Assembly (NCBI GenBank): GCA_902624455.1
Contig: CACNXQ010000002.1
Span: 1 to 60,154, forward strand
Source of the DNA: an uncultured Pelagibacteraceae bacterium
Lineage (GTDB): Bacteria > Pseudomonadota > Alphaproteobacteria > Pelagibacterales > AG-422-B15
DNA length: 60,154 bases
Direction of reading: 5' to 3'
Shown: positions 1-60,154 of the stretch, in pieces
Layout of the letters: the number at the start of each line of letters is the position of its first letter
Position numbering within the stretch: position 1 is the first letter of the stretch
Translations under genes and position numbers: made by a program
The notes under the pieces: model-generated
Told to the model about the DNA's origin: nothing
Database searches by the model: none
Seen by the model: the letters and a program-made list of their open reading frames with translations, nothing else

Positions 1-698
1 AAATCAGCAAGATATTCAAGAGTATGAATTATATAAGCTGGCTCATTTATTTTTCCTCTCATTGGAACGGGAGATAAGTAAGGCGAATCTGTCTCTATTA
101 GAATTCTTTCCTTTGGTATTTTTTTGACTGTTTGTCTTAAATTGTCCGAATTTTTAAATGTTACTATGCCACTAATTGAAAAATATATATCAAAAGGTAA
201 AAGCTTTTCTAATAATTGAGTCGATCCAGTAAAACAGTGGAAAACAGCCGAAAAAGGTTTTTTATCATTCATTTTTTTTATAATATTAAAAATATCATCT
301 TCAGCATCTCTAGAGTGAATTATTACCGGTAAGTTAGTTTTTTGTGAAAGTTCAATATGGCTTTCAAAACTTTTAATTTGATCTTCTTTTAAAGAATTAT
401 TGTAAAAATAGTCCAGCCCTGTTTCACCAATACCTATAACTTTTTCATGATTACTAAATTTTATAATCTTATTATAAATATCATCATTCATTTGTGAGGC
501 CTCGTGAGGATGAATGCCAATTGAAGTATAAATACATTTATATTTTTCTGATAGTTCAATGGATTTATCAAATTCTTCAGATTTAGTAGCTATATTTAAA
601 AAGCTTTTCACATTATTTTTAGAAGCATTATGAATAATCTCTTCTACTGAAATTAGATTTTTTTCATGAATCAAGTGGCAATGGCTATCTATTATCAT
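1..698 (-). CDS. tatD: TatD family metal-dependent hydrolase (3' end cut by window)
   Basis: This is a TatD-family deoxyribonuclease/hydrolase with a TIM-barrel amidohydrolase fold. 232 codons are present and the C-terminal end lies outside the window; the family is normally about 260 residues. I read the metal-site residues directly: the N-terminal DSHCHL motif (H6, H8), E92 in GIGETGLDY, H128 in HSRDAE, H154 in FHCFTG and D204 in ETDSPYL. Family members have 3'-5' exonuclease or D-aminoacyl-tRNA deacylase activity; which applies here cannot be told. It lies 11 bp downstream of metG, the usual alphaproteobacterial arrangement, so it is likely the last part of the metG operon. The start at 698 gives the canonical N terminus. 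Confidence 0.92.
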   Translation of the reverse strand, partial: MIIDSHCHLIHEKNLISVEEIIHNASKNNVKSFLNIATKSEEFDKSIELSEKYKCIYTSIGIHPHEASQMNDDIYNKIIKFSNHEKVIGIGETGLDYFYNNSLKEDQIKSFESHIELSQKTNLPVIIHSRDAEDDIFNIIKKMNDKKPFSAVFHCFTGSTQLLEKLLPFDIYFSISGIVTFKNSDNLRQTVKKIPKERILIETDSPYLSPVPMRGKINEPAYIIHTLEYLAD

Positions 699-709
699 TT
701 ATTTAATAT

Positions 710-2233
710 TTAAGTTATTCTTGGAAATAGCGCTTCAATAGAATTAATTTTATAATCATTAAATTCTTCAATTTTTAAATATTCGCTATTTATGTTCGAG
801 TCTTCTAAATTAAGAAAATTAAAAATCTTTTTTGATGTGGAAGGCATTATTGGGAATATATATATTGCTATTATTTTAATTAATTCTGCAGTTGTAAAAA
901 GTATCTTATTAAACTCGTCTAAATCTACCTTAACCTTCTTCCATGGCTCGTTTGCATTAAAATATTTATTTGAATTGTTTATAAGATCCCAAACAGATTT
1001 GATATAATCTGTTATATTTTGATTCATAACCATATCGCTGAGATTTTTGTTAAGTTCTATTGCGGAATTTAATATTTCCAATTCTTCTTTATCGAGTGAA
1101 ACACATTTTATTTTATTACCTAAATGCTTATTTACCATCGACAAACTTCGTTGACATAAATTTCCTAGGTCATTTGCTAGGTCGCTATTAATTCTACCTT
1201 CTAGAGCTTTTATTGAGAAATCACCGTCATTTCCAAATGGTACCTCTCTAAGCATGAAGTACCTGAATTGATCAAGCCCATATTTGTCGATAATTTCTAT
1301 TGGATCAATGACGTTGCCAAGAGATTTAGATATTTTATTGCCTTCATTGGTCCACCATCCATGAGCAAAAATTCTTTTTGGCAATGTAAGGTTAGCGGCC
1401 ATTAAAAAAGCAGGCCAATATACAGCATGATGTCTTAAGATATCTTTACCAACAATATGTGTTGTATTTTCCCAATAATCTGAAACATCCTCTTTTTCAT
1501 CAGATAAATAGTTTACACCATTTGGGTAACAAGTAAGTGCATCCAGCCAAACGTACATTATATGAGCATTGTCATTTGGAGTTTTTATTCCCCAATTAAA
1601 AGAAGTTCGTGAAACTGAAAGATCTCTTAAGCCACTACTTACAAACGAAACAACCTCTTTTCTTTTTGATGCGGGCATTATGAAATCAGGATTATTTTTA
1701 TAATATTCAAGTAGCTTGTCTGACCAATTTGATAATCTAAAGAAGTATGATTTTTCAGAAATCCACTCTACATTACCACCTGTAATTGTTTTAAAGTTAC
1801 CCTTTTCATCTTTTATTAAATCTTTCTCATTATAAAATGTTTCATCACTTACTGAATACCATCCAGTATATTCATCAAGATAAATTTGATCGTTTTCATA
1901 TAATTTATTCCATAAGAATTGAGCTCCCTTAATATGGCGGTCTTCAGTTGTTCTTATAAAATCATTATTAGAGATATTTAAAATCTTAGACAATTCTCTA
2001 AATTTAGTAGAATTTTTATCACACAAATCTATTGGTTTTATATCTTCTTTTTCAGCAGCTTTTTGTATTTTCAATCCATGCTCATCAGTACCAGTTTGAA
2101 ACCTCACATCATTGCCTATAATTCTGTGATATCGTGCAAGAAAATCTGTTGCTACTGAGGTATATGCGTGACCTATATGAGGTTTATCGTTCACATAATA
2201 AATTGGAGTAGTAACGTAAATTTTTTTAGACAT
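710..2233 (-). CDS. metG: Methionyl-tRNA synthetase
   Basis: MetRS charges tRNA-Met with methionine in the cytoplasm. The protein has 507 residues. Class I signatures are visible: HIGH at residues 19-22 (PHIGH) and a KMSKS variant KISKS at 300-304. The linker lacks a Cys4 zinc knuckle, and there is no C-terminal tRNA-binding (Trbp111-like) extension, matching the short MetRS form of many alphaproteobacteria. The first 8 bases overlap the end of holB, so the two are probably translationally coupled. It sits in the order holB-metG-tatD, which is typical of the group. The identification is secure. Confidence 0.97.
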   Translation of the reverse strand: MSKKIYVTTPIYYVNDKPHIGHAYTSVATDFLARYHRIIGNDVRFQTGTDEHGLKIQKAAEKEDIKPIDLCDKNSTKFRELSKILNISNNDFIRTTEDRHIKGAQFLWNKLYENDQIYLDEYTGWYSVSDETFYNEKDLIKDEKGNFKTITGGNVEWISEKSYFFRLSNWSDKLLEYYKNNPDFIMPASKRKEVVSFVSSGLRDLSVSRTSFNWGIKTPNDNAHIMYVWLDALTCYPNGVNYLSDEKEDVSDYWENTTHIVGKDILRHHAVYWPAFLMAANLTLPKRIFAHGWWTNEGNKISKSLGNVIDPIEIIDKYGLDQFRYFMLREVPFGNDGDFSIKALEGRINSDLANDLGNLCQRSLSMVNKHLGNKIKCVSLDKEELEILNSAIELNKNLSDMVMNQNITDYIKSVWDLINNSNKYFNANEPWKKVKVDLDEFNKILFTTAELIKIIAIYIFPIMPSTSKKIFNFLNLEDSNINSEYLKIEEFNDYKINSIEALFPRIT

Positions 2234-3188
2234 TTTTTAATCTACTGAATAAAGAAATAAGGCAAGCCTCTAATTTCAAATTATAAACTGAGTACATGTT
2301 CTTTATATAATCAATATATCGGTAAGAATCTAGCATAGAAATAATTGTTTCCCTTTTTACTTTTGGATTGTTTTGAATTTCATAATTAATCTTCAATTGG
2401 CAATAATTAAAAAAGTTTATTATTTCTTCATTTGTAAATTTATTTCGAACAATAAAATCTACATAATGATCTGCGGTATTGTGTTTAATTAAATTACTAT
2501 TTACTAAAATCTTCTTAAAATGGTCGTCTAAATCTTTTAAATTAGAACTTATAAACTTATTAGTGAATTCCATCGAACCCTTTGAGAGCTTATAAAGATA
2601 ATTAATTAAATCATCACCATGCATATCACCATATTCATTTTTAAAGATTTTTTTAAAAATATTAAAATTATACCTATCAAAATTAATACAATGTGATCTT
2701 GATTTAATTGTAGGTAAAATATTATCTTTTTTGTGACTCAATAAGATAAAATAAGTGCTAATATTTGGCTCTTCTATAATTTTCAATAATGAATTTGTCG
2801 CGTCAACAGCAAGATCATCTAAACTATCAATTATGCAAACCCTATTATTAAAATTATCTTCTTTAGTTTTAAAGGTAGAATGAATTAGGGAAATATCATC
2901 TCGATAGATCTTTTTCTTAAATCTTTTTTTATCTTCAAGAAATATTTTTTTAACAATATGAATATATGGTGATATATCAATATTTTCTCCATTAAGTACA
3001 TTCAGTATACTGTCTATATCTTGATATTTATTTGGACTAGTAAGTAACTCAGCATAATTTAAGGCAATTTTTCGTATCAAATTGTAATCAGAACCAGAGA
3101 TAATTATGGAATTGGGTTGATTGCTATTTAGACAAACATTCTTTAAATATTGAAACTGTTTTGGATATAAATCTGATAAAACTTCCAT
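2226..3188 (-). CDS. holB: DNA polymerase III subunit delta prime
   Basis: Delta prime is the clamp-loader subunit that opens the sliding clamp together with gamma/tau and delta. The 320-residue protein has a degenerate AAA+ N-terminal domain, with a nucleotide-binding loop replaced by SGSDYNLIRK, consistent with the known lack of ATPase activity in this subunit. The conserved SLLKIIEEP segment and the following ILPTIKSRS (sensor/SRC region, here SRS) are visible around residues 130-165. It begins at the last base of tmk and overlaps metG by 8 bp. The family is fast-evolving, so context (tmk-holB-metG) contributes to the call. Confidence 0.9.
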   Translation of the reverse strand: MEVLSDLYPKQFQYLKNVCLNSNQPNSIIISGSDYNLIRKIALNYAELLTSPNKYQDIDSILNVLNGENIDISPYIHIVKKIFLEDKKRFKKKIYRDDISLIHSTFKTKEDNFNNRVCIIDSLDDLAVDATNSLLKIIEEPNISTYFILLSHKKDNILPTIKSRSHCINFDRYNFNIFKKIFKNEYGDMHGDDLINYLYKLSKGSMEFTNKFISSNLKDLDDHFKKILVNSNLIKHNTADHYVDFIVRNKFTNEEIINFFNYCQLKINYEIQNNPKVKRETIISMLDSYRYIDYIKNMYSVYNLKLEACLISLFSRLKNV

Positions 3189-3808
3189 TATATTTTCGTT
3201 TTATTAAAAACTTTCCAAATTGTATCTCCTATCTCTTTCTTTGATAGAGATGCATCAATTTTAACAATTCGCTTGTGTTTTTTTGATAATTTCAAAAAAT
3301 TTTGTCTAATTTGCCGATGATAAGATAGAGGCATATTTTCAAACCTTAATTCTTTGTTTGATGATCTTTTAGATCGACGTACCCCCTTTGATGGATCAAT
3401 ATCTAGATAGAAAGTTAAACTAGGAAGGAAATTACCTGTTATGGATTTGTTTAGTAATCTGATTAGTCTTAAATTACTGTGCTTACCTTTTGCTTGGTAA
3501 GCAAATGTTGAATCAATATATCTATCGCACAAAACATAATTTTTCTTTTTTAAGTTTGGAATGATAACTTTATCCAAGTGATCTTTACGGGCGGCATATA
3601 AGAGCAATATTTCAACTTCGTCACTAAATTTAGTTTCTTTTCCTTTTACTAGAATTTTTCTTATGAGTTCAGACTCTTTAGTGCCACCTGGTTCTCTGGT
3701 TAAAATGACATTTCCAATTTTAGAGAGCTTTTTTTGAAATAGTCTTATCTGAGTAGATTTTCCTGATCCCTCTCCTCCTTCAAATGTTATAAATCTTTTA
3801 TTTAACAC
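3188..3808 (-). CDS. tmk: Thymidylate kinase
   Basis: Tmk phosphorylates dTMP to dTDP in the dTTP pathway. The protein has 206 residues, normal for the family. The P-loop GGEGSGKS lies at residues 11-18, followed by the TREPGGT substrate motif and CDRYIDSTFAYQ, the DRY-type motif that positions dTMP. The lid region contains basic residues (RRSKRSS). Its stop shares a base with the holB start, and dacC ends 3 bp upstream, so these genes form one transcript. Nothing is unusual. Confidence 0.96.
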   Translation of the reverse strand: MLNKRFITFEGGEGSGKSTQIRLFQKKLSKIGNVILTREPGGTKESELIRKILVKGKETKFSDEVEILLLYAARKDHLDKVIIPNLKKKNYVLCDRYIDSTFAYQAKGKHSNLRLIRLLNKSITGNFLPSLTFYLDIDPSKGVRRSKRSSNKELRFENMPLSYHRQIRQNFLKLSKKHKRIVKIDASLSKKEIGDTIWKVFNKTKI

Positions 3809-3811
3809 TTT

Positions 3812-4948
3812 TTAATTAAAAAGGCTTAAAATAAAATTTATGAGGTAATTAAAAAAACGAACAAATATATTTGAACGATCTATTTCATTTGTTGCATATA
3901 ATTCATATGTTTGATTTTCTTCGCCAGGGACACTTATTTCTAAATAACCTACTTTATCTCCAGCATTTAAAGGCGCAGAAATATTATCATCAACTACTAT
4001 GTTAGTAGTTAATCCATCTCTTTTAGACTTTGGAACAGTAATAATAATTTCTTCACCAGTTGAAACATCAGACTCTTTACTGCTAGCTCCTGAAATCTCA
4101 ACTTGACCAACGATATCTTCCTTTTCAAAAAGTTTTAAATTTGTAAATTCTCTAAAAGCCCAAGTTATCAATCGAGAAGACCCTTGAGTTCTTTTTTGAG
4201 TACTTTCAAATCCATTAACTACAGAAATAACTCTTCTATTTTGATCTACCGCTGAAGCAGCCAATCCATAACCTGACTTAGACAAATGCCCTGTTTTAAG
4301 ACCATCTACACCCATATTCTTATATAATAATGAATTTCTATTATTTTGTTTAATGCCCGACCATTCAAATTCAGTTTCTGCAAACAAATGATAATATTGA
4401 GGATATTCGTTTATAAGGTGCATTGATAGTAACGCAATGTCGTAAACAGTGGAATAATTGTCTTTATCGTACATTCCTGTTGAATTTGTAAAATTAGTAT
4501 TTTTCATTCCTATTTCTTTTGCTTTTTGCGTCATCATCTTAGCAAATGACTCTTCGGTTCCTGCTATATTTTCAGCTACAACTATGCACGCATCATTACC
4601 TGACTGAACAATGATTCCGCGTAAAAGATCTTCAACACGAATTTCCTTGTCTACCTCAACAAACATTGACGATCCCTCACGCTCTCTCCAAGCTTTTTCA
4701 GAAACTAAAAATTTATCATCCAAAGATAATGTTTCATTAGCAAGTTTTTCAAAAATAATAAGAGTAGTCATTATTTTTGTCATTGACGCAGGGTATGTTT
4801 TTTTATCTTTGTCCTTACTAAACAATACTTTCCCGGTGTGCCCATCTATTACCACTGCTACTTCTGCATCAGTATCAATGTATGCTGCATGTGATGCAGG
4901 TGTAAGCATTAATAAAAATACGGCAATATGAATAAGGTATTTTTTCAT
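3812..4948 (-). CDS. dacC: D-alanyl-D-alanine carboxypeptidase (PBP5/6 type)
   Basis: This is a low-molecular-weight penicillin-binding protein that trims the terminal D-Ala from peptidoglycan stem peptides in the periplasm. It has a signal peptide (residues 1 to about 21, cleavage near SHAA), the nucleophile motif S55-M-T-K58, SGN at 116-118 and KTG at 218-220, then a C-terminal beta domain (PBP5_C) and a terminal amphipathic/hydrophobic helix that would anchor it to the membrane. Its 378 residues match the family. It is followed by tmk after 3 bp and preceded by the rlpA-like gene after 15 bp, so it belongs to the cell-wall part of the housekeeping operon. Confidence 0.94.
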   Translation of the reverse strand: MKKYLIHIAVFLLMLTPASHAAYIDTDAEVAVVIDGHTGKVLFSKDKDKKTYPASMTKIMTTLIIFEKLANETLSLDDKFLVSEKAWREREGSSMFVEVDKEIRVEDLLRGIIVQSGNDACIVVAENIAGTEESFAKMMTQKAKEIGMKNTNFTNSTGMYDKDNYSTVYDIALLSMHLINEYPQYYHLFAETEFEWSGIKQNNRNSLLYKNMGVDGLKTGHLSKSGYGLAASAVDQNRRVISVVNGFESTQKRTQGSSRLITWAFREFTNLKLFEKEDIVGQVEISGASSKESDVSTGEEIIITVPKSKRDGLTTNIVVDDNISAPLNAGDKVGYLEISVPGEENQTYELYATNEIDRSNIFVRFFNYLINFILSLFN

Positions 4949-4963
4949 TAGAGATTCTAAAGA

Positions 4964-5821
4964 TTATAACAAAAATATAGATAAATCTTCATATTTATCA
5001 AATGTGTCTTTTTTGAGTACCTTCATGAGCTCTTTTACATCAATAAACGGACCAATGACTATCATATAGTTTTTTTTATTTGAATTATTGGTTTGCTCAA
5101 TGATTTGTGGATTGAAAGATTTTAAATCTTCAAGGACATATTTTGCACTTTCCCTTTGACTGATTTTGGCAACTTTAATGAATATCCTCTCATATGGTTT
5201 AAAATTTACCAAATAATTTGTTTGATCAACCAATGATTGATTGTCATTTGTTTTTAAAGACTCATTATTATCAATAATCTGTACATCTGATACAGGAGCT
5301 TCTAAAACTTTCTTTTCTTCTTCATAAGTATGGGCTTTTGAAAGAATAAATGTTTCATTTTCTTTTATTAATTCTATGTAAACTAGATCACCATTTTGAT
5401 TTAATTCTAGGAATTCATACGCGGCTTCAGATAAATTGATTACATTTGTATTTGAATAGGCCCCTCTATGATTAACTCTAACATTTGCAAATTTACCCGT
5501 TGATGCGTTTGTTACTCTAACATAAGAGGGTAATGGTAAACTTCTATGAGATGCAGTCATAACATCAGAGTGAAAGTGCTCACTAATTTTCGTTAGATCA
5601 CCGTTGTTGAGATCTTTTATTTTACTAGCAATACCTACTTCCTGAAAAAAATCATAATTTTGAGGATAAAACCATTTACCATTTACTTCGTAAGGCGGCT
5701 CTATCAGTTTTGTTTGACTTTGACCGACATCATTATTTTGATTTTCGATTATTGCTGGAATAAGAGGAACTGCTGTGCAATGAGTTAATGTAAAAAATAT
5801 AAATAAATAGATAATCTTCAT
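4964..5821 (-). CDS. rlpA: RlpA-like double-psi beta-barrel protein with C-terminal SPOR domain
   Basis: The 285-residue exported protein has an N-terminal signal with a possible but atypical lipobox (TLTHC, C15), an RlpA-like double-psi beta-barrel at about residues 60-145, and a C-terminal SPOR domain (about 205-285) that in this family binds denuded glycans at the septum. RlpA cleaves glycan strands lacking stem peptides in some species. The conserved His is present (H92 in TASHRSLP), but the usual NDRGP motif reads N117-H-R-G-A, so the Asp thought to be catalytic is replaced by His. The glycan-cleaving activity may therefore be lost or altered. It sits between mltB (1 base shared) and dacC. 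Confidence 0.85.
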   Translation of the reverse strand: MKIIYLFIFFTLTHCTAVPLIPAIIENQNNDVGQSQTKLIEPPYEVNGKWFYPQNYDFFQEVGIASKIKDLNNGDLTKISEHFHSDVMTASHRSLPLPSYVRVTNASTGKFANVRVNHRGAYSNTNVINLSEAAYEFLELNQNGDLVYIELIKENETFILSKAHTYEEEKKVLEAPVSDVQIIDNNESLKTNDNQSLVDQTNYLVNFKPYERIFIKVAKISQRESAKYVLEDLKSFNPQIIEQTNNSNKKNYMIVIGPFIDVKELMKVLKKDTFDKYEDLSIFLL

Positions 5822-6819
5822 TAAAAATATTCAATCATATCTGATAATGTTCCGACTGATATACCAAAGAACAATGATCTGTTCCATTTCATTAATACTT
5901 TAAAATTTTCATAAACCAAATATTTTTTGCCTTTTTCTCCATCAGGATAGACTAAATAAGCTTGTAACTTTTTATCGGGCAGTAACTGACCGTTAGTTTT
6001 TTTTACTCCAAGAGAAGACCATTCATTAAGAGACTTGGAGACATTTATTTTTTTTGCTGAGGTTGTGATTAAAGATTTGTCGATATCATTTGTTACAATT
6101 ACTTCCCTACCCCAAGTAAGATTATCATCCCAACCAGACTGACTTAAATAATTAGCGCTAGATGCAAAAATATCTGGAAGAGTATTCCATATATCTTTTC
6201 TACCATCCTCATTAAAGTCGTATGCATAATTAAGAAAGCTAGATGGCATAAATTGATTTTGCCCCATAGCACCTGCCCAAGATCCATTCATATCTTGAAC
6301 GTCAATATGGCCTTCATCTATTATCTGTAGAGCATTCAATAATTCGTCTGTGAAAAAATCTCTTCTACGTAAATCATGAGATAGAGTCGCTAATGATCTT
6401 ACAACATTAAATGAACCTGTGTATCGTCCAAAGCTAGTTTCAATGCCCCAAAGAGATAACAAAAACCTCTCCTGAACACCAAATTCTTTACGTATTTTAT
6501 TAAGTAATATTTTATGTTCGTTATATAAATCTTTACCTTTTTTGGCTCGACTTTCAGTAACTGTATTATTTAAATACTCTTCATGAGTGAGTGTAAATTC
6601 TGGTTGATCTCGATCTAATTCTATTACTCTTGGGTTTCTCTCAAGATTATTTAGAGCATTATCCGCAGTATTTTTTGAAATTCCTCTTTCAATAGCTAAA
6701 TTCTCTATATTTGATAGCCATTCATCAAAAGTTGCTAAGTCATCAGCTTGCAAATTAGCTGAATAAATTATATTAGATAAAGAAATTACAGCAATTAAAC
6801 TAAATATTTTTTTAATCAT
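5821..6819 (-). CDS. mltB: Lytic murein transglycosylase, MltB-like
   Basis: A periplasmic lytic transglycosylase of the MltB/SltB family (GH103) that cleaves the MurNAc-GlcNAc bond of peptidoglycan. It has a signal peptide (residues 1 to about 25), the catalytic Glu E127 in SLWGIETSFG, and the motif GAMGQNQFMPSSF further on. At 332 residues it lacks the extra C-terminal peptidoglycan-binding domain some relatives carry. It is the first gene of the minus-strand cell-wall/housekeeping operon and is divergent from the beta-synthase gene, with only 15 bp between the starts, so the promoters must overlap or lie within the neighbouring coding sequence. Confidence 0.92.
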   Translation of the reverse strand: MIKKIFSLIAVISLSNIIYSANLQADDLATFDEWLSNIENLAIERGISKNTADNALNNLERNPRVIELDRDQPEFTLTHEEYLNNTVTESRAKKGKDLYNEHKILLNKIRKEFGVQERFLLSLWGIETSFGRYTGSFNVVRSLATLSHDLRRRDFFTDELLNALQIIDEGHIDVQDMNGSWAGAMGQNQFMPSSFLNYAYDFNEDGRKDIWNTLPDIFASSANYLSQSGWDDNLTWGREVIVTNDIDKSLITTSAKKINVSKSLNEWSSLGVKKTNGQLLPDKKLQAYLVYPDGEKGKKYLVYENFKVLMKWNRSLFFGISVGTLSDMIEYF

Positions 6820-6834
6820 CTAAAGATTTAAATT

Positions 6835-7806
6835 ATGTCAAAGATTCAATCATTAACAGATTTAATTGGCAATACTCCAATTGTTCAAGTTAAAAATATA
6901 GATACTGGTCATTGCAACTTATATTTAAAGCTTGAAAGCATGAATCCAGGATCTTCTATAAAGGACAGAGTTGCTCTTAAAATCATTGAAGATGCAGAAA
7001 AAAATGGAGAACTTACTGAGGGATCCACAGTTGTAGAGGCGACAGCTGGCAATACAGGTTTAGGTTTGGCATTGATTGCCCTATTAAAAGGATATAAGGC
7101 AAAAGTAGTCATTTTAGATAAAATGAATTTAAATAAGATTTATCATCTAAAAGCTCTCGGTGCTGAAGTAACATTGGCTCGCAGTGATGTTGGCCCAGAT
7201 AGCCCAGAACATTATGTTAATGTTGCCAAAAAAATTTGTGAAATGACCGAAAAATCTTTTATGGCAAATCAATTCTCTAATAAGTCTAACCCTATAGCTC
7301 ATGAAGAAACAACAGGGCCAGAAATATTTGATCAAATGAACGGTGATGTTGATGCTGTTGTATGCGGTGTTGGTACCGGGGGAACTATATCTGGATTAGG
7401 TAAATACTTTTCAAAAGTAAGTCCAAAGACAGAAATGGTACTCGCTGATCCAAAAGGATCAATAGTCAAAGATGTTGTTGAAAACAATGAAGTGAAACCT
7501 GCTGATTATTCTTGGTTAGTTGAAGGTATCGGTGAAGACTTTATTCCAGATACATTAGATATTAAATATATCAAGAAAGCATACGAAGTAACAAACAAAG
7601 AAGCATTTGAAACAATACGTATATTAGCTCAAAAAGAAGGTATTATTGGTGGATCTTCAAGTGGAACACTCATATCTGCAGCATTAAAATACTGCAAAGA
7701 TCAGGATACAAAAAAAAATGTGGTTACTTTTGTTTGTGATAGTGGTGAAAAATATTTAAATACAGCATATAATAAAGAATGGTTAAAAGAAAAAAATCTA
7801 ATATAG
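6835..7806 (+). CDS. PLP-dependent cysteine synthase / cystathionine beta-synthase family protein
   Basis: A fold-type II PLP enzyme of 323 residues. The PLP lysine is K43 in GSSIKDR, the substrate loop is EATAGNTGLGLAL (about 68-80), and the phosphate-binding loop GTGGT lies at 180-184; GGSSSGT follows near the C terminus. It has no C-terminal CBS-domain pair. The TAGNTG loop and the coupling to a cystathionine gamma-lyase/synthase gene favour a cystathionine beta-synthase role (serine or O-acetylserine plus homocysteine), as in the MccA/MccB pair, but an O-acetylserine sulfhydrylase role is not excluded. It overlaps the next gene by 28 bp and is divergent from mltB. Confidence 0.88.
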   Translation: MSKIQSLTDLIGNTPIVQVKNIDTGHCNLYLKLESMNPGSSIKDRVALKIIEDAEKNGELTEGSTVVEATAGNTGLGLALIALLKGYKAKVVILDKMNLNKIYHLKALGAEVTLARSDVGPDSPEHYVNVAKKICEMTEKSFMANQFSNKSNPIAHEETTGPEIFDQMNGDVDAVVCGVGTGGTISGLGKYFSKVSPKTEMVLADPKGSIVKDVVENNEVKPADYSWLVEGIGEDFIPDTLDIKYIKKAYEVTNKEAFETIRILAQKEGIIGGSSSGTLISAALKYCKDQDTKKNVVTFVCDSGEKYLNTAYNKEWLKEKNLI

Positions 7807-8948
7807 GAGATAAAACTCATTTTGAGACAAAAGCAGTTCATGCAGGCGTAAAGCCTGAATCAGTAACTGGTGCTGTAATGACTCCTATTTTTGCAAGTTC
7901 AACTTTTGCACACTCCTCCCCTGGAAATCATAAGGGCTATGAGTATTCAAGAACTCAAAACCCTACTCGTAAAGCTCTAGAAGAATCTTTGGCAGAATTA
8001 GAAAATGGCAGTAAAGCGTTTGCTTTTGCCTCAGGCGTTGCTGCTCAATCTGCAATTTTAGAAACTCTTAAACCAGGTGACCATGTAATAGCATTCGATG
8101 ATTTATATGGTGGGACTTTTAGATTGTTTAATGAAATAAAAGCAAAATCTGCAAATATTGAATTTACGTTTACCGACTTAAATAAAAATTTTTCCAAACT
8201 AATTAAGAAAAATACTAAAATGATTTGGATTGAGACTCCTACAAACCCTCTTCTCAAAATAACTGATCTAAAACGTATTGCTAGAATAGCTAAGAAAAAA
8301 AAGATACTTACAGTGTGTGATAACACGTTTGCAACACCTTATAATCAACGTCCTCTAGATTTTGGGATTGACGTAGTTAACCATTCAACAACAAAATATA
8401 TAAATGGTCATTCTGACGTAATTGGTGGATGTTTAGTAATTGGCAAAAATAAATCTTTAGAAAAAAAGCTCTCATTGATTCAAAATTCTGTTGGTGCTGT
8501 ACCAAGCCCATTCGATTGTTTTCTTACTCTAAGAGGCATAAAAACATTGGCCTTAAGGATGAAAAAGCACAATGAAAATGGTTTGAAAGTAGCTAGATTT
8601 CTGAAGACAGTAAAAAAAATATCAAATGTTACATATCCAGGCATTCAAGGGCACAAACAAAGAGACATAGCTCAAAAGCAAATGAACGGATACGGGGGAA
8701 TGATAACTTTTCTTTACGATGGTACCCTATCTGAAATAGCAAAATTCATGAAAAAATTAAAAATATTTACAATTGCAGAGAGTTTAGGTGGGGTGGAAAG
8801 TCTCATTGAATCACCAGCTTTAATGACACACGCCTACTCTAACGATAAAGAATTCAATCAAGTCCCAAAAAACCTTGTAAGACTTTCAATTGGTATTGAA
8901 AACGCTGAGGATTTAATTAACGATCTTAAAAAGGCTTTTAAGCGTTAA
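7779..8948 (+). CDS. Cystathionine gamma-lyase/gamma-synthase family PLP enzyme
   Basis: A Cys/Met metabolism PLP enzyme (fold type I) of 389 residues. Visible are the GYEYSRTQNPTR segment (about 53-64), which supplies phosphate- and substrate-binding residues, and the Schiff-base lysine K206 in HSTTKYINGHSD. The C-terminal VRLSIGIENAEDL motif is typical. With the upstream beta-synthase it would make a reverse transsulfuration pair (homocysteine to cystathionine to cysteine). Gamma-synthase and gamma-lyase activity cannot be separated by sequence here. The start lies 28 bp inside the upstream gene, a long overlap that suggests coupling. It converges with a 4-bp overlap on the phosphate acyltransferase gene. 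Confidence 0.9.
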   Translation: MVKRKKSNIGDKTHFETKAVHAGVKPESVTGAVMTPIFASSTFAHSSPGNHKGYEYSRTQNPTRKALEESLAELENGSKAFAFASGVAAQSAILETLKPGDHVIAFDDLYGGTFRLFNEIKAKSANIEFTFTDLNKNFSKLIKKNTKMIWIETPTNPLLKITDLKRIARIAKKKKILTVCDNTFATPYNQRPLDFGIDVVNHSTTKYINGHSDVIGGCLVIGKNKSLEKKLSLIQNSVGAVPSPFDCFLTLRGIKTLALRMKKHNENGLKVARFLKTVKKISNVTYPGIQGHKQRDIAQKQMNGYGGMITFLYDGTLSEIAKFMKKLKIFTIAESLGGVESLIESPALMTHAYSNDKEFNQVPKNLVRLSIGIENAEDLINDLKKAFKR

Positions 8949-9829
8949 TTTAGACTTAATATTGCATTGATTATAGACGACAACCTAGACTTTAGGTCAT
9001 CCGATCTGCTAGTTATAACAACTGGTATTTTACCACCGACTATGAACCCACCTGCAGTAGCGCCCATTAAATTAACACATACTTTTACGATTGCATTTCC
9101 AGTTTCTATATTTGGAACCAGAAATACATTTGCTCTACCGGCAACGCTATTTTGAATACCTTTTATTGTGGCAGCATCTAAAGAAATCGCGTTATCGAAG
9201 GCTAAAGGGCCAAAAATATCAATATTCTTAAATTCAGTATTAGCCCAACTGGTAATTTCAGCCGCATCAACTGAACTTTGCATTTGAGGAAGATTTTCTT
9301 CAGTAGCAGACAATATGGCGATTTTCTGATCGAAAGTTGGAATTTTATCTACAAAATTTATGACGTTTTTTAAAATATGTTTTTTTGTTTCAAGTGAAGG
9401 ATTAATATTTAAGGCGCCATCTGTAATTATTATTGGACGAATATCATCGTTTTTAAAACTTAAATACCAGATATGACTTAATTTAGACCCTTTTTCCCTC
9501 AAGGAATAACTTTTCTTTACATACTCGCTCATCAAAACATCTGTATGAACATGACCCTTTACAATCAGTTTCACCTCGTTCCTCGCAGCTAGTTCACAAG
9601 CATTTTTGGACGCTGTTTTTTCGTCATCCGCGATAATTATTGGCCTATCAGGACTCCAATTATTCATATCGCAATATGTGTTAATTTTGGATTTATTGCC
9701 GATTAAAATAGGGTCTATCAAACCAAGTTTATAAGCTTCATGGGCACCGCTAAGAGATAGTTTGTTGTCAGCACCTACTATAGCTGTAGGTATTTTTATA
9801 TTTTTTTCAATTAAATCAATATTTTGCAT
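8945..9829 (-). CDS. Phosphate acetyl/butyryltransferase family protein
   Basis: This 294-residue protein belongs to the PTA_PTB family (phosphate acetyltransferase catalytic domain), which moves an acyl group between CoA and phosphate. Visible features are the N-terminal PTAIVGADN segment, ILIGNKSKI, the region with VKGHVHTDVLMS (about 90-101) and the C-terminal GGKIPVVITSRSDD, matching the standalone, butyryltransferase-like subfamily rather than long bacterial Pta. No kinase partner (ack/buk) is adjacent. Stand-alone members of this subfamily are often annotated as bifunctional enoyl-CoA hydratase/phosphate acetyltransferase, but no hydratase domain is present here. Confidence 0.85.
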   Translation of the reverse strand: MQNIDLIEKNIKIPTAIVGADNKLSLSGAHEAYKLGLIDPILIGNKSKINTYCDMNNWSPDRPIIIADDEKTASKNACELAARNEVKLIVKGHVHTDVLMSEYVKKSYSLREKGSKLSHIWYLSFKNDDIRPIIITDGALNINPSLETKKHILKNVINFVDKIPTFDQKIAILSATEENLPQMQSSVDAAEITSWANTEFKNIDIFGPLAFDNAISLDAATIKGIQNSVAGRANVFLVPNIETGNAIVKVCVNLMGATAGGFIVGGKIPVVITSRSDDLKSRLSSIINAILSLN

Positions 9830-9882
9830 AGTTTTCTTAAACCTAATTTAAATTATTAAATAAATATAATTAAATATTGAAT

Positions 9883-10005
9883 TTACTTATTATTTTTAAA
9901 AAAATTAAATAAATAAGCCCCTACTATTAAAATTAATAAAATTGCTGAAAAAGAATAAAATAATAAAGATAAGTCCTGCAAAAGTAGTATTAGGAACTCA
10001 ATCAC
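9883..10005 (-). CDS. Small single-span membrane protein (40 residues, GTG start)
   Basis: A 40-residue hydrophobic reading frame beginning at a GTG whose first base is the last base of the upstream stop (TAGTG overlap), ending with a basic NFFKNNK tail. It would form one transmembrane helix with the positive end in the cytoplasm. The frame can be read open upstream to 10080 as 65 residues, but that upstream part lies over the KdpF-like frame, so I prefer the coupled GTG start. The function is not recognised. The tight overlap with the preceding 29-residue gene suggests a two-peptide membrane module. Confidence 0.5.
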   Translation of the reverse strand: MIEFLILLLQDLSLLFYSFSAILLILIVGAYLFNFFKNNK

Positions 10006-10094
10006 TATGCGAAAATGATTGTTATTGCCCAATAAAGCAAATATAGAAAAGAAACCGTAACTAAACCTCCAATAATCCAATCAAGCATATGCAT
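10005..10094 (-). CDS. KdpF-like 29-residue membrane peptide
   Basis: A 29-residue frame (a second ATG at 10088 would give 27 residues) with the pattern LDWIIGGLV then FLYLLYW, which strongly resembles KdpF, the small subunit that stabilises the KdpABC potassium pump. KdpF consensus has a D-x-x-x-GGLV then LxYLLYAL pattern. No kdpA, B or C is in the window, so it may be a KdpF-like peptide attached to another membrane protein. Its stop overlaps the GTG of the next small ORF. It is divergent from the oxidoreductase at 10127, with 32 bp between. No clear Shine-Dalgarno precedes it. Confidence 0.6.
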   Translation of the reverse strand: MHMLDWIIGGLVTVSFLYLLYWAITIIFA

Positions 10095-10126
10095 TTATAC
10101 CACATTCAAATATTTAAAGATAGAAG

Positions 10127-11317
10127 ATGAATAGAGAATTTGACCTAATTATTTATGGCGCAACAGGTTTCACTGGGAAACTGGCTGTTGAATATATCGA
10201 CAACAATTATAGTGATTTAAAATGGGCAATAGCAGGAAGAAATTCTGAAAAACTCAATCAAATTTCAAATTCAACAAAATCAAAACCCCCTATTTTCATC
10301 GCTAGTTCTGATGACGGCAATAGTTTGTCAGAAGTTGTTAAAAAAACCAAAGTTATAGCATCATTGGCTGGACCATTTAGTAAGTACAGTAATGAGTTAG
10401 TAAATCAATGTTATGAAAACAATACTAACTATGTGGACATTACCGGTGAAAATATATGGGTTAGAGACTTAATCGACCGTTATCACAAGGGGTGTGAAGA
10501 CAAAGGTATCTTTATCATACCGTCGTGTGGTTATGACTCCATACCGTCTGATATTGGTTCTTTTTATTGTCATATGATGTTGAATGAGAATATTGATCAC
10601 ATTGATGGTTATCATACTGGAAAAGGAGGCGTTAGCGGTGGTACTATTGAAAGTGCCTTTAATATGAAGAATTACAAATCTAGTTACAAAATCGGGCATC
10701 CTTTTCTATTAAATAGTAAAGAATTTATAAAGAATAACTACAATTCAAAAAGTAAAGATAAATTTTCAATTAAGTACATTAAAGATATTAAAAAATATTC
10801 AGCACCATTTGTAATGGCAATTGCAAATACTAGAGTTGTAAGAAGAACTGCTGAATTAAAACAGAATAATCAAACAAGCTACGGACCTAATTTTTCATAT
10901 AACGAGTATATGAAAACTGGCAGCTATTTGAGTGCGTTAATAATAACCTTAGGCTTAGGTGTCCTTGGTCTCATGATAGTTTCGCCAATAAGTAATTTAT
11001 TTAGGAAGTTATTTACTAAGCCTGGAAATGGGCCTGACAAAAAAACTAGAGATGAAGGTTGGTTTGAGAGTATATTTGTCGTAAAAACCGAAACAGGCAA
11101 TAAATATAAATTCAGGCTATTTGGAGATGGGGATCCAGGTTATAAATCGACTGCTAAATTGATATGTGAGTCTGCTCTTTGCATTGCTTTAAATTTTGAT
11201 CAAATTACAAAAAATAATTCTGGTGGCGTGCTTACAACTGCATCTGGATTAGGAGAAACTCTCGTAAATAGACTCAAAAATGCAAACATCTTATTCGAAG
11301 GTCCACATAAAATTTAA
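10127..11317 (+). CDS. SCCPDH-like NAD(P)-dependent oxidoreductase (saccharopine dehydrogenase fold)
   Basis: A 396-residue protein with an N-terminal Rossmann motif IIYGATGFTGKLAVEY at about residues 8-23, followed by GYDSIPSDIG and a middle hydrophobic segment near residues 270-290 (ALIITLGLGVLGLMIV). This layout is that of the trans-acting enoyl reductase/SCCPDH family, which includes mycobacterial enzymes acting on lipid substrates and eukaryotic SCCPDH on lipid droplets, rather than true saccharopine dehydrogenase. The substrate is unknown; a membrane-associated lipid reductase is an inference. It is preceded by an AAGATAGAAG purine stretch acting as ribosome-binding site. Confidence 0.85.
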   Translation: MNREFDLIIYGATGFTGKLAVEYIDNNYSDLKWAIAGRNSEKLNQISNSTKSKPPIFIASSDDGNSLSEVVKKTKVIASLAGPFSKYSNELVNQCYENNTNYVDITGENIWVRDLIDRYHKGCEDKGIFIIPSCGYDSIPSDIGSFYCHMMLNENIDHIDGYHTGKGGVSGGTIESAFNMKNYKSSYKIGHPFLLNSKEFIKNNYNSKSKDKFSIKYIKDIKKYSAPFVMAIANTRVVRRTAELKQNNQTSYGPNFSYNEYMKTGSYLSALIITLGLGVLGLMIVSPISNLFRKLFTKPGNGPDKKTRDEGWFESIFVVKTETGNKYKFRLFGDGDPGYKSTAKLICESALCIALNFDQITKNNSGGVLTTASGLGETLVNRLKNANILFEGPHKI

Positions 11318-11328
11318 TCTTATAATTG

Positions 11329-11341
11329 ACCCAATATGGGT
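11329..11341. other. Short perfect inverted repeat downstream of the oxidoreductase
   Basis: ACCCA-ATA-TGGGT forms a 5-bp stem with a 3-base loop 12 bp after the stop of the preceding gene. It is followed by an AT-rich stretch but no clean T run, so it may be a weak terminator or a small operator. Confidence 0.3.
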
Positions 11342-11395
11342 ATATTTAAACTTTATCTTTTAATAATTTAGTTCAGAATAACTTCAAAGCCCATT

Positions 11396-11424
11396 GGTAG
11401 ATGTGGATAAATGCTGCATCTACC
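11396..11424 (+). promoter_or_regulatory. Leader hairpin upstream of the RodZ-type HTH gene
   Basis: GGTAGATG (11396-11403) and CATCTACC (11417-11424) form a perfect 8-bp stem with a 13-base loop, ending about 14 bases before the GGAGA ribosome-binding site of the gene at 11454. It could be a leader structure or an operator dyad. Its position argues that translation begins downstream at 11454 and not at the ATG at 11394. Confidence 0.45.
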
Positions 11425-11453
11425 CTAATAATTTAATTGGAGATAATTTTAAA

Positions 11454-11732
11454 ATGGTGCATGATGATAGCCATATGTTTGTATTGAATGCCAAAAAGAA
11501 ATTGGAAGAGCACGTTGCTATCGAAGAAGATATTAAGGAAAAGATAAAAGAGTTATCCAAACTTAGAAAATCTATTTCTTTAGATCTTAAAAAAATCGCA
11601 GATCAAACAAAAATCTCAACTAATCAGCTCAAAAATATCGAAGCGTTTAATTTCGACAAACTGCCTCCTAATCCTATGAGAACATCTTTCATCAATCAGT
11701 ATTGTCTGGAGATTGAAAGAAATAAAAAATAG
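11454..11732 (+). CDS. Small helix-turn-helix protein, RodZ N-terminal-like (HTH_25)
   Basis: A 92-residue cytoplasmic protein. Its second half (from ISLDLKKIADQTKIS to FINQYCLEIE) matches the HTH_25 domain found at the N terminus of the cytoskeletal protein RodZ, including the ... NFDKLPPNPMRTSFI part that corresponds to the FDxLPxxxYxRGFLRxYA signature. The first half is a charged, probably coiled-coil helix. The transmembrane and periplasmic parts of RodZ are absent, so it is a stand-alone version and may act as a DNA-binding regulator or a reduced RodZ. I chose the start at 11454 because GGAGA lies 9-14 bases upstream; an in-frame ATG at 11394 is possible but falls in a hairpin. Confidence 0.72.
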   Translation: MVHDDSHMFVLNAKKKLEEHVAIEEDIKEKIKELSKLRKSISLDLKKIADQTKISTNQLKNIEAFNFDKLPPNPMRTSFINQYCLEIERNKK

Positions 11733-12197
11733 CTACCCAGCAACTGGATACTCTCTCTTTATTATCCGATTATAAACCACTGCGAAAATAACTATTATTA
11801 TTGAACCTATTGCCACAGGCAGAAATACAAATTCTATACCTGCTCCCGTTAAGATTACAATTATTGGGTTAGCACCGGCTGGTGGATGAATTGTGTTAGT
11901 CATCATCATGACAAACACAGCCAATCCCACAGCAATACCTAATGCTAAAAATGAGTCACCTATTGTTAAAAGTATTACTACACCTGATAACGCAGATAAA
12001 ACATGACCTAAAATGATATTTTTTGGTTGAGCTAATGGACTTGAATGCACTGCCATTACAAGAACCATTGTCGCACCAAAAGGCGGTATCAGCCAGATTG
12101 CTCCATCAAAATATTTATCCAAATAGGCAATAAATGAAATACAAATAATTGCCCCCAAGGCGCTAATAAGAGAGTTGATTATTTCTGATTTTTTCAT
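11733..12197 (-). CDS. HPP family integral membrane protein
   Basis: A 154-residue membrane protein with four to five predicted helices. It carries the HPP-family hallmarks: PPFGATMVLVMAVHSSPLAQ with the conserved P-x-x-GA-S/T motif at about residues 37-57, followed by GHVLSALSG and NTIHPPAGANP (about 105-115), the HPP signature. Related proteins in cyanobacteria and plant plastids transport nitrite, but the substrate of bacterial HPP proteins is generally unsettled. It converges directly on the HTH gene with no gap and is divergent from the DUF2177 gene with 12 bp between the starts. Confidence 0.85.
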   Translation of the reverse strand: MKKSEIINSLISALGAIICISFIAYLDKYFDGAIWLIPPFGATMVLVMAVHSSPLAQPKNIILGHVLSALSGVVILLTIGDSFLALGIAVGLAVFVMMMTNTIHPPAGANPIIVILTGAGIEFVFLPVAIGSIIIVIFAVVYNRIIKREYPVAG

Positions 12198-12209
12198 TAA
12201 GTCTATATC

Positions 12210-12611
12210 ATGATGATAAAATTATACATTACAACCCTATTTTACTTTCTGATAATAGATACGATTGGAATTCAAACCTTTGTTGTAAAAATATACACTA
12301 AAAATTTACCATCTAGCCTTAAGATTAATTTTGATATTTTATCCGCTATCATTTTTTATCTCATATTCGTTCTTGGTTTGGTTTACTTTGTTGTTGCACC
12401 ATACAAAAATAGCCCAATCACTTCTGTTATAACTCCAGCCATTATGTATGGCCTTGCCACGTACGCTACTTACGCTCTTACTGTAAAAGCGGTATTCAAT
12501 GTCTTTAATTGGCAAATCGTTATTTCTGATGTTTTGTGGGGAATGGTATTATGTACTCTAATTTCAGTGTTAACTGTATATACTGTTTCAAAAGTTAGTT
12601 TCTTAAATTAA
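12210..12611 (+). CDS. DUF2177 family membrane protein
   Basis: A 133-residue protein with four predicted transmembrane helices. The family pattern is visible: an N-terminal LIIDTIGIQTF, the central FYLIFVLGLVYFVVAP and the C-terminal YGLATYATYALT followed by DVLWGMVLCTLIS, in which the Asp-x-x-Trp-Gly is characteristic. No function is known for the family. It is divergent from the HPP gene, and the shared promoter region is only 12 bp between the starts, so promoter elements must extend into the coding sequence. Confidence 0.82.
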   Translation: MMIKLYITTLFYFLIIDTIGIQTFVVKIYTKNLPSSLKINFDILSAIIFYLIFVLGLVYFVVAPYKNSPITSVITPAIMYGLATYATYALTVKAVFNVFNWQIVISDVLWGMVLCTLISVLTVYTVSKVSFLN

Positions 12612-12654
12612 TCGTTGTTTTAAATCATTAAATTAAATAAATTGACTTCAGCAA

Positions 12655-12744
12655 GGAGAGTTGGCTGAGCGGTCGAAAGCACTGGTCTTGAAAACCAGCA
12701 ACGGGGAAACTCGTTCTAGGGTTCGAATCCCTAACTCTCCGCCA
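12655..12744 (+). tRNA. tRNA-Ser (anticodon UGA), CCA encoded
   Basis: A class II tRNA with acceptor stem GGAGAGT (12655-12661) pairing with ACTCTCC (12734-12740), discriminator G and encoded CCA (12742-12744). The anticodon arm CTGGT-CTTGAAA-ACCAG places TGA at 12689-12691, so it decodes UCA and related serine codons. A long variable arm follows (CAACGGGGAAACTCGTT) and the T arm GGTTCGAATCC is intact. I see no duplicated 3' end nearby that would suggest an integrated element here. Confidence 0.97.
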
Positions 12745-12781
12745 TATTTACGTTATTTACAGAATCTTCTAAAATATTTTA

Positions 12782-13195
12782 ATGATAGAAAATTTTAACA
12801 GTGTTTTTTTACTAATAATGCATTGTCTTCTTGTTCTCTTATCTGGAATTTATACGATAAGGTCATTATTTTTTCCAATGACTATGGTTAAGGAATTTAA
12901 CTTAGGAAATAATAGTATTTACATAGTTAGAATTTTAGGTGCTTTTGTATCTACTTTTTTTCTTGTCGGTCTTTACCTCATTTTTAGAGATGTTGGACCT
13001 GACGGAGCTTGGACATATTACAGTATGTTTTTTGTAGTCGGCGTCGTAATGCTAATTTATGACGCAGGATTTTACTTCAAACTATTTGATAAAAATCTAG
13101 ATTCGAAGAACTCACTGATTGATATATTTATCAGTGTGTTCACAATTGTAGCTTCAGTAATTTTAATTTCAGGCTTGGCTGATAAAATTTACTAA
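12782..13195 (+). CDS. Four-helix membrane protein of unknown function
   Basis: A 137-residue protein with four predicted transmembrane helices (roughly residues 9-30, 45-68, 80-100 and 113-133). The loop with RDVGPDGAW between helices 2 and 3 is the most polar part. I do not recognise a family. It lies 37 bp after the tRNA-Ser gene, possibly read from the same promoter, and converges with the next gene with no gap. Confidence 0.75.
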   Translation: MIENFNSVFLLIMHCLLVLLSGIYTIRSLFFPMTMVKEFNLGNNSIYIVRILGAFVSTFFLVGLYLIFRDVGPDGAWTYYSMFFVVGVVMLIYDAGFYFKLFDKNLDSKNSLIDIFISVFTIVASVILISGLADKIY

Positions 13196-13504
13196 TTACT
13201 GAGCCTTGTCAGATCTCTCCTGTCCTAAACCCGCATCAATCCATGTCTCATCCATGATATTTGATGAGAGATCAGCTAAATCAAAAAAAGCTTTCATTGT
13301 TTCACCATTTGGTTCAGCGCCAGCGCCCCAAGATCCAGTATTAGCATCAATAGCGAAACCTATCACATTTGGATTTAACCAATAAAATTTTGCACTATTA
13401 ACACCGGCAACTTTTTTTGCACATTTGCACATATTTAAAGCTGCATTCCCAAAAGAATCTCTACTGGACCCCACTTTCATTTCCCATTTTGACACATGTA
13501 GCAT
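13196..13504 (-). CDS. Small soluble protein of unknown function
   Basis: A 102-residue protein without signal peptide or membrane segments. A strong ribosome-binding site (AAGGAG, 7 bases before the ATG) supports the start. Cys26 and Cys28 form a CKC pair, and a Trp-rich middle (FYWLNPNVIGFAID, NTGSWGAG) suggests a compact alpha/beta fold, perhaps a dimeric ferredoxin-like barrel, but that is only an impression. I do not recognise the family. It is divergent from the DMT permease gene at 13596. Confidence 0.7.
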   Translation of the reverse strand: MLHVSKWEMKVGSSRDSFGNAALNMCKCAKKVAGVNSAKFYWLNPNVIGFAIDANTGSWGAGAEPNGETMKAFFDLADLSSNIMDETWIDAGLGQERSDKAQ

Positions 13505-13595
13505 AAGTTACTCCTTAAATTTATTATGATACAAATTATCAATTAACTTGATTAAAATCTCTATGATAATTTTTATATATTCTTAAGAAACTAAT

Positions 13596-14543
13596 ATGAC
13601 TAGAGAAAATAACGTCTTATCTATTATTTATATATTGCTAGGTATGACAGTATTCTCTGTTCAAGACACTTTAGTAAGGCTTGTCTCGGAAGATATTTCC
13701 ATTTTACAAGTTCTATTTTTTAGAAGCACAATAGCGATAATATTAATTACGCTTTTCCTTAGATTTACTAATCAAAAAATAGAGCTTAAAACAGGTTATC
13801 CAATTTTAACTACATTAAGGACAATAATATTCATATTTGCTTTCCTTTTTTATTATATTGGGCTTGCAAATTTATCTTTTGCTATTGCAACTGCATTATT
13901 TTTTACTGCACCTTTTTTTATTACAATTCTCTCATCGATCTTTTTGAAAGAAAAAGTTGGTTTGATTAGATGGTCAATAATAATATTTGGTTTTCTTGGT
14001 GTGCTGCTAATTGTCGACCCGTCATTGGAGGAAGTGAACTATTATATGATTTACCCTATCTTATGTGCCTTAGGGTATGCAATTAGTATGATTATAATCA
14101 AAGTAACTTCAGACAGTGATAATGTATATACGCAAGCAATTCATGTATATTTGATGACAATATTTTTGTGCCCAATCATGACGTTGATAGGTTTCCAAAT
14201 AGGTCTTCAAAATGATAGTAACGATGTAATTCAATTCATGTTTCGCTATTGGTCTTTTGATTCTCACGTATCACAAATCATGCTTTTAATAATTGGTATT
14301 TGTGTTGTTTTCGGATTTATATTTATTTTTAATGCTTATAGATTAGGCAAACCATACGTAGTTGCACCATTTGAATACGTGCTGTTACTATGGTCAGTAT
14401 CTATTGGATGGTTAGTGTGGGATGAGACTATTTCATTACAGTCATGGATTGGCATGGGCATTATTGTTGTTGCAGGTATATTTATTTTTTATAGAGAAAA
14501 AGTTAATGACCAGGAAATTACTGTAGACCAGCCTTTGAGATAA
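13596..14543 (+). CDS. DMT family (EamA) permease
   Basis: A 315-residue inner-membrane carrier with ten predicted helices made of two EamA repeats. Typical features are the N-terminal GMTVFSVQDTLVRLVSED, the repeat-1 ends with FLKEKVGLIRWSIIIFGFLGV and the repeat-2 ends with WDETISLQSWIGMGIIVVAG. Members export or import small metabolites and amino acids; the substrate cannot be inferred. It converges on yajQ with no gap. Confidence 0.88.
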   Translation: MTRENNVLSIIYILLGMTVFSVQDTLVRLVSEDISILQVLFFRSTIAIILITLFLRFTNQKIELKTGYPILTTLRTIIFIFAFLFYYIGLANLSFAIATALFFTAPFFITILSSIFLKEKVGLIRWSIIIFGFLGVLLIVDPSLEEVNYYMIYPILCALGYAISMIIIKVTSDSDNVYTQAIHVYLMTIFLCPIMTLIGFQIGLQNDSNDVIQFMFRYWSFDSHVSQIMLLIIGICVVFGFIFIFNAYRLGKPYVVAPFEYVLLLWSVSIGWLVWDETISLQSWIGMGIIVVAGIFIFYREKVNDQEITVDQPLR

Positions 14544-15029
14544 TTAATCTCTCATGTTCACGAATTGTAATGGTAAATCTAATTTCATTTCTTTAATAAT
14601 GGATATAGCCTCTTGAAGATTATCTCTTTTTTGCCCACTTATACGCAGCTCATTGCCTTGGATTTTAGCTTGTACCTTTAATTTCGAGTCTTTTATTTTT
14701 TTAGTAATCGACTTTGAGGTTTCTTGATCAATGCCATCAATGATATCATAAATTTGACGAATACTATTTCCAGATGCTGACTCGGAACTTTTAAATTTAA
14801 TTACTTTTGGATCCAAACTTCTTTTAACTATATGACCTATTAACAACTCAAATACCTGCTTAGCTTTAGCATCATCTTCACTGTGCAATGTAATTTGATT
14901 ATCTTTTCTCTCAATTTTTGAAATAGATCCTTTGAAATCATATCTCTGCCCTACTTCTTTCATTGAATTTGAAATAGCATTATCAATTTCTTGATTATCA
15001 GCTCTACTTACTACGTCAAAACTTGGCAT
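14544..15029 (-). CDS. yajQ: YajQ family nucleotide-binding protein
   Basis: A 161-residue protein of the UPF0234/YajQ family: two ferredoxin-like domains, with the conserved start PSFDVVSRADNQEIDNA, the RYDFKGS motif (residues about 29-35), and the C-terminal GNELRISGQKRDNLQ and LDLPLQFVNMRD. Family members bind nucleotides including cyclic-di-GMP in Xanthomonas and Pseudomonas, where they act with a transcription factor. The gene follows the CoA-transferase directly (stop to start adjacent), at the end of the sdhE-mfd-caiB-yajQ run. Confidence 0.95.
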   Translation of the reverse strand: MPSFDVVSRADNQEIDNAISNSMKEVGQRYDFKGSISKIERKDNQITLHSEDDAKAKQVFELLIGHIVKRSLDPKVIKFKSSESASGNSIRQIYDIIDGIDQETSKSITKKIKDSKLKVQAKIQGNELRISGQKRDNLQEAISIIKEMKLDLPLQFVNMRD

Positions 15030-16163
15030 TTATTCAATAATCTTTTCTTCAATGAATTTATTAATATCTTCATCAGAATATCCTAAAGATTTCAATATTT
15101 CATTATTATTTTGTCCAACTGATGGAGCTATTTTAGGATCTGAAATTTTTGAGTCACTAAATCTAGGTGCAGGTGATGGTTGAGTAATACCATTAATTTC
15201 AAAAAAATTATTTCTTTCTTTCATATGTGGATGGTCTTTGGCTTCCTCAATTGATAAGACGGGTGAGTAACAGACATCAGTACCTTCAAAAATCTCATTC
15301 CATTCATTTCTAGTTTTAGATTTAAATATATTTTCAAGTTTATTTACCAAACTGGGCCACAATGAAGGATCCATCTGATTATCAAATTCAGTTCCTAATT
15401 CTAATTTGTCTTTCAATATTTGATAAAATTGAGGTTCTAGTGACCCGATTGAGACAAAGTTATCATCTTTTGTTTTGTAGACTTGGTAAAAAGGAGCTCC
15501 ACCATCAAAAAGATTCGATCCTCTATTTTTTACATTCCATATACCAGATTGAGATAAGGTATATAAAATGGAACTTAAAACAGAAACACCATCTATCATT
15601 GCAGCATCTACAACTTGACCTTTACCAGTTTTTGAAGCAGATAGTAAAGCTGCACAAATGCCAAAAGCTAAAAACATTGTTCCGCCTGCATAATCTCCAG
15701 CTATATTGTAAGGAATTGATGGTTTATCTTTGCCACCCATAGAAAACAAAGATCCAGCTAAAGCAATATAGTTTATATCATGACCAGCCACATTTGATAG
15801 TGGACCATCTTGCCCCCATCCAGTAATTCTGCCATACACTAACTTAGGATTGATTTTTTTACAGTCCTCAGGACCTATGCCAAGTTTTTCAGTAACTCCT
15901 GGTCTGAATCCTTCTATAAGTGCATCAGCATCTGAAATAAGTTTGTAAAATAATTCACGAGATTTTTCATTTTTAAGATTTAAGCAAATTGATTTCTTAT
16001 TACGCCCTGTAATATCCAATTTTGGCTCTGGCAAAGGCATCGTAGTTTTTTTTCGATCTATTCTTATAACTTCTGCTCCTAAATCAGCTAATAACATACC
16101 GCAAAGTGGACCAGGACCAATGCCAGACAATTCAATTATTTTATATCCCGATAAAACACTCAT
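15030..16163 (-). CDS. CaiB/BaiF CoA-transferase family protein (alpha-methylacyl-CoA racemase-like)
   Basis: A 377-residue family III CoA-transferase homologue. The start MSVLSGYKIIELSGIGPGPLCGMLLADLGAEVI, given here only as its pieces (IELSGIGPGP, LLADLGAEVIRIDR), and the GRNKKSICLNLK motif are diagnostic. The GHDINYIALAG motif around residue 125 (Asp in GHD) resembles alpha-methylacyl-CoA racemases, where His-Asp pairs catalyse epimerisation at C2, rather than formyl-CoA transferases. The likely role is racemisation of 2-methylacyl-CoA in branched-chain or sterol-like lipid catabolism, but that is inferred. It starts 4 bp after the mfd stop. Confidence 0.88.
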   Translation of the reverse strand: MSVLSGYKIIELSGIGPGPLCGMLLADLGAEVIRIDRKKTTMPLPEPKLDITGRNKKSICLNLKNEKSRELFYKLISDADALIEGFRPGVTEKLGIGPEDCKKINPKLVYGRITGWGQDGPLSNVAGHDINYIALAGSLFSMGGKDKPSIPYNIAGDYAGGTMFLAFGICAALLSASKTGKGQVVDAAMIDGVSVLSSILYTLSQSGIWNVKNRGSNLFDGGAPFYQVYKTKDDNFVSIGSLEPQFYQILKDKLELGTEFDNQMDPSLWPSLVNKLENIFKSKTRNEWNEIFEGTDVCYSPVLSIEEAKDHPHMKERNNFFEINGITQPSPAPRFSDSKISDPKIAPSVGQNNNEILKSLGYSDEDINKFIEEKIIE

Positions 16164-16167
16164 TTAA

Positions 16168-18537
16168 TTATAAGTTTGATAGTTTTTTTACAAAATTAAA
16201 GGCTTTTTCAATTCTCTCATTTTTATTTTTAATATTAAAATTATATACTAATGTTTGATCAGTTCTAAGTTTAATATTGTATTGTCCTTTTTGAATAAAA
16301 TCGATCAATTGATCAATTTTATCAAACTTATTATCTCTAAATTTAATTATTAGCCCACGATTGCCTAAATCGAATTTTTCTATTGATAGAAGTTTACATA
16401 AAACCCGTAATTCAGTGATTTCAATTAAATGACTTACTTCTTTTGGCAAATCTCCAAATCGTTCAAACATTTCAAGCTTTGCCAATTTTAAATCCTCTAC
16501 TGATTGTAAATATGCAAGTTTACGATAAAAATATAGTCTGGTATTTAAATTCGGAATGTAGCTTTCTGGAATTAAAACACTTAATCCAAGGTTTAATTGT
16601 GGGGACCATTCGTTATCAATATTTTTATTGTCAGTACGTAATTCGTTGATTTTGTCTTTTAAAAGCCTGTGATAAAGTTCCAAGCCAACTTCTTTTACAT
16701 GCCCTGATTGTTCGTCCCCTATTATATTGCCAGAACCTCTCATGTCTAAATCATGGCTCGCAAGATTGAAACTCGAACCTCTCGTACTAAATTTTTTCAG
16801 TATTTTTAGTCTTTTAAGCGAATTCTCTGTAATTCCGTTGATGTCATGAACAGAATAATAGCAGTACGCCTCTATATCACTACGTCCTATACGGCCTCTT
16901 AGTTGATATAATTGCGATAATCCAAATCTATCTGCATTATGAACGATCATTGTGTTAGTTTTTCTTAGATCTAATCCTGACTCTACAATTGTAGTGCACA
17001 AAAGAATTTGAAATTCATTATTGTAAAATTCAACCATCGTTCTTTTTAAATCTTTAGGTGTCATTTGACCATGAGCTATCTTAAATTTTACACCTGGTAA
17101 TTTTTCTTCAAGGAAATTTTCAATATCTTTTAAATCACTTATACGTGGACATACATAATATACTTGTCCATCTCTATTTATTTCATTCTTAATTGCTTCG
17201 ATGATATTTACATTTTTAAATTCTACTATTTCTGTATTTATAGGCTGTCTATTTAGAGGTGCAGTAGAAATAATCGATAAATCTCTTAACCCGACTAAAG
17301 ACATTTGAAGTGTTCTTGGAATAGGTGTAGCTGTTAGAGATAAAACATGAACATCACTTCTAAAGGATTTTATTTTTTCTTTTTGAGAAACACCAAAGTG
17401 TTGTTCTTCATCAATAATTAGAAGTCCTAGTTCTTTAAAATTTATTTTTTTGCTTAATAATGCATGCGTGCCCACAACAATATTAGCTTCACCACTATTA
17501 ATCATTTCAATATTTTTTTCAGCATCAGATTTATTAACCAATCTTGATAATTGACATACTTTAATTGGAAATTTCTTAAATCTTTCTACAAAATTATTGT
17601 AGTGTTGATTTGAAAGTAATGTAGTTGGAACAATAAATGCAACTTGAAAATCATTCATAGCAACATTAAATGCGGCTCTTAATGCTACTTCTGTTTTACC
17701 GTAACCGACATCACCACATATCAATCTATCCATTGGCATTCCACTATTAATATCGTTTAGTATTTCGGAAGTTGCATTAATTTGATCCTCTGTATCAACA
17801 TGATCAAACTCTCTCAAAAAATTAGAATAATGAGGTTCTTGCGTTCTAAATAAAGGTGCTTTATTAACAGATCTCTCTGCTGCGGTTTTAATAAGAACTC
17901 CCGCTATTTCGTTAATTTTATTTTTTGCTGAAGCTTTTCTATATTGCCAATGCGAACTACCAAGCTTATCTAATTCTACAAATTCATTTTTAGTTCCATA
18001 CTTACTCAATAATTCTATATTTTCTACAGGTATAAAAAGTTTATCTGAATTAAAATATTCTATTTCTACGCAATCATGATCTGTATCTAATACAGTTACA
18101 TTTTTAAGACCTAAAAATTTTCCAATGCCGTGATCGACATGGACAATCAGATCATCCACTTCAAAAGTACTAAGGTCGGTTAAGAATGTATCGGCTTTTA
18201 TTTTTCTTTTATTCTGATTGAATGTGAATTCACTGAAGGGATTAATAATTACTCTATTAATTTTATTAATCTTAGATCCATCTTTTAATTCAAAATCCTC
18301 AATCTTTTCTATTTCATTTCCATAAAGATTTATTCTTATTGGATCTTTATAGCCATTAGGAAATATGTCTATTATGTCGCCCTTAACAGAAAACTCTCCT
18401 AATTCATTAATTGTACTTACACGTACGTATCCATTTTCAGTTAACTGATTGATTAATTGATTATAGTTAGTGATTGTACCACTTTCTAAAATAATTGGAT
18501 TTCTATCACTATCTTTATTTAAAGCTGCCGAGGTCAT
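16168..18537 (-). CDS. mfd: Compact transcription-repair coupling factor (Mfd) lacking D1a, D1b and D3
   Basis: Mfd pushes stalled RNA polymerase off DNA and recruits UvrA. This one has 789 residues against about 1150 in E. coli. From memory of the E. coli protein, residues 20-100 align without gaps to D2, keeping the UvrA-contact positions as K52, R68 and Y72 (E. coli R165, R181, F185). The sequence then passes straight to the RNA-polymerase-interacting domain (VDHGIGKFLGL, from 133). D1a, D1b and D3 are missing. The translocase has Walker A GDVGYGKT (275-282) and DEEQHFG, the TRG-like part and the D7 domain (NLNTRLYFYRKLA). The ATGA overlap with sdhE fixes the start, so this is not a frameshift. 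Confidence 0.9.
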   Translation of the reverse strand: MTSAALNKDSDRNPIILESGTITNYNQLINQLTENGYVRVSTINELGEFSVKGDIIDIFPNGYKDPIRINLYGNEIEKIEDFELKDGSKINKINRVIINPFSEFTFNQNKRKIKADTFLTDLSTFEVDDLIVHVDHGIGKFLGLKNVTVLDTDHDCVEIEYFNSDKLFIPVENIELLSKYGTKNEFVELDKLGSSHWQYRKASAKNKINEIAGVLIKTAAERSVNKAPLFRTQEPHYSNFLREFDHVDTEDQINATSEILNDINSGMPMDRLICGDVGYGKTEVALRAAFNVAMNDFQVAFIVPTTLLSNQHYNNFVERFKKFPIKVCQLSRLVNKSDAEKNIEMINSGEANIVVGTHALLSKKINFKELGLLIIDEEQHFGVSQKEKIKSFRSDVHVLSLTATPIPRTLQMSLVGLRDLSIISTAPLNRQPINTEIVEFKNVNIIEAIKNEINRDGQVYYVCPRISDLKDIENFLEEKLPGVKFKIAHGQMTPKDLKRTMVEFYNNEFQILLCTTIVESGLDLRKTNTMIVHNADRFGLSQLYQLRGRIGRSDIEAYCYYSVHDINGITENSLKRLKILKKFSTRGSSFNLASHDLDMRGSGNIIGDEQSGHVKEVGLELYHRLLKDKINELRTDNKNIDNEWSPQLNLGLSVLIPESYIPNLNTRLYFYRKLAYLQSVEDLKLAKLEMFERFGDLPKEVSHLIEITELRVLCKLLSIEKFDLGNRGLIIKFRDNKFDKIDQLIDFIQKGQYNIKLRTDQTLVYNFNIKNKNERIEKAFNFVKKLSNL

Positions 18538-18791
18538 CCTAGGGTAGAATCTTTAAGCAAAATCATGACTCTATTTTGTAATTTTTCTGGAATTTCACTC
18601 TTACCTAAAGCATATTGATAGATATCTCTATCATCTAACTCTAAAATCATTTCAAAAAGATTAAGTTCTTCTTCATTAAATAAATCAATATATTTAGAAG
18701 CAAATTTACCGAGTAAAATGTCCATTTCTTTAGAGCCTCTATGATTTGATTTGTAAATCAGTTTCTTTACGTAAGTTTGTAAATCGTTCAT
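18534..18791 (-). CDS. sdhE: SdhE-type FAD assembly factor
   Basis: An 85-residue helical protein of the SdhE/Sdh5 (DUF339) family, which promotes covalent attachment of FAD to succinate dehydrogenase SdhA. The RGxxExD motif is clear (R18-G-S-K-E-M-D24), followed by LFEMILELDDRDIYQYALG typical of the family. It overlaps mfd by 4 bp (ATGA) and is divergent from recG, with 28 bp between the starts. The sdhE-mfd pairing is common in alphaproteobacteria. Confidence 0.93.
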   Translation of the reverse strand: MNDLQTYVKKLIYKSNHRGSKEMDILLGKFASKYIDLFNEEELNLFEMILELDDRDIYQYALGKSEIPEKLQNRVMILLKDSTLG

Positions 18792-18819
18792 ATTCTTCTT
18801 ATATTTGATACATTAATTT

Positions 18820-20877
18820 ATGCGACCAAAAATTTTATATAAATTATTTTCTAATTTAGAGACGATTAAAGGCATCGGTCCCAAAAATGCAAAATTAATA
18901 GAGAGGCTGTGTGGTAAGTATCTTCTTGATTTAATATTACATAGACCCATAGCGTATATAGATAGACGCAATAGTCCAAAAATCAAAGATTTATCAAATA
19001 ATAGCATTGTCACACTTATTCTCAAAGTTGATGGCCATACACCCTCATTTAATAAAAGAATGCCGTATAAAATTACCTGTTCGGACGATACAGGACAATT
19101 AAATATTGTTTATTTTAATTTAAGAGGCCCCTATTTAAAAAAGATGTTTCCAATAGGATCCAAAAAAGTTGTAAGTGGAAAAGTTGAGGAATTTAATGGC
19201 ATTTTTCAAATGACACATCCTCAGCATATCGCAGATGAAAGTAATTTAGATAGCGTTAAAAAAATTGAGTGTGTATATCCTTTAACGGCAGGTATTTCGT
19301 CAAAAATTATTCAAAAATCTATTAATAGCTCACTTGCTATTATAGATGACTTGCCTGAATGGATTCCAAATGACTATTTACAAAAAAATAATTGGACCAG
19401 TTGGAAAAAATCAATTTATGAAATGCACAATCCTAATGAACTAAAGGAAGATAAAGAGGATATTTATTTAAATAGACTAGTTTTTGATGAATTATTGTCA
19501 CAACAACTAACAGTAAGACTAATTAAAAATAAAATAAGTAAATTAAAAGGCAACACTATAAAACCAAATGGCTCATTGCTTGAACAGTTAAAAAGTCACT
19601 TATCTTTTGAATTAACTGATGATCAAAACCAAGCAATAAAAGAAATATCTAAGGATCAATCTTCGCCAAACAAAATGTTAAGACTTATACAAGGTGATGT
19701 AGGTAGTGGAAAAACTATAGTAGCCCTTCACAGCATGATTCAATGTGCAGAAAATTCTAAAAAATCTATTTTAATGGCACCAACTGAAATACTCGCGGAA
19801 CAACATTACAATACAATTAAGTTATTTGCAGAGAAATTGAAATTATCATGCGCTTTAATAACCGCATCAAATAAAAAAAATCATAATTACGAGTCTGATA
19901 TTTTAATTGGAACGCATGCCTTGTTTCAAGATAAGGTCTCTATAGATAATATTGGTTTAATTGTAATTGATGAGCAACATAGATTTGGAGTGCATCAAAG
20001 AATTTTGTTAAATGAAAAAGCTGGGAATGAATGTGATATCTTACTGATGACAGCTACCCCTATCCCAAGAACTTTAGAATTAGCATCTTATGGCGATATG
20101 GATATAACTAAAATCGTGCAAAAACCAAAGAATAGAAAACCAATTATAACTAAATCAATTAATCTGAACAAAATTGAATCTTTAAAGGAGGCTTTAACTA
20201 AAAAACTCAAACAACAAGAAAAAATTTACTGGGTATGTCCGTTGGTTGATGAGTCAGACAAGATGGATTTACAATCTGTTAATCAAAGAGTTTTAGACAT
20301 ACAAAAATACTACAAGGATTTTAATGTTGAAATGGTTCATGGTCAGATGAAACAAGAAGAAAAAAATAAAATCATGGATAATTTTAAAAGCTTTAAAACT
20401 CAAATTCTTGTTGCTACCTCTGTAATTGAAGTGGGTATTGACGATCCTGATGCAACAGTAATAATAATAGAAAATTCTGAACGATTTGGATTATCACAAT
20501 TGCATCAATTAAGAGGAAGGGTTGGTAGAGGCACAAAGCAATCTACTTGCATACTATTATTTGATGGCCCGCTCACAGAAAATGCAAAAAAAAGAATAAA
20601 TGTTATGAAAGAAACTAACGACGGCTTTAAAATTGCAGAAGAGGATCTTAGTATAAGAGGTGCTGGAGAAATTTTAGGAACACGACAAAGTGGACTTCCC
20701 AATTTTAGATTAACAGATTTAAATGTTCACAAATCGCTGATGGCGCAAGCCCGTGAAATGGCTATCAAAATAGTTGATAAGGACCCAGAGTTATCGTCAG
20801 ATCAAGGTAAATCTCTTAGACTTTTACTGCACCTCTTTAATAATCAAGTTGCAATTGATTATTTGAAATCAGGGTAA
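18820..20877 (+). CDS. recG: ATP-dependent DNA helicase RecG
   Basis: RecG regresses stalled replication forks and processes branched DNA. The 685-residue protein has an N-terminal wedge/OB domain (about 60-150), the helicase core with Walker A GDVGSGKT near residue 292, the DEQH box (VIDEQHRFGVHQR), motif III TATPIPRTLE, motif VI QLRGRVGRG and the TRG-like region EEDLSIRGAGEILGTRQSG. The length and order are normal. It is divergent from sdhE-mfd, the usual alphaproteobacterial context, and converges on the DUF502 gene without a gap. Confidence 0.96.
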   Translation: MRPKILYKLFSNLETIKGIGPKNAKLIERLCGKYLLDLILHRPIAYIDRRNSPKIKDLSNNSIVTLILKVDGHTPSFNKRMPYKITCSDDTGQLNIVYFNLRGPYLKKMFPIGSKKVVSGKVEEFNGIFQMTHPQHIADESNLDSVKKIECVYPLTAGISSKIIQKSINSSLAIIDDLPEWIPNDYLQKNNWTSWKKSIYEMHNPNELKEDKEDIYLNRLVFDELLSQQLTVRLIKNKISKLKGNTIKPNGSLLEQLKSHLSFELTDDQNQAIKEISKDQSSPNKMLRLIQGDVGSGKTIVALHSMIQCAENSKKSILMAPTEILAEQHYNTIKLFAEKLKLSCALITASNKKNHNYESDILIGTHALFQDKVSIDNIGLIVIDEQHRFGVHQRILLNEKAGNECDILLMTATPIPRTLELASYGDMDITKIVQKPKNRKPIITKSINLNKIESLKEALTKKLKQQEKIYWVCPLVDESDKMDLQSVNQRVLDIQKYYKDFNVEMVHGQMKQEEKNKIMDNFKSFKTQILVATSVIEVGIDDPDATVIIIENSERFGLSQLHQLRGRVGRGTKQSTCILLFDGPLTENAKKRINVMKETNDGFKIAEEDLSIRGAGEILGTRQSGLPNFRLTDLNVHKSLMAQAREMAIKIVDKDPELSSDQGKSLRLLLHLFNNQVAIDYLKSG

Positions 20878-21510
20878 TTATTTAGTTGGTGGAACTACCA
20901 TTCCAGCAGATACTACTAATTTAATTGCATCTTCTACTGACATATCCAATTCTACGATGTCACTTTTTGGAATAAATAATAAAAAACCAGACGTTGGATT
21001 TGGCGTGGTTGGGACAAAAACATTAACCATTTCACTTTTTTCTTTTTCTTTAATTTCTCCTTTTGTTTCACCAGTCATAAATCCAATTGCGTAAATATCT
21101 TTTCTTGGATATTCAATTAATACAACTTTTTGATAAGCCTGATCGGCACTAGAAAAAGTTTCTGTGATTTGTTTGATAGCTTTATAAACATTGCCAGCAA
21201 TTGGAATGCGTGCGGCTAAGTTATCAAAATAGCCTAATATGGCTCGACCAAATAATGTGGAAAAAATTAAACCAATCAGAATAAAAGAAATGAAGGCTAT
21301 AATTAATTCTAAGCCAGGTATCTTATATCCAATTATTTCAGGTAGTAATCCATTTGGATTGAATCTTTGAGGCACTAATCCTGTTATGAATTCAACAATA
21401 AAGATAGTGATGTAAATGGTGGCACCTATTGGTGCAGAAATAAGCAAGCCAGTGAAGAAATATCTTTTTATAAAATTTGTAAATTTGTTACCTTTTTTCT
21501 TTTCAGACAT
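20878..21510 (-). CDS. DUF502 family membrane protein
   Basis: A 210-residue protein with two N-terminal transmembrane helices (about 14-38 and 68-90) and a cytoplasmic or periplasmic C-terminal domain. The family patterns are FFTGLLISAPIGATIYI, the RIPIAGNVYKAIKQITET segment, VVLIEYPRKDIYAIGFMTG, and VFVPTTPNPTSGFLLFIP. The family is widespread in bacteria and plants (LIKE COV) and of unknown biochemical function. It converges on recG. No partner gene is evident. Confidence 0.9.
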   Translation of the reverse strand: MSEKKKGNKFTNFIKRYFFTGLLISAPIGATIYITIFIVEFITGLVPQRFNPNGLLPEIIGYKIPGLELIIAFISFILIGLIFSTLFGRAILGYFDNLAARIPIAGNVYKAIKQITETFSSADQAYQKVVLIEYPRKDIYAIGFMTGETKGEIKEKEKSEMVNVFVPTTPNPTSGFLLFIPKSDIVELDMSVEDAIKLVVSAGMVVPPTK

Positions 21511-21584
21511 GTCTCACTTAAATCAGATTCAGCAGCTTAAATAAATGCTAGAATACCATAAATTAATTGCTAATATAAACAAAT

Positions 21585-23087
21585 ATGCCAATTTTTAGCG
21601 AATATTCAAACTATGACGGTGTCGGTTTGGCTGAATTGATAAGGAAAAAAGATATTTCAGCTATAGACGCTTTAGACTCTGCCATCGATCTTATCGAGAG
21701 ATTAAATCCAAAATTAAATGCCGTACATAGAACAATGTATCATTACGCAACTGAGTCAATAAATAGAAATCAGAATATGGATGGAATATTTGCTGGTATT
21801 CCAATGTTACTTAAAGACATGGATAGTTCACTTGCAAACTATCCTATGATGCAAGGTAGCAATTATCTCAAAGATACGGTAATGCCTTACGATAATTATT
21901 TAACCAAGTCTTTTAGACAGAGTGGTGCTCTAATATGTGGAAAATCAGCTACACCAGAATTCGGTTTAGCCATAACAACAGAACCTCTAGCTTTTGGCGC
22001 AACTAGAAATCCATGGGATTCAAACAAAAGTACGGGTGGTTCTAGTGGAGGTGCTGCAAGCGCTGTATCGTCAAGAATGGTTCCATTTGCCCATGCTAGT
22101 GATGGCGGTGGTTCAATAAGGATACCTGCAGCGTCATGTGGATTAGTTGGCTTAAAGCCAAATCGTGCACGGACATCTTTTGGCCCCTCACATGGTGATA
22201 AGTGGGGAGGTTTGACCCATTCAGGAATTGTTTCACGAACTGTAAGAGACACAGCTTACATGTATGACCATTTATTCAGTACTACCGTCGGTGATCCATA
22301 CAGTGTTTCATATGAAAAAGGATCTTTAATAAAATCTCTCGAAGGAAAACAAAAATTTAAAATAGGTGTAAATCAATTAAGTCGAACTGGTCTAGAAATA
22401 ACTGAAGAGGCAAAAAAAGCCATACAGTTTAATGCGAAGTTGTGTGAAGATTTAGGCCATGATGTTGAAGAAATGGAATTTACGCATGATGGCTTACTCG
22501 CTGTGAGGTGCTTTGTTGTCATAATATGCTCACATGTAAATCAAATGTTCAATGAATTGAAAGATGTTGTTGGTCGTTCTTTTAAAAAAAGTGAAGTTGA
22601 AACTGCAACACGATTATTTAGTTATTTAGGAAAATCATTCAGAGCAAGCGACTATACTTGGGCAAGATATAATCTTCAAAAAATTGCCCGTCAAATAATG
22701 GAAGATACGGATAAATATGACATAGTTCTCACCCCAATCATTTCACAGCCCCCTCCCAACATAGGTGAACTAAGACCAAACAAGCAAGGAACAATTATTG
22801 GTGAACTAATTCAAACTTTAAAATTAGGATTTTTGTTTAAAAACTCATCACTTAGAGATGCTTTCTTGGATAGACTCGCACCAGAAAGTTTATGGTATGC
22901 ACCAGATGCAATGATTCAAAATATTACTGGCCAACCATCAATATCTGTTCCAACTTACTGGACAAAAGATAATCTACCATTAGGAGTTCAATTTGCTTCA
23001 AGATATGCCGAGGAAGACAAATTAATAAATTTAGCTATGCAGTTAGAAGAGTCTGCTCCTTGGATACAAAGAAAACCAAATATTTAA
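21585..23087 (+). CDS. Amidase signature family hydrolase
   Basis: A 500-residue amidase-signature enzyme with the Ser-cisSer-Lys triad visible: K77 in GIPMLLKDMD, the GGSSGGAA loop with S153, and the nucleophile S177 in DGGGSIRIPAA. These hydrolyse amide bonds in a range of substrates. The absence of gatB/gatC nearby and the divergent C-terminal half rule against GatA; it more resembles stand-alone catabolic amidases. The specific substrate is unknown. Its end overlaps by 4 bp with the convergent DUF998-like gene. Confidence 0.9.
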   Translation: MPIFSEYSNYDGVGLAELIRKKDISAIDALDSAIDLIERLNPKLNAVHRTMYHYATESINRNQNMDGIFAGIPMLLKDMDSSLANYPMMQGSNYLKDTVMPYDNYLTKSFRQSGALICGKSATPEFGLAITTEPLAFGATRNPWDSNKSTGGSSGGAASAVSSRMVPFAHASDGGGSIRIPAASCGLVGLKPNRARTSFGPSHGDKWGGLTHSGIVSRTVRDTAYMYDHLFSTTVGDPYSVSYEKGSLIKSLEGKQKFKIGVNQLSRTGLEITEEAKKAIQFNAKLCEDLGHDVEEMEFTHDGLLAVRCFVVIICSHVNQMFNELKDVVGRSFKKSEVETATRLFSYLGKSFRASDYTWARYNLQKIARQIMEDTDKYDIVLTPIISQPPPNIGELRPNKQGTIIGELIQTLKLGFLFKNSSLRDAFLDRLAPESLWYAPDAMIQNITGQPSISVPTYWTKDNLPLGVQFASRYAEEDKLINLAMQLEESAPWIQRKPNI

Positions 23088-23803
23088 TTATTTTTATCTG
23101 CTAAAGATTTAAATCCGAAAGTAAAAAGTATTGTGCTAATAAAAGCTATGATTGTAATAATCTTTTGAGAAACAACTGAAATAACCATTCTGTCATAAGG
23201 AACAAACTCCCTTAACATGTCTTGATTTCTTGGATTAAAATCAGGTGATGGTGGTGAACTGGTTTCAAAAATGGAATAAGTTAAAACACATACAAAATAA
23301 ATAAATGCAACTGCAGTATAATAATTGCTAACTCTACTGTATAAAAAAGCAACTACCATAAAAAGAATGCCTGCAGTTTGTAAATGAAATGCAAAAATAA
23401 CAAACCACACATGTTGCTTAAAATATAAATCTGCTGGTGTTAAGCCAACTCCAATATAACAAAAACCTGAAATTATGCAGATAAATGCAGCGATCTTTGA
23501 AAAATTATAGGCTTTCTTATTTTCAATAAATAATTTTGGAACAAAAGCATACGACAGTGATGCAAACCCAATCATAGCAAGCGAACTATTGAATAAAATA
23601 CATGATAAAAAATTTATTTCTCCTCCTGTAGTCCTGTAGACTCCAAGATCACTAAAAAAATTTTCAGTAAAAGAGTAACTAGTTAAATCATAATTATATA
23701 ATGATCCACCAGGGTATAGATAAATAGCTATTGCATTTACAACCATGAAATAACAAGCCATAAATCTTAATGAATAAATAGGAATTAAACTTTGAGAGAA
23801 CAT
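23084..23803 (-). CDS. DUF998-like multi-pass membrane protein
   Basis: A 239-residue protein with six predicted transmembrane helices. The segment TENFFSDLGVYRTTGGEINFLS between helices 1 and 2, written here as its pieces (TENFFSDLG, GGEINFLS), resembles the LSDLG-containing loop of DUF998 proteins, and the C-terminal loop holds DRMVISVVSQKII. No enzymatic motif is evident. It may be preceded on the same strand by a 26-residue membrane peptide. Assignment to DUF998 is tentative. Confidence 0.7.
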   Translation of the reverse strand: MFSQSLIPIYSLRFMACYFMVVNAIAIYLYPGGSLYNYDLTSYSFTENFFSDLGVYRTTGGEINFLSCILFNSSLAMIGFASLSYAFVPKLFIENKKAYNFSKIAAFICIISGFCYIGVGLTPADLYFKQHVWFVIFAFHLQTAGILFMVVAFLYSRVSNYYTAVAFIYFVCVLTYSIFETSSPPSPDFNPRNQDMLREFVPYDRMVISVVSQKIITIIAFISTILFTFGFKSLADKNN

Positions 23804-23821
23804 CGAAAATTTGACTATTTT

Positions 23822-23902
23822 TTAACTACTGAAGCTTGAATAAAAGATAAACACAACAAATGCTGCTACCATTATGTACATAATTTTGTTGTCAAGATTC
23901 AT
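23822..23902 (-). CDS. Possible 26-residue membrane peptide
   Basis: An ATG-started frame of 26 codons encoding MNLDNKIMYIMVAAFVVFIF and a short SSF-rich tail, i.e. one transmembrane helix. It ends 18 bp before the start of the DUF998-like gene on the same strand and occupies most of the otherwise empty gap. No clear Shine-Dalgarno is visible, so the evidence is the hydrophobic composition and placement. Confidence 0.35.
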   Translation of the reverse strand: MNLDNKIMYIMVAAFVVFIFYSSFSS

Positions 23903-23925
23903 ATGCTATATATATAATTGAATCT

Positions 23926-24264
23926 ATGGAGAATCCAACAAGATATACCAATTATAAAGATTTCTTTCCATTCTATCTTAGGGAACATAGTAAGAAGAGT
24001 ACTCGTATATTTCACTATTTTGGTACAATCGGTTACCAAATTCTTTTTTGGTCATTAATCTTCACACAAAATTATATTTTCATACCTCTCGTTTTACTGG
24101 CAGGTTACGGACCAGCATGGATTGGTCATTTCTTTATTGAAAAAAATAAGCCTGCAACATTTAAATATCCTCTATGGTCACTCATAGGCGATCATCATAT
24201 GGCTTTATTAATGCTAACTGGAAGATTGAAAAAAGCCCTGTCTGATGCAGGTGTAAAGATTTAA
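23926..24264 (+). CDS. DUF962/Mpo1-like membrane protein
   Basis: A 112-residue membrane protein. The features HSKKSTRIFHYFGT (about 20-33) with a conserved N-terminal His, and GPAWIGHFFIEKNKPATF (about 81-98) with His in GHFxxExNxPA, define the DUF962 family. The yeast homologue Mpo1 is an Fe(II)-dependent dioxygenase in alpha-oxidation of 2-hydroxy fatty acids, using these His residues. A similar lipid role here is inference. It converges with the amine oxidase gene with a 4-bp overlap. Confidence 0.85.
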   Translation: MENPTRYTNYKDFFPFYLREHSKKSTRIFHYFGTIGYQILFWSLIFTQNYIFIPLVLLAGYGPAWIGHFFIEKNKPATFKYPLWSLIGDHHMALLMLTGRLKKALSDAGVKI

Positions 24265-25628
24265 ATTAAAGATTGTAAAACTTCATTCGCAGCTCTAATT
24301 CCACTTCTATGAGCGCCAGATACTGATGCGTATTCGTGAGCTGTAGCTTCTCCAGCAAAGTATAGTTTCTCATTTAATGGCACTCTAATGGTCTCTCTTA
24401 AATGTGCATATCCAGGTTCTGCAGCAGCATAAGAGCCCAGTGTATATTTGTTGTTACCCCATTGTGTAGCATGTGATTTTTTTAAATACCGATCAATTTT
24501 AGAACCAAAAAGTGATTTTAATTCACTCGTTGTGAAATCGATTTGTGCCTCAGAGCCTTCTTTTTCAAGTTCGATTGCAAAATCGCCGCCAGTATCAAAA
24601 TAACACAAATTTGAACCACTTATGTTCATTAATCCTGCCATACCTCTAGGAGATGGATTTGAACCTTTAATTTTATAATACAAATATGTATCTATGGTCC
24701 TAATACCAATCTCTTTGAAAAAATCAGGATGAAATGTCATAGCGACATGATTGTAAACTCCCATGCTTATTCTATGAATAGACTCCATTTTTTCAGCAGG
24801 TAAATTTGGGAGGAAATTAATTTGATCAGAGCTTAAAATTCCATTTGATACTGTGATAATGCATTTTTTTACAACGATATCTCCATTTGAAGTAGCAATC
24901 TTAATGTTCTTGTTATTCCAATCAACTGACTCAACCGTTGTATTAAATTGAACAGGAAGATGTTTCCATCTGTGGCTTAATAAAGCTCCATAACCCTGTT
25001 TGCAGTACCACGAGATACTGTAAGGTGGGTAATTAGCCCAATCTACACAAGATATATCTTTATAGTCCTTAGCACCCTCATATGCACCAAGTGCTTGGTG
25101 AGCAGTTTCAAACCATTCAGAATCTTTTCTAACAACCACATCACTTGCTGGAATGTCTTTACCGGCCAATGCTGCATTATACATATTATTTTCAATTTCT
25201 TCATATAACTTCCATAAATCATCCTCCGATTTTGTGCCTGTAACATTTTGGGTTCCGTCATATACTACATATCTATCCTCACCCCACTTCGTAGGCGGCT
25301 TGTAAACCTCAAAGCCTTCATCTTTAACTTGTTCACCATATTCACGGAAAGGATTGTCTTTTGAATTTTGTATCCAATGGGCTCCAACATCATACGGTAC
25401 ACCAAAAATAGAATTATCAGTTAGAGCTCTACCTCCTATTCGATTGTTCGCTTCAATACACATTGTGGAAATGCCATTTTTTAATAAAGTATCCGTTGCT
25501 GCCAACCCAGCAGCACCAGCTCCTATAACGACCACTTCAGGGTTATTGGATTGAACTTTAAGTGGAATTAATGATGCACTGATAGAAGCTAAAGATCCTG
25601 CTAAGAATTTTCTTCTATTGATGTTCAT
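24261..25628 (-). CDS. FAD-dependent amine oxidase, exported (Tat-type signal)
   Basis: A 455-residue flavin amine oxidase. The N terminus MNINRRKFLAGSLASISASL carries a twin-arginine motif (RRKFLAG), so the folded, FAD-loaded protein is probably exported to the periplasm. The dinucleotide fold VVVIGAGAAGLAATDTLL is at about residues 31-48, followed by NRIGGRALTD and the C-terminal FAGEATAHEYASVSGAHRSG. Oxidation of polyamines or aromatic amines is likely, with H2O2 as product; the substrate is unknown. It follows the MAPEG gene after 19 bp on the same strand. Confidence 0.92.
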   Translation of the reverse strand: MNINRRKFLAGSLASISASLIPLKVQSNNPEVVVIGAGAAGLAATDTLLKNGISTMCIEANNRIGGRALTDNSIFGVPYDVGAHWIQNSKDNPFREYGEQVKDEGFEVYKPPTKWGEDRYVVYDGTQNVTGTKSEDDLWKLYEEIENNMYNAALAGKDIPASDVVVRKDSEWFETAHQALGAYEGAKDYKDISCVDWANYPPYSISWYCKQGYGALLSHRWKHLPVQFNTTVESVDWNNKNIKIATSNGDIVVKKCIITVSNGILSSDQINFLPNLPAEKMESIHRISMGVYNHVAMTFHPDFFKEIGIRTIDTYLYYKIKGSNPSPRGMAGLMNISGSNLCYFDTGGDFAIELEKEGSEAQIDFTTSELKSLFGSKIDRYLKKSHATQWGNNKYTLGSYAAAEPGYAHLRETIRVPLNEKLYFAGEATAHEYASVSGAHRSGIRAANEVLQSLI

Positions 25629-25647
25629 TTCTATTTTGTCTCAAAAA

Positions 25648-26085
25648 TTAGAAAATAATACCGCTCAATCTTAGGGCCATCCAGAAAATTATTAATGTTG
25701 AAGGGACCCAAAGCAGAGACCTCACAGGTATTGCAATACCAGGAATTATCTTATTATAAAAAATATGACATAGTGAATGCGCTACTCTTATCCAAAAGTA
25801 GTAGAATGCTAAATCAATAAAATGTTCATCTACAGAACCTGTTACAAAGATAATAAGACAAACAGCATAAAAAAGGACTGGAAATTCAAAAAGATTTGTT
25901 AGATTTCGTTGAGCATTCTGAATCAATTCCCCACCCTCATTAAAAACGGGAATTTTATAGTCATCGGCTTTGCTGGTTTTATCGATTAAAATTGATTTGT
26001 GTCGCATGAGAAAGCTAAAAAGAAATACGGCTAAGGTAAGCCAAAACATATTGATTACTGGCTCAAAAATAAGTGCTGGATCCAT
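25648..26085 (-). CDS. MAPEG family membrane protein
   Basis: A 145-residue four-helix membrane protein of the MAPEG superfamily (eicosanoid and glutathione metabolism). The motif NAQRNLTNLFEFPVLFYAVC at about residues 56-75 is typical, including the Glu-Phe-Pro in helix 2, and helix 3 has FYYFWIRVAHSLCH. Bacterial members include glutathione transferases, but many have no assigned activity. It is divergent from the short transcription unit at 26172; the region between is AT-rich and must hold both promoters. Confidence 0.85.
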   Translation of the reverse strand: MDPALIFEPVINMFWLTLAVFLFSFLMRHKSILIDKTSKADDYKIPVFNEGGELIQNAQRNLTNLFEFPVLFYAVCLIIFVTGSVDEHFIDLAFYYFWIRVAHSLCHIFYNKIIPGIAIPVRSLLWVPSTLIIFWMALRLSGIIF

Positions 26086-26100
26086 TCAAAAACTCCTTGA

Positions 26101-26135
26101 TTGATATTAGAATCAATACAATTATATTATATAAT
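26101..26135 (+). promoter_or_regulatory. Candidate promoter of the short 26.2-kb transcription unit
   Basis: TTGATA (26101-26106) lies 18 bases upstream of TATTAT (26125-26130), with TATAAT at 26130-26135 as an alternative -10 element. The region is so AT-rich that chance matches are expected, so the assignment rests mainly on position upstream of the strong ribosome-binding site and terminator. Confidence 0.35.
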
Positions 26136-26156
26136 ATTCTTTTAACCATATTTATG

Positions 26157-26170
26157 AAAGGAGGTGGTCC
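26157..26170 (+). promoter_or_regulatory. Ribosome-binding site complementary to the whole 16S rRNA 3' tail
   Basis: AAAGGAGGTGGTCC at 26157-26170 can pair with all 14 terminal bases of the alphaproteobacterial 16S rRNA (GGAUCACCUCCUUU) by 13 Watson-Crick pairs and one G-U. The ATG at 26172 follows at a normal distance from GGAGG. No other gene in the window has a Shine-Dalgarno of this strength. Confidence 0.8.
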
Positions 26171-26171
26171 G

Positions 26172-26273
26172 ATGTCTATAAGTAGTATTGAGGAGCTTTG
26201 CTCGAGTAGTGAGAGTTATCCATACGACCGTAGATATGGAAACCTCCACTTTTTGAGTGGAGCTCCGTTCTAA
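26172..26273 (+). CDS. 33-residue peptide of a self-contained short transcription unit
   Basis: An ATG-started ORF of 33 codons, beginning MSISSIEELCSSSESYPYDR and ending in LSGAPF. An upstream in-frame ATG at 26154 would add MKGGGP but overlies the ribosome-binding site, so I reject it. It is soluble and Ser-rich at the start, with a single Cys10. The 3' part of the ORF encodes a perfect hairpin (26244-26262), and a strong terminator follows 8 bp after the stop. The unit could encode a real small protein, a leader peptide, or a regulatory RNA in which translation controls folding. I do not recognise a family. Confidence 0.65.
   Translation: MSISSIEELCSSSESYPYDRRYGNLHFLSGAPF
26242..26262 (+). 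promoter_or_regulatory. Competing anti-Shine-Dalgarno element and hairpin inside the small ORF
   Basis: ACCTCC (26242-26247) is the exact complement of GGAGGT (26160-26165) in the ribosome-binding site. Its last bases also form the stem CTCCACT (26244-26250), loop TTTTG, AGTGGAG (26256-26262). The two pairings are mutually exclusive, so the RNA can either hide its ribosome-binding site or form the local hairpin. Confidence 0.6.
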
Positions 26274-26281
26274 CTACTATT

Positions 26282-26309
26282 AGCCCCCATTAATTTGGGG
26301 GCTTTTTTT
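26282..26309 (+). terminator. Intrinsic terminator of the short transcription unit
   Basis: AGCCCCC (26282-26288), an 8-base loop and GGGGGCT (26297-26303) form a 7-bp GC-rich stem followed by a run of seven T (26303-26309). It is the clearest terminator in the window and ends at the stop of the convergent thioesterase gene. Confidence 0.9.
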
Positions 26310-26676
26310 AGATCTTCAAATTTGGTTTAAATTTTCGCGTTTTGTTTTTGTCATTAATTGCAACATATGAAAACTCACCTGTTGCAACCTCTACTTCTTT
26401 TTGATTCATTTCTGATCTCATGGCTGTAATTTTAAAGATCATTTTTGATTGTTTCACTGATACTACAGATCCATAAATATTAATAAATTTTCCAACGTGC
26501 ATTGGGTTTTTGTATTTTACTTTAGACTCAACCAGTACAGCATTTCCCTTCGAAACTAATTGTGTCATATATATACCACCATGCGCCATTTGCTTTACAA
26601 TCCATGCACCATGCGCTGTACCATATGGATTACTGTCTGGAGGTTGACAAATATTTCTTATTAATAATTTAGACAT
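26308..26676 (-). CDS. Hotdog-fold acyl-CoA thioesterase (YciA-like)
   Basis: A 122-residue single hotdog domain protein. The motif NPYGTAHGAWIVKQMAHGG at about residues 16-34 corresponds to the N-x-x-G-x-x-x-GG-W/x-x-x-x-MD region of YciA-type acyl-CoA thioesterases, although the usual Asp after Met is replaced by Ala-His here. The end VATGEFSYVAIN is typical. It would hydrolyse acyl-CoA esters, but the changed active-site helix makes specificity uncertain. It overlaps the VanZ-like gene by 8 bp, so the two are coupled. Confidence 0.82.
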   Translation of the reverse strand: MSKLLIRNICQPPDSNPYGTAHGAWIVKQMAHGGIYMTQLVSKGNAVLVESKVKYKNPMHVGKFINIYGSVVSVKQSKMIFKITAMRSEMNQKEVEVATGEFSYVAINDKNKTRKFKPNLKI

Positions 26677-27031
26677 ACTTAGATCTGATATAATTTATTA
26701 GATAAATACCTAATACACAACCAACTATATTTGCAAAGCCTTCCATGATTACAAAATCACGAAAGGGTAAGATAAAATGTATAAACTCAATAAATACACT
26801 TGTAATTAAGGCTAAGCTAATACCAAAGATAAAATTATTTGATTTATTGTTAGATAGTTGCGCTAATGCACCCAGTACGAAAAAAGCTATAAAATGAACA
26901 CCATAGTCACTAATTGTACTTGCAACATCTCTGACTATTGAAACCTCAGGAACTGGACGTACGTATGAGTAATAAATATAAAAAAGATAAAAAAAGAAGG
27001 TAACTCTGGGAAGATTTGATACAATATTCAT
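26669..27031 (-). CDS. VanZ-like membrane protein
   Basis: A 120-residue membrane protein with four predicted helices. The pattern YGVHFIAFFVLGALAQL (conserved D/x-x-x-H-F-x-x-F/Y), then EFIHFILPFRDFVIMEGFAN with ... E-x-x-Q/H-x-x-x-x-x-R-x-x-x-x-x-D/E-x-x-x-N, matches the VanZ family. Its role is unknown in most bacteria; VanZ itself affects teicoplanin resistance. It is the first gene of a two-gene minus-strand unit with the thioesterase and is divergent from the SDR gene, with 26 bp between the starts. Confidence 0.82.
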   Translation of the reverse strand: MNIVSNLPRVTFFFYLFYIYYSYVRPVPEVSIVRDVASTISDYGVHFIAFFVLGALAQLSNNKSNNFIFGISLALITSVFIEFIHFILPFRDFVIMEGFANIVGCVLGIYLINYIRSKYV

Positions 27032-27057
27032 GAATGCACTATAGGTTTAAAAAATAA

Positions 27058-27735
27058 ATGCACAATATATTAATCATCGGAGCTAATCGAGGCTTAGGAC
27101 TTGAATTCGCAAAACAATATAGTGACGAAAATCATAATGTTTTTGCTACCACAAGAAATAAATCAGAGTCTAAAGCTTTAGATGCAATCAGCAAAATAAA
27201 AGTATTTGAACTTGATCTAAATTCTGATGAAAGTTTAGATAATTTTGTACAACAAATTTCATCTCAAAAAATAGACATACTTATTCATAATGCTGGCATT
27301 TTTCGTGATGAACAATTAGATGAAGATCTTGATATAGATGCCTGGATGAATGAACTGAGGATTAATGCAGTTATTCCTATTATCTTGGCAAGAAAATTGA
27401 AGTCTAATCTTCAAATGGGTTTAAGTAAAAAAATAGTTTTCATATCAAGTCAAATGGGAAGTATTGACGATAATTACTCTGGAAGATTCTATTTTTATAG
27501 ATCTTCAAAATCAGCATTAAATTCAGCCGCAAAGAGTCTTTCAATTGATTGGAAAGAAGATGGCATTTCAATCTTAATTCTTCATCCTGGGTGGGTAAAA
27601 ACAGACATGGGAGGAGACAATGCCAAACTAGAAATACCTGATAGTATTTCCCAGATGATCAAAGTCATTAATGATTTGAATTTAACTAATTCAGGATCAT
27701 TTGTTAATTATGCTGGTGAAAAACTAGAATGGTAA
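27058..27735 (+). CDS. Short-chain dehydrogenase/reductase
   Basis: A 225-residue classical SDR. The cofactor-binding motif GANRGLG lies at residues 7-13, NAG at about 79-81 (IHNAGIF), the catalytic Ser in FISSQMGS and the YxxxK-type active site in YRSSKSALN near residues 150-158. The C-terminal PGWVKTDMGG is typical. It resembles C-factor/sniffer-type carbonyl reductases; the substrate is unknown. It overlaps the downstream FMN-binding protein gene by 7 bp, suggesting a shared transcript. Confidence 0.9.
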   Translation: MHNILIIGANRGLGLEFAKQYSDENHNVFATTRNKSESKALDAISKIKVFELDLNSDESLDNFVQQISSQKIDILIHNAGIFRDEQLDEDLDIDAWMNELRINAVIPIILARKLKSNLQMGLSKKIVFISSQMGSIDDNYSGRFYFYRSSKSALNSAAKSLSIDWKEDGISILILHPGWVKTDMGGDNAKLEIPDSISQMIKVINDLNLTNSGSFVNYAGEKLEW

Positions 27736-28355
27736 ACCCGAATAAAGATAAACCAGATTTTTATAATGATTTAGACAAGATTGTCGACGCTCTATGGGAC
27801 TTGCTTTTAATTGGTAAAAACAAGTCCAAGTCCGAATTTCATCAAGGCTATATTGCAACCTACAACAATAACTATCCATCAATTCGTACAGTAGTCTTGA
27901 GACATGTGAATAAATCTAAAAATACCATAAGTTTTCATACAGATATAAGATCAAAGAAAATTGAAGAATTAAAAGACAACAACAAACTAAGTATGCTCTT
28001 TTATGATCATGGTAAAAAAATACAATTAAAAATTTCTGGTGATGCAGTCATACATAACGAAAATGATCTATCACGAAATGCATGGGATCAATCAAGATCG
28101 TTTAGTAAAAAATGCTATATTGTAGAAAATGCACCAGGTACATCCTCAGATAAACCTGTTTCAGGATACTTGCCAGAACATGAACAAGACCTTCCAAATG
28201 AAGATGTATTAGAAAAAGGTTATGCCAATTTTACACTTGTAGAAATACAAATTTCAAATATTGAGTGGCTCTATTTACATAGAGATGGTCATAGAAGAGC
28301 TTTATTTACATTTGAAAATAATGTTTTAATCAAAAAGAGTTGGTTGACGCCATAA
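27729..28355 (+). CDS. Pyridoxamine 5'-phosphate oxidase-like FMN-binding protein
   Basis: A 208-residue split-barrel flavoprotein. The motif SIRTVVLRHVNKSKNTISFH at about residues 51-70 and TDIRSKKIEELKDN match the Pnpox/Alr4036 FMN-binding fold. The C-terminal WLYLHRDGHRRALFTFE includes the R-R residues conserved in PdxH, but the protein lacks the full PdxH substrate motif, so assignment as true pyridoxamine-phosphate oxidase is not safe. It lies between the SDR and the HD-oxygenase genes on the same strand. Confidence 0.8.
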   Translation: MVNPNKDKPDFYNDLDKIVDALWDLLLIGKNKSKSEFHQGYIATYNNNYPSIRTVVLRHVNKSKNTISFHTDIRSKKIEELKDNNKLSMLFYDHGKKIQLKISGDAVIHNENDLSRNAWDQSRSFSKKCYIVENAPGTSSDKPVSGYLPEHEQDLPNEDVLEKGYANFTLVEIQISNIEWLYLHRDGHRRALFTFENNVLIKKSWLTP

Positions 28356-28390
28356 TACAAGTTATCATCAACTAATTATTAAATTTACTA

Positions 28391-28963
28391 ATGACTGTTC
28401 CTACTTACAAAAATAACATTGATCAGTTTGTTATAGACTTATCCCATTGGTATAAAACAGCAGGACAGAATAATTACGATGAAGTGGTCACAATTAGTGA
28501 TCATATGCTTCAGGCAGCCTCAATTGCATATGATGAAGGGCTATCGAATAGTAATATACTATCCTGTTTATTTCATGATATTGGTCACATGATCATTGAT
28601 GATGAAGACGATCCGTCTGAACTAATTGGAAACATTTACCATGAAACGATAGCCGCAAGTTTCTTATCAAAAATTTTCATCAATGAAGTTGTAGAGCCGG
28701 TAAAAAATCACGTGAAAGCAAAAAGATGGTTATGCACTTCAGACCAAAGATATTATGAACAACTGTCTCCAGCTTCTAAACAGTCTTTTGAAGAACAGGG
28801 CAGCTACATGAGTGATGAAGAAATGAAAGATTTTATGTCTTCTGATCATTTTCATATATCAATTAAAGTTAGAGAAATAGACGATAGAGCTAAAATAAAA
28901 AATAAGGAAACATACCCTATAAGTTTCTATAAAGATCAAATTAAAGAGTGCTTAAAACATTAA
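28391..28963 (+). CDS. HD-domain oxygenase, PhnZ/TmpB-like
   Basis: A 190-residue HD-fold protein. It matches, from memory, the mixed-valent diiron oxygenase PhnZ, which cleaves the C-P bond of 2-amino-1-hydroxyethylphosphonate, and TmpB. Candidate iron ligands are H38, the pair H62-D63 (LFHDIGH), H84, H107 in NHVKAKRW and D164. The PhnZ-like segment KRWLCTSDQRYYEQLSPASK is well conserved. E31 matches the PhnZ second-sphere Glu, while the gating Tyr is shifted by one (Y29). The hydroxylase partner (PhnY/TmpA) is not in this window. It is followed with no gap by a DMT permease and faces a PiT-like carrier. The substrate could be a phosphonate or an inositol-like compound. Confidence 0.8.
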   Translation: MTVPTYKNNIDQFVIDLSHWYKTAGQNNYDEVVTISDHMLQAASIAYDEGLSNSNILSCLFHDIGHMIIDDEDDPSELIGNIYHETIAASFLSKIFINEVVEPVKNHVKAKRWLCTSDQRYYEQLSPASKQSFEEQGSYMSDEEMKDFMSSDHFHISIKVREIDDRAKIKNKETYPISFYKDQIKECLKH

Positions 28964-29800
28964 ATGGATGGTTTTGTCTTTTTAGTGGTCCTGTCCTCTG
29001 CGTTGATGCACGCAACGTGGAACAGCACAATTAAACAAGGCCCCAACAGCTTTCTTGAAAGTTTAAATATTTATATCTGGAAAATTCCTCTCACTTTAAC
29101 TTTGATATTAATTCTTCCATTTCCACATGAGGATAGTTGGCCTTTTATTGCGGTATCAGTTTTTATTCATATACTTTACAACTATGCTCTAGCTTATTCG
29201 TATCAACATAATGATATTACAAAAGTTTATCCTATTTTTAGAGGAACACCTCCCCTCATCATACTTGTATTTAGTTATTTATTTTTAAATGAAACAATAA
29301 GCTTTATTGGTTGGATTGCGGTCATCATTACAAGTTTAGGCATTCTTTCTATTTCTTTCACAGGAAGTATTATTCAAAAAAAATCAATCTTATCGATATC
29401 ACTAGTCACACTGTCTATTGTCACGTACTCCATAATCGATGGTTTAGGTGCAAGAGCCAGTGAACAGAGCTTTAGCTATCTTGCTTGGCTATTCTTTATA
29501 AAAGGAAGCCTGTATTCGATAATAATCATTAGCCAGCAAGGCTATCAAACAAGTTTTGAGCACCTCAATAACAACCGTATTAGAGGGATTGTAACAAGCT
29601 TAATATCGTTTTTAAGTTATAGTCTTATATTGTGGGCCGTAACTAAAGCGCCGATAGTGTATGTTGCCGCCTTAAGAGAAACTTCGATCATTTTTGTAGG
29701 AATTATAGGATGGCTGTTTTTGTCGGAGAAACTCTCAAAGATTAAAATTCTATCTATTATCATAATTGCCCTAGGAGCAGTTCTTTTAAGACTGTCATAG
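28964..29800 (+). CDS. DMT family (EamA) permease linked to the HD oxygenase
   Basis: A 278-residue inner-membrane carrier with about ten helices. EamA hallmarks are the N-terminal SSALMHATWNSTIKQG, the repeat-1 end YPIFRGTPPLIILVFSYLFLNE, and the C-terminal end WLFLSEKLSKIKILSIIIIALG, quoted here in pieces (YPIFRGTPPLIIL, WLFLSEKLSKIK). It begins on the base after the HD-oxygenase stop, so the two are almost certainly co-transcribed and it may carry the oxygenase substrate or product. It differs from the permease at 13.6 kb, so they are not a recent duplication. Confidence 0.88.
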   Translation: MDGFVFLVVLSSALMHATWNSTIKQGPNSFLESLNIYIWKIPLTLTLILILPFPHEDSWPFIAVSVFIHILYNYALAYSYQHNDITKVYPIFRGTPPLIILVFSYLFLNETISFIGWIAVIITSLGILSISFTGSIIQKKSILSISLVTLSIVTYSIIDGLGARASEQSFSYLAWLFFIKGSLYSIIIISQQGYQTSFEHLNNNRIRGIVTSLISFLSYSLILWAVTKAPIVYVAALRETSIIFVGIIGWLFLSEKLSKIKILSIIIIALGAVLLRLS

Positions 29801-29815
29801 AGCAATTATATAAAA

Positions 29816-30814
29816 TTAATTAAATCCGAAAGATGCGGCTAAAAAAGCAAAGTTAATATCTTCATATCCACCAGGTATTATCACATAATGAATTGATAGA
29901 ACTATTGCCACAGAAATCAGAAGACCACTAACCATTTTAAGGAAGTCTTTACCAATAATTGGAAAAACATAGCCAAGTTTATAATCAGCGGCTGTTGTTG
30001 CGATAGCTAATTCACGACCACACAAAATACCTACAAATACCCATGTGGTTGACATTGGGATATCATTATATTGCTTAAAATAAAGCAATATAAAGGCGTA
30101 AACACCATCAATGATTGTAGCAGATCTTACGAAACGAGTTCCAGTTTTATCCAATACAATTTTTTGAATACGTCCTCCCTTTTCATAAAATATATAAAAT
30201 AACAATGCAGAACAAAGAAGCATAATCGCGACTAACATTGTTAAAGGTAGTTCCCTAGGTAAAAATACAGCAATGTTAGCCATATCGTGTGATAACCACG
30301 TATACCAGAGGAAACCTGTTGTCATCCACTGAAAGACTCTCCATTGTTTAATATTTTCAACCTTATCAAATTTTTCATTAATGTACCTTGAGAGAACAAT
30401 CCATATCGTATAAGCAATGATTGCAGCTAATCCGTAACCCATTACAGATTTGACCAAAACTTTTTCCAAAATTACAGTAGATGCAAATGCGGATAGCACC
30501 AAAAATGTTGTAGATACTGGAACACCAAATCTTGTTAATAGCAAAAGAAAGCCTGGAGCTGCTGCGTGATACCATTTAATTTCCTGATATGGTATTTTAT
30601 TCAATCTACCGTATGAAATATCATCATACATGTACCATCCATAAAATAGTGTTAAGCTTAATATGGATGCAGCAGCACCTGCAAGTATATACCATTTAAA
30701 CTTTTCTGAATTTGATGCGATAAAAGTTCCTAGTGTTTGCACACTGTCATTAGCTACAACAGAATAAGCAGCTAAAGAAAAACCAATAATCATATAAATT
30801 TCAGATATTTCCAT
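29816..30814 (-). CDS. PiT-like inorganic phosphate (or related anion) transporter
   Basis: A 332-residue protein with about nine to ten transmembrane helices. Patterns recalling the PiT family are VANDSVQTLGTFIAS near the N terminus (NDxxxxxG), FGVPVSTTFLVL (the G-x-P-V-S-T-T repeat) and a second SHDMANIAVFLP with DIPMSTTWVFVGILCG. The protein is shorter and the conserved GANDVANA motifs are altered, so it is a divergent member. A good Shine-Dalgarno (GGAGAG) precedes the start. It converges with the HD-oxygenase/DMT pair, which is consistent with a phosphorus theme. Confidence 0.75.
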   Translation of the reverse strand: MEISEIYMIIGFSLAAYSVVANDSVQTLGTFIASNSEKFKWYILAGAAASILSLTLFYGWYMYDDISYGRLNKIPYQEIKWYHAAAPGFLLLLTRFGVPVSTTFLVLSAFASTVILEKVLVKSVMGYGLAAIIAYTIWIVLSRYINEKFDKVENIKQWRVFQWMTTGFLWYTWLSHDMANIAVFLPRELPLTMLVAIMLLCSALLFYIFYEKGGRIQKIVLDKTGTRFVRSATIIDGVYAFILLYFKQYNDIPMSTTWVFVGILCGRELAIATTAADYKLGYVFPIIGKDFLKMVSGLLISVAIVLSIHYVIIPGGYEDINFAFLAASFGFN

Positions 30815-31148
30815 TGTCTCTTCTCTCCTTAATTGAAAATATTAAATAATGAATTTAGACAAGTAATTGCTTGTATCTGGTTTGGACATTCTTTTTCGAT
30901 TTTTATATTTTTCATAATAAAAATTGAAATTTTGAAATTTAAAGAATTATCAACCATGTTTTGATTCGTGTGAAAATCTCAAGAACTTACGAACTTATAT
31001 TTAAAATTTTGTGTAGATAATTTACGCTATTTATTCAGATTGATGTGATCGTAATTTTAGATAATGTAAAATATTCATAAAAACTTATAAGTTGCTGTTT
31101 TACATAATAAAACTTGAACTTAATAAATTGATCTGTTAATGTTATTTT
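30815..31148. other. Long non-coding gap with a dyad
   Basis: This 334-bp AT-rich stretch upstream of the PiT-like gene holds no convincing ORF. It contains ATGTAAAA (31064-31071) and TTTTACAT (31098-31105), a perfect 8-bp inverted repeat separated by 26 bases, with the 12-bp palindrome AACTTATAAGTT (31082-31093) between the arms. This could be an operator or an RNA hairpin. I see no clear Pho-box repeat. Confidence 0.4.
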
Positions 31149-31298
31149 ATGTTGAATAAATTATTGAATAACAAATCTGAGCTCGAAAAGAAGTTAGATA
31201 ACATAAATCACATTATGGAACTCATACGAACAGTAGTTCCTCTGCTGTTATTAGTCTTAAACACAATCATTATATTAAAGATATTTGAATTTATTTAG
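31149..31298 (+). CDS. Possible 49-residue coiled-coil/single-span membrane protein
   Basis: An ATG-started frame of 49 codons. Residues 1-20 are charged and helical (KSELEKKLDNINHIMEL) and residues 28-45 form a hydrophobic segment (VVPLLLLVLNTIIILKIF), a layout common in small membrane-anchored helical peptides. Its 3' end overlaps the convergent YwaF-like gene by 24 bp. No clear Shine-Dalgarno is seen. The mixed charged/hydrophobic pattern is not expected by chance in such AT-rich DNA, but the evidence is modest. Confidence 0.45.
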   Translation: MLNKLLNNKSELEKKLDNINHIMELIRTVVPLLLLVLNTIIILKIFEFI

Positions 31299-31994
31299 TC
31301 TCATTAAGGCTAAGTACATCCAATACGACATCACAAACATAATCAGGGCTAATATTGCTAAATAAGGTATATGCCATGGAGGTGCCGGAAATAGTGTGAG
31401 GATTGTATCAGAGCCAGGTTTAATCATTAAATACCAATAATTAGCATCTTGCTGATAATCTCTGAGAACGATGTTTAATAGATAGATTACGGGTAAAATT
31501 AAGACTGATATAATAAAAACCCTCAATACTGAAAACCAGTTTAATGATGTTTTTAAGCATAAACATGCAAAAATAATAGCAACAACAAGTAACCCATGAC
31601 CAAAGAAGAATGTTGCATACTCTAGATCAGGAAAATGATATTTCAAATCAGGTGTTACCATCGCGAGAAGGTTGCCAGAGAGTCCCCAGAAAAAAGCAAT
31701 CTCAAAAAAGAACTTTTTGTTCGTAATTAAATATACGCCCATGCTTATCGCAGCTAAATGACAAATATGAATAGGAAACAGTAACAATAATTCATGGCCA
31801 AATAAGAAATATCTATAAAAGGGTTTTATCAACTCATGAATTATAAGAAGACCGCCCAAAACTAGTTTCGTAGATACAATCTGACCATTATTATTATTGT
31901 AATTAAGGGAAAGCGGTAAAAGGAAAGAAATAAAAATTATACTGCAAAATGTAAATATATGTTGCTGTCCAAAAAGAATAAACTGGTCTTGCAT
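31275..31994 (-). CDS. YwaF-like (TIGR02206 family) membrane protein
   Basis: A 239-residue membrane protein with seven predicted helices. Recognisable TIGR02206 segments are LLLLFPIHICHLAAIS (LPLHLCxL pattern) at about residues 70-85, AFFWGLSGNLLAMVTPDLKY and TFFFGHGLLVVAIIFA (F-x-x-H-G). The conserved polar residues H, C and H of these motifs suggest an enzymatic membrane fold, and the family relates to TMEM164-type acyltransferases, but function here is not established. It follows the GST gene after 7 bp on the same strand. Confidence 0.82.
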   Translation of the reverse strand: MQDQFILFGQQHIFTFCSIIFISFLLPLSLNYNNNNGQIVSTKLVLGGLLIIHELIKPFYRYFLFGHELLLLFPIHICHLAAISMGVYLITNKKFFFEIAFFWGLSGNLLAMVTPDLKYHFPDLEYATFFFGHGLLVVAIIFACLCLKTSLNWFSVLRVFIISVLILPVIYLLNIVLRDYQQDANYWYLMIKPGSDTILTLFPAPPWHIPYLAILALIMFVMSYWMYLALMRLNKFKYL

Positions 31995-32001
31995 TTTAAT
32001 T

Positions 32002-32688
32002 TTATTTTTGAATTATAGATGATCCTGTCTCTTTCATATCAGTTTCATTTTTACGACTTTTCATCATTTCGATGATATCAATAGGTACTGATACACCTTT
32101 TTTACATGCTGGTCTGTTTTCCATCATGGACATCCATCGTTGTAAACCGTCTAATCCATCAACACTTATGCCAGACCATTTATGAATACGAACCCAACAC
32201 CAATTTGCAATGTCTGCAATACTGAAGTCGTCTGCTAAAAATTCGTGATCTTTAAGTCTGGTTTCGAGCACTTCAAACAAGCGTCGACCTTCATTTTGAT
32301 AACGATCAATTGCTGGCTGTATTTTTTCACCTGGCCAATATCTGAAGAATACATTGGCCTGACCCATCATCGGTCCTATTCCACCCATTTGAAACATTAG
32401 CCACTGTATAACTTTAGATCGAGCAACGGGTTCTGTTGGTAATAATTTTCCAGCTTTTTCAGCAAGATAAATTAATTGTGCCCCACTCTCCATAATGGCT
32501 AAGTTATCTGAATCAGTATCTACAATGACAGGAATACGTCCATTTGGATTGAGTTTTAAAAAATCTTTTTTCTTCTGATCTCCGTTCATTAAATTCACTA
32601 CATGAACATTGTATGGAATTTCCAATTCCTCTAATGCAACGGAAGTCTTATAACCATTAGGAGTTGGTGAAGTGTATAACTCAATCAT
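32002..32688 (-). CDS. Glutathione S-transferase family protein (YfcG/nu-class type)
   Basis: A 228-residue GST with an N-terminal thioredoxin fold ([20 protein letters not shown]; the TPNG motif places the active-site Thr/Asn typical of YfcG-type disulfide reductases) and the helical C-terminal domain ([20 protein letters not shown], then [11 protein letters not shown]). The nu-class enzymes reduce disulfides with glutathione and lack an active-site Cys. The gene begins directly after the haloalkane dehalogenase stop, so a glutathione-linked detoxification step following dehalogenation is possible but not shown. Confidence 0.9.
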
Positions 32689-33582
32689 TTAACTATAAAG
32701 ATTGATTAAACCTTGGGCTAAAAGCTCTGGTTGATCTTCTTGTATGAAGTGCGCAGCTTCAACTACTTCATGTTTCAAATCCTTGCAACCAGGAATAAGT
32801 TTTTGAAATATTTTTTCACCACCTAAAGTTACAGGATCTTTTGATCCAAAAATAGTAAGGGTTGGCTTATCAAATTTTTTTAATATTTCCCATGCTGCTA
32901 TATTTTCGGGAACGCTAGCATCGTCTGGATAAAGTGGTACTAAATTTGGAAACTGACGAGCACAAGCTTTATAACTATCATCAGGAAATGGTGCGTTGTA
33001 AGCAGCTATTTCATCATCACTTAATTTTTTTAAACTGGCATTGTTTACAATTTTGCCACTGTTAAAGTGTTCAACAGTTTGACTATATTTTTTCCAAGCT
33101 TCAAATCCTTCTGATGCACCCTTTCCAATTGGAAGCATTGTATTTGCAAGTAACATCCCACTAAATTTACTCGGATCTTGTGCGACAATGCGTAAACCAA
33201 TTAAACCACCCCAGTCTTGTCCAAAAAAAGTTATATTCTTTAAATCTAAATGATTGATGAAAGAGCTCATCCATCTAACATGATTTTCGTATGTGTAATC
33301 ACTTTGACTTCCAAGCTTGTCCGATTTTCCAAAACCAATTAAATCAGGTGCGATGACACGTTTTCCTGTTTTGGCTAGTATCGGTATCATGTGCCTGTAC
33401 AAATAAGACCAACTAGGCTCACCATGAAGTAATAAAAAAACTTCATCACTCTGAGAGTTTTCGTCTACATAGTGCATCCTAGCAGTTTGATTTTCAGTTA
33501 CATTAATATCGCAGTAATTAGGGCTAAATGAATAATCTTTGATGTTATCAAAGCAGCTGTCGGGTGTTCTCAAAATATCCAT
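32689..33582 (-). CDS. Haloalkane dehalogenase (HLD-I type)
   Basis: A 297-residue alpha/beta-hydrolase. From the motifs it belongs to haloalkane dehalogenase subfamily I: start RTPDSCFDNIKDYSFSPNY, HGEPSWSYLYR (oxyanion loop HGEP), the nucleophile D123 with the halide-binding Trp in FGQDWGG, acid D249 in FGSKDPV and catalytic H278 in EAAHFIQE. It replaces halogen by hydroxyl in halogenated alkanes or related compounds. The true marine substrate is unknown. It is the first gene of the HLD-GST-YwaF-like unit. Confidence 0.9.
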   Translation of the reverse strand: MDILRTPDSCFDNIKDYSFSPNYCDINVTENQTARMHYVDENSQSDEVFLLLHGEPSWSYLYRHMIPILAKTGKRVIAPDLIGFGKSDKLGSQSDYTYENHVRWMSSFINHLDLKNITFFGQDWGGLIGLRIVAQDPSKFSGMLLANTMLPIGKGASEGFEAWKKYSQTVEHFNSGKIVNNASLKKLSDDEIAAYNAPFPDDSYKACARQFPNLVPLYPDDASVPENIAAWEILKKFDKPTLTIFGSKDPVTLGGEKIFQKLIPGCKDLKHEVVEAAHFIQEDQPELLAQGLINLYS

Positions 33583-33632
33583 AGCACTATGATGGCATAA
33601 TGAGTCATGAATGAAAAGTACAAGAAATTAAA

Positions 33633-33666
33633 TTTATGGCCCATATTATTTAATACAGGCCATAAA
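33633..33666. terminator. Candidate terminator hairpin
   Basis: TTTATGGCC (33633-33641) and GGCCATAAA (33658-33666) form a perfect 9-bp inverted repeat with a 16-base loop, in the gap after the two-gene membrane unit. The following T-rich tract is weak on either strand, so a terminator role is likely but not certain. Confidence 0.5.
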
Positions 33667-33678
33667 ATAGCTTAAAAG

Positions 33679-34098
33679 TTAGAAAGTTGTTCCTATTCTC
33701 ATTCCCGCTCTATTGTATAAAACGTTAATTAAAATAAATACAACTATACTAGCAATCATTGGAACTGGATTATCACCGCCATTGTCACCTATGTAAATTA
33801 GAATATTTCTGATAGCAGTAATAAATGAACCAACCAACATCATTCTAAAAAAGATAGTTGATTGTTCAATTGGTGCCAACAAGCAAGCAGCAAATGCAAT
33901 TGCAAAAGTTATATAAACCCAACCTAAATTTGCAAATAATAAGAGATGCTCTCTGTCTACTTCGCTTGCGTTAGCGCCTATTCGTTCAGCAAAAGCCGTT
34001 GCTGGTTCATTGTCAACAAACATAAAGCCATAGAAGAGAAATAATATAATTAGAAAACAAATTATTACTCTACTAATTGTATCTTCAACTTTTATCAT
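33679..34098 (-). CDS. Membrane protein related to its 34.1-kb neighbour
   Basis: A 139-residue protein with four predicted helices and a good Shine-Dalgarno (AGGAGG). Its start (VEDTISRVIICFLIILFLFYG) and end (GDNGGDNPVPMIASIVVFIL) parallel the start (DDTLVKVCMFLAGLIFFLYG) and end (PDGGNPLLALFIVLNFIIL) of the upstream 264-residue protein, so the two are probably diverged copies of one module; these comparisons are listed here in shortened form. No function is recognised. Confidence 0.72.
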   Translation of the reverse strand: MIKVEDTISRVIICFLIILFLFYGFMFVDNEPATAFAERIGANASEVDREHLLLFANLGWVYITFAIAFAACLLAPIEQSTIFFRMMLVGSFITAIRNILIYIGDNGGDNPVPMIASIVVFILINVLYNRAGMRIGTTF

Positions 34099-34108
34099 AA
34101 TATTCCTC

Positions 34109-34903
34109 CTAAAAATTACTTTGGTTTCTAAAAAATATAGTTGTGAGAATAATAAAATTCAAAACTATAAATAATGCCAATAATGGATTGCCGCCATCAG
34201 GAAATGTAACAGTTCCAACTAACATGCCACATAAAAACATGGTTGCTGCTACAACGCCCATAGTAACTAAAACTCCACTTAACCCAACTCTAAATTGGTA
34301 TAATAGCGAAATTAAAATACATACATTGATCATTGTAATTCCAAGTACACTATGTTCTGCCTGCGGATTGCTCTCTAGCAATGGTGACTGTTCAATAAAT
34401 CCACCAGGATCAATTACGTATCCAATAATATTGAATGCCGAAATTGCTATTGCAAGATAACCCATAATTTGAGTTGGTTTGTCCGTTACACCAAAAGGAC
34501 TACCAGCTTTCTCATAACTGAAAGAGAATCCAGATCTCAATCTAGCTACAACAAGTAATGCAAAGAGTAAAATCCAAGCAAACATTCCTGTCATATTATT
34601 TTCTCCTGTCATTTGCATATTCATGTATATCCAAACTATTTGTAATAATACTAGTGGCAATGCATAGACAAAAAACCCTCGGTCAAGTCCTTTGAAGCCC
34701 ATGTACAGAATGCCAACATAAGCAACAAAAGCAACTGCACCAAACCAATTAAGGAAAAATTCAGTAGTTAAGTTATCTTCAAACGTTGGATATCTATCAA
34801 TCATGAAATCGTAATTAAACATCATGACGGTTCCATATAGAAAAAAGATCAAGCCTGCTAAAAACATGCAAACTTTCACTAAAGTATCGTCAGTTTTAAA
34901 CAT
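34109..34903 (-). CDS. Multi-pass membrane protein of unknown function
   Basis: A 264-residue protein with about eight predicted helices, apparently a tandem of two four-helix modules (the second beginning near KPTQIMGYLAIAISAFNIIG at about residue 142). It has a GGAG ribosome-binding site. The downstream 139-residue protein looks like one such module. The gene is divergent from livH, with 166 bp between the starts. I do not recognise a family. Confidence 0.72.
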   Translation of the reverse strand: MFKTDDTLVKVCMFLAGLIFFLYGTVMMFNYDFMIDRYPTFEDNLTTEFFLNWFGAVAFVAYVGILYMGFKGLDRGFFVYALPLVLLQIVWIYMNMQMTGENNMTGMFAWILLFALLVVARLRSGFSFSYEKAGSPFGVTDKPTQIMGYLAIAISAFNIIGYVIDPGGFIEQSPLLESNPQAEHSVLGITMINVCILISLLYQFRVGLSGVLVTMGVVAATMFLCGMLVGTVTFPDGGNPLLALFIVLNFIILTTIFFRNQSNF

Positions 34904-35069
34904 ATAAACTCCATTAAGAATTAGTGTTTTAACTATTCAAAAAGAGTCGCAAAAACACAAAGATTTTTTATTGAAAAAGGAGCTAAATTTTACTACTTGT
35001 TGTCAAATTGGTGTATATTTAGTCTCGTCTAAGTATAATAATTAAAGTTAAATATTAAAAAGTACATAT

Positions 35070-35951
35070 ATGCAATTGATACAATTGATCATTGATGGAG
35101 TAGCTTCTGGTTGCATTTATGGACTAGTGGCTCTTGGATTTGTATTAATTTATAAGGCTACGGAAACCATCAATTTTGCTCAGGGGGATATTTTAATGTT
35201 GGGCGCGTTTGTTGCGTTCTCATTAATAGGTGTTTTAGGCCTTAACTATATTTTAGGATTTGTGCTCACAGTAATGATAATTGCTGTTTTTGGCTTTTTT
35301 TTAGATGCAGTGGTAGTTAGGCAAATCATTGGTCAGCCAGCTTTTGCAACTGTTATGCTTACGATTGGTCTTGGTTTCATATTTAGAGGGTTTGCATCAA
35401 TATACTGGGGTACCGATATTTTTTCTTTCAGTACTCCCTTTTCAGGAAAAATTACTGAGGTTGGTGGACTGATAATTTCTTATGTAAACATATCCATAAT
35501 TGTAGGCACTACACTGTTAATGGGAATTCTATTCGCCTTTTTCTCATTTACTAAGATTGGTGTTGCCATGCGTGCATCATCAGAAAATCAACTAGCTGCA
35601 TATTACATGGGTATTCCCGTGAAATTTATTTTTTCTTTAATATGGTCCATCTCTGCAGGCGTTGCTGCAATTGCAGGAGTACTATTAGCACCTATAACAT
35701 TAGTAGATACTTCAATTTCACTCATTGGATTAAAAGCGTTTGCTGCCGCAGTACTTGGTGGTTTTGGATCCATACCAGGTGCAATTGTAGGCGGTATCAT
35801 TATTGGAATTGTAGAACAGTTGTGTGGAACATATGAAAATTATTTATTTGAAGGAATAAGAGAAATATCTGCATACTTGGTATTGATACTAACTTTAATC
35901 ATTTATCCACGTGGACTGTTTTCTGACAAAGCCGAGGTGAAAAAAGTTTAA
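35070..35951 (+). CDS. livH: LIV-type ABC transporter permease, LivH
   Basis: A 293-residue inner-membrane permease of the branched-chain amino acid (HAAT) ABC transporter family. It shows the LivH pattern GVASGCIYGLVALGFVLIYK at about residues 9-28, INFAQGDILMLGAF and the C-terminal GGIIIGIVEQL, with the EAA-like loop AVLGGFGSIPGAIVGG. The gene ends on the first base of livM. Given the acyl-CoA ligase and binding proteins at 57-60 kb, the substrate may be an organic acid rather than leucine; this is inferred. Confidence 0.93.
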   Translation: MQLIQLIIDGVASGCIYGLVALGFVLIYKATETINFAQGDILMLGAFVAFSLIGVLGLNYILGFVLTVMIIAVFGFFLDAVVVRQIIGQPAFATVMLTIGLGFIFRGFASIYWGTDIFSFSTPFSGKITEVGGLIISYVNISIIVGTTLLMGILFAFFSFTKIGVAMRASSENQLAAYYMGIPVKFIFSLIWSISAGVAAIAGVLLAPITLVDTSISLIGLKAFAAAVLGGFGSIPGAIVGGIIIGIVEQLCGTYENYLFEGIREISAYLVLILTLIIYPRGLFSDKAEVKKV

Positions 35952-37024
35952 TGAGATTTATCTTTAAAACTAATTATGCTCAAGACATCAACATGGCACG
36001 TCATGGCGGCGATCGTTTTTGGTATGGTTGTTTAATACTATTAATGTTGGCTATGCCACTTTTGATAGATGATTTTTATTTAGGTGAAATTTCATACATT
36101 TGTATCCTAGCCATAGCAGGTATCGGCCTCATGATTTTGACAGGATACACTGGACTAGCATCGCTTGGACACGCAGCATTTCTTGGAGTTGGTGCCTATA
36201 CTCAAGCATTCTTATTAACTCACGGTGTTCCATTCTATTTATCAATACCCATTGTCATTGTTGTATCCTTTCTTGTAGGTGCAGCTATTGGAATTCCAAT
36301 CTTAAGATTAACAGGCATGTATTTAGCTATTGCTACATTGGCCTTATGTTTTATTGCAGAACATGTTTTTATAAGGTGGGAACATTTTACTGGTGGAAAT
36401 AGAGGAATGCCTGTGCCTCAACCAGAAATGCTCGGCCTTAGTTTTTACGACAGTGCAACCTTTTATTACTTCTGTCTATTTTTCTTAATAGCTTCAATGT
36501 TAGTTGCAATCAATATACTGCGCTCACCAACAGGAAGAGCCTTTGTTGCCATACGTGATAGTGAAATAGCGGCTCAAAGTTTGGGAGTTAATCTTGGAAT
36601 ATATAAAGCTCTATCATTTGCAATTTCAGGAGCCTTTACTGGATTAGCTGGAGCATTGCTTGCCCATTACATTGGCTACTTAGCCCCTGATATTTTTAAT
36701 ATATTTTTATCACTGACATTATTGTTGCTTATTGTCGTTGGAGGTATGGGTAGCTTACATGGAACAATATTTGGAGCAATCTTTGTCGGATTCTTGCCTC
36801 AATTAATTGCGATATGTAGAGATTATTTGCCAAGTTATATTGGATCTCAACCAGGACTAGAACCCATGTTATTCGGACTGATACTAGTTCTATTTATTTT
36901 ATATGAACCTCTTGGCATTTATGGACGATGGATGAAAATCAAATTATTTTTTGAACTTTTCCCAACCTATAAAAAGCAAACTTTTAAAAAACAAAAAGTA
37001 TTTACCAAAACGGATAGAGTATGA
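35951..37024 (+). CDS. livM: LIV-type ABC transporter permease, LivM
   Basis: A 357-residue second permease of the HAAT family with eight to ten helices. Diagnostic segments are ISYICILAIAGIGLMILTGYTGLASLG (in pieces: LAIAGIGLMILTGYTG, ASLGHAAFLGVGAYTQA) and the EAA-type loop VVGGMGSLHGTIFGAIFVG. It has a basic C-terminal tail (about 30 residues, KKQTFKKQKVFTK). It overlaps livH by 1 base and livG by 4 (ATGA), so translation is coupled. It is of ordinary length for the family. Confidence 0.93.
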   Translation: MRFIFKTNYAQDINMARHGGDRFWYGCLILLMLAMPLLIDDFYLGEISYICILAIAGIGLMILTGYTGLASLGHAAFLGVGAYTQAFLLTHGVPFYLSIPIVIVVSFLVGAAIGIPILRLTGMYLAIATLALCFIAEHVFIRWEHFTGGNRGMPVPQPEMLGLSFYDSATFYYFCLFFLIASMLVAINILRSPTGRAFVAIRDSEIAAQSLGVNLGIYKALSFAISGAFTGLAGALLAHYIGYLAPDIFNIFLSLTLLLLIVVGGMGSLHGTIFGAIFVGFLPQLIAICRDYLPSYIGSQPGLEPMLFGLILVLFILYEPLGIYGRWMKIKLFFELFPTYKKQTFKKQKVFTKTDRV

Positions 37025-37779
37025 GTTTATTCAAGGTTGAAAATATATCTATTGCATTTGGTGGTGTGAAAGCATTGAATAATGTTTCATTTGAAGTCAA
37101 CGAAGGAGAAGTATTCACTATCATTGGTCCAAATGGTGCAGGTAAATCAACGTTGTTCAATGTCATCAGTCGTATATATCAACCAAATGAAGGCAAAATA
37201 TATTTTGAAGGTAATGATATTTCAAAAGTTGCTCCTCATAAAATCTCAAGTCTTGGTATAGCTCGTACATTTCAAAACTTAGAACTTTTTGAAAATGCAA
37301 CTGTTCTGCAGAATCTTTTATTAGGTCGGCATATTTTTAAAAAAACAAATTTCCTAAATGAGATGTTTCATACTCCTAAAGTAAGAAAGGGCGAAATGGA
37401 ACATCGATTAAAGGTAGAAGAAATCATTGATTTTCTAGACTTACAACATTACAGAGATACACTCATTAATGGCCTGCCTTACGGTGTGAGAAAAAATGTA
37501 GAACTCGCGCGTGCATTATGTACATCACCAAAGATATTGCTGTTAGATGAACCATCTTCAGGTCTAACAAATGAAGAAACAAACGATTTAGGATTTTGGA
37601 TCAAAGATATTCAATCTATATTAAAAATTACAATCATTATGATCGAGCATGACATGAGCTTCGTGAACAAAGTATCAGATAGGATACTAGCTTTAAATTA
37701 CGGAGAAATATTAGCATCGGGATTGCCTTCAGAAATTAAAGAAGACGCGGGAGTAAAGGCAGCTTATATGGGGGAATAG
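37021..37779 (+). CDS. livG: LIV-type ABC transporter ATPase, LivG
   Basis: A 252-residue ATP-binding subunit. Walker A GPNGAGKS (about 36-43), the Q-loop region ARTFQNLELFEN, the ABC signature PYGVRKNVELARAL (a variant without the canonical LSGGQ), Walker B LLLDEPSSGL and the switch His in MIEHDMSFV are visible. The second ATPase LivF is not next to it; it may lie beyond 60.15 kb with the binding proteins. The defence cassette starts about 150 bp after this gene. Confidence 0.93.
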   Translation: MSLFKVENISIAFGGVKALNNVSFEVNEGEVFTIIGPNGAGKSTLFNVISRIYQPNEGKIYFEGNDISKVAPHKISSLGIARTFQNLELFENATVLQNLLLGRHIFKKTNFLNEMFHTPKVRKGEMEHRLKVEEIIDFLDLQHYRDTLINGLPYGVRKNVELARALCTSPKILLLDEPSSGLTNEETNDLGFWIKDIQSILKITIIMIEHDMSFVNKVSDRILALNYGEILASGLPSEIKEDAGVKAAYMGE

Positions 37780-37882
37780 TAGATAATCCCATAATGTAAG
37801 TAGTTGTTTTTATTCAACAATTAATAAACTTTTTATTCTCCTCTTACAGCAACAACAATTTTACCTAAAAACTAGTATTTTT

Positions 37883-37914
37883 TAAAATTTATTATTCAGA
37901 AACTAGTCCAAAAC
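37883..37914 (+). repeat. Left direct repeat bounding the defence cassette
   Basis: A 32-bp sequence that matches 47278-47309 in the same orientation at 28 of 32 positions by hand count; the last 15 bases (AAACTAGTCCAAAAC, 37900-37914) are identical. It ends 11 bp before the stop of the DUF4116 gene. A partial extra copy (AAAACTAGT) sits at 37868-37876. Both repeats lie outside the seven genes, like attachment or recombination scars. Confidence 0.75.
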
Positions 37915-37925
37915 ATAGCCCATTT

Positions 37926-38957
37926 TTATTCGTCGTATTCATGTCCAAACGATGACCAATGCTCAGACTCCCACAAATTTCCCTCTTCTTGACTTGCATA
38001 CATCATGTCAGAAACCTTTGCCCTTGAAGGCTCTCTATCATTAAGAATGTTAAGATTTATTTCTTCAATAATTTGATCATATTTAGTAAGGAAGAGTCTT
38101 TTTATCTTAAATTTTTCAAAATCAGTTTCTCCTGACTCTTCAAAGTTATCCTTAAAAATGCGATTCATCGTTGATTTGATTATGTCTTTGTCGAAATAAA
38201 TATCAGGATTTTTTATTTCACTGTAATATTCCCATCCAACATTCTTGATAATTTCTAAACAGAGATCCTTTTTTTCAAACATTTGAGGATTAGAGATGCA
38301 AAAATCTTCAACTTCTTTATGATTTGTAGAGGAAATAAGTTTCTTCACAATATTTATGTCATCGAATAAAATTTTAGGAACATCCCAATAGGAATTATTA
38401 CGATTAAGATATGCAAGTGTTACATCTCTTTGCATTTTAATGCTCTCATGAGCTCCTTGATAACAATAAGTAGGTAAATCTTTATATTCATGAAAATCCA
38501 TCAGATCAAAGGTTGAAAGTACAAATTCTTTATCTGTCCACATGCTTTCATGAATGTATTTATTATCAATTGCATTCTCACGAAATACTTCTAATGCAAG
38601 TCTGCATATATCTGCGTCCTTCCATAAAATTTTATCAATATTATCAAGAAATTTATAACTTTCTTCATATGAATAAAATTCATTCAACTCATTTGTTTTA
38701 ACGCATCTATGTTTAAGTTCCTGAAGTGCAGATAATACTACCTCTTTATCTGCACTTAGTGATTTATCTACGTATGGGAACAGGTTGCCGTCATGTGTAA
38801 CTGCCGTCATAACAACTTCACGGTCAGCTACTAAATAAGGATTTTTATTAAAAAATTCAGTTAAATACCCTTCGAATATGTCAATACCGTTTTTCTCATC
38901 TTCAATTTGCTTATAAAATAAATCTACAAGCTCTCTTTTTGATAATTTTTCCGTCAT
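37926..38957 (-). CDS. DUF4116-like repeat protein, last gene of the defence cassette
   Basis: A 343-residue acidic, helical protein without signal or membrane segments. Units resembling DUF4116 repeats (a D/NKEVVLxAL pattern) are visible as ADREVVMTAVTHDG, ADKEVVLSALQEL, TDKEFVLSTFDLM and ITRDVTLAYL-like stretches. DUF4116 proteins are often in large repetitive or effector-type proteins; function is unknown. It starts 31 bp after the AIPR stop on the same strand and so belongs to the same operon. It may be a sensor, an effector or an immunity-type protein, and I cannot tell which. Confidence 0.65.
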   Translation of the reverse strand: MTEKLSKRELVDLFYKQIEDEKNGIDIFEGYLTEFFNKNPYLVADREVVMTAVTHDGNLFPYVDKSLSADKEVVLSALQELKHRCVKTNELNEFYSYEESYKFLDNIDKILWKDADICRLALEVFRENAIDNKYIHESMWTDKEFVLSTFDLMDFHEYKDLPTYCYQGAHESIKMQRDVTLAYLNRNNSYWDVPKILFDDINIVKKLISSTNHKEVEDFCISNPQMFEKKDLCLEIIKNVGWEYYSEIKNPDIYFDKDIIKSTMNRIFKDNFEESGETDFEKFKIKRLFLTKYDQIIEEINLNILNDREPSRAKVSDMMYASQEEGNLWESEHWSSFGHEYDE

Positions 38958-38988
38958 TAAATTTTTATGTGGCTACGATTCAAGAAAA

Positions 38989-40758
38989 TTAAAAATAAAC
39001 TTTGTGCTCACTTTTTATTGCCTCTAAGTATTTATTTTTAATTATTTCAAATTGTTCTTTACTGTGTGTAAGATCTCTTAAGGGAGCGTTAAGTGATCTC
39101 ATCTTATTGTCTCTATAGTCCAAATAGGTTTGCATAAAAACAGTCCTCATTTTAGGTAAATTTTCATTCAAAAAAATGCTTAAATAGTCTTCATTATCAA
39201 GTAGTTTGTTTTCAGAGATTGCGTTATGATTTATTGAAACTTTACTTAAATTAAGAAAATGATACTTAAACCTAGTTAATATTGAGTCATCTTCATTTTC
39301 TTTTTTCACTTTCTTGCAGAAAATCGCAATTTTCTCCCATAGCAGAATTGCACATGCTAATTCCTTTATATTTTTATTTTGCATAACATCAATTATTTCA
39401 CCATCAACGCCAAAAGCTTTTACATATTTTCCTACACCCAAACTGTCATCCCATAAGCTTTTAGCTGATTGCAAAACATCATAAGGATTATATAGATAGG
39501 AGTATCTGATTTTTGCTAACTGTTCTAATTTTATATTTATTACACCCTTTCTTTTGGAAGTTTGCCCTCTCTTACGTATATAGTTGATACCCTGAGGTAA
39601 ATTTTTAATTTTTATTTTACTAAGTTCTTTTTCTAAAAATATTTGAATCGGGTCATTTGATTTAAAATCAGACTCAACAATTTTATTTTGAGTATTATTA
39701 TATCTTATTATATTTTCGTTAAATCCAGTGATTGATGCTGTAGACTTACTCTCAGTAAGTCTAAATATTATTTCAATATTTGAGTCTTCTTTGGAATTGT
39801 GTAATGAGTGAACTGTTTGAGCTCCATTAATAACTTGAAAATCATTTGCTACTAGATTCCCTTTTTCTATGTGAAATTTAGTACAAATCGCAGAAATCCC
39901 ATTATTATAATAAAAGAATTTATCAGGTTCTTCCTGAGCAGTTTTAATTATACCTTTATTTACCCCCTGCTGTCCTAGTGGTTGTCGAATATTTCTAGTA
40001 AAAAGTGATTCTTTATACTTACGGTAAAAACTTACTAAAGAATTACCTTTAATTATAGCAAGCAATGTTTTTTTTGGAGTCTCTTTTACAATATAGCTAT
40101 CAATAGGTATTTGCGCTTTAAATTCGCTTGGAATTACATCCTCAGATGTTTGAATATTTATATGAAGTTTTTTTAATTCTGAAAAATCATAAACTTCACA
40201 TTTAATATTAAGATTTTTTTCTGAATATAAATTATTATATTCATTGACCAAATTTGTTATTCTCTCAGTTATTTTTCCTGTACTCACATAAATAAATTTA
40301 ATTTGGTGATCAACACTTTGATCTCTATAACTTAAAAGTTTCATTTTCGCTCTTTGATTTGCATGTTTTTGTATTTTTTCCTCATTCATTAAATCATCAT
40401 GCTTGCTAAACAAAGCTTTTACTTCATCTTCTGGTATTGCTTTCGCTCTAGCTTGCTTTGATGATCCTGTATGTTTTGATTGGATAAGAAAAATTCGCTT
40501 ATTATTGTTATCTTCTAAATGAATATCTATTCCGTAATCTTTTGAATCACCAAGTAAGGAGTCATCAAGATCAGTCTCTATATCATCATCGTTCTCTATA
40601 AATAATTGAGCAATATAGATTGCCAGTGCTCTGCCTCTATGCTTATTATCATCATAATTTAAATTGTCACTTTTACAGATCTCCCTTATTTTGGAGTCTA
40701 AAATATTTGCAAATTCTTTTACTGATATATCTGAAGGAGTTGCTCTATTTTTTTTCAT
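38989..40758 (-). CDS. AIPR family protein with N-terminal nuclease-like motif
   Basis: A 589-residue protein with the AIPR (abortive phage infection, PF10592-type) core. The signature stretches are FYYNNGISAICTKF and FQVINGAQTVHSL around residues 275-315, followed by IIFRLTESKS. The N-terminal region resembles a PD-(D/E)xK fold: D78 in DYGIDIH followed by Q93-S-K95 in FLIQSKHTG, an Mrr-like arrangement with Gln in place of Glu. AIPR proteins occur next to restriction-modification systems, which matches the neighbours here. Whether it cleaves nucleic acid is not known. It starts 34 bp after the restriction endonuclease stop. Confidence 0.85.
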   Translation of the reverse strand: MKKNRATPSDISVKEFANILDSKIREICKSDNLNYDDNKHRGRALAIYIAQLFIENDDDIETDLDDSLLGDSKDYGIDIHLEDNNNKRIFLIQSKHTGSSKQARAKAIPEDEVKALFSKHDDLMNEEKIQKHANQRAKMKLLSYRDQSVDHQIKFIYVSTGKITERITNLVNEYNNLYSEKNLNIKCEVYDFSELKKLHINIQTSEDVIPSEFKAQIPIDSYIVKETPKKTLLAIIKGNSLVSFYRKYKESLFTRNIRQPLGQQGVNKGIIKTAQEEPDKFFYYNNGISAICTKFHIEKGNLVANDFQVINGAQTVHSLHNSKEDSNIEIIFRLTESKSTASITGFNENIIRYNNTQNKIVESDFKSNDPIQIFLEKELSKIKIKNLPQGINYIRKRGQTSKRKGVINIKLEQLAKIRYSYLYNPYDVLQSAKSLWDDSLGVGKYVKAFGVDGEIIDVMQNKNIKELACAILLWEKIAIFCKKVKKENEDDSILTRFKYHFLNLSKVSINHNAISENKLLDNEDYLSIFLNENLPKMRTVFMQTYLDYRDNKMRSLNAPLRDLTHSKEQFEIIKNKYLEAIKSEHKVYF

Positions 40759-40792
40759 AAATAAATCATAGTTTAAAAATTAATTTTCGTAA

Positions 40793-41566
40793 TTATTTTT
40801 TAACCCTAATATGCAATGAACCTTTCCAGCTTTCTCCTTTTTTTCTTGCCCAAATTTTATTAGATGGAGTTTCCTTAAAAGCCTTATTTCTCAAGCTAAA
40901 AACTAACTTGTGCCATATTTTATTTAAATACTCATCTTTAGAAAATACAGTCATAGTACTTATGTTCAATGGATTACTAAACGTAATTATATACTTAGCA
41001 GGATACTTTGAGTCAGAATTTGCTGTACCCTTAAATATAAAATAGTTTACAAAATTTCTTAATTCTTCAAATCCATTATAAAAAGTTGAGTTGATATTAT
41101 CATTACTCATATCTTCACCAAATTTGTTATCAAGAACTGCTGTCCAATATTTAGAAACATAATTGTCGAGTATTTGAATATCAAAGTTTATTCTCTCACA
41201 TACCTTAATACATCCATCACGATGAGTATGATTCAAAATAGAAGGATTACCTCCCCTTGCAGATTTGATCGAGTATCCAATATCGTTTATAATTACATCA
41301 GCTTTAGCTCCAGAAGGCGCTTTTAAAATATTAGACTCATTACAAATTAATTTAAGATTTTGCTTAACATTATCATCATTTATATTTTGATAAATATTAT
41401 TCAAATCATCCAACTTTAGATCATTTGATTTATATTCTTCTACCATTGATAATTTAGTAATTTCTCCAATTTTTGGAATTTTTTGATTACTGTTTTTAAG
41501 GTAAATTAAATTTAGCTTAAACAACAATTCATCAGCTTCACCTGTATTAAGTAATTTTTTTTTCAC
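40793..41566 (-). CDS. Likely type II restriction endonuclease
   Basis: A 257-residue protein encoded 26 bp after a cytosine-5 methyltransferase. It carries a plausible PD-(D/E)xK nuclease core: D90, then D95 and S99-I-K101 in NDIGYSIKS, followed by GGNPSILNHTHRDG, a pattern seen in several type II enzymes. The C terminus is basic (KGSLHIRVKK). I cannot assign it to a known specificity family with certainty, so the recognition site is unknown. The pairing with the methyltransferase gene is the strongest argument. Confidence 0.7.
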   Translation of the reverse strand: MKKKLLNTGEADELLFKLNLIYLKNSNQKIPKIGEITKLSMVEEYKSNDLKLDDLNNIYQNINDDNVKQNLKLICNESNILKAPSGAKADVIINDIGYSIKSARGGNPSILNHTHRDGCIKVCERINFDIQILDNYVSKYWTAVLDNKFGEDMSNDNINSTFYNGFEELRNFVNYFIFKGTANSDSKYPAKYIITFSNPLNISTMTVFSKDEYLNKIWHKLVFSLRNKAFKETPSNKIWARKKGESWKGSLHIRVKK

Positions 41567-41592
41567 AGGTAAATAAGATCTGATTCTTAGTA

Positions 41593-42522
41593 TTAAGAAA
41601 AATTCATATTTAACTGCTTCTTTTTTTTAAATTCTTTAGGATTATTAATATACTTAATTATATTTTTACAAGTTTCATACACAGGATTGATGGCTACCGA
41701 ATTTCCCAGTTGTTTAAGGGCCTGACTATTTGAAACTGGAAATTTAAAATTATTTGGTAAGCCCATCATTTTTTTACCTTCTTTCGGTGTAATACGTCTT
41801 AATTCACCGTCGACAATGTATCCATCCCAATTACGTCTATCGGTTATAGGTGATCTACCTCCACCGACTCTAAGGGTAAATCCAATTTCTCTCTCACAGT
41901 ATCCACCAAATACATCTGACATATTTTTTTTAAGCTTAATGGGTTTGGGGAACAAGAAGTTACTCATGTCTGTTTTTTCACCTCTAAATCCTACTATGTA
42001 AATTCTTGGTCGATGTTGTGGCAAACCATAATCAGAGGCTTTAATTATACTATAGTTAAAAGAGTAATTTAATTCATTTTCAATTGTATCTTTTATAATT
42101 CTAAAAGTTCTTCCTTTGTCATGATTTTTAAGATGCTTTACGTTTTCAAGAAATATTGCTTTTGGTTTTTTCTTTTTAATGATGTCACGAATAACAAAGA
42201 ACATATTACCACGAGCCTCAAGATTTTCACCAAAACCTCTTTTGTGTCCAGCCTGACTGAATGGTTGACATGGGAAACCAGCACACAATAAATCAAAATT
42301 AGGAATTTCATTTATATTTTGTTCTAAAATATCACTGTTGAATAACTTGTTATCATTTTTAAATAGATGTGGTGATTTATATTTAAAATTTTCAATATAC
42401 GTTAATCTAGCATGCTTATCTATTTCAGAAGCAAAAACACAATGACTATTAAGTTTTTCTAATGCTAGATGAAATCCTCCAATTCCAGCAAATAAATCAA
42501 TAAATTTAATCTTTTTTAGCAT
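41593..42522 (-). CDS. dcm: DNA cytosine-5 methyltransferase
   Basis: A 309-residue C5-methyltransferase that modifies cytosine within a specific DNA sequence. The motifs are in normal order: I (DLFAGIGGF, residues 9-17), IV (P84-C85 in AGFPCQPFSQ), VI (ENV, 126-128), VIII (QHRPR, 169-173) and X (GNSVA, 273-277). The target-recognition stretch between VIII and X is short and includes GGRSPITDRRNWDGY. It begins 8 bp after the stop of the nuclease-helicase gene and precedes the endonuclease. It therefore acts as the protecting partner of the restriction-modification pair. Confidence 0.95.
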   Translation of the reverse strand: MLKKIKFIDLFAGIGGFHLALEKLNSHCVFASEIDKHARLTYIENFKYKSPHLFKNDNKLFNSDILEQNINEIPNFDLLCAGFPCQPFSQAGHKRGFGENLEARGNMFFVIRDIIKKKKPKAIFLENVKHLKNHDKGRTFRIIKDTIENELNYSFNYSIIKASDYGLPQHRPRIYIVGFRGEKTDMSNFLFPKPIKLKKNMSDVFGGYCEREIGFTLRVGGGRSPITDRRNWDGYIVDGELRRITPKEGKKMMGLPNNFKFPVSNSQALKQLGNSVAINPVYETCKNIIKYINNPKEFKKKKQLNMNFS

Positions 42523-42530
42523 ATAGATTT

Positions 42531-45500
42531 TTATAGAGTATTTGCATCAATATAGGTTGCATATTTTTTTAATTTATCAAAATTATTTGCCATTTGTATT
42601 TGTCGAATATTTCTTGCCCTTGATTTGAATAATCCTTTATTCATAACAACGATTGATAAACATTGAGCTCTAGAAATAGCAACATTCAGACGACGATAGT
42701 CAAAAAGAAATTCTATACCTCTTGGCGCTTCTTCAGTGTCTGATGCTGTCATAGACAAGATTGATATTGCAGCTTCTTGTCCCTGAAATTTATCAACAGT
42801 ACCAGTCCTATTTCCTTTAGGCAATTTTTGTGATAATTGATTAACTTGAACATTATAGGGTGCAACAACCAATATGTCTTCTATACAGATTTTTCTAGTT
42901 TTACTATTTTCTGTAATTTCACCAGTCAATAAATTAGCATAGATCTTATCAATAATGTTAATTTCTTCCTCACTATTTTGAGAATTGTCTTCGTGATTAG
43001 TTTCTACTAAAACAATACCCTCACTGGCTGTTAAGTAATTATTTTTAAATGATAGCTTTCGTTCATTGGTGCTTTTATGGCACTTAAGTCTTCCATCATA
43101 AAAGGTGCTTGAAATAAAACCATTAATTTGACTATTTAGTCTTCTAGTTTCTTCTATAAAAATTCCTTTATTTTTCTCAATTGTATTTTTATCACGCAAA
43201 ATATATTGAAGAGCTGATAGTCCACTATCTCCTGGATGCACAATGCTTGATGGTTGTGATAATTGTTGAGGGTCTCCAATCAAAACTAAATTTCTTGCTG
43301 AGATAGATGTTATCACAGCATCAGCAATTGAGAATTGTCCCGCTTCATCAATGAATAAATAATCAAATTCATTTAATAAATCAGGATCTACAAGCTTAAA
43401 TTTAGTACAAGCTAGCAATTGATATTCACCCGAATGAAAAACTAATGGTTGAGTATCATTCTTTCTGTAAGGTCTTTCTTTTTCAATGGCGTCAATGTTA
43501 TCACTCTCGTATTTGCTTCCTTCTGATGCCTTTGAATATATTTTGAGGCCTCTAAATTTAAAATCACTTAATTCATCTATTTTTGAGAGCAATTGATTAA
43601 TCGCTTTGTGGGAATTCGTAGTGATAGCTATTTTCTTCCCTTTTTTTAATAGCTCTAATATTACTTTAGCAGTAGTAAATGTTTTTCCAGTTCCTGGTGG
43701 TCCCTGAATAAACAAATAAGAGTTATCAAGTGAAGCAACTGCCTTATTTACATATTCAATGATATCTATTGAATTAAGATCCTCTAGCAGCTTAAAATTA
43801 TTTTTAAACTTTGGTATTTCTGAGTTTATTAGGGAGTAAGTTGATTTAAATTCTTTTTTATTTATATAGTCGTTAGCAAATTTATATATTGCTGAAACCA
43901 GTTTTCTTATATCAATAGGTCTATCAGAACCCAAATCTAGTGTATCAGGGATTTCTTCAATAGGTCTATTTTTTCCACTTACTATTAATTCAATTTCTCT
44001 TTTTTTAAAATCAACAGATTTAAGTGTAGCAAATGAATTTATTGAGACTGAATTTAAATCCACAACTCTCTTGTCAGTTGCAATTTTAAATTCTTGGTTT
44101 GGGTATTTTAATTTTAACTTTCTATAACCATCATCGTTATATTCATATTTTATTTTTGTACAACCAGCAATTGCATCCATGTCATCAGCTAATTCTTGAA
44201 AATCTTTATCTTTTCGATCAAAAAATAACCACCATTCACTTTTATTTTCTCTTCTATGAAATTCTAACATATCTGCTATTAAAGCATTTGCTGTACTATC
44301 ATTTCTTTTATTTTTTTTAACTTCTTTTTTAGTCAACTCTATTTTTTTTATTTCTTCCGTATTTATTTCTTTAATTTCTGGTTGAACATAATCACTTGAG
44401 TCTGTTGGCTTTATTGAATGTAGCCATTGTAGTAACAAGTAAGTGGAAATACAGTCATCGCGATTATAGTCCTCTATGTCACTTAATATTTCCTTATTTC
44501 CACTATCTTTCCATGCTAAAAACTTTTCTATACTGTCCTCACCAGAAATAACTGATGTGTCTCTTTTATTCATATAGAATATTTCTAAATCTTTTATGGA
44601 ACGACCTGGTTCAGAAGTAATAATAGATTGCTTTACAACTTTGTATAAATCAACGAATTTATTATTCCATAGTAGAAAATCTAATATCTGATTACATGAA
44701 TCATATTTTGTTGCTAATCTTTTTAGTTGTGTTACTTCGTAATGATTATAATGATAGATATTAGAACTTGGATTTTTAGTTAAATGAGAATTTATAAAAT
44801 TCATTGTTTCTTCAAATGCTTTTTTTTCATCTTTTAAATCTGTTGACCAAAATGATCGAAACTTCTGACTTTTACCTTCCAATATTCCAAATAAATATTC
44901 ATGTCCACCATCAGTAGTAGGATCGCCTTCCATATCAAAAAAAAGATCATTGCTGGTGTGATTGGGGAGCTTATTAAAGCCTCTATTTTGCTGTAGGGGA
45001 AAAATTAAATCAACTGAGGGTTTTCCTGTTTGAATTTTATTAAATTGTATCTTTGCCTGTCGTATCAATTTCAATTGAACTTGCTCACTAATACCTGAAA
45101 TTTTTTTTAATTTCATGCGTGAAAGTTCCTCAAGGTCAGATACATGTGTAAGGAGTTTTCTTTTTTGTCTTCTATCGAGATCTACAACATTAATTAAGTC
45201 AAGTTTAGGTGGAACAGTTTCGCAGGGTTTTCCATTATAGCGAGTATTATACTCACATACGTCAATTAATTCCTCTTTTAGTTTACTAATCGAGAATTCT
45301 TCAATTGATTTCGAATAAGTAAGAAGTTCATTTTTAGTATCGGTAAACCTTTCATTAAAATCATCTATTTTAAATATATTCTCAATAAGTTCTTGACCGT
45401 TTATAATAATTATATTTTTTGGTAAAACTTCCTGAACTTCACTAAGAAGAAAACTATACATAAGTAACTGAGATATATTCTCCTGTTTTGGCTCTTTTGA

Positions 45501-45887
45501 CCTCTTCACATCTATAACTTCATAAGAGTAATCGCCAAATTTTGACGGAAAGCTTACTTTTTTAAGAAGATCTGGATACCCCAGAAACTCAGAATTCTCA
45601 AAATACCCTTGATAGATATAATCATATCCCTCCTGCATTGCCTCAATAGTTTTCTTAGATTTATTGGCAACTTTTGCATTACTTATATCTAATATCTTTA
45701 ATTTTTTATTACTTTTAATTTTCTTAAAATATTTTTTCTCTAATTCTATACCTTGTTTCTGAAATTCAACTAATGTTCTTGCAGTATTTTCGATTAAAGT
45801 GTCATCTCCTTTTTTCTTTCTATACTTATTTATTATATGACACTTGCACATTTCAAAGTTAGATAAATCTGTCGCGCTTAATTTCAT
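42531..45887 (-). CDS. RecB/Cas4-type nuclease plus RNase H-like plus SF1 helicase fusion (TM0106-type)
   Basis: An 1118-residue fusion. Residues 1-200 form a RecB/Cas4-like nuclease with D106 (GYPDLL) and D126-x-K128 (VIDVKR). Residues 300-490 form an RNase H-like exonuclease domain (DEDD-type; D318-M-E320 in FFDMEGDP and D473/D477/D478 in DYNRDDC). The C-terminal half is a UPF1/Dna2-like superfamily I helicase with Walker A GPPGTGKT (729-736), DEAG (847-850), GDPQQLSQP and the C-terminal RRLNVAISRAQ. Such TM0106-type proteins occur elsewhere but not as a standard part of restriction-modification. It leads the operon on its transcript, following the two unknown genes. Confidence 0.88.
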   Translation of the reverse strand: MKLSATDLSNFEMCKCHIINKYRKKKGDDTLIENTARTLVEFQKQGIELEKKYFKKIKSNKKLKILDISNAKVANKSKKTIEAMQEGYDYIYQGYFENSEFLGYPDLLKKVSFPSKFGDYSYEVIDVKRSKEPKQENISQLLMYSFLLSEVQEVLPKNIIIINGQELIENIFKIDDFNERFTDTKNELLTYSKSIEEFSISKLKEELIDVCEYNTRYNGKPCETVPPKLDLINVVDLDRRQKRKLLTHVSDLEELSRMKLKKISGISEQVQLKLIRQAKIQFNKIQTGKPSVDLIFPLQQNRGFNKLPNHTSNDLFFDMEGDPTTDGGHEYLFGILEGKSQKFRSFWSTDLKDEKKAFEETMNFINSHLTKNPSSNIYHYNHYEVTQLKRLATKYDSCNQILDFLLWNNKFVDLYKVVKQSIITSEPGRSIKDLEIFYMNKRDTSVISGEDSIEKFLAWKDSGNKEILSDIEDYNRDDCISTYLLLQWLHSIKPTDSSDYVQPEIKEINTEEIKKIELTKKEVKKNKRNDSTANALIADMLEFHRRENKSEWWLFFDRKDKDFQELADDMDAIAGCTKIKYEYNDDGYRKLKLKYPNQEFKIATDKRVVDLNSVSINSFATLKSVDFKKREIELIVSGKNRPIEEIPDTLDLGSDRPIDIRKLVSAIYKFANDYINKKEFKSTYSLINSEIPKFKNNFKLLEDLNSIDIIEYVNKAVASLDNSYLFIQGPPGTGKTFTTAKVILELLKKGKKIAITTNSHKAINQLLSKIDELSDFKFRGLKIYSKASEGSKYESDNIDAIEKERPYRKNDTQPLVFHSGEYQLLACTKFKLVDPDLLNEFDYLFIDEAGQFSIADAVITSISARNLVLIGDPQQLSQPSSIVHPGDSGLSALQYILRDKNTIEKNKGIFIEETRRLNSQINGFISSTFYDGRLKCHKSTNERKLSFKNNYLTASEGIVLVETNHEDNSQNSEEEINIIDKIYANLLTGEITENSKTRKICIEDILVVAPYNVQVNQLSQKLPKGNRTGTVDKFQGQEAAISILSMTASDTEEAPRGIEFLFDYRRLNVAISRAQCLSIVVMNKGLFKSRARNIRQIQMANNFDKLKKYATYIDANTL

Positions 45888-45966
45888 TTATGTTATTTGA
45901 TTATTTAAGAAATAATTTTTTTTCATAATTTACTGAGATTAGAATAATCCTCTCTTAAATAGATTA

Positions 45967-46683
45967 TTATGTCACTGTATTTCTCTGAAGGCTAATGGAA
46001 GTTTTCGATAATGTTGTAACGTAACAACCTTCAATATTTTCTATTACAATTATTTTTTTTTCAGAAATATTACCTGAATCTACTTTATCCTTACTGACGT
46101 TATCAGGAGCTAAGTAAGAATTTATGTAGATTGGGTAATTTTTATTTTTAACAGGCAATAAAAAGCTATCTAGAACGTGATTTTCAGTTTGAATAGATGT
46201 AATTATCTTGTTTTTTTTTGGCAATTTTAATTTTTCTTTAACCAAATTCTCAGGAGATGAACCTATTCTCAAAAAGCCAGAGTTAATTTTTATTTCACCA
46301 ATCAACTGTCTGTAATTAACAGAAGTTTTATTTTCTTTTAAAATATTTTTTTGATGAATAGATATTTTTTTAATGAATTGATCGTTATATAAGAGCTCCA
46401 TAGAACCGCATGAGTCAAAAGCTGCTCGAAAATCCATCACTAAGTCTATAAATATTTTGGATACTTTACCTTTTTTAGTTACATAGAAATGAGTTGCCAT
46501 ATATTGATCAAACCCAGTATTAAAACATACGCCATTTTTTGTTTTTTTTAATTTATATTTTTTTAATTTTTTATTTATGTCTATATTGTCAACGTTAGCA
46601 TCACTTGGTTCATGTGCTGCTATATTGCTGTTACAATAATGACTAATCATAGTCACATGTTTACCAATATTAAATTGACCCAT
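45967..46683 (-). CDS. Unknown protein in the defence cassette (238 residues)
   Basis: A 238-residue soluble protein without signal peptide, with basic patches (KKLKKYKLKKTKNG, KLPKKNKIITS). Its Asp- and Ser-rich loops do not show a motif I can name. It overlaps nothing: its start lies 10 bp after the stop of the 189-residue gene and its stop is 79 bp before the start of the nuclease-helicase, a gap that could hold a promoter for the five-gene operon. I do not recognise the family. Position inside the direct repeats is the reason to connect it to defence. Confidence 0.65.
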   Translation of the reverse strand: MGQFNIGKHVTMISHYCNSNIAAHEPSDANVDNIDINKKLKKYKLKKTKNGVCFNTGFDQYMATHFYVTKKGKVSKIFIDLVMDFRAAFDSCGSMELLYNDQFIKKISIHQKNILKENKTSVNYRQLIGEIKINSGFLRIGSSPENLVKEKLKLPKKNKIITSIQTENHVLDSFLLPVKNKNYPIYINSYLAPDNVSKDKVDSGNISEKKIIVIENIEGCYVTTLSKTSISLQRNTVT

Positions 46684-46693
46684 AACAAATTCT

Positions 46694-47263
46694 TTAATTG
46701 AAATTTACTATACTTGCCTTTTTTTTAAACTCTTCTATTATCTCATTTGATATTGGAACATCACTTATATGAAGAAGTTGAGGTGATTCCTCTATTTCAC
46801 CATTCCCACTCCACATAATGAAATACTTATTATCGGCTTTTGACTCTAATAGGTAGAGATCACTATACTCTCCAAATGAATGATCTTCCATTATTTTAGA
46901 GCAATTGATTTCTGAACATTTATCGATTAATTCAGGAATAATTGTAAAAGGATAATGCCTAAAAGGTACAAAATCAGAATATATTTTACCTTCAGTGTAG
47001 ACCATGCCATCAGACTCATCGTCTAAGTCCCCTATTGTGTATTTATAAAAAATATAATCATCTATGCCCGCTGGACAAAACGACATAACTATATCCCAAC
47101 CAATACTTGTTGTGCTGTCATCCTCAAATATTGGCTTTAAATACTTTTTATTGGATAGAATTGATATCAATTTTTTGTGATCAGTAAATTCTTTAAAATC
47201 CTCGAATAATTTGATTTTTGCCTTTAAAAAATCAAATTGTTCTTCATCAGTTTTTTTTGTCAT
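46694..47263 (-). CDS. Unknown acidic protein, first gene of the defence cassette (189 residues)
   Basis: A 189-residue acidic soluble protein, with a charged N-terminal helix and a Cys-containing middle (FCPAGIDDYIF, SEINCSKIMED) and WSGNGEIEESP. It has no signal peptide or membrane segment. The start codon is 15 bp from the right direct repeat, so it is the first gene on the cassette transcript. The acidic composition and companion position beside a basic partner gene are reminiscent of immunity or SMI1-like proteins, but this is a guess and I do not recognise the family. Confidence 0.65.
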   Translation of the reverse strand: MTKKTDEEQFDFLKAKIKLFEDFKEFTDHKKLISILSNKKYLKPIFEDDSTTSIGWDIVMSFCPAGIDDYIFYKYTIGDLDDESDGMVYTEGKIYSDFVPFRHYPFTIIPELIDKCSEINCSKIMEDHSFGEYSDLYLLESKADNKYFIMWSGNGEIEESPQLLHISDVPISNEIIEEFKKKASIVNFN

Positions 47264-47277
47264 GTTTTACGTTATCA

Positions 47278-47309
47278 TAAAATAAATTATTAACAAACTA
47301 GTCCAAAAC
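47278..47309 (+). repeat. Right direct repeat bounding the defence cassette
   Basis: The second copy of the 32-bp repeat, in the same orientation, 28 of 32 positions matching; the 15-bp core AAACTAGTCCAAAAC (47295-47309) is identical. Outside both copies an 11-bp CTTACAGCAAC occurs (37843-37853 on the left, 47325-47335 on the right), again in direct orientation. No integrase or transposase gene is in the interval, so movement would need functions supplied from elsewhere. Confidence 0.75.
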
Positions 47310-47354
47310 TTGATATAATTTCTGCTTACAGCAACTGATTATAACTAACAGAAG

Positions 47355-47429
47355 ATGACCAAAAGTATCGGTGATGTCCTGTTTGTATTAATTTTATGTA
47401 ATTATATTTACCCATATATGGGAGAATAA
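47355..47429 (+). CDS. Possible 24-residue peptide
   Basis: An ATG-started frame of 24 codons (MTKSIGDVLFVLILCNYIYP and MGE) that is hydrophobic in the middle, with a weak AGAAG upstream. It occupies part of a 197-bp gap between the cassette edge and the next gene. The evidence is only composition and position, so I list it with low confidence. Confidence 0.25.
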   Translation: MTKSIGDVLFVLILCNYIYPYMGE

Positions 47430-47460
47430 CTCCCTTTAACCTAAAGTAATTATTAAATTT

Positions 47461-47805
47461 ATGATTAAGATAGATACTGCACCTGGTGGAATTTTATCAG
47501 CATGTTTCACTTTATTGTATCTTTCCTTAGCTTATATCTTTTTTGATATTACTGAACTTGATAGAGGAAATGCTTGGATTGAATTTTTAACAATTTGTCT
47601 TTGCGGACTCATAGGAACAATTTCAACTCTCATTATTCTTTTTTTTTATCATAAGTTGTTCCCTGACTTAAAATATGATGTAAAGAAATTAATTAAATCA
47701 AAGGAAACTAGTTACCGAACTCTGAGATATATTTGTGTCTTGCTAATCGCTGTAACAGTATACATATATTACAATCTTGGCTTGTTACAGATGCTACTAT
47801 CGTAG
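47461..47805 (+). CDS. Small three-helix membrane protein of unknown function
   Basis: A 114-residue protein with three predicted helices (about 11-30, 40-65 and 88-108) joined by a charged cytoplasmic loop (KYDVKKLIKSKETSYRTL). The first loop after helix 1 holds DITELDRGNAW. I do not recognise a family. It is the first gene beyond the cassette on the plus strand. The 182-bp gap after it contains no gene I can support. Confidence 0.6.
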   Translation: MIKIDTAPGGILSACFTLLYLSLAYIFFDITELDRGNAWIEFLTICLCGLIGTISTLIILFFYHKLFPDLKYDVKKLIKSKETSYRTLRYICVLLIAVTVYIYYNLGLLQMLLS

Positions 47806-47987
47806 TTGAATAGCAATCCTAATAATTATAAGAAATAAAATGAAATGATGTTGGTTGTTTCTAATTAATTCACGTATAGTCAATCACCAAACCTTAACAA
47901 CTGCTTACAATTACTCTCAATTAAAGTAATATTTTCTTGCTACATGTCATTGCGATGTCGTATCATAATTTGAGCTAATTAGGGCAT

Positions 47988-48677
47988 ATGAAAGAATTAA
48001 TGCATAAATCTCATACTTTAAAACAAATTTTTATTCTTATATTTTTTACAATATTAGCAGGCTGTAGAATAGATTTCATTGGTGATCTGTACACATCAGA
48101 TTTAAAAAGTCTGGCTAATGATAATGAAGATAAAAGTTTCTACCTTCCTATGCAAATATCTTTTCAAGTTACAGCCTGTGAAGATCTAGATCAGGTAAAT
48201 AGAATTATATCAACATACTTTACCGAGTACAAAAATACTGGCTGCTCGATGGGTGAGGATTTTATGAGCTATACTAATGCTCAGGTATCAGTGCCAGTAG
48301 TAAATAAATATGAAATTTTTAATAACATGGAAAATAGTTTGATAGGATTTGTATCATATCTCTCAGAAGACAAACAAAAAATTTTTGTTGATGCGATCAT
48401 AAATTCTGATTTTTATGAAAGTTTACAAAATTATGTATATAATGAGTCCTTTACAGATTTATCACTTGCTGAAAGCAATTTATCAGTAAAACTTAATAAT
48501 GATTTAGACATCTCAAAAATTGAGGTTCCTCCTAGCTTTGTAGATAGTCAGCCCATAGTTTTCTCAGAAACTTTTACAATGGAACGAAGAGATTTAATTA
48601 CAATAAAGGTTTCTGATGTTAATACTTTGTTTCTTGAAGAAAATATGTGGACACCAATATTTTCGATGAGCAATTAG
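47988..48677 (+). CDS. Outer-membrane-type lipoprotein of unknown function
   Basis: A 229-residue lipoprotein: a hydrophobic signal ends in the lipobox ILAGC, so the mature protein starts at a lipidated Cys near residue 26. The mature part is acidic, with two further Cys residues (TACEDL and NTGCSMG) that might form a disulfide. The start at 47988 is used because an AGGG lies just upstream; ATG at 48000 (M5) is an alternative. No family is recognised. The following gene is on the opposite strand, convergent. Confidence 0.7.
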   Translation: MKELMHKSHTLKQIFILIFFTILAGCRIDFIGDLYTSDLKSLANDNEDKSFYLPMQISFQVTACEDLDQVNRIISTYFTEYKNTGCSMGEDFMSYTNAQVSVPVVNKYEIFNNMENSLIGFVSYLSEDKQKIFVDAIINSDFYESLQNYVYNESFTDLSLAESNLSVKLNNDLDISKIEVPPSFVDSQPIVFSETFTMERRDLITIKVSDVNTLFLEENMWTPIFSMSN

Positions 48678-48699
48678 TTACGCAATGATATTCAAAAGT

Positions 48700-49476
48700 T
48701 TAGAGAGTTAAAATAATATAAAACATCCATACAGGTATAAATAATATCCAATAACCGTACATCCACATCATTCCAACTATTCCCCCCCAATCATCACTTT
48801 CATAGGACAATTTTCGATCATGGATTGATTTTTTAACTTCTAATTTGATGTTTATGACATTGAATTTAAATTCTTGGCTTTTAATAATTGGGTTAGAGTT
48901 AATTCTTTGTGTAATTGATCTTAAATGTAAGACTTGCCATGGAAGATATAGTGTACCAAAAACTATATTAATGATGATTAGTGAATAATGAGCATTGGAT
49001 ACGTCCAAACTAAGCATAATAATACTTAAGATTGTATTAATAAAAAATATTACAAACCAACCAAGTTCTTCATAAAAGTAAAAACGTTCATATTTCAAAA
49101 GAATTGCTCCCCAGCAAAAAAACTGTGAAATAACCACCTGTATGACCATAATCCATGATATTAGATCAACGAACAAGTACTGATCAGAATTAATGATCCT
49201 GAGAACGTAACTGAACATATAAATATACGTAACTTCGACAACCGTTACTAAAAATCTGGTTACAAACACTGAGGAGAGAATTGAGTCAACAATTACAGAC
49301 TTTGATGCATAGTTGACAGGAAAAAGACATCTAAACGCCGATACTGATATTAGAATAAGTGCAGGTACTACAATAAATAAATCATTACTGATGTTTACAA
49401 ATGTTAGTGACGCCCAGAGTAAGAATAAATTCGAAATTACTCCAACTCTTAGTCCTTGCAGAAAATATCTGTACAT
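48700..49476 (-). CDS. Seven-helix membrane protein of unknown function
   Basis: A 258-residue membrane protein with about six or seven predicted helices and a charged loop near residues 205-230 (KVEVKKSIHDRK-like, then SDDWGG). It starts on the base after the DoxX-family stop, so it is the last gene of the five-gene sugar dehydrogenase operon. I do not recognise a family. A transport, electron-transfer or protein-assembly role is equally possible. Confidence 0.7.
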   Translation of the reverse strand: MYRYFLQGLRVGVISNLFLLWASLTFVNISNDLFIVVPALILISVSAFRCLFPVNYASKSVIVDSILSSVFVTRFLVTVVEVTYIYMFSYVLRIINSDQYLFVDLISWIMVIQVVISQFFCWGAILLKYERFYFYEELGWFVIFFINTILSIIMLSLDVSNAHYSLIIINIVFGTLYLPWQVLHLRSITQRINSNPIIKSQEFKFNVINIKLEVKKSIHDRKLSYESDDWGGIVGMMWMYGYWILFIPVWMFYIILTL

Positions 49477-49869
49477 TTATTGACCTAATTTATACTTTCC
49501 AGGATGAACCGCAGATAAAATTAATAAACCAGCAATGATCCCTGTATTTTTGACAAAGTTTTGCATTTCGTGTCTTTGCTCAAGCCCTTCACTCATGTTC
49601 CAAAAATCATGCATGTAGTAATTAATTATAATAGTCACTAATGCTAGGACGAAAGCTGAAATTTTTGAATACTTGCCTAAAATAATACCTACCCCGCAGA
49701 CAAACTGAATTATAATAGTGATTATCAGTGCATATTGAGTGTAAGGCACCTCATGTTCAATCATATAATTGAACATCATTTCATAATTGAATATTTTAAA
49801 AACAGCTCCAAAAATAAGGAAATATACTCCAAGTATAATTCTACCAATTAATAAATTAATATCACTCAA
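49477..49869 (-). CDS. DoxX family membrane protein
   Basis: A 130-residue four-helix membrane protein of the DoxX family. The pattern LLIGRIILGVYFLIFGAVFK at residues 5-24, the R-I-x-L-G-x-x-F-x-x-x-G signature, and AFVLALVTIIINYYMHDFWN are typical. DoxX proteins are associated with thiosulfate:quinone oxidoreductases in archaea, and with oxidative-stress complexes in actinobacteria. Here the neighbours are a PQQ-type sugar dehydrogenase and unknown membrane proteins, so it may take part in quinone-linked electron transfer. That is an inference. Confidence 0.85.
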   Translation of the reverse strand: MSDINLLIGRIILGVYFLIFGAVFKIFNYEMMFNYMIEHEVPYTQYALIITIIIQFVCGVGIILGKYSKISAFVLALVTIIINYYMHDFWNMSEGLEQRHEMQNFVKNTGIIAGLLILSAVHPGKYKLGQ

Positions 49870-49870
49870 T

Positions 49871-50404
49871 TTAATCGTTCCAATTCATAAACTGTTCACA
49901 TTCTTTAGGAGGTTCATTGAAGAAACTGAAACCTTCTTTCCATATGTACTCTGCATTTAAGCAGCATTCTAACATTAATTTACTTACGTTATGATGATCA
50001 TAACAAAATTTCTCCAAGGGTAATCTTTGTATGTGATTATATGTTTCTATTCCAAATATAATAATTGATGAACATATTAAAAAAAGAAAACCAATAAAAA
50101 TGACAGATTTTCTATGTGAAAAAATAAGCTTTTCAAAAAAGTAAAAATATAAAATAGGTAAAACTAAAAATAAGACTATTAAGATATAATTTGCATAATT
50201 TGGTATCAAATACTGAATATTGACTTCATTATTTTGATAATAATCATAGAAAGGTATGTAGGTAATAAATGCTGCAAGGAACAACCATATTAAAAGGCTA
50301 AGATTTTTTGTATTAATAAAAGAATTTAAGTTTGTTAATCGCAATGAATATATGGGTAACCCAAAATAGAGAATTATTTTTATAAACAGATAAATGTAAA
50401 ACAT
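49871..50404 (-). CDS. Membrane protein with C-terminal Cys-rich tail
   Basis: A 177-residue protein with four predicted helices followed by an extended C-terminal segment that contains five Cys residues (EKFCYDHHNVSKLMLECCLN, ECEQF) and two His, possibly a metal- or haem-linked site or disulfides. I do not recognise a family. Its start shares a base with the sugar dehydrogenase stop at 50404, and it ends 1 bp from the DoxX start, so it is in the same operon. Confidence 0.7.
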   Translation of the reverse strand: MFYIYLFIKIILYFGLPIYSLRLTNLNSFINTKNLSLLIWLFLAAFITYIPFYDYYQNNEVNIQYLIPNYANYILIVLFLVLPILYFYFFEKLIFSHRKSVIFIGFLFLICSSIIIFGIETYNHIQRLPLEKFCYDHHNVSKLMLECCLNAEYIWKEGFSFFNEPPKECEQFMNWND

Positions 50405-51483
50405 TAGTTTCTTGTAAGTTTATATATACCGCTTACATCATCATCGATTATTACAAAAAGATCTCCTTCATCATTCTGTTCAACATCTCTTAATCTACCC
50501 ATACCTTGAACTAATATCGTTTCATTACTTGCTTTACCATTACTAAATTCAAGACTAATAAGTCTTCCAGCTTTTAAACTTGTTAAAATAATATTGTCTT
50601 TAAGTTCTGGGAATTGATCTCCTTTATAAAAAGTCATATCACTTACTGCAATTGATGGTATCCATCTATAAATTGGCTTCAATAAACCTTCTTTCCACGC
50701 GCTTCCATCACCGATAATCGATCCATCATAATCTGTACCACCCCATGCAACATCCATCCAACCATAATTAGTATCAGCTATAACCTCACCAAAAAAGTCT
50801 CCACCTTTAGGTCCATGATTAGTTATGTATATTTGATTGTCAGTATGGTTTAGGGCCATTCCTTGAGGATTTCTTAAACCAATCTGATAAACTTCAGGAA
50901 GCCAATCACTTTTGTTTGAAAATGGATTATCACTTGGTGATGAGCCATCTTGATTAATTCTTATTATTTTACCAATGTGATTTGTTGGATCTTGTGCCTT
51001 GCTGCCTTGAGCTCTTTCGCCAATACTCGCATAGAGCAGCTGATCCTTTATCATCAATCTTGAGCCCCAATGAATATTATCCCAGAGGGGTGGTTCAGAT
51101 TGAAAAATATTTTTAAAATTTTCTAGTGAGTTTCCATTCAAAGAACCTTTCGCAATCGATGTACTTGTCTGATCATTGCCTCTATCTTCAGTATAACTTA
51201 CAAATACATTTCCATTATCATATAGAATATCTAGCATTCCAGCCTGCCAATGTGGACTTACAACTTTAAGGTTGTGTTCAAGTTCAATAACTTCTTTTGT
51301 ATTAAGATTTATTTTCAGTATTTCACCAGTTTTTTGCGTGACCAAAACATTTTGATTGTCTATAAAACTTATACCCCAAGGCTTTACTAAATTTGGAAGA
51401 ACTTGCTCTAATTTGTACTCAGATGCATTTGCAACCGTTGCACTGAATAATAAGAATAATGTGATTAAAGATTTTGATATCAT
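50404..51483 (-). CDS. PQQ-dependent aldose sugar dehydrogenase-like beta-propeller protein
   Basis: A 359-residue exported protein (signal peptide to about residue 21, SATVANAS). It matches the soluble sugar dehydrogenase family (GSDH, six-bladed beta-propeller): start LPNLVKPWGISF, VSPHWQAGMLDI (catalytic-His region), GSRLMIKD, YQIGLRNPQGMAL with the conserved Arg-Asn-Pro-Gln-Gly, and a C-terminal ILVQGMGRLRDVE. It oxidises sugars with PQQ and calcium in the periplasm. I set the start at 51483 because the longer reading overlies the membrane protein at 51480-51695, and the two overlap by ATGA. Confidence 0.9.
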   Translation of the reverse strand: MISKSLITLFLLFSATVANASEYKLEQVLPNLVKPWGISFIDNQNVLVTQKTGEILKINLNTKEVIELEHNLKVVSPHWQAGMLDILYDNGNVFVSYTEDRGNDQTSTSIAKGSLNGNSLENFKNIFQSEPPLWDNIHWGSRLMIKDQLLYASIGERAQGSKAQDPTNHIGKIIRINQDGSSPSDNPFSNKSDWLPEVYQIGLRNPQGMALNHTDNQIYITNHGPKGGDFFGEVIADTNYGWMDVAWGGTDYDGSIIGDGSAWKEGLLKPIYRWIPSIAVSDMTFYKGDQFPELKDNIILTSLKAGRLISLEFSNGKASNETILVQGMGRLRDVEQNDEGDLFVIIDDDVSGIYKLTRN

Positions 51484-51695
51484 ATTAATATATTTAAGTA
51501 TCCTGTCATAAATAATGGAATTTGAAGTCCAAAATTGGTTAATAATGCTCTGTCGGATGTTAAGTATCCAGCTATAGTCCATCCCACTGCTCCCGCTCCA
51601 TGAATAAATATATTTAATGGATAAATATTCAAGTTTGTAAGTAGTATACCAATTAATACGAGTATTGTACTGCCCCATTTTATGTAAAAAATCAT
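51480..51695 (-). CDS. Small membrane protein (DUF6552-like)
   Basis: A 71-residue protein with two to three helices. KWGSTILVLIGILLTNLNIY followed by GAGAVGWTIAGYLTSDRALLTNFG is a pattern I associate with DUF6552 proteins of marine bacteria, although from memory only. It overlaps the start of the sugar dehydrogenase by 4 bp (ATGA). It is the first gene of the operon, and its reading frame is clearly the real one in this interval because it gives a coherent membrane protein, whereas the competing frame is a run of unrelated residues. Confidence 0.72.
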   Translation of the reverse strand: MIFYIKWGSTILVLIGILLTNLNIYPLNIFIHGAGAVGWTIAGYLTSDRALLTNFGLQIPLFMTGYLNILI

Positions 51696-51832
51696 AAGCC
51701 TGCCTTGTTGCGTTTATTGTGTTTTAAGAATTTAAAGTTATTTTGATGGCTTCATAGTAAAATATTTGGACTATTTATATACATAATATTGGGGTATCAT
51801 TTTTTAAATTATTAATGTGAAAGTGAGTACGT

Positions 51833-52810
51833 ATGATTAAGACAAAAATTACTGAAATGTTTAATATTCAGCATCCCATAGTTCAAGGTGGTATGCATTT
51901 TGTTGGTTTTGCTGAAATGGCATCTGCAGTGTCTAATGCAGGTGGATTAGGTATTATCACTGGTCTAACTCAACCGTCTCCGAAAGATCTAGCAAATGAA
52001 ATTGCAAGATGTCATGACATGACTGATAAACCTTTTGGTGTTAATCTCACTTTTCTTCCTGGTTTTGCAAATCCCGATTATCCTGGCTACATTAAATCAA
52101 TCGTCGATGGTGGCGTTAAAATTGTTGAAACAGCAGGTAGAAGTCCCGAAAAGTTTATGCCGTTACTAAAAGATGCTGGTATAAAAGTTATTCATAAATG
52201 CACATCTGTAAGACACTCTCTTAAAGCTCAAAAAATTGGATGTGATGCAGCAAGTGTTGATGGTTTTGAGTGCGGAGGTCATCCTGGTGAAGATGATATT
52301 CCTAACATGATTCTATTGCCTCGCGCAGATGAAGAATTAGAAATACCATTCATAGCATCCGGTGGAATGGGCAATGGACAGCAATTAGTTGCAGCGTTAG
52401 CCATGGGTGCTGAAGGTGTAAACATGGGAACAAGATTTATTGCAACAAAAGAAGCTCCTGTTCATCAAAATGTAAAAGAAGCTTTAGTTAATGCAAGTGA
52501 GCTTGATACTGAACTCATTATGAGACCATTAAGAAATACGGAAAGAGTTTTAAAAAATGATGCCGTTACAAGAATTTTAGAAAAAGAAAAATCCTTGGGT
52601 GATAAAATACAAATTCAAGATATTTTTGGTGAAGTAGCGGGAAAGTATCCAAAAATTATGAAAGAAGGTGCAATGGATGAAGGTGCATGGAGCTGTGGAA
52701 TGGTAGCTGGTCTTATTCATGATATTCCTACATGTAAAGAATTAATTGAAAGAGTAGTTAAAGAAGCAGAGGAAATTATTGCTGGAAGACTATCAAAAAT
52801 AGCGAGTTAA
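51833..52810 (+). CDS. Nitronate monooxygenase-like flavoprotein (YrpB/NMO family)
   Basis: A 325-residue TIM-barrel FMN enzyme. The features are QGGMHFVGFAEMASAVSNAGG (here as QGGMHFVGFAEMA, SNAGGLGIITG), the active-site His region GFECGGHPGEDD and the C-terminal GVNMGTRFIATKEAPVH. The family includes nitronate monooxygenases, 2-nitropropane dioxygenases and enoyl-ACP reductase FabK-like proteins; the GHPGE segment favours the monooxygenase/oxidoreductase branch. It is preceded by a stretch of AT-rich DNA and is not part of an operon. Confidence 0.9.
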   Translation: MIKTKITEMFNIQHPIVQGGMHFVGFAEMASAVSNAGGLGIITGLTQPSPKDLANEIARCHDMTDKPFGVNLTFLPGFANPDYPGYIKSIVDGGVKIVETAGRSPEKFMPLLKDAGIKVIHKCTSVRHSLKAQKIGCDAASVDGFECGGHPGEDDIPNMILLPRADEELEIPFIASGGMGNGQQLVAALAMGAEGVNMGTRFIATKEAPVHQNVKEALVNASELDTELIMRPLRNTERVLKNDAVTRILEKEKSLGDKIQIQDIFGEVAGKYPKIMKEGAMDEGAWSCGMVAGLIHDIPTCKELIERVVKEAEEIIAGRLSKIAS

Positions 52811-52887
52811 CAGTCTATTTTTCTACTAAAAATTATTACCAATCATAGGTAATTAAATTACTACAGAATTTCAATAGTTTTTAATTT

Positions 52888-53292
52888 ATGGGGTCATCAT
52901 TAGACAAAGCAATTGCAAATACAATCGAAAAATCTTTAGACATATACGACTACGAATTAACTATACCTCTTACCAATTTTATATTTCAATCTCCACTTCA
53001 TTGGAATGTAATGACTATAATTGCACTGGCAACATTTAAAGATGACTTTGAAACATCGTTCCAACATTTATGCGCGTCTATTTCATCTAAAACAGGGTCA
53101 AAATCGTCAATTCAGTCGATAATTGAAATAGGTATTGCTCGAGGCTTTATTGAAAAAAAAGCATTGAAAAGAGATAAGAGAATTAAAAGTCTGAGATTAA
53201 CTCATAAATCAAAAAAGGATTATTCAAACTGGATAGCAGCTGATGCTAAGACTTATTATCCAATTATCAAACCAGGTCGAAAGAATAAATGA
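52888..53292 (+). CDS. Winged-helix-like small protein (MarR-type impression)
   Basis: A 134-residue soluble protein with an alpha-helical N terminus and a basic C-terminal part (KALKRDKRIKSLRLTHKSKK). The segment SSIQSIIEIGIARGFIEKKA to KRIKSLRLTHK fits a winged helix with recognition helix and wing as in MarR or PadR regulators, with TSFQHLCASISSKTG leading into it. It ends with an overlap of 4 bp on the next small membrane protein. The identification is an impression based on pattern, and no family is firmly assigned. Confidence 0.6.
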   Translation: MGSSLDKAIANTIEKSLDIYDYELTIPLTNFIFQSPLHWNVMTIIALATFKDDFETSFQHLCASISSKTGSKSSIQSIIEIGIARGFIEKKALKRDKRIKSLRLTHKSKKDYSNWIAADAKTYYPIIKPGRKNK

Positions 53293-53624
53293 AAACTAAA
53301 GTAAGATATTTTTACTGGTTAGTAATTTTTTTATTTTTGTTGTTATCTCTTTTTAGTATGCCTTTCCATTATGCGCCCTGTATAGCATTGAGCACTGCGC
53401 TAGTTTTCTTTTCAGCTAATGGAATTAGATTGTCATTGGAAAATAATAACGCATACCAAAAGATTGGGGGAACGCTATTTTGTATTGCCCTGATCTATTG
53501 TGTTATACAAGCTAATATGACAATTAACTTATATTTATTAGATGATTTTAATAATAATTTCATGCTTAAATTAATTATAATCACATTCTTAATAAGCTTT
53601 CTTACATATAAGAAAAAATACTGA
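53289..53624 (+). CDS. Small four-helix membrane protein
   Basis: A 111-residue membrane protein with four predicted helices and short loops (FSMPFHYAPC, LSLENNNAYQKIGG). It overlaps the upstream regulator-like gene by 4 bp (ATGA), so the two are probably co-translated. It converges on the TIGR03084 gene, which ends 6 bp away. I do not recognise a family. Confidence 0.65.
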   Translation: MKTKVRYFYWLVIFLFLLLSLFSMPFHYAPCIALSTALVFFSANGIRLSLENNNAYQKIGGTLFCIALIYCVIQANMTINLYLLDDFNNNFMLKLIIITFLISFLTYKKKY

Positions 53625-53629
53625 TCAAT

Positions 53630-54460
53630 TTAAATACTTTTAATTATTTTTTTTCTTGTACCAGGCTTGGGTGGTTGCTCTGCTCCACCAGCAAAACATT
53701 GGGCAACTGACATCCATTCTTCAGCTATATTGCCAGTCAGTTTTAGATTCACATCTTTTATATTCCTTACTTGTGTTACAACTTGGCAAAATTCTTCTGC
53801 AAGTCCTTCAATTTTATGTTCTTCAGAAAATTCGTTGTATTCCCAAATTTCACCTGAGGGAGATATAAGTTTTAAATAAGGCTTAATAGATGGCAATGTT
53901 TTTTTATGGACAGTGAAACACCATTTAAAAGTATTATTGCCAATAATAACAATATTTTTTATTCGGTCCTCATTGATACGATCTAATCCAAGGGAGTCAT
54001 AGAGCTCTTGCGCATGCGCCCAAGTTTCCATATGTCTTGCGCTGATAGAAGAGCGAACACTCATATCTGGTCCCATCCACTTCACTCTTTTTTTTGGATC
54101 AGCAACGGCAAACCTCTCTGTCATATCAGTATAGTACTCTTTCCACATAGATAGTAATTCAGGTCCCTGTATGCCCTTTGTGATAGTTTGTTCAAACTCA
54201 TTCATTGAAGAACCATTACCAAGTGCTTGAAGTGCTGAATTTGCGAAATTTTTCCATTCATCGCCGTCCTCGAGTGAAATATCTGCTGCATAATTCCATA
54301 CATGCAAATGACCTATGACATTATTAAAAGTCCAACCTTTAAACTGTGTGGGCATTTCATAATCTTTTTCTTTTAAATTTTCTAAAATCGAATACACAGC
54401 ATTGCATTCGTCTCTGAAATCATAGGCTTGTTGAAGTTTGTTATCTATTATTTCGACCAT
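53630..54460 (-). CDS. TIGR03084 family protein (DinB/maleylpyruvate isomerase-like fold)
   Basis: A 276-residue protein. The N-terminal half has the DinB/MDMPI-like four-helix bundle (LQQAYDFRDECNAVYSILEN, KGWTFNNVIGHLHVWNYAAD with the metal-type His near residue 52, and SARHMETWAHAQELYDSLG, in which the His-x-x-E/D-x-x-x-H arrangement could bind metal). The C-terminal half (about 180-270) is the part found in TIGR03084 proteins. The family role is unknown but it is repeatedly found with CoA-ester catabolism genes. It overlaps the enoyl-CoA hydratase gene by 13 bp. Confidence 0.82.
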   Translation of the reverse strand: MVEIIDNKLQQAYDFRDECNAVYSILENLKEKDYEMPTQFKGWTFNNVIGHLHVWNYAADISLEDGDEWKNFANSALQALGNGSSMNEFEQTITKGIQGPELLSMWKEYYTDMTERFAVADPKKRVKWMGPDMSVRSSISARHMETWAHAQELYDSLGLDRINEDRIKNIVIIGNNTFKWCFTVHKKTLPSIKPYLKLISPSGEIWEYNEFSEEHKIEGLAEEFCQVVTQVRNIKDVNLKLTGNIAEEWMSVAQCFAGGAEQPPKPGTRKKIIKSI

Positions 54461-55254
54461 TTAGGTTTTCTTTTTTCAATAAATGAGGAAATCCCCTCCA
54501 ATCCTTCGGGACTTAACATGCACTCAGCAAATCCATTTGCTGCAAATTCTATCATTTCATCTTTTGACATATGTCTAGTTGCTAAAACGATTTCTTTGGT
54601 CACTGCGTTAGCTTTTGGAGCACATTTCATGACACCTTTCTTTATTTCATTTTCAATTGTTTTTAATTCATTTGCATCTTCTGCTAAAAAGTCAGCAAGA
54701 CCAATTTCATACGCATCACTTCCATTCAATCTTGCAGCTGTTAACATCAATCGTCTTGCCTTCGATAAGCCAACGCGAGCAACAATAAATGGAGCTATTT
54801 GAGCTGGAGGTATTCCTAATGTGGTTTCTGTTAATGAAAATTTACAATCTTTAGTAACAATTACAACGTCACCTGTAGTCATAAGACCAAGACCCCCAGC
54901 CATAGCAGCGCCTTCAACAGACATAATGACTGGTTTTGGATAGGAATTTACCATTTCAAAAAATTTGCCAGTAAGTTTACTAGCTTGCGTTACATCATTC
55001 TTACCCTGTTCTCCTCCTTGAAAGCCAGTTTTAAACATTTTAAGATCGCCACCAGCACAAAAAATGCCTCCTTCACCACGCATAGTTACTCCTCTTATCG
55101 TGAGATCATCTTTTGTAGTTTCAATTATATTTTTAAGATCATTAGTAAGTTCTTCTGTAAGTGCATTTCTCTTTTCTGGTTGATTAAACGAAATAGTCAA
55201 CCACTCATCTTCTAAATCTAATTTGACCGCTTTAACTTCTGGTAATTCAGACAT
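54448..55254 (-). CDS. Enoyl-CoA hydratase/isomerase family protein
   Basis: A 268-residue crotonase-fold protein. The oxyanion-hole motif appears as IFCAGGDLKMF (about residues 66-76), and the second signature as SVEGAAMAGGLGLMTTGDVV. The catalytic Glu positions of the classical hydratase are not both evident: the second motif continues as TLGIPPAQIAPFIV, with Glu in LTETTLGI. Hydration or isomerisation of an unsaturated acyl-CoA is the likely step. It starts directly after the flavin monooxygenase stop. Confidence 0.9.
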   Translation of the reverse strand: MSELPEVKAVKLDLEDEWLTISFNQPEKRNALTEELTNDLKNIIETTKDDLTIRGVTMRGEGGIFCAGGDLKMFKTGFQGGEQGKNDVTQASKLTGKFFEMVNSYPKPVIMSVEGAAMAGGLGLMTTGDVVIVTKDCKFSLTETTLGIPPAQIAPFIVARVGLSKARRLMLTAARLNGSDAYEIGLADFLAEDANELKTIENEIKKGVMKCAPKANAVTKEIVLATRHMSKDEMIEFAANGFAECMLSPEGLEGISSFIEKRKPKWSK

Positions 55255-56388
55255 TTAAATCCTTTTTATCTCTTCCGTAATATTATAATTATAAATATTA
55301 CTAGTTCTTCGACTAGCAATATTTGTATTTTTAAGCATAAAGTTCCTTGTATTTACTAACATTTTATTACTTAAATGATTGATCATGCCTTGATATTTCG
55401 AAGCTTTGTCAATGTTGCGTACTCGATTTAATCTTATTTTTTCAAACATTTTCTGTGTTTTTTCAAAATCCTGATTTTTATTCAAAAGCAATGATCCAAA
55501 ACTATAAGCATCTTCAATTGCCATGGCTCCGCCTTGACCCAGAAAGGGAAGTATTGGATGAGCTGCATCACCTAATAATGTTAAGTTATTAAAACAATAT
55601 TTCTTAAGAGGATTTCTTAAATACAAGCCCCATTTATATACTTTGGGTGATGATTTGAATAAGGAGTGTAAAAATTGGTCATAGTTTCCTAAATCGTTCA
55701 TCATTTCTGTGTGATCTCCTTCTCTTTTCCATGTTTCCTCAGAAAAAATATTTCTCTTAGCTATACCTATAAAACTTGTATTTAACTTATTATCCACTGG
55801 ATAGCAGACAACATGACTTCCAGGTCCTAAGTAGATATTTATTCTTTTGCTATCTGAGGTGCCTATTCCTCTCCAAGCTGTGTATCCACTGTAAGTAGGA
55901 TTTTCATTTGTTATATAACTTGTTCTTGTTACCGATCTTAATCCATCGCACGCAATTAAATGTTTGAAATCTCTTGCTTCACCATTTCTAAACTTAGCTG
56001 TTTGGTTCATGTTGGTAATTTCCGAAAGTTCATAACTATAATTAATTATTCCTCCTAAACTATTGTATTTATTGATTAATATTTTAATAAGATCTTTTCT
56101 ATTAATGGTAATTACATGACCAAAGTCACTGAGCGACATGTTTCTTATGACTTTTCCGTTCGGTTCTCTCCAAACAATATCTAGAGGTTCACAACCAGAA
56201 TCTTTAATTTCTTCAAGAATATTTAAATTGTTTAATGGAAATAGTGCGTTAGATGTCAATGATATGCCAGCTCCATATTTAGTTACATCATCTGATTGTT
56301 CAAAGATTTCACATTCAATACCTCGTTGTTTTAACAAGCAACCCAACGTGAGTCCTGCAATTCCAGCTCCTATAATGCCTACTGTCAT
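55255..56388 (-). CDS. FAD-dependent monooxygenase (PHBH/salicylate hydroxylase-like)
   Basis: A 377-residue group A flavin monooxygenase. The FAD-binding motif GIIGAGIAGLTLGCLL lies at residues 4-19 (GxGxxG), with Glu at the end of strand 2 (ECEIFEQ). The DG motif is in HLIACDGLRSVTR, and the GD motif in TLLGDAAHPILPFLGQGG near residue 270. These proteins hydroxylate aromatic acids such as salicylate or 3-hydroxybenzoate with NAD(P)H. In this operon it fits oxidation of an aromatic acid after transport. Its start overlaps thiN by 4 bp. The exact substrate is not known. Confidence 0.9.
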   Translation of the reverse strand: MTVGIIGAGIAGLTLGCLLKQRGIECEIFEQSDDVTKYGAGISLTSNALFPLNNLNILEEIKDSGCEPLDIVWREPNGKVIRNMSLSDFGHVITINRKDLIKILINKYNSLGGIINYSYELSEITNMNQTAKFRNGEARDFKHLIACDGLRSVTRTSYITNENPTYSGYTAWRGIGTSDSKRINIYLGPGSHVVCYPVDNKLNTSFIGIAKRNIFSEETWKREGDHTEMMNDLGNYDQFLHSLFKSSPKVYKWGLYLRNPLKKYCFNNLTLLGDAAHPILPFLGQGGAMAIEDAYSFGSLLLNKNQDFEKTQKMFEKIRLNRVRNIDKASKYQGMINHLSNKMLVNTRNFMLKNTNIASRRTSNIYNYNITEEIKRI

Positions 56389-56999
56389 ACAATTCCTCTA
56401 AATAATATTATCTTATCTGAAGATTTAATTGAGAATTTATTACCTAATGCAATGTTGCTTATTCCTTGAGACTTTGAATTTAGTGCTTGATTATTGAGGT
56501 TAAATTTTAAGTTGGTAGTGGTTATTAAAGTGTCTTTGTTGGGCGCAATAATTGAAATTTCCTGATGTTCTTCACTATCAAATTCCCTATAGTCTGATAC
56601 AAAATTAATTATTTTAAAATTTGAGATGATCGTAATATTTAGATCACTTGAGTAATCATAGCATAATAATAGATTTGCGAGATTTTGATCATCCTTCTTT
56701 CCAGTACAAGAATAAATAGTTATATCTTTAAGATTGTTTCCTACACAATAGATCAGAGATTTTTCTAGATCGTTATCATCTTGATTTTTATTTTCTATAA
56801 TTTTAATGTTTTTGTCTAAGGTGTCTTGGTTAACTGAGTCCAGATCACCAATAAGTATATCAGGTTTTAAATCTAAATTTACTGCTATTTCATAGCCTTT
56901 ATCAATTCCAATTATAAAGGAATTATTGATTGAACTTCTGTCAATTAATTTAGCATTCGGTGTTTCGCCATTTGCGAAAAGTACTGCTTTATTATTCAA
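56385..56999 (-). CDS. thiN: Thiamine pyrophosphokinase
   Basis: A 204-residue TPK that transfers pyrophosphate from ATP to thiamine. Visible motifs are FIIGIDKGYEIAVNLDLKPD with GDLDS (about 53-57) and the DDNDLEKSL motif near residues 74-82, the acidic residues that bind magnesium-ATP. TGKKDDQNLANLLL corresponds to the G-x-x-D-x-x-x-x-N motif. It is odd to find it in a transport/catabolism operon; it lies 9 bp after the binding-protein stop and overlaps the monooxygenase start by 4 bp. It would let the cell use salvaged thiamine. Confidence 0.88.
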   Translation of the reverse strand: MNNKAVLFANGETPNAKLIDRSSINNSFIIGIDKGYEIAVNLDLKPDILIGDLDSVNQDTLDKNIKIIENKNQDDNDLEKSLIYCVGNNLKDITIYSCTGKKDDQNLANLLLCYDYSSDLNITIISNFKIINFVSDYREFDSEEHQEISIIAPNKDTLITTTNLKFNLNNQALNSKSQGISNIALGNKFSIKSSDKIILFRGIV

Positions 57000-57008
57000 T
57001 TGAAACTC

Positions 57009-58166
57009 TTAGTAAGAAATAGGACCTGAAATTACTTCAAATCTCTCATCTTTTACTTGGAAGAAATATGAAACATTAGATCCCTGTCTACTTGTTTCAC
57101 TGAAGCTGACAGTGCTTGTCTCAAGTGGATCTACATAATCAACAATAGACTCCATAGCTGATACAAAACTATCAATATTCAAATCTTGACCAGCTCTTTC
57201 TATAGCTTCAATAAATAAGTCTGCAAAGATATACCCGTAGGCAGCGCCAGTATTCGGTTCATAGTCGAATTTATTTTTAAAACTATCCCACCATTCTTTT
57301 TCAACTGGGCTTGCCGTGTCGTAGTAAGGAAAAACAATGCCATTTAAACAGTATAACCCATTCATGACGCCGTTTGGTTGTTCGGCTACAACATTATAAT
57401 AACTTGCAGCAGTTGAAACAAAATCAACATCTGTCCAATTTATCTCTTTTGATTTCATAAATGGCAAAATTGTGGTTCTTACAATTGTTCCCATTGCAAC
57501 AACATCACATCCAGCATTTTGAAGTTTTTTGATTTGGGCGGTAAAATCAGTATCAGTAGGTTTTGCTGAAGCCATTTCAATTAATGGCATACCCATTTCT
57601 GCAAGTTGATCTTTCACTCCATCGACTATTTCTTGTCCAAAGTCAGTATCTTCGTAAAGGACACATACGTTGCTTCTGTTGTTATTTTCCACAAGATACT
57701 TCACTCCTGTTCGTATCTGATCGTAATATGTAGAGCCAGATGTAAATTTCAATTTGTGAAAAGGATCAAACATTGATCTAGCTGCAGTAAGTGGAAATAG
57801 ATTTGGGACATTCATTGAAAGCTGATCTGTCATAACAGCATTATTCATAGGTGTGCCCAAAGAACCAAGCATGAAGGCAATTTTATCTTTTCTCAAAAGT
57901 TTATTTGAAGCCTGAACAGCACGAGGTACAGTATATTGGTGATCTTCAACTATAAATTTTATAGTTCTTCCATAAGCTCCGCCCTTTTTGTTGAATTCTT
58001 CAAATCTCATATTGGCTCCATCAACACTCTGTTTGCCAATCATTGAAGCTGGTCCACTAATGTCTGTATGCATTCCGACTAAAATTTCAGTGTCAGATAT
58101 TCCTTGGTCAGCAAACGCAGAAGTACTTAAAACCAACGAAGCAAGTAATGAAAAAAATAGTTTCAT
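57009..58166 (-). CDS. LIV-type periplasmic binding protein (soluble)
   Basis: A 385-residue type I periplasmic binding protein of the leucine-binding (HAAT) family. The signal peptide ends at SAFA (about residue 19). The mature part starts GISDTEILVGMHTDISGPAS, then VEDHQYTVPRAVQASNKLL and MLGSLGTPMNNAV, GSTYYDQIRTGVKYL, followed by DFGQEIVDGVKDQL and MGTIVRTTILPF. It is closely similar to the next binding protein in the N-terminal lobe but differs in the ligand-facing second lobe. It starts 3 bp after that protein's stop. Confidence 0.9.
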   Translation of the reverse strand: MKLFFSLLASLVLSTSAFADQGISDTEILVGMHTDISGPASMIGKQSVDGANMRFEEFNKKGGAYGRTIKFIVEDHQYTVPRAVQASNKLLRKDKIAFMLGSLGTPMNNAVMTDQLSMNVPNLFPLTAARSMFDPFHKLKFTSGSTYYDQIRTGVKYLVENNNRSNVCVLYEDTDFGQEIVDGVKDQLAEMGMPLIEMASAKPTDTDFTAQIKKLQNAGCDVVAMGTIVRTTILPFMKSKEINWTDVDFVSTAASYYNVVAEQPNGVMNGLYCLNGIVFPYYDTASPVEKEWWDSFKNKFDYEPNTGAAYGYIFADLFIEAIERAGQDLNIDSFVSAMESIVDYVDPLETSTVSFSETSRQGSNVSYFFQVKDERFEVISGPISY

Positions 58167-58169
58167 AGA

Positions 58170-59348
58170 TTAATAAGTATACTCTTTATCGTCGATTTGA
58201 ACAAAACGACCATCTTGAACTTCAAAAAGATATGCTACATTAGCACCTAAATGCTTGTCTGGCCCCCACGATAGTATGGTTTCACCAAAAGGCATTTTGT
58301 AATCTTTGATGCTTTCTAGTGCTTTGAGGAAGCTGTCCGTTGTAAGGTCTTTGCCAGCAATTTCTAATGCTCTTGCCGTAATATCAATGTACATATAACC
58401 ATAAGCAGATCCAATGTTTGGAGTTGTATCAAACATTGCTTCATATTGATCTATCCAAGAACATATTTCAGGAGTGCAGGTAACTCTATTTGGAGTATCA
58501 AACTGTGCAAATGTATAAAACCCATCTGTAACACCATCAGGCTGTCCTGCAATCACTGGATGAAAACTTGCGACTTGACCAAAGAAAAGAGCGTCCCATT
58601 TCATCTGCCTAGCCTTAGTGTATGCAATGATAGTATCTTTAACAATGGTGCCCATCGCAACTGCATCGCAACCAGCATTTTTTAGTTTAGTAATTTGTGC
58701 TGTTAGATCTGTGTCTGTTGGTTTGTTTGTAGCTTTTTCATGAAGAGCTACTCCCATTGCCTCTAATTGATCAACAGTAGCATCATATGCTTCTTGGCCA
58801 AAGTCATTGTCCTGATACAACACACATATCTTATCTTTACCTTTTTCTTCAATAGCCCATTTTACACCTGCACGGACTTGATCATAATAACTTGATAATG
58901 CTCCAAATTTTAATCTATGAAGTGGATCCGTCATTGATCTAGCTGCAGAAAGAGGAAATAAATTTGGTACATCTTTTTCAGCCTGTGACTCGAACACGGC
59001 ATTGTTCATCGGCGTACCCAAACTTGCAACCATAAGGAATATTTTATCTTTATTTAATAGTTTATTGGCTGCTTGCACAGCTCTAGGAACTTGATATTGA
59101 TGATCCTCTGCAATTATTTTTAAATTTCTACCGTGTATTCCTCCAGCATCATTAATTTCCTTTATTCTCATTTGAGCGCCCTCTACAGAGTACTTTCCAA
59201 ATGATGATACAGGTCCACTAATATCTGTATGCATGCCTAAGACAATTTCATTGTCAGAAACGCCTTGTGCTGATTGCTGGTCACTACACCCTACAAAAGT
59301 AAAAACCATTAAAAATGATAGTAAAATTGAATAAATATATTTGGTCAT
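58170..59348 (-). CDS. LIV-type binding lipoprotein
   Basis: A 392-residue paralogue of the preceding protein, with the same N-lobe segments (GMHTDISGPVSSFG, EDHQYQVPRAVQAANKLL, GTPMNNAVF, KPTDTDLTAQ). It differs in having a lipobox TFVGC near residue 21 of the mature reading, so it is membrane-anchored rather than free. The ATG at 59348 is chosen because GAGGA lies 5 bases upstream; a longer reading from 59360 adds four residues that carry this site. The soluble and anchored pair could bind different ligands for one transporter. It follows the ligase stop by about 51 bp. Confidence 0.88.
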   Translation of the reverse strand: MTKYIYSILLSFLMVFTFVGCSDQQSAQGVSDNEIVLGMHTDISGPVSSFGKYSVEGAQMRIKEINDAGGIHGRNLKIIAEDHQYQVPRAVQAANKLLNKDKIFLMVASLGTPMNNAVFESQAEKDVPNLFPLSAARSMTDPLHRLKFGALSSYYDQVRAGVKWAIEEKGKDKICVLYQDNDFGQEAYDATVDQLEAMGVALHEKATNKPTDTDLTAQITKLKNAGCDAVAMGTIVKDTIIAYTKARQMKWDALFFGQVASFHPVIAGQPDGVTDGFYTFAQFDTPNRVTCTPEICSWIDQYEAMFDTTPNIGSAYGYMYIDITARALEIAGKDLTTDSFLKALESIKDYKMPFGETILSWGPDKHLGANVAYLFEVQDGRFVQIDDKEYTY

Positions 59349-59399
59349 ATCAGTCCTCATAATTGCAAAATAAAAATTTTAGATGTTAAATGCTGAAAA

Positions 59400-60154
59400 T
59401 CAAGCAGATTGATACATGTTCTCAATTATATTGCTGTATTTTTCATTAATAAACTTACGCTTTAACTTCATAGTTGGAGTTAATTCGTCATCTTCAGCAG
59501 TAAGCTGAATGTCAATAAGTGAAAATTTCTTTACCTGTTCCACGGAAGCAAATTTTTTATTAACTTTAGATACCTCGCCATCTATAAGATCAACAATCTG
59601 TTTAGATTTACATAGACTTTCAAAATTTGAAAACGGGATATCATTATCTTGAGCAAATTTCATGACATTCTCTTCATCAATCATAATCAAGCACGATAAA
59701 AACTTTCTTTTATCACCTATAACGACTGCATCTGAAACAAACGGACTAAATTTAAGTTCATTCTCTATTTCAGATGGAGATATATTTTTTCCACCTGCAG
59801 TAATAATTATATCTTTTTTACGATCAGTAATTTTGATATTGCCATAGTTGTCCATCTCACCAACATCTCCTGTATGAAGCCAACCATCGATGAGAGTTTC
59901 ATTTGTTTGCTCAGGTTTGTTTAAATAGCCACAAAATACTCCTGGGCCTTTGAAAAGTATCTCACCGTCATCTGCAATGCGTACCTCTGAGTTATTAACT
60001 GCTCTTCCAACGTGACCTAGTTTGATTTCTCTAGAGTAGAATGCAGTTCCAACGCCTGCTGTTTCAGTCATGCCCCAACCTTCCCTCATGTCTATACCTA
60101 AAGAAAGATACCAATTGATTAATTCTGGAGATATAGGTGCAGCACCACTTAACG
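59400..60154 (-). CDS. AMP-binding acyl-CoA ligase, 5' end cut by window
   Basis: The C-terminal 251 codons of an acyl-CoA synthetase of the long-chain (FadD15/FAA1-type) ANL family; the rest lies beyond the window edge. Motifs are LSGAAPISPELINWYLSLG, REGWGMTET (A5), ILFKGPGVFCGY, GWLHTGDVGEMD (A7), ITDRKKDIIITAGGKNISPSEIE (A8, in pieces ITDRKKDII, GGKNISPSE) and the C-terminal PTMKLKRKFI (A10 Lys). ATP-dependent CoA activation of a fatty or aromatic acid is expected. Next to LIV-type binding proteins it is a common arrangement for aromatic or fatty acid uptake. Confidence 0.9.
   Translation of the reverse strand, partial: LSGAAPISPELINWYLSLGIDMREGWGMTETAGVGTAFYSREIKLGHVGRAVNNSEVRIADDGEILFKGPGVFCGYLNKPEQTNETLIDGWLHTGDVGEMDNYGNIKITDRKKDIIITAGGKNISPSEIENELKFSPFVSDAVVIGDKRKFLSCLIMIDEENVMKFAQDNDIPFSNFESLCKSKQIVDLIDGEVSKVNKKFASVEQVKKFSLIDIQLTAEDDELTPTMKLKRKFINEKYSNIIENMYQSA

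Follow-up and report, generated by a model that had tools for sequence, protein, structure and literature searches.

The E. coli Mfd (TRCF; PDB 2EYQ, 6X26) is the reference for transcription-repair coupling factors. The residues of its D2 domain that face UvrA and have been tested by mutation are R165, R181 and F185, and residues E1045, D1048 and R1049 of D7 hold D2 and restrain the motor (PMC3025350). Mutation of D2 or deletion of the UvrB homology module abolishes the rate enhancement of transcription-coupled repair (TCR), whereas this enhancement is kept when the D2:D7 lock is freed (PMC3025350). The delta-BHM protein, a laboratory deletion of D1a, D2 and D1b, has a deregulated motor and does not give any TCR rate enhancement (PMC3025350). 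In the full-length protein, D1-D3 blocks a loading step and must swing away on the 25-residue D3-D4 linker (PMC7864632). D3 itself was termed non-conserved and lineage-specific (PMC7864632).

The window, i.e. the whole stretch of 60,154 nucleotides analyzed here (contig CACNXQ010000002.1 of assembly GCA_902624455.1, an uncultured Pelagibacteraceae bacterium; GTDB lineage Pelagibacterales, AG-422-B15), carries a gene encoding an Mfd with the same order of D2, RNA-polymerase-interacting domain (RID), relay helix, motor and D7 as E. coli Mfd but devoid of D1a, D1b and D3. The features of this locus are the following:

16168..18537, minus strand: short mfd gene, 789 aa, whole CDS including the stop (ORF, TIGR00580, Pfam)
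18496..18537, minus strand: N-terminal tail (residues 1-14), disordered and under weak constraint (pLDDT <50 at 1-11; dN/dS 0.44)
18241..18495, minus strand: D2, putative UvrA-docking domain, residues 15-99 (gapless versus E. coli 128-212; AF2; superposition on 4dfc_A; dN/dS)
18382..18384, minus strand: K52, equivalent of E. coli R165 (UvrA/D7 contact) (alignment)
18334..18336, minus strand: R68, equivalent of E. coli R181 (alignment)
18322..18324, minus strand: Y72, equivalent of E. coli F185 (alignment)
18166..18240, minus strand: D2-RID linker, residues 100-124, which replaces D1b and D3 and matches the D3-D4 linker (pLDDT; alignment jump from 221 to 460; dN/dS)
17953..18165, minus strand: D4/RID, residues 125-195 (Pfam CarD_TRCF_RID, 63.2 bits; alignment)
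17872..17952, minus strand: relay helix, residues 196-222 (single long predicted helix 195-223; gapless alignment)
16801..17871, minus strand: D5-D6 SF2 translocase motor, residues 223-579 (Pfam DEAD and Helicase_C; motor residues kept)
16606..16800, minus strand: TRG/hook region between D6 and D7, residues 580-644 (alignment; R953 and Q963 equivalents; dN/dS 0.010)
16171..16605, minus strand: D7, residues 645-789 (Pfam TRCF, 82.9 bits; dN/dS 0.060)
16456-16473, minus strand: D2-facing cluster of D7, E689, E692, R693 and F694 (alignment)
18534..18791, minus strand: sdhE, upstream of mfd, ATGA overlap (Pfam Sdh5, 80.1 bits; sequence)
18820..20877, plus strand: recG, divergent neighbour (ORF; locus comparison)

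Domain content of the short Mfd

The ORF is real and its coding strand, which the original prediction had not given, is the minus strand (63 stops interrupt the plus-strand translation of the same interval). Since the stop-to-stop frame spans only 794 residues, the N terminus cannot be extended upstream, and a base-by-base check confirmed that the ATG overlaps the sdhE stop as ATGA. The Pfam domains follow each other in the order UvrB_inter (PF17757, 77.3 bits, residues 16-104), CarD_TRCF_RID (PF02559, 125-180), which directly precedes the motor, DEAD (252-411), Helicase_C (447-553) and TRCF (PF03461, 651-743). The protein scores 880.8 bits against the NCBIfam model TIGR00580 (mfd) and 826 bits in the genome search, for a curated cut-off of 800 bits. 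Judged by TIGR00580, by the gene order and by the motor/D7 tree (see below), it is an orthologue of Mfd, which we file as an Mfd variant because D1a and D1b, which it lacks, are outside the curated score definition; the absence of D3 is not diagnostic since this domain is described as lineage-specific (PMC7864632). Two other assignments were rejected: (i) RecG, since TIGR00643 gives 381 bits for a cut-off of 659 and a separate recG adjoins, and (ii) UvrB, since only D2 matches (59-69 bits versus 743-750) and a separate UvrB (687 aa) is present.

Residues 15-108 align without any gap to residues 128-221 of E. coli Mfd and residues 108-786 to 460-1142, leaving E. coli residues 222-459 without counterpart. 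In an alignment of 44 sequences, the retained domains are almost entirely filled (86/86 positions for D2, 75/76 for RID, 205/205 for D5, 152/152 for D6 and 149/152 for D7), whereas at most 13/101 and 10/137 positions are filled for D1a and D1b, with 0-2% identity, and 0/105 for D3. The original prediction, made from the sequence alone, of a gapless D2 block and of a loss of D1a, D1b and D3 amounting to about 350 residues is thus borne out, the actual difference being 359 aa. It had also proposed that D2 joins RID directly; the two domains are indeed adjacent, but a flexible 25-residue linker (residues 100-124), corresponding to the E. coli D3-D4 linker, lies between them. The protein begins about 14 residues ahead of D2, and the joint lies, on its RID side, within the D3-D4 linker. 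Both deletions therefore end at domain boundaries, a point that the prediction had proposed to check.

The motor keeps the equivalents of E. coli K634 (Walker A), T710, H842, T868 and R929, and the equivalents of the TRG motif residues R953 and Q963 are also kept, as in a RecG-like SF2 motor; these motor and TRG residues are common to E. coli Mfd and the short Mfd. A hydrophobic residue occupies the position of E. coli L499 in RID. At the position of E. coli F599 (motif-Q aromatic; window region 17841-17843), the window protein and genus g8 of the family have H, the remaining family members shown have F, and full-length alphaproteobacterial Mfds have F or Y. The H842 position is N in one genus of the family.

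Distribution, descent and selection

When 298 genomes of the order were scored with TIGR00580, 20 of them passed the cut-off, all in the family of the window; 18 of their frames are 789-804 aa long, one reaches 891 aa (fusion with sdhE) and one (727 aa) runs off a contig end. A separate genome scan, in which the loci were found with an alignment of the N-terminal part (a single-protein query found none), identified about 36 family loci plus one frameshifted locus in genomes that include Pelagibacteraceae bacterium AG-422-N09, Pelagibacteraceae bacterium AG-422-B15 isolate FRAM18_bin072 and Candidatus Pelagibacterales bacterium. These names place the window in a family of small-genome marine bacteria related to SAR11. 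The short form is found in all 36 full-length family proteins examined, one of them fused in frame to SdhE; family frames span 788-804 aa, except for this 891-aa fusion, one frame broken into 449 + 356 aa and one cut by a contig end. Three genus-level groups carry the short Mfd, with 59-71% identity to the window protein, and relatives from the same genus have the same short frame. The sdhE-mfd-recG order is kept across the family. The family genomes without an mfd match are also without the neighbouring sdhE, so that this region is unassembled in them. A tree built on the motor and D7 groups the short proteins in a single clade of single origin; the deeper placement of this clade is uncertain because of the long branches of the tree.

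These data bear on the possibility that the short frame results from a local deletion, from misassembly or from the splitting of the gene into two parts, an explanation that would have been favoured by close relatives carrying a full-length gene at this locus. No such relative was found: the assembled loci are all short in the three genus-level groups, i.e. in many independently assembled genomes, and sdhE overlaps the mfd start codon. Furthermore, a profile derived from the N-terminal module of complete Mfds matches only the D2 of the short Mfd and UvrB in the genome; D1 and D3 are therefore not encoded apart, which rules out a split gene. An artefact of any of these kinds is considered refuted.

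Two loci deviate from the common frame. In L017/L113 (G026, AG-426-I21), sdhE and the short mfd form a single 891-aa frame, possibly a natural SdhE-Mfd fusion or the result of a lost stop codon. In L123 (AG-404-N21, G027:C14), the short mfd is split into frames of 449 and 356 aa, either by a frameshift or by a sequencing error.

The dN/dS ratios, pooled over 117 close pairs of the 36 family genes, are 0.045 for D2, 0.014 for the linker, 0.037 for RID, 0.023 for D5, 0.031 for D6, 0.010 for the D6-D7 connection and 0.060 for D7, compared to 0.44 for the 14-residue N-terminal tail; these figures are descriptive since close pairs share branches and are not independent. As estimated from these sequences, D2 and the remaining domains are under purifying selection.

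The better-known SAR11 sister family seems, from the searches made here, to have lost Mfd altogether. Among the 298 genomes of the order, none from this family reaches the TIGR00580 cut-off, and none of 11 single-contig sister-family genomes reaches the cut-off of 25 for PF03461 (D7), the best weak scores being 12-14 bits, whereas HIMB59 and the four genomes tested from the family of the window all contain PF03461. The sister-family genomes and loci considered (G036-G043, G045, G048, G147; L092-L096, L032, L033) include those that we take to be HTCC1062, HTCC7211, HIMB5 and IMCC9063; G336, from outside this family, is presumably HIMB59. In this family, sdhE and recG are still adjacent, without mfd between them, and UvrA and UvrC are present in the genomes tested. 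A literature search, mostly outside subscription papers, found no discussion of Mfd in Pelagibacter. In the genome that we take to be IMCC9063 (G147:C1:642122-643857), a TAA interrupts uvrC.

UvrD also varies in length. In G041, G042, G048 and G336 it is 678-682 aa long, with a match ending near position 640 of 715. Two genera of the sister family (g2 and g5) and the family of the window have a UvrD of 742-755 aa. The UvrD of the Pelagibacter genus proper ends near model position 640, where E. coli UvrD continues into an RNAP-binding Tudor domain, the topic of PMC7585439. From this comparison, the RNAP-binding C-terminal extension appears to be missing from the short UvrDs.

The apparent absence of Mfd from the sister family, together with the relative whose gene is frameshifted into 449 + 356 aa, could indicate that the short mfd is itself a decaying gene with little function left and heading for loss. 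However, the strong purifying selection over every domain, the constant length and the retention of the sampled motor residues down to 59% identity (except at the H842 and F599 positions) make this very improbable.

Natural reductions of Mfd were also found in other lineages. Almost all Mfds sampled in the class and phylum are full length, mostly 1100-1300 aa, and other reduced N termini belong to HIMB59 (1011 aa), G382 (995 aa), Thermus (978 aa) and G423 (778 aa). The Mfd of Thermus thermophilus (PDB 6M6A) resembles the window protein in being naturally short and in having RID, motor and D7. Its N-terminal part nevertheless comprises about 300 residues (compared to about 124 here), since the segment that begins at residue 110 of the window protein aligns with it from about residue 304. 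HIMB59 (G336, L089) is likewise a small-genome marine alphaproteobacterium whose Mfd has a reduced N-terminal module; R165, R181, F185 and the D7 cluster are present, but in this protein D1a is largely retained and some 160 residues separate D2 from RID, and the UvrD of HIMB59 appears devoid of the C-terminal extension. Its Mfd would represent an intermediate reduction, with a shortened D2-RID stretch. The alphaproteobacterial G423 Mfd (L085, G423:C6) consists of D3, RID, motor and D7, without D1 or D2 and with no D2 upstream within the locus; it resembles delta-BHM and is a different natural reduction, without UvrA dock. The delta-BHM protein shares with the short Mfd the absence of D1a and D1b, but it lacks D2 and keeps D3, whereas the short Mfd keeps D2 and lacks D3.

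No second family with the D2-linker-RID form appears among the matches listed for the samples of the class (143 genomes) and of the phylum (159 genomes). The Mfd of L164 (Desulfobacterales, 927 aa) resembles a D2-RID fusion in one BLAST segment, but this is a chance match over D3, in a record that contains masked bases. Of the other short frames in the class, those of G380 and G409 run off contig ends and that of G404 lies at a contig end. The D2-linker-RID form thus appears, within the sampled genomes of class and phylum, to be specific to the window's family; it may exist elsewhere, since these samples are thin and confined to one phylum.

D2 as probable UvrA dock and possible partner of D7

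K52, R68 and Y72, which had been placed at UvrA-contact positions, align with E. coli R165, R181 and F185. These positions are K, R and F/Y in 36/36 family proteins and R, R and F in 20/20 full-length alphaproteobacterial Mfds. The K found throughout the family in place of R165, invariant in these 20 proteins, is a point against the reading as coupling factor proposed below. K also occupies this position in 11/19 full-length Mfds of another set, and R/K swaps are tolerated at these positions since the UvrB of the same genome reads R-K-F.

When folded alone, D2 has an AF2 pLDDT of 91-96 over most of the domain, and its structure matches have Z scores of 15.6-17. All 85 residues of the model superpose at 1.1 A on 4dfc_A ('Core UvrA/TRCF complex'), the isolated E. 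coli D2 crystallised with UvrA. A further superposition, over 93 residues at 1.9 A, is obtained with the UvrB domain of 3FPN (crystal of the UvrA-UvrB interaction). D2 is, as modelled, a self-standing fold. It has the same fold and extent as the isolated D2 of PDB 4DFC; the latter is an engineered fragment, whereas the D2 of the short Mfd is the natural sole remnant of the UvrB homology module. UvrA, UvrB, UvrC and a UvrD are present, and the UvrA of the window's family keeps R216 and E222, the residues altered in E. coli UvrA to break the interaction with UvrB (PMC3025350). The purifying selection on D2, the constancy of the three positions, the superposition on 4DFC and these UvrA residues together make the minimal docking module suggested by the original prediction well, if indirectly, supported by sequence and model, although D2 could be retained for a reason other than UvrA.

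One such reason would be that the protein is a translocase that only removes polymerase, in which D2 has been kept as a lock that binds D7 and restrains the motor rather than as a UvrA dock. Indeed, the same surface of E. coli D2 contacts D7, and breaking either side raises the ATPase activity (PMC3025350). The D7 cluster (positions of E1045, D1048, R1049 and F1050) is E-D-R-F/Y in 20/20 full-length alphaproteobacterial Mfds and chemically similar, E-E-R-F, in the genus of the window. However, it is altered in two other genera of the family, to E-(D/V)-T-F and D-N-Q-Y, whereas the D2 triad K-R-F, and thus the UvrA-facing side, is unchanged in all of them, and UvrA, UvrB and UvrC are all present. 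We consider a role restricted to polymerase removal unlikely. With these residues in D7, the D2-D7 clamp that the original prediction thought might still form is possible in the window's genus and doubtful in the two others.

The model of the 789 residues has a mean pLDDT of 79, with good values within domains, and a pTM of 0.64, so that the placement of D2 relative to RID and D7 is not fixed. The pLDDT is below 50 at residues 1-11, 103-117 and 119-122, the 103-122 stretch being mostly of low confidence. Comparisons with solved Mfd states gave long alignments at 5-32 A rmsd without a clear position for D2; the alignment with E. coli Mfd spans its residues 126-1145, with an rmsd of about 10 A over 747 residues for 2eyq_A. 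Besides the three missing domains, E. coli Mfd differs by R165 (K here) and D1048 (E here). Whatever the position of D2, the contacts that D1 and D3 make with the motor in the apo structure cannot exist in the short Mfd.

A putative minimal coupling factor

Taken as a whole, the analysis points to a true, vertically inherited mfd encoding a minimal transcription-repair coupling factor, most likely working, which would have retained UvrA docking and lost most of the N-terminal restraint; we give this reading a probability of about 0.72. The ancestor of the family would have lost D1a, D1b and D3. By analogy with E. coli, (i) RID would bind the beta protrusion of RNAP, (ii) the D5-D6 motor would walk on upstream DNA and push the stalled RNAP off, (iii) D2, on a 25-residue leash from RID rather than within a rigid UvrB-like module, would recruit UvrA to the lesion, and (iv) without D1 and D3 the N-terminal restraint would be lifted for the most part, the only remaining lock being a D2-D7 contact that is weak at best. 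Since a linker of equal length directly carries D2, the mass that blocks loading in E. coli would be gone while the UvrA dock would remain on the same leash. The short Mfd keeps the part that the lock and module tests in E. coli point to as relevant for coupling.

More tentatively, the short Mfd could be a naturally unlocked coupling factor, in which D1 and D3 are gone and the D7 side of the lock is drifting, the motor would be unchecked by the N terminus, and coupling would come down to a tethered D2 that keeps UvrA beside RNAP. It could then represent one stage in a stepwise dismantling of TCR in ocean bacteria, from HIMB59 (reduced) through the family of the window (minimal) to the Pelagibacteraceae (absent); this scenario is possible rather than probable. 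In the deletions of E. coli Mfd made in the cited work, D2 was removed with its neighbours or D7 was removed. In the short Mfd, the UvrA dock is naturally separated from D1 and D3, which opens a direct test of which N-terminal parts of Mfd serve coupling and which serve restraint only.
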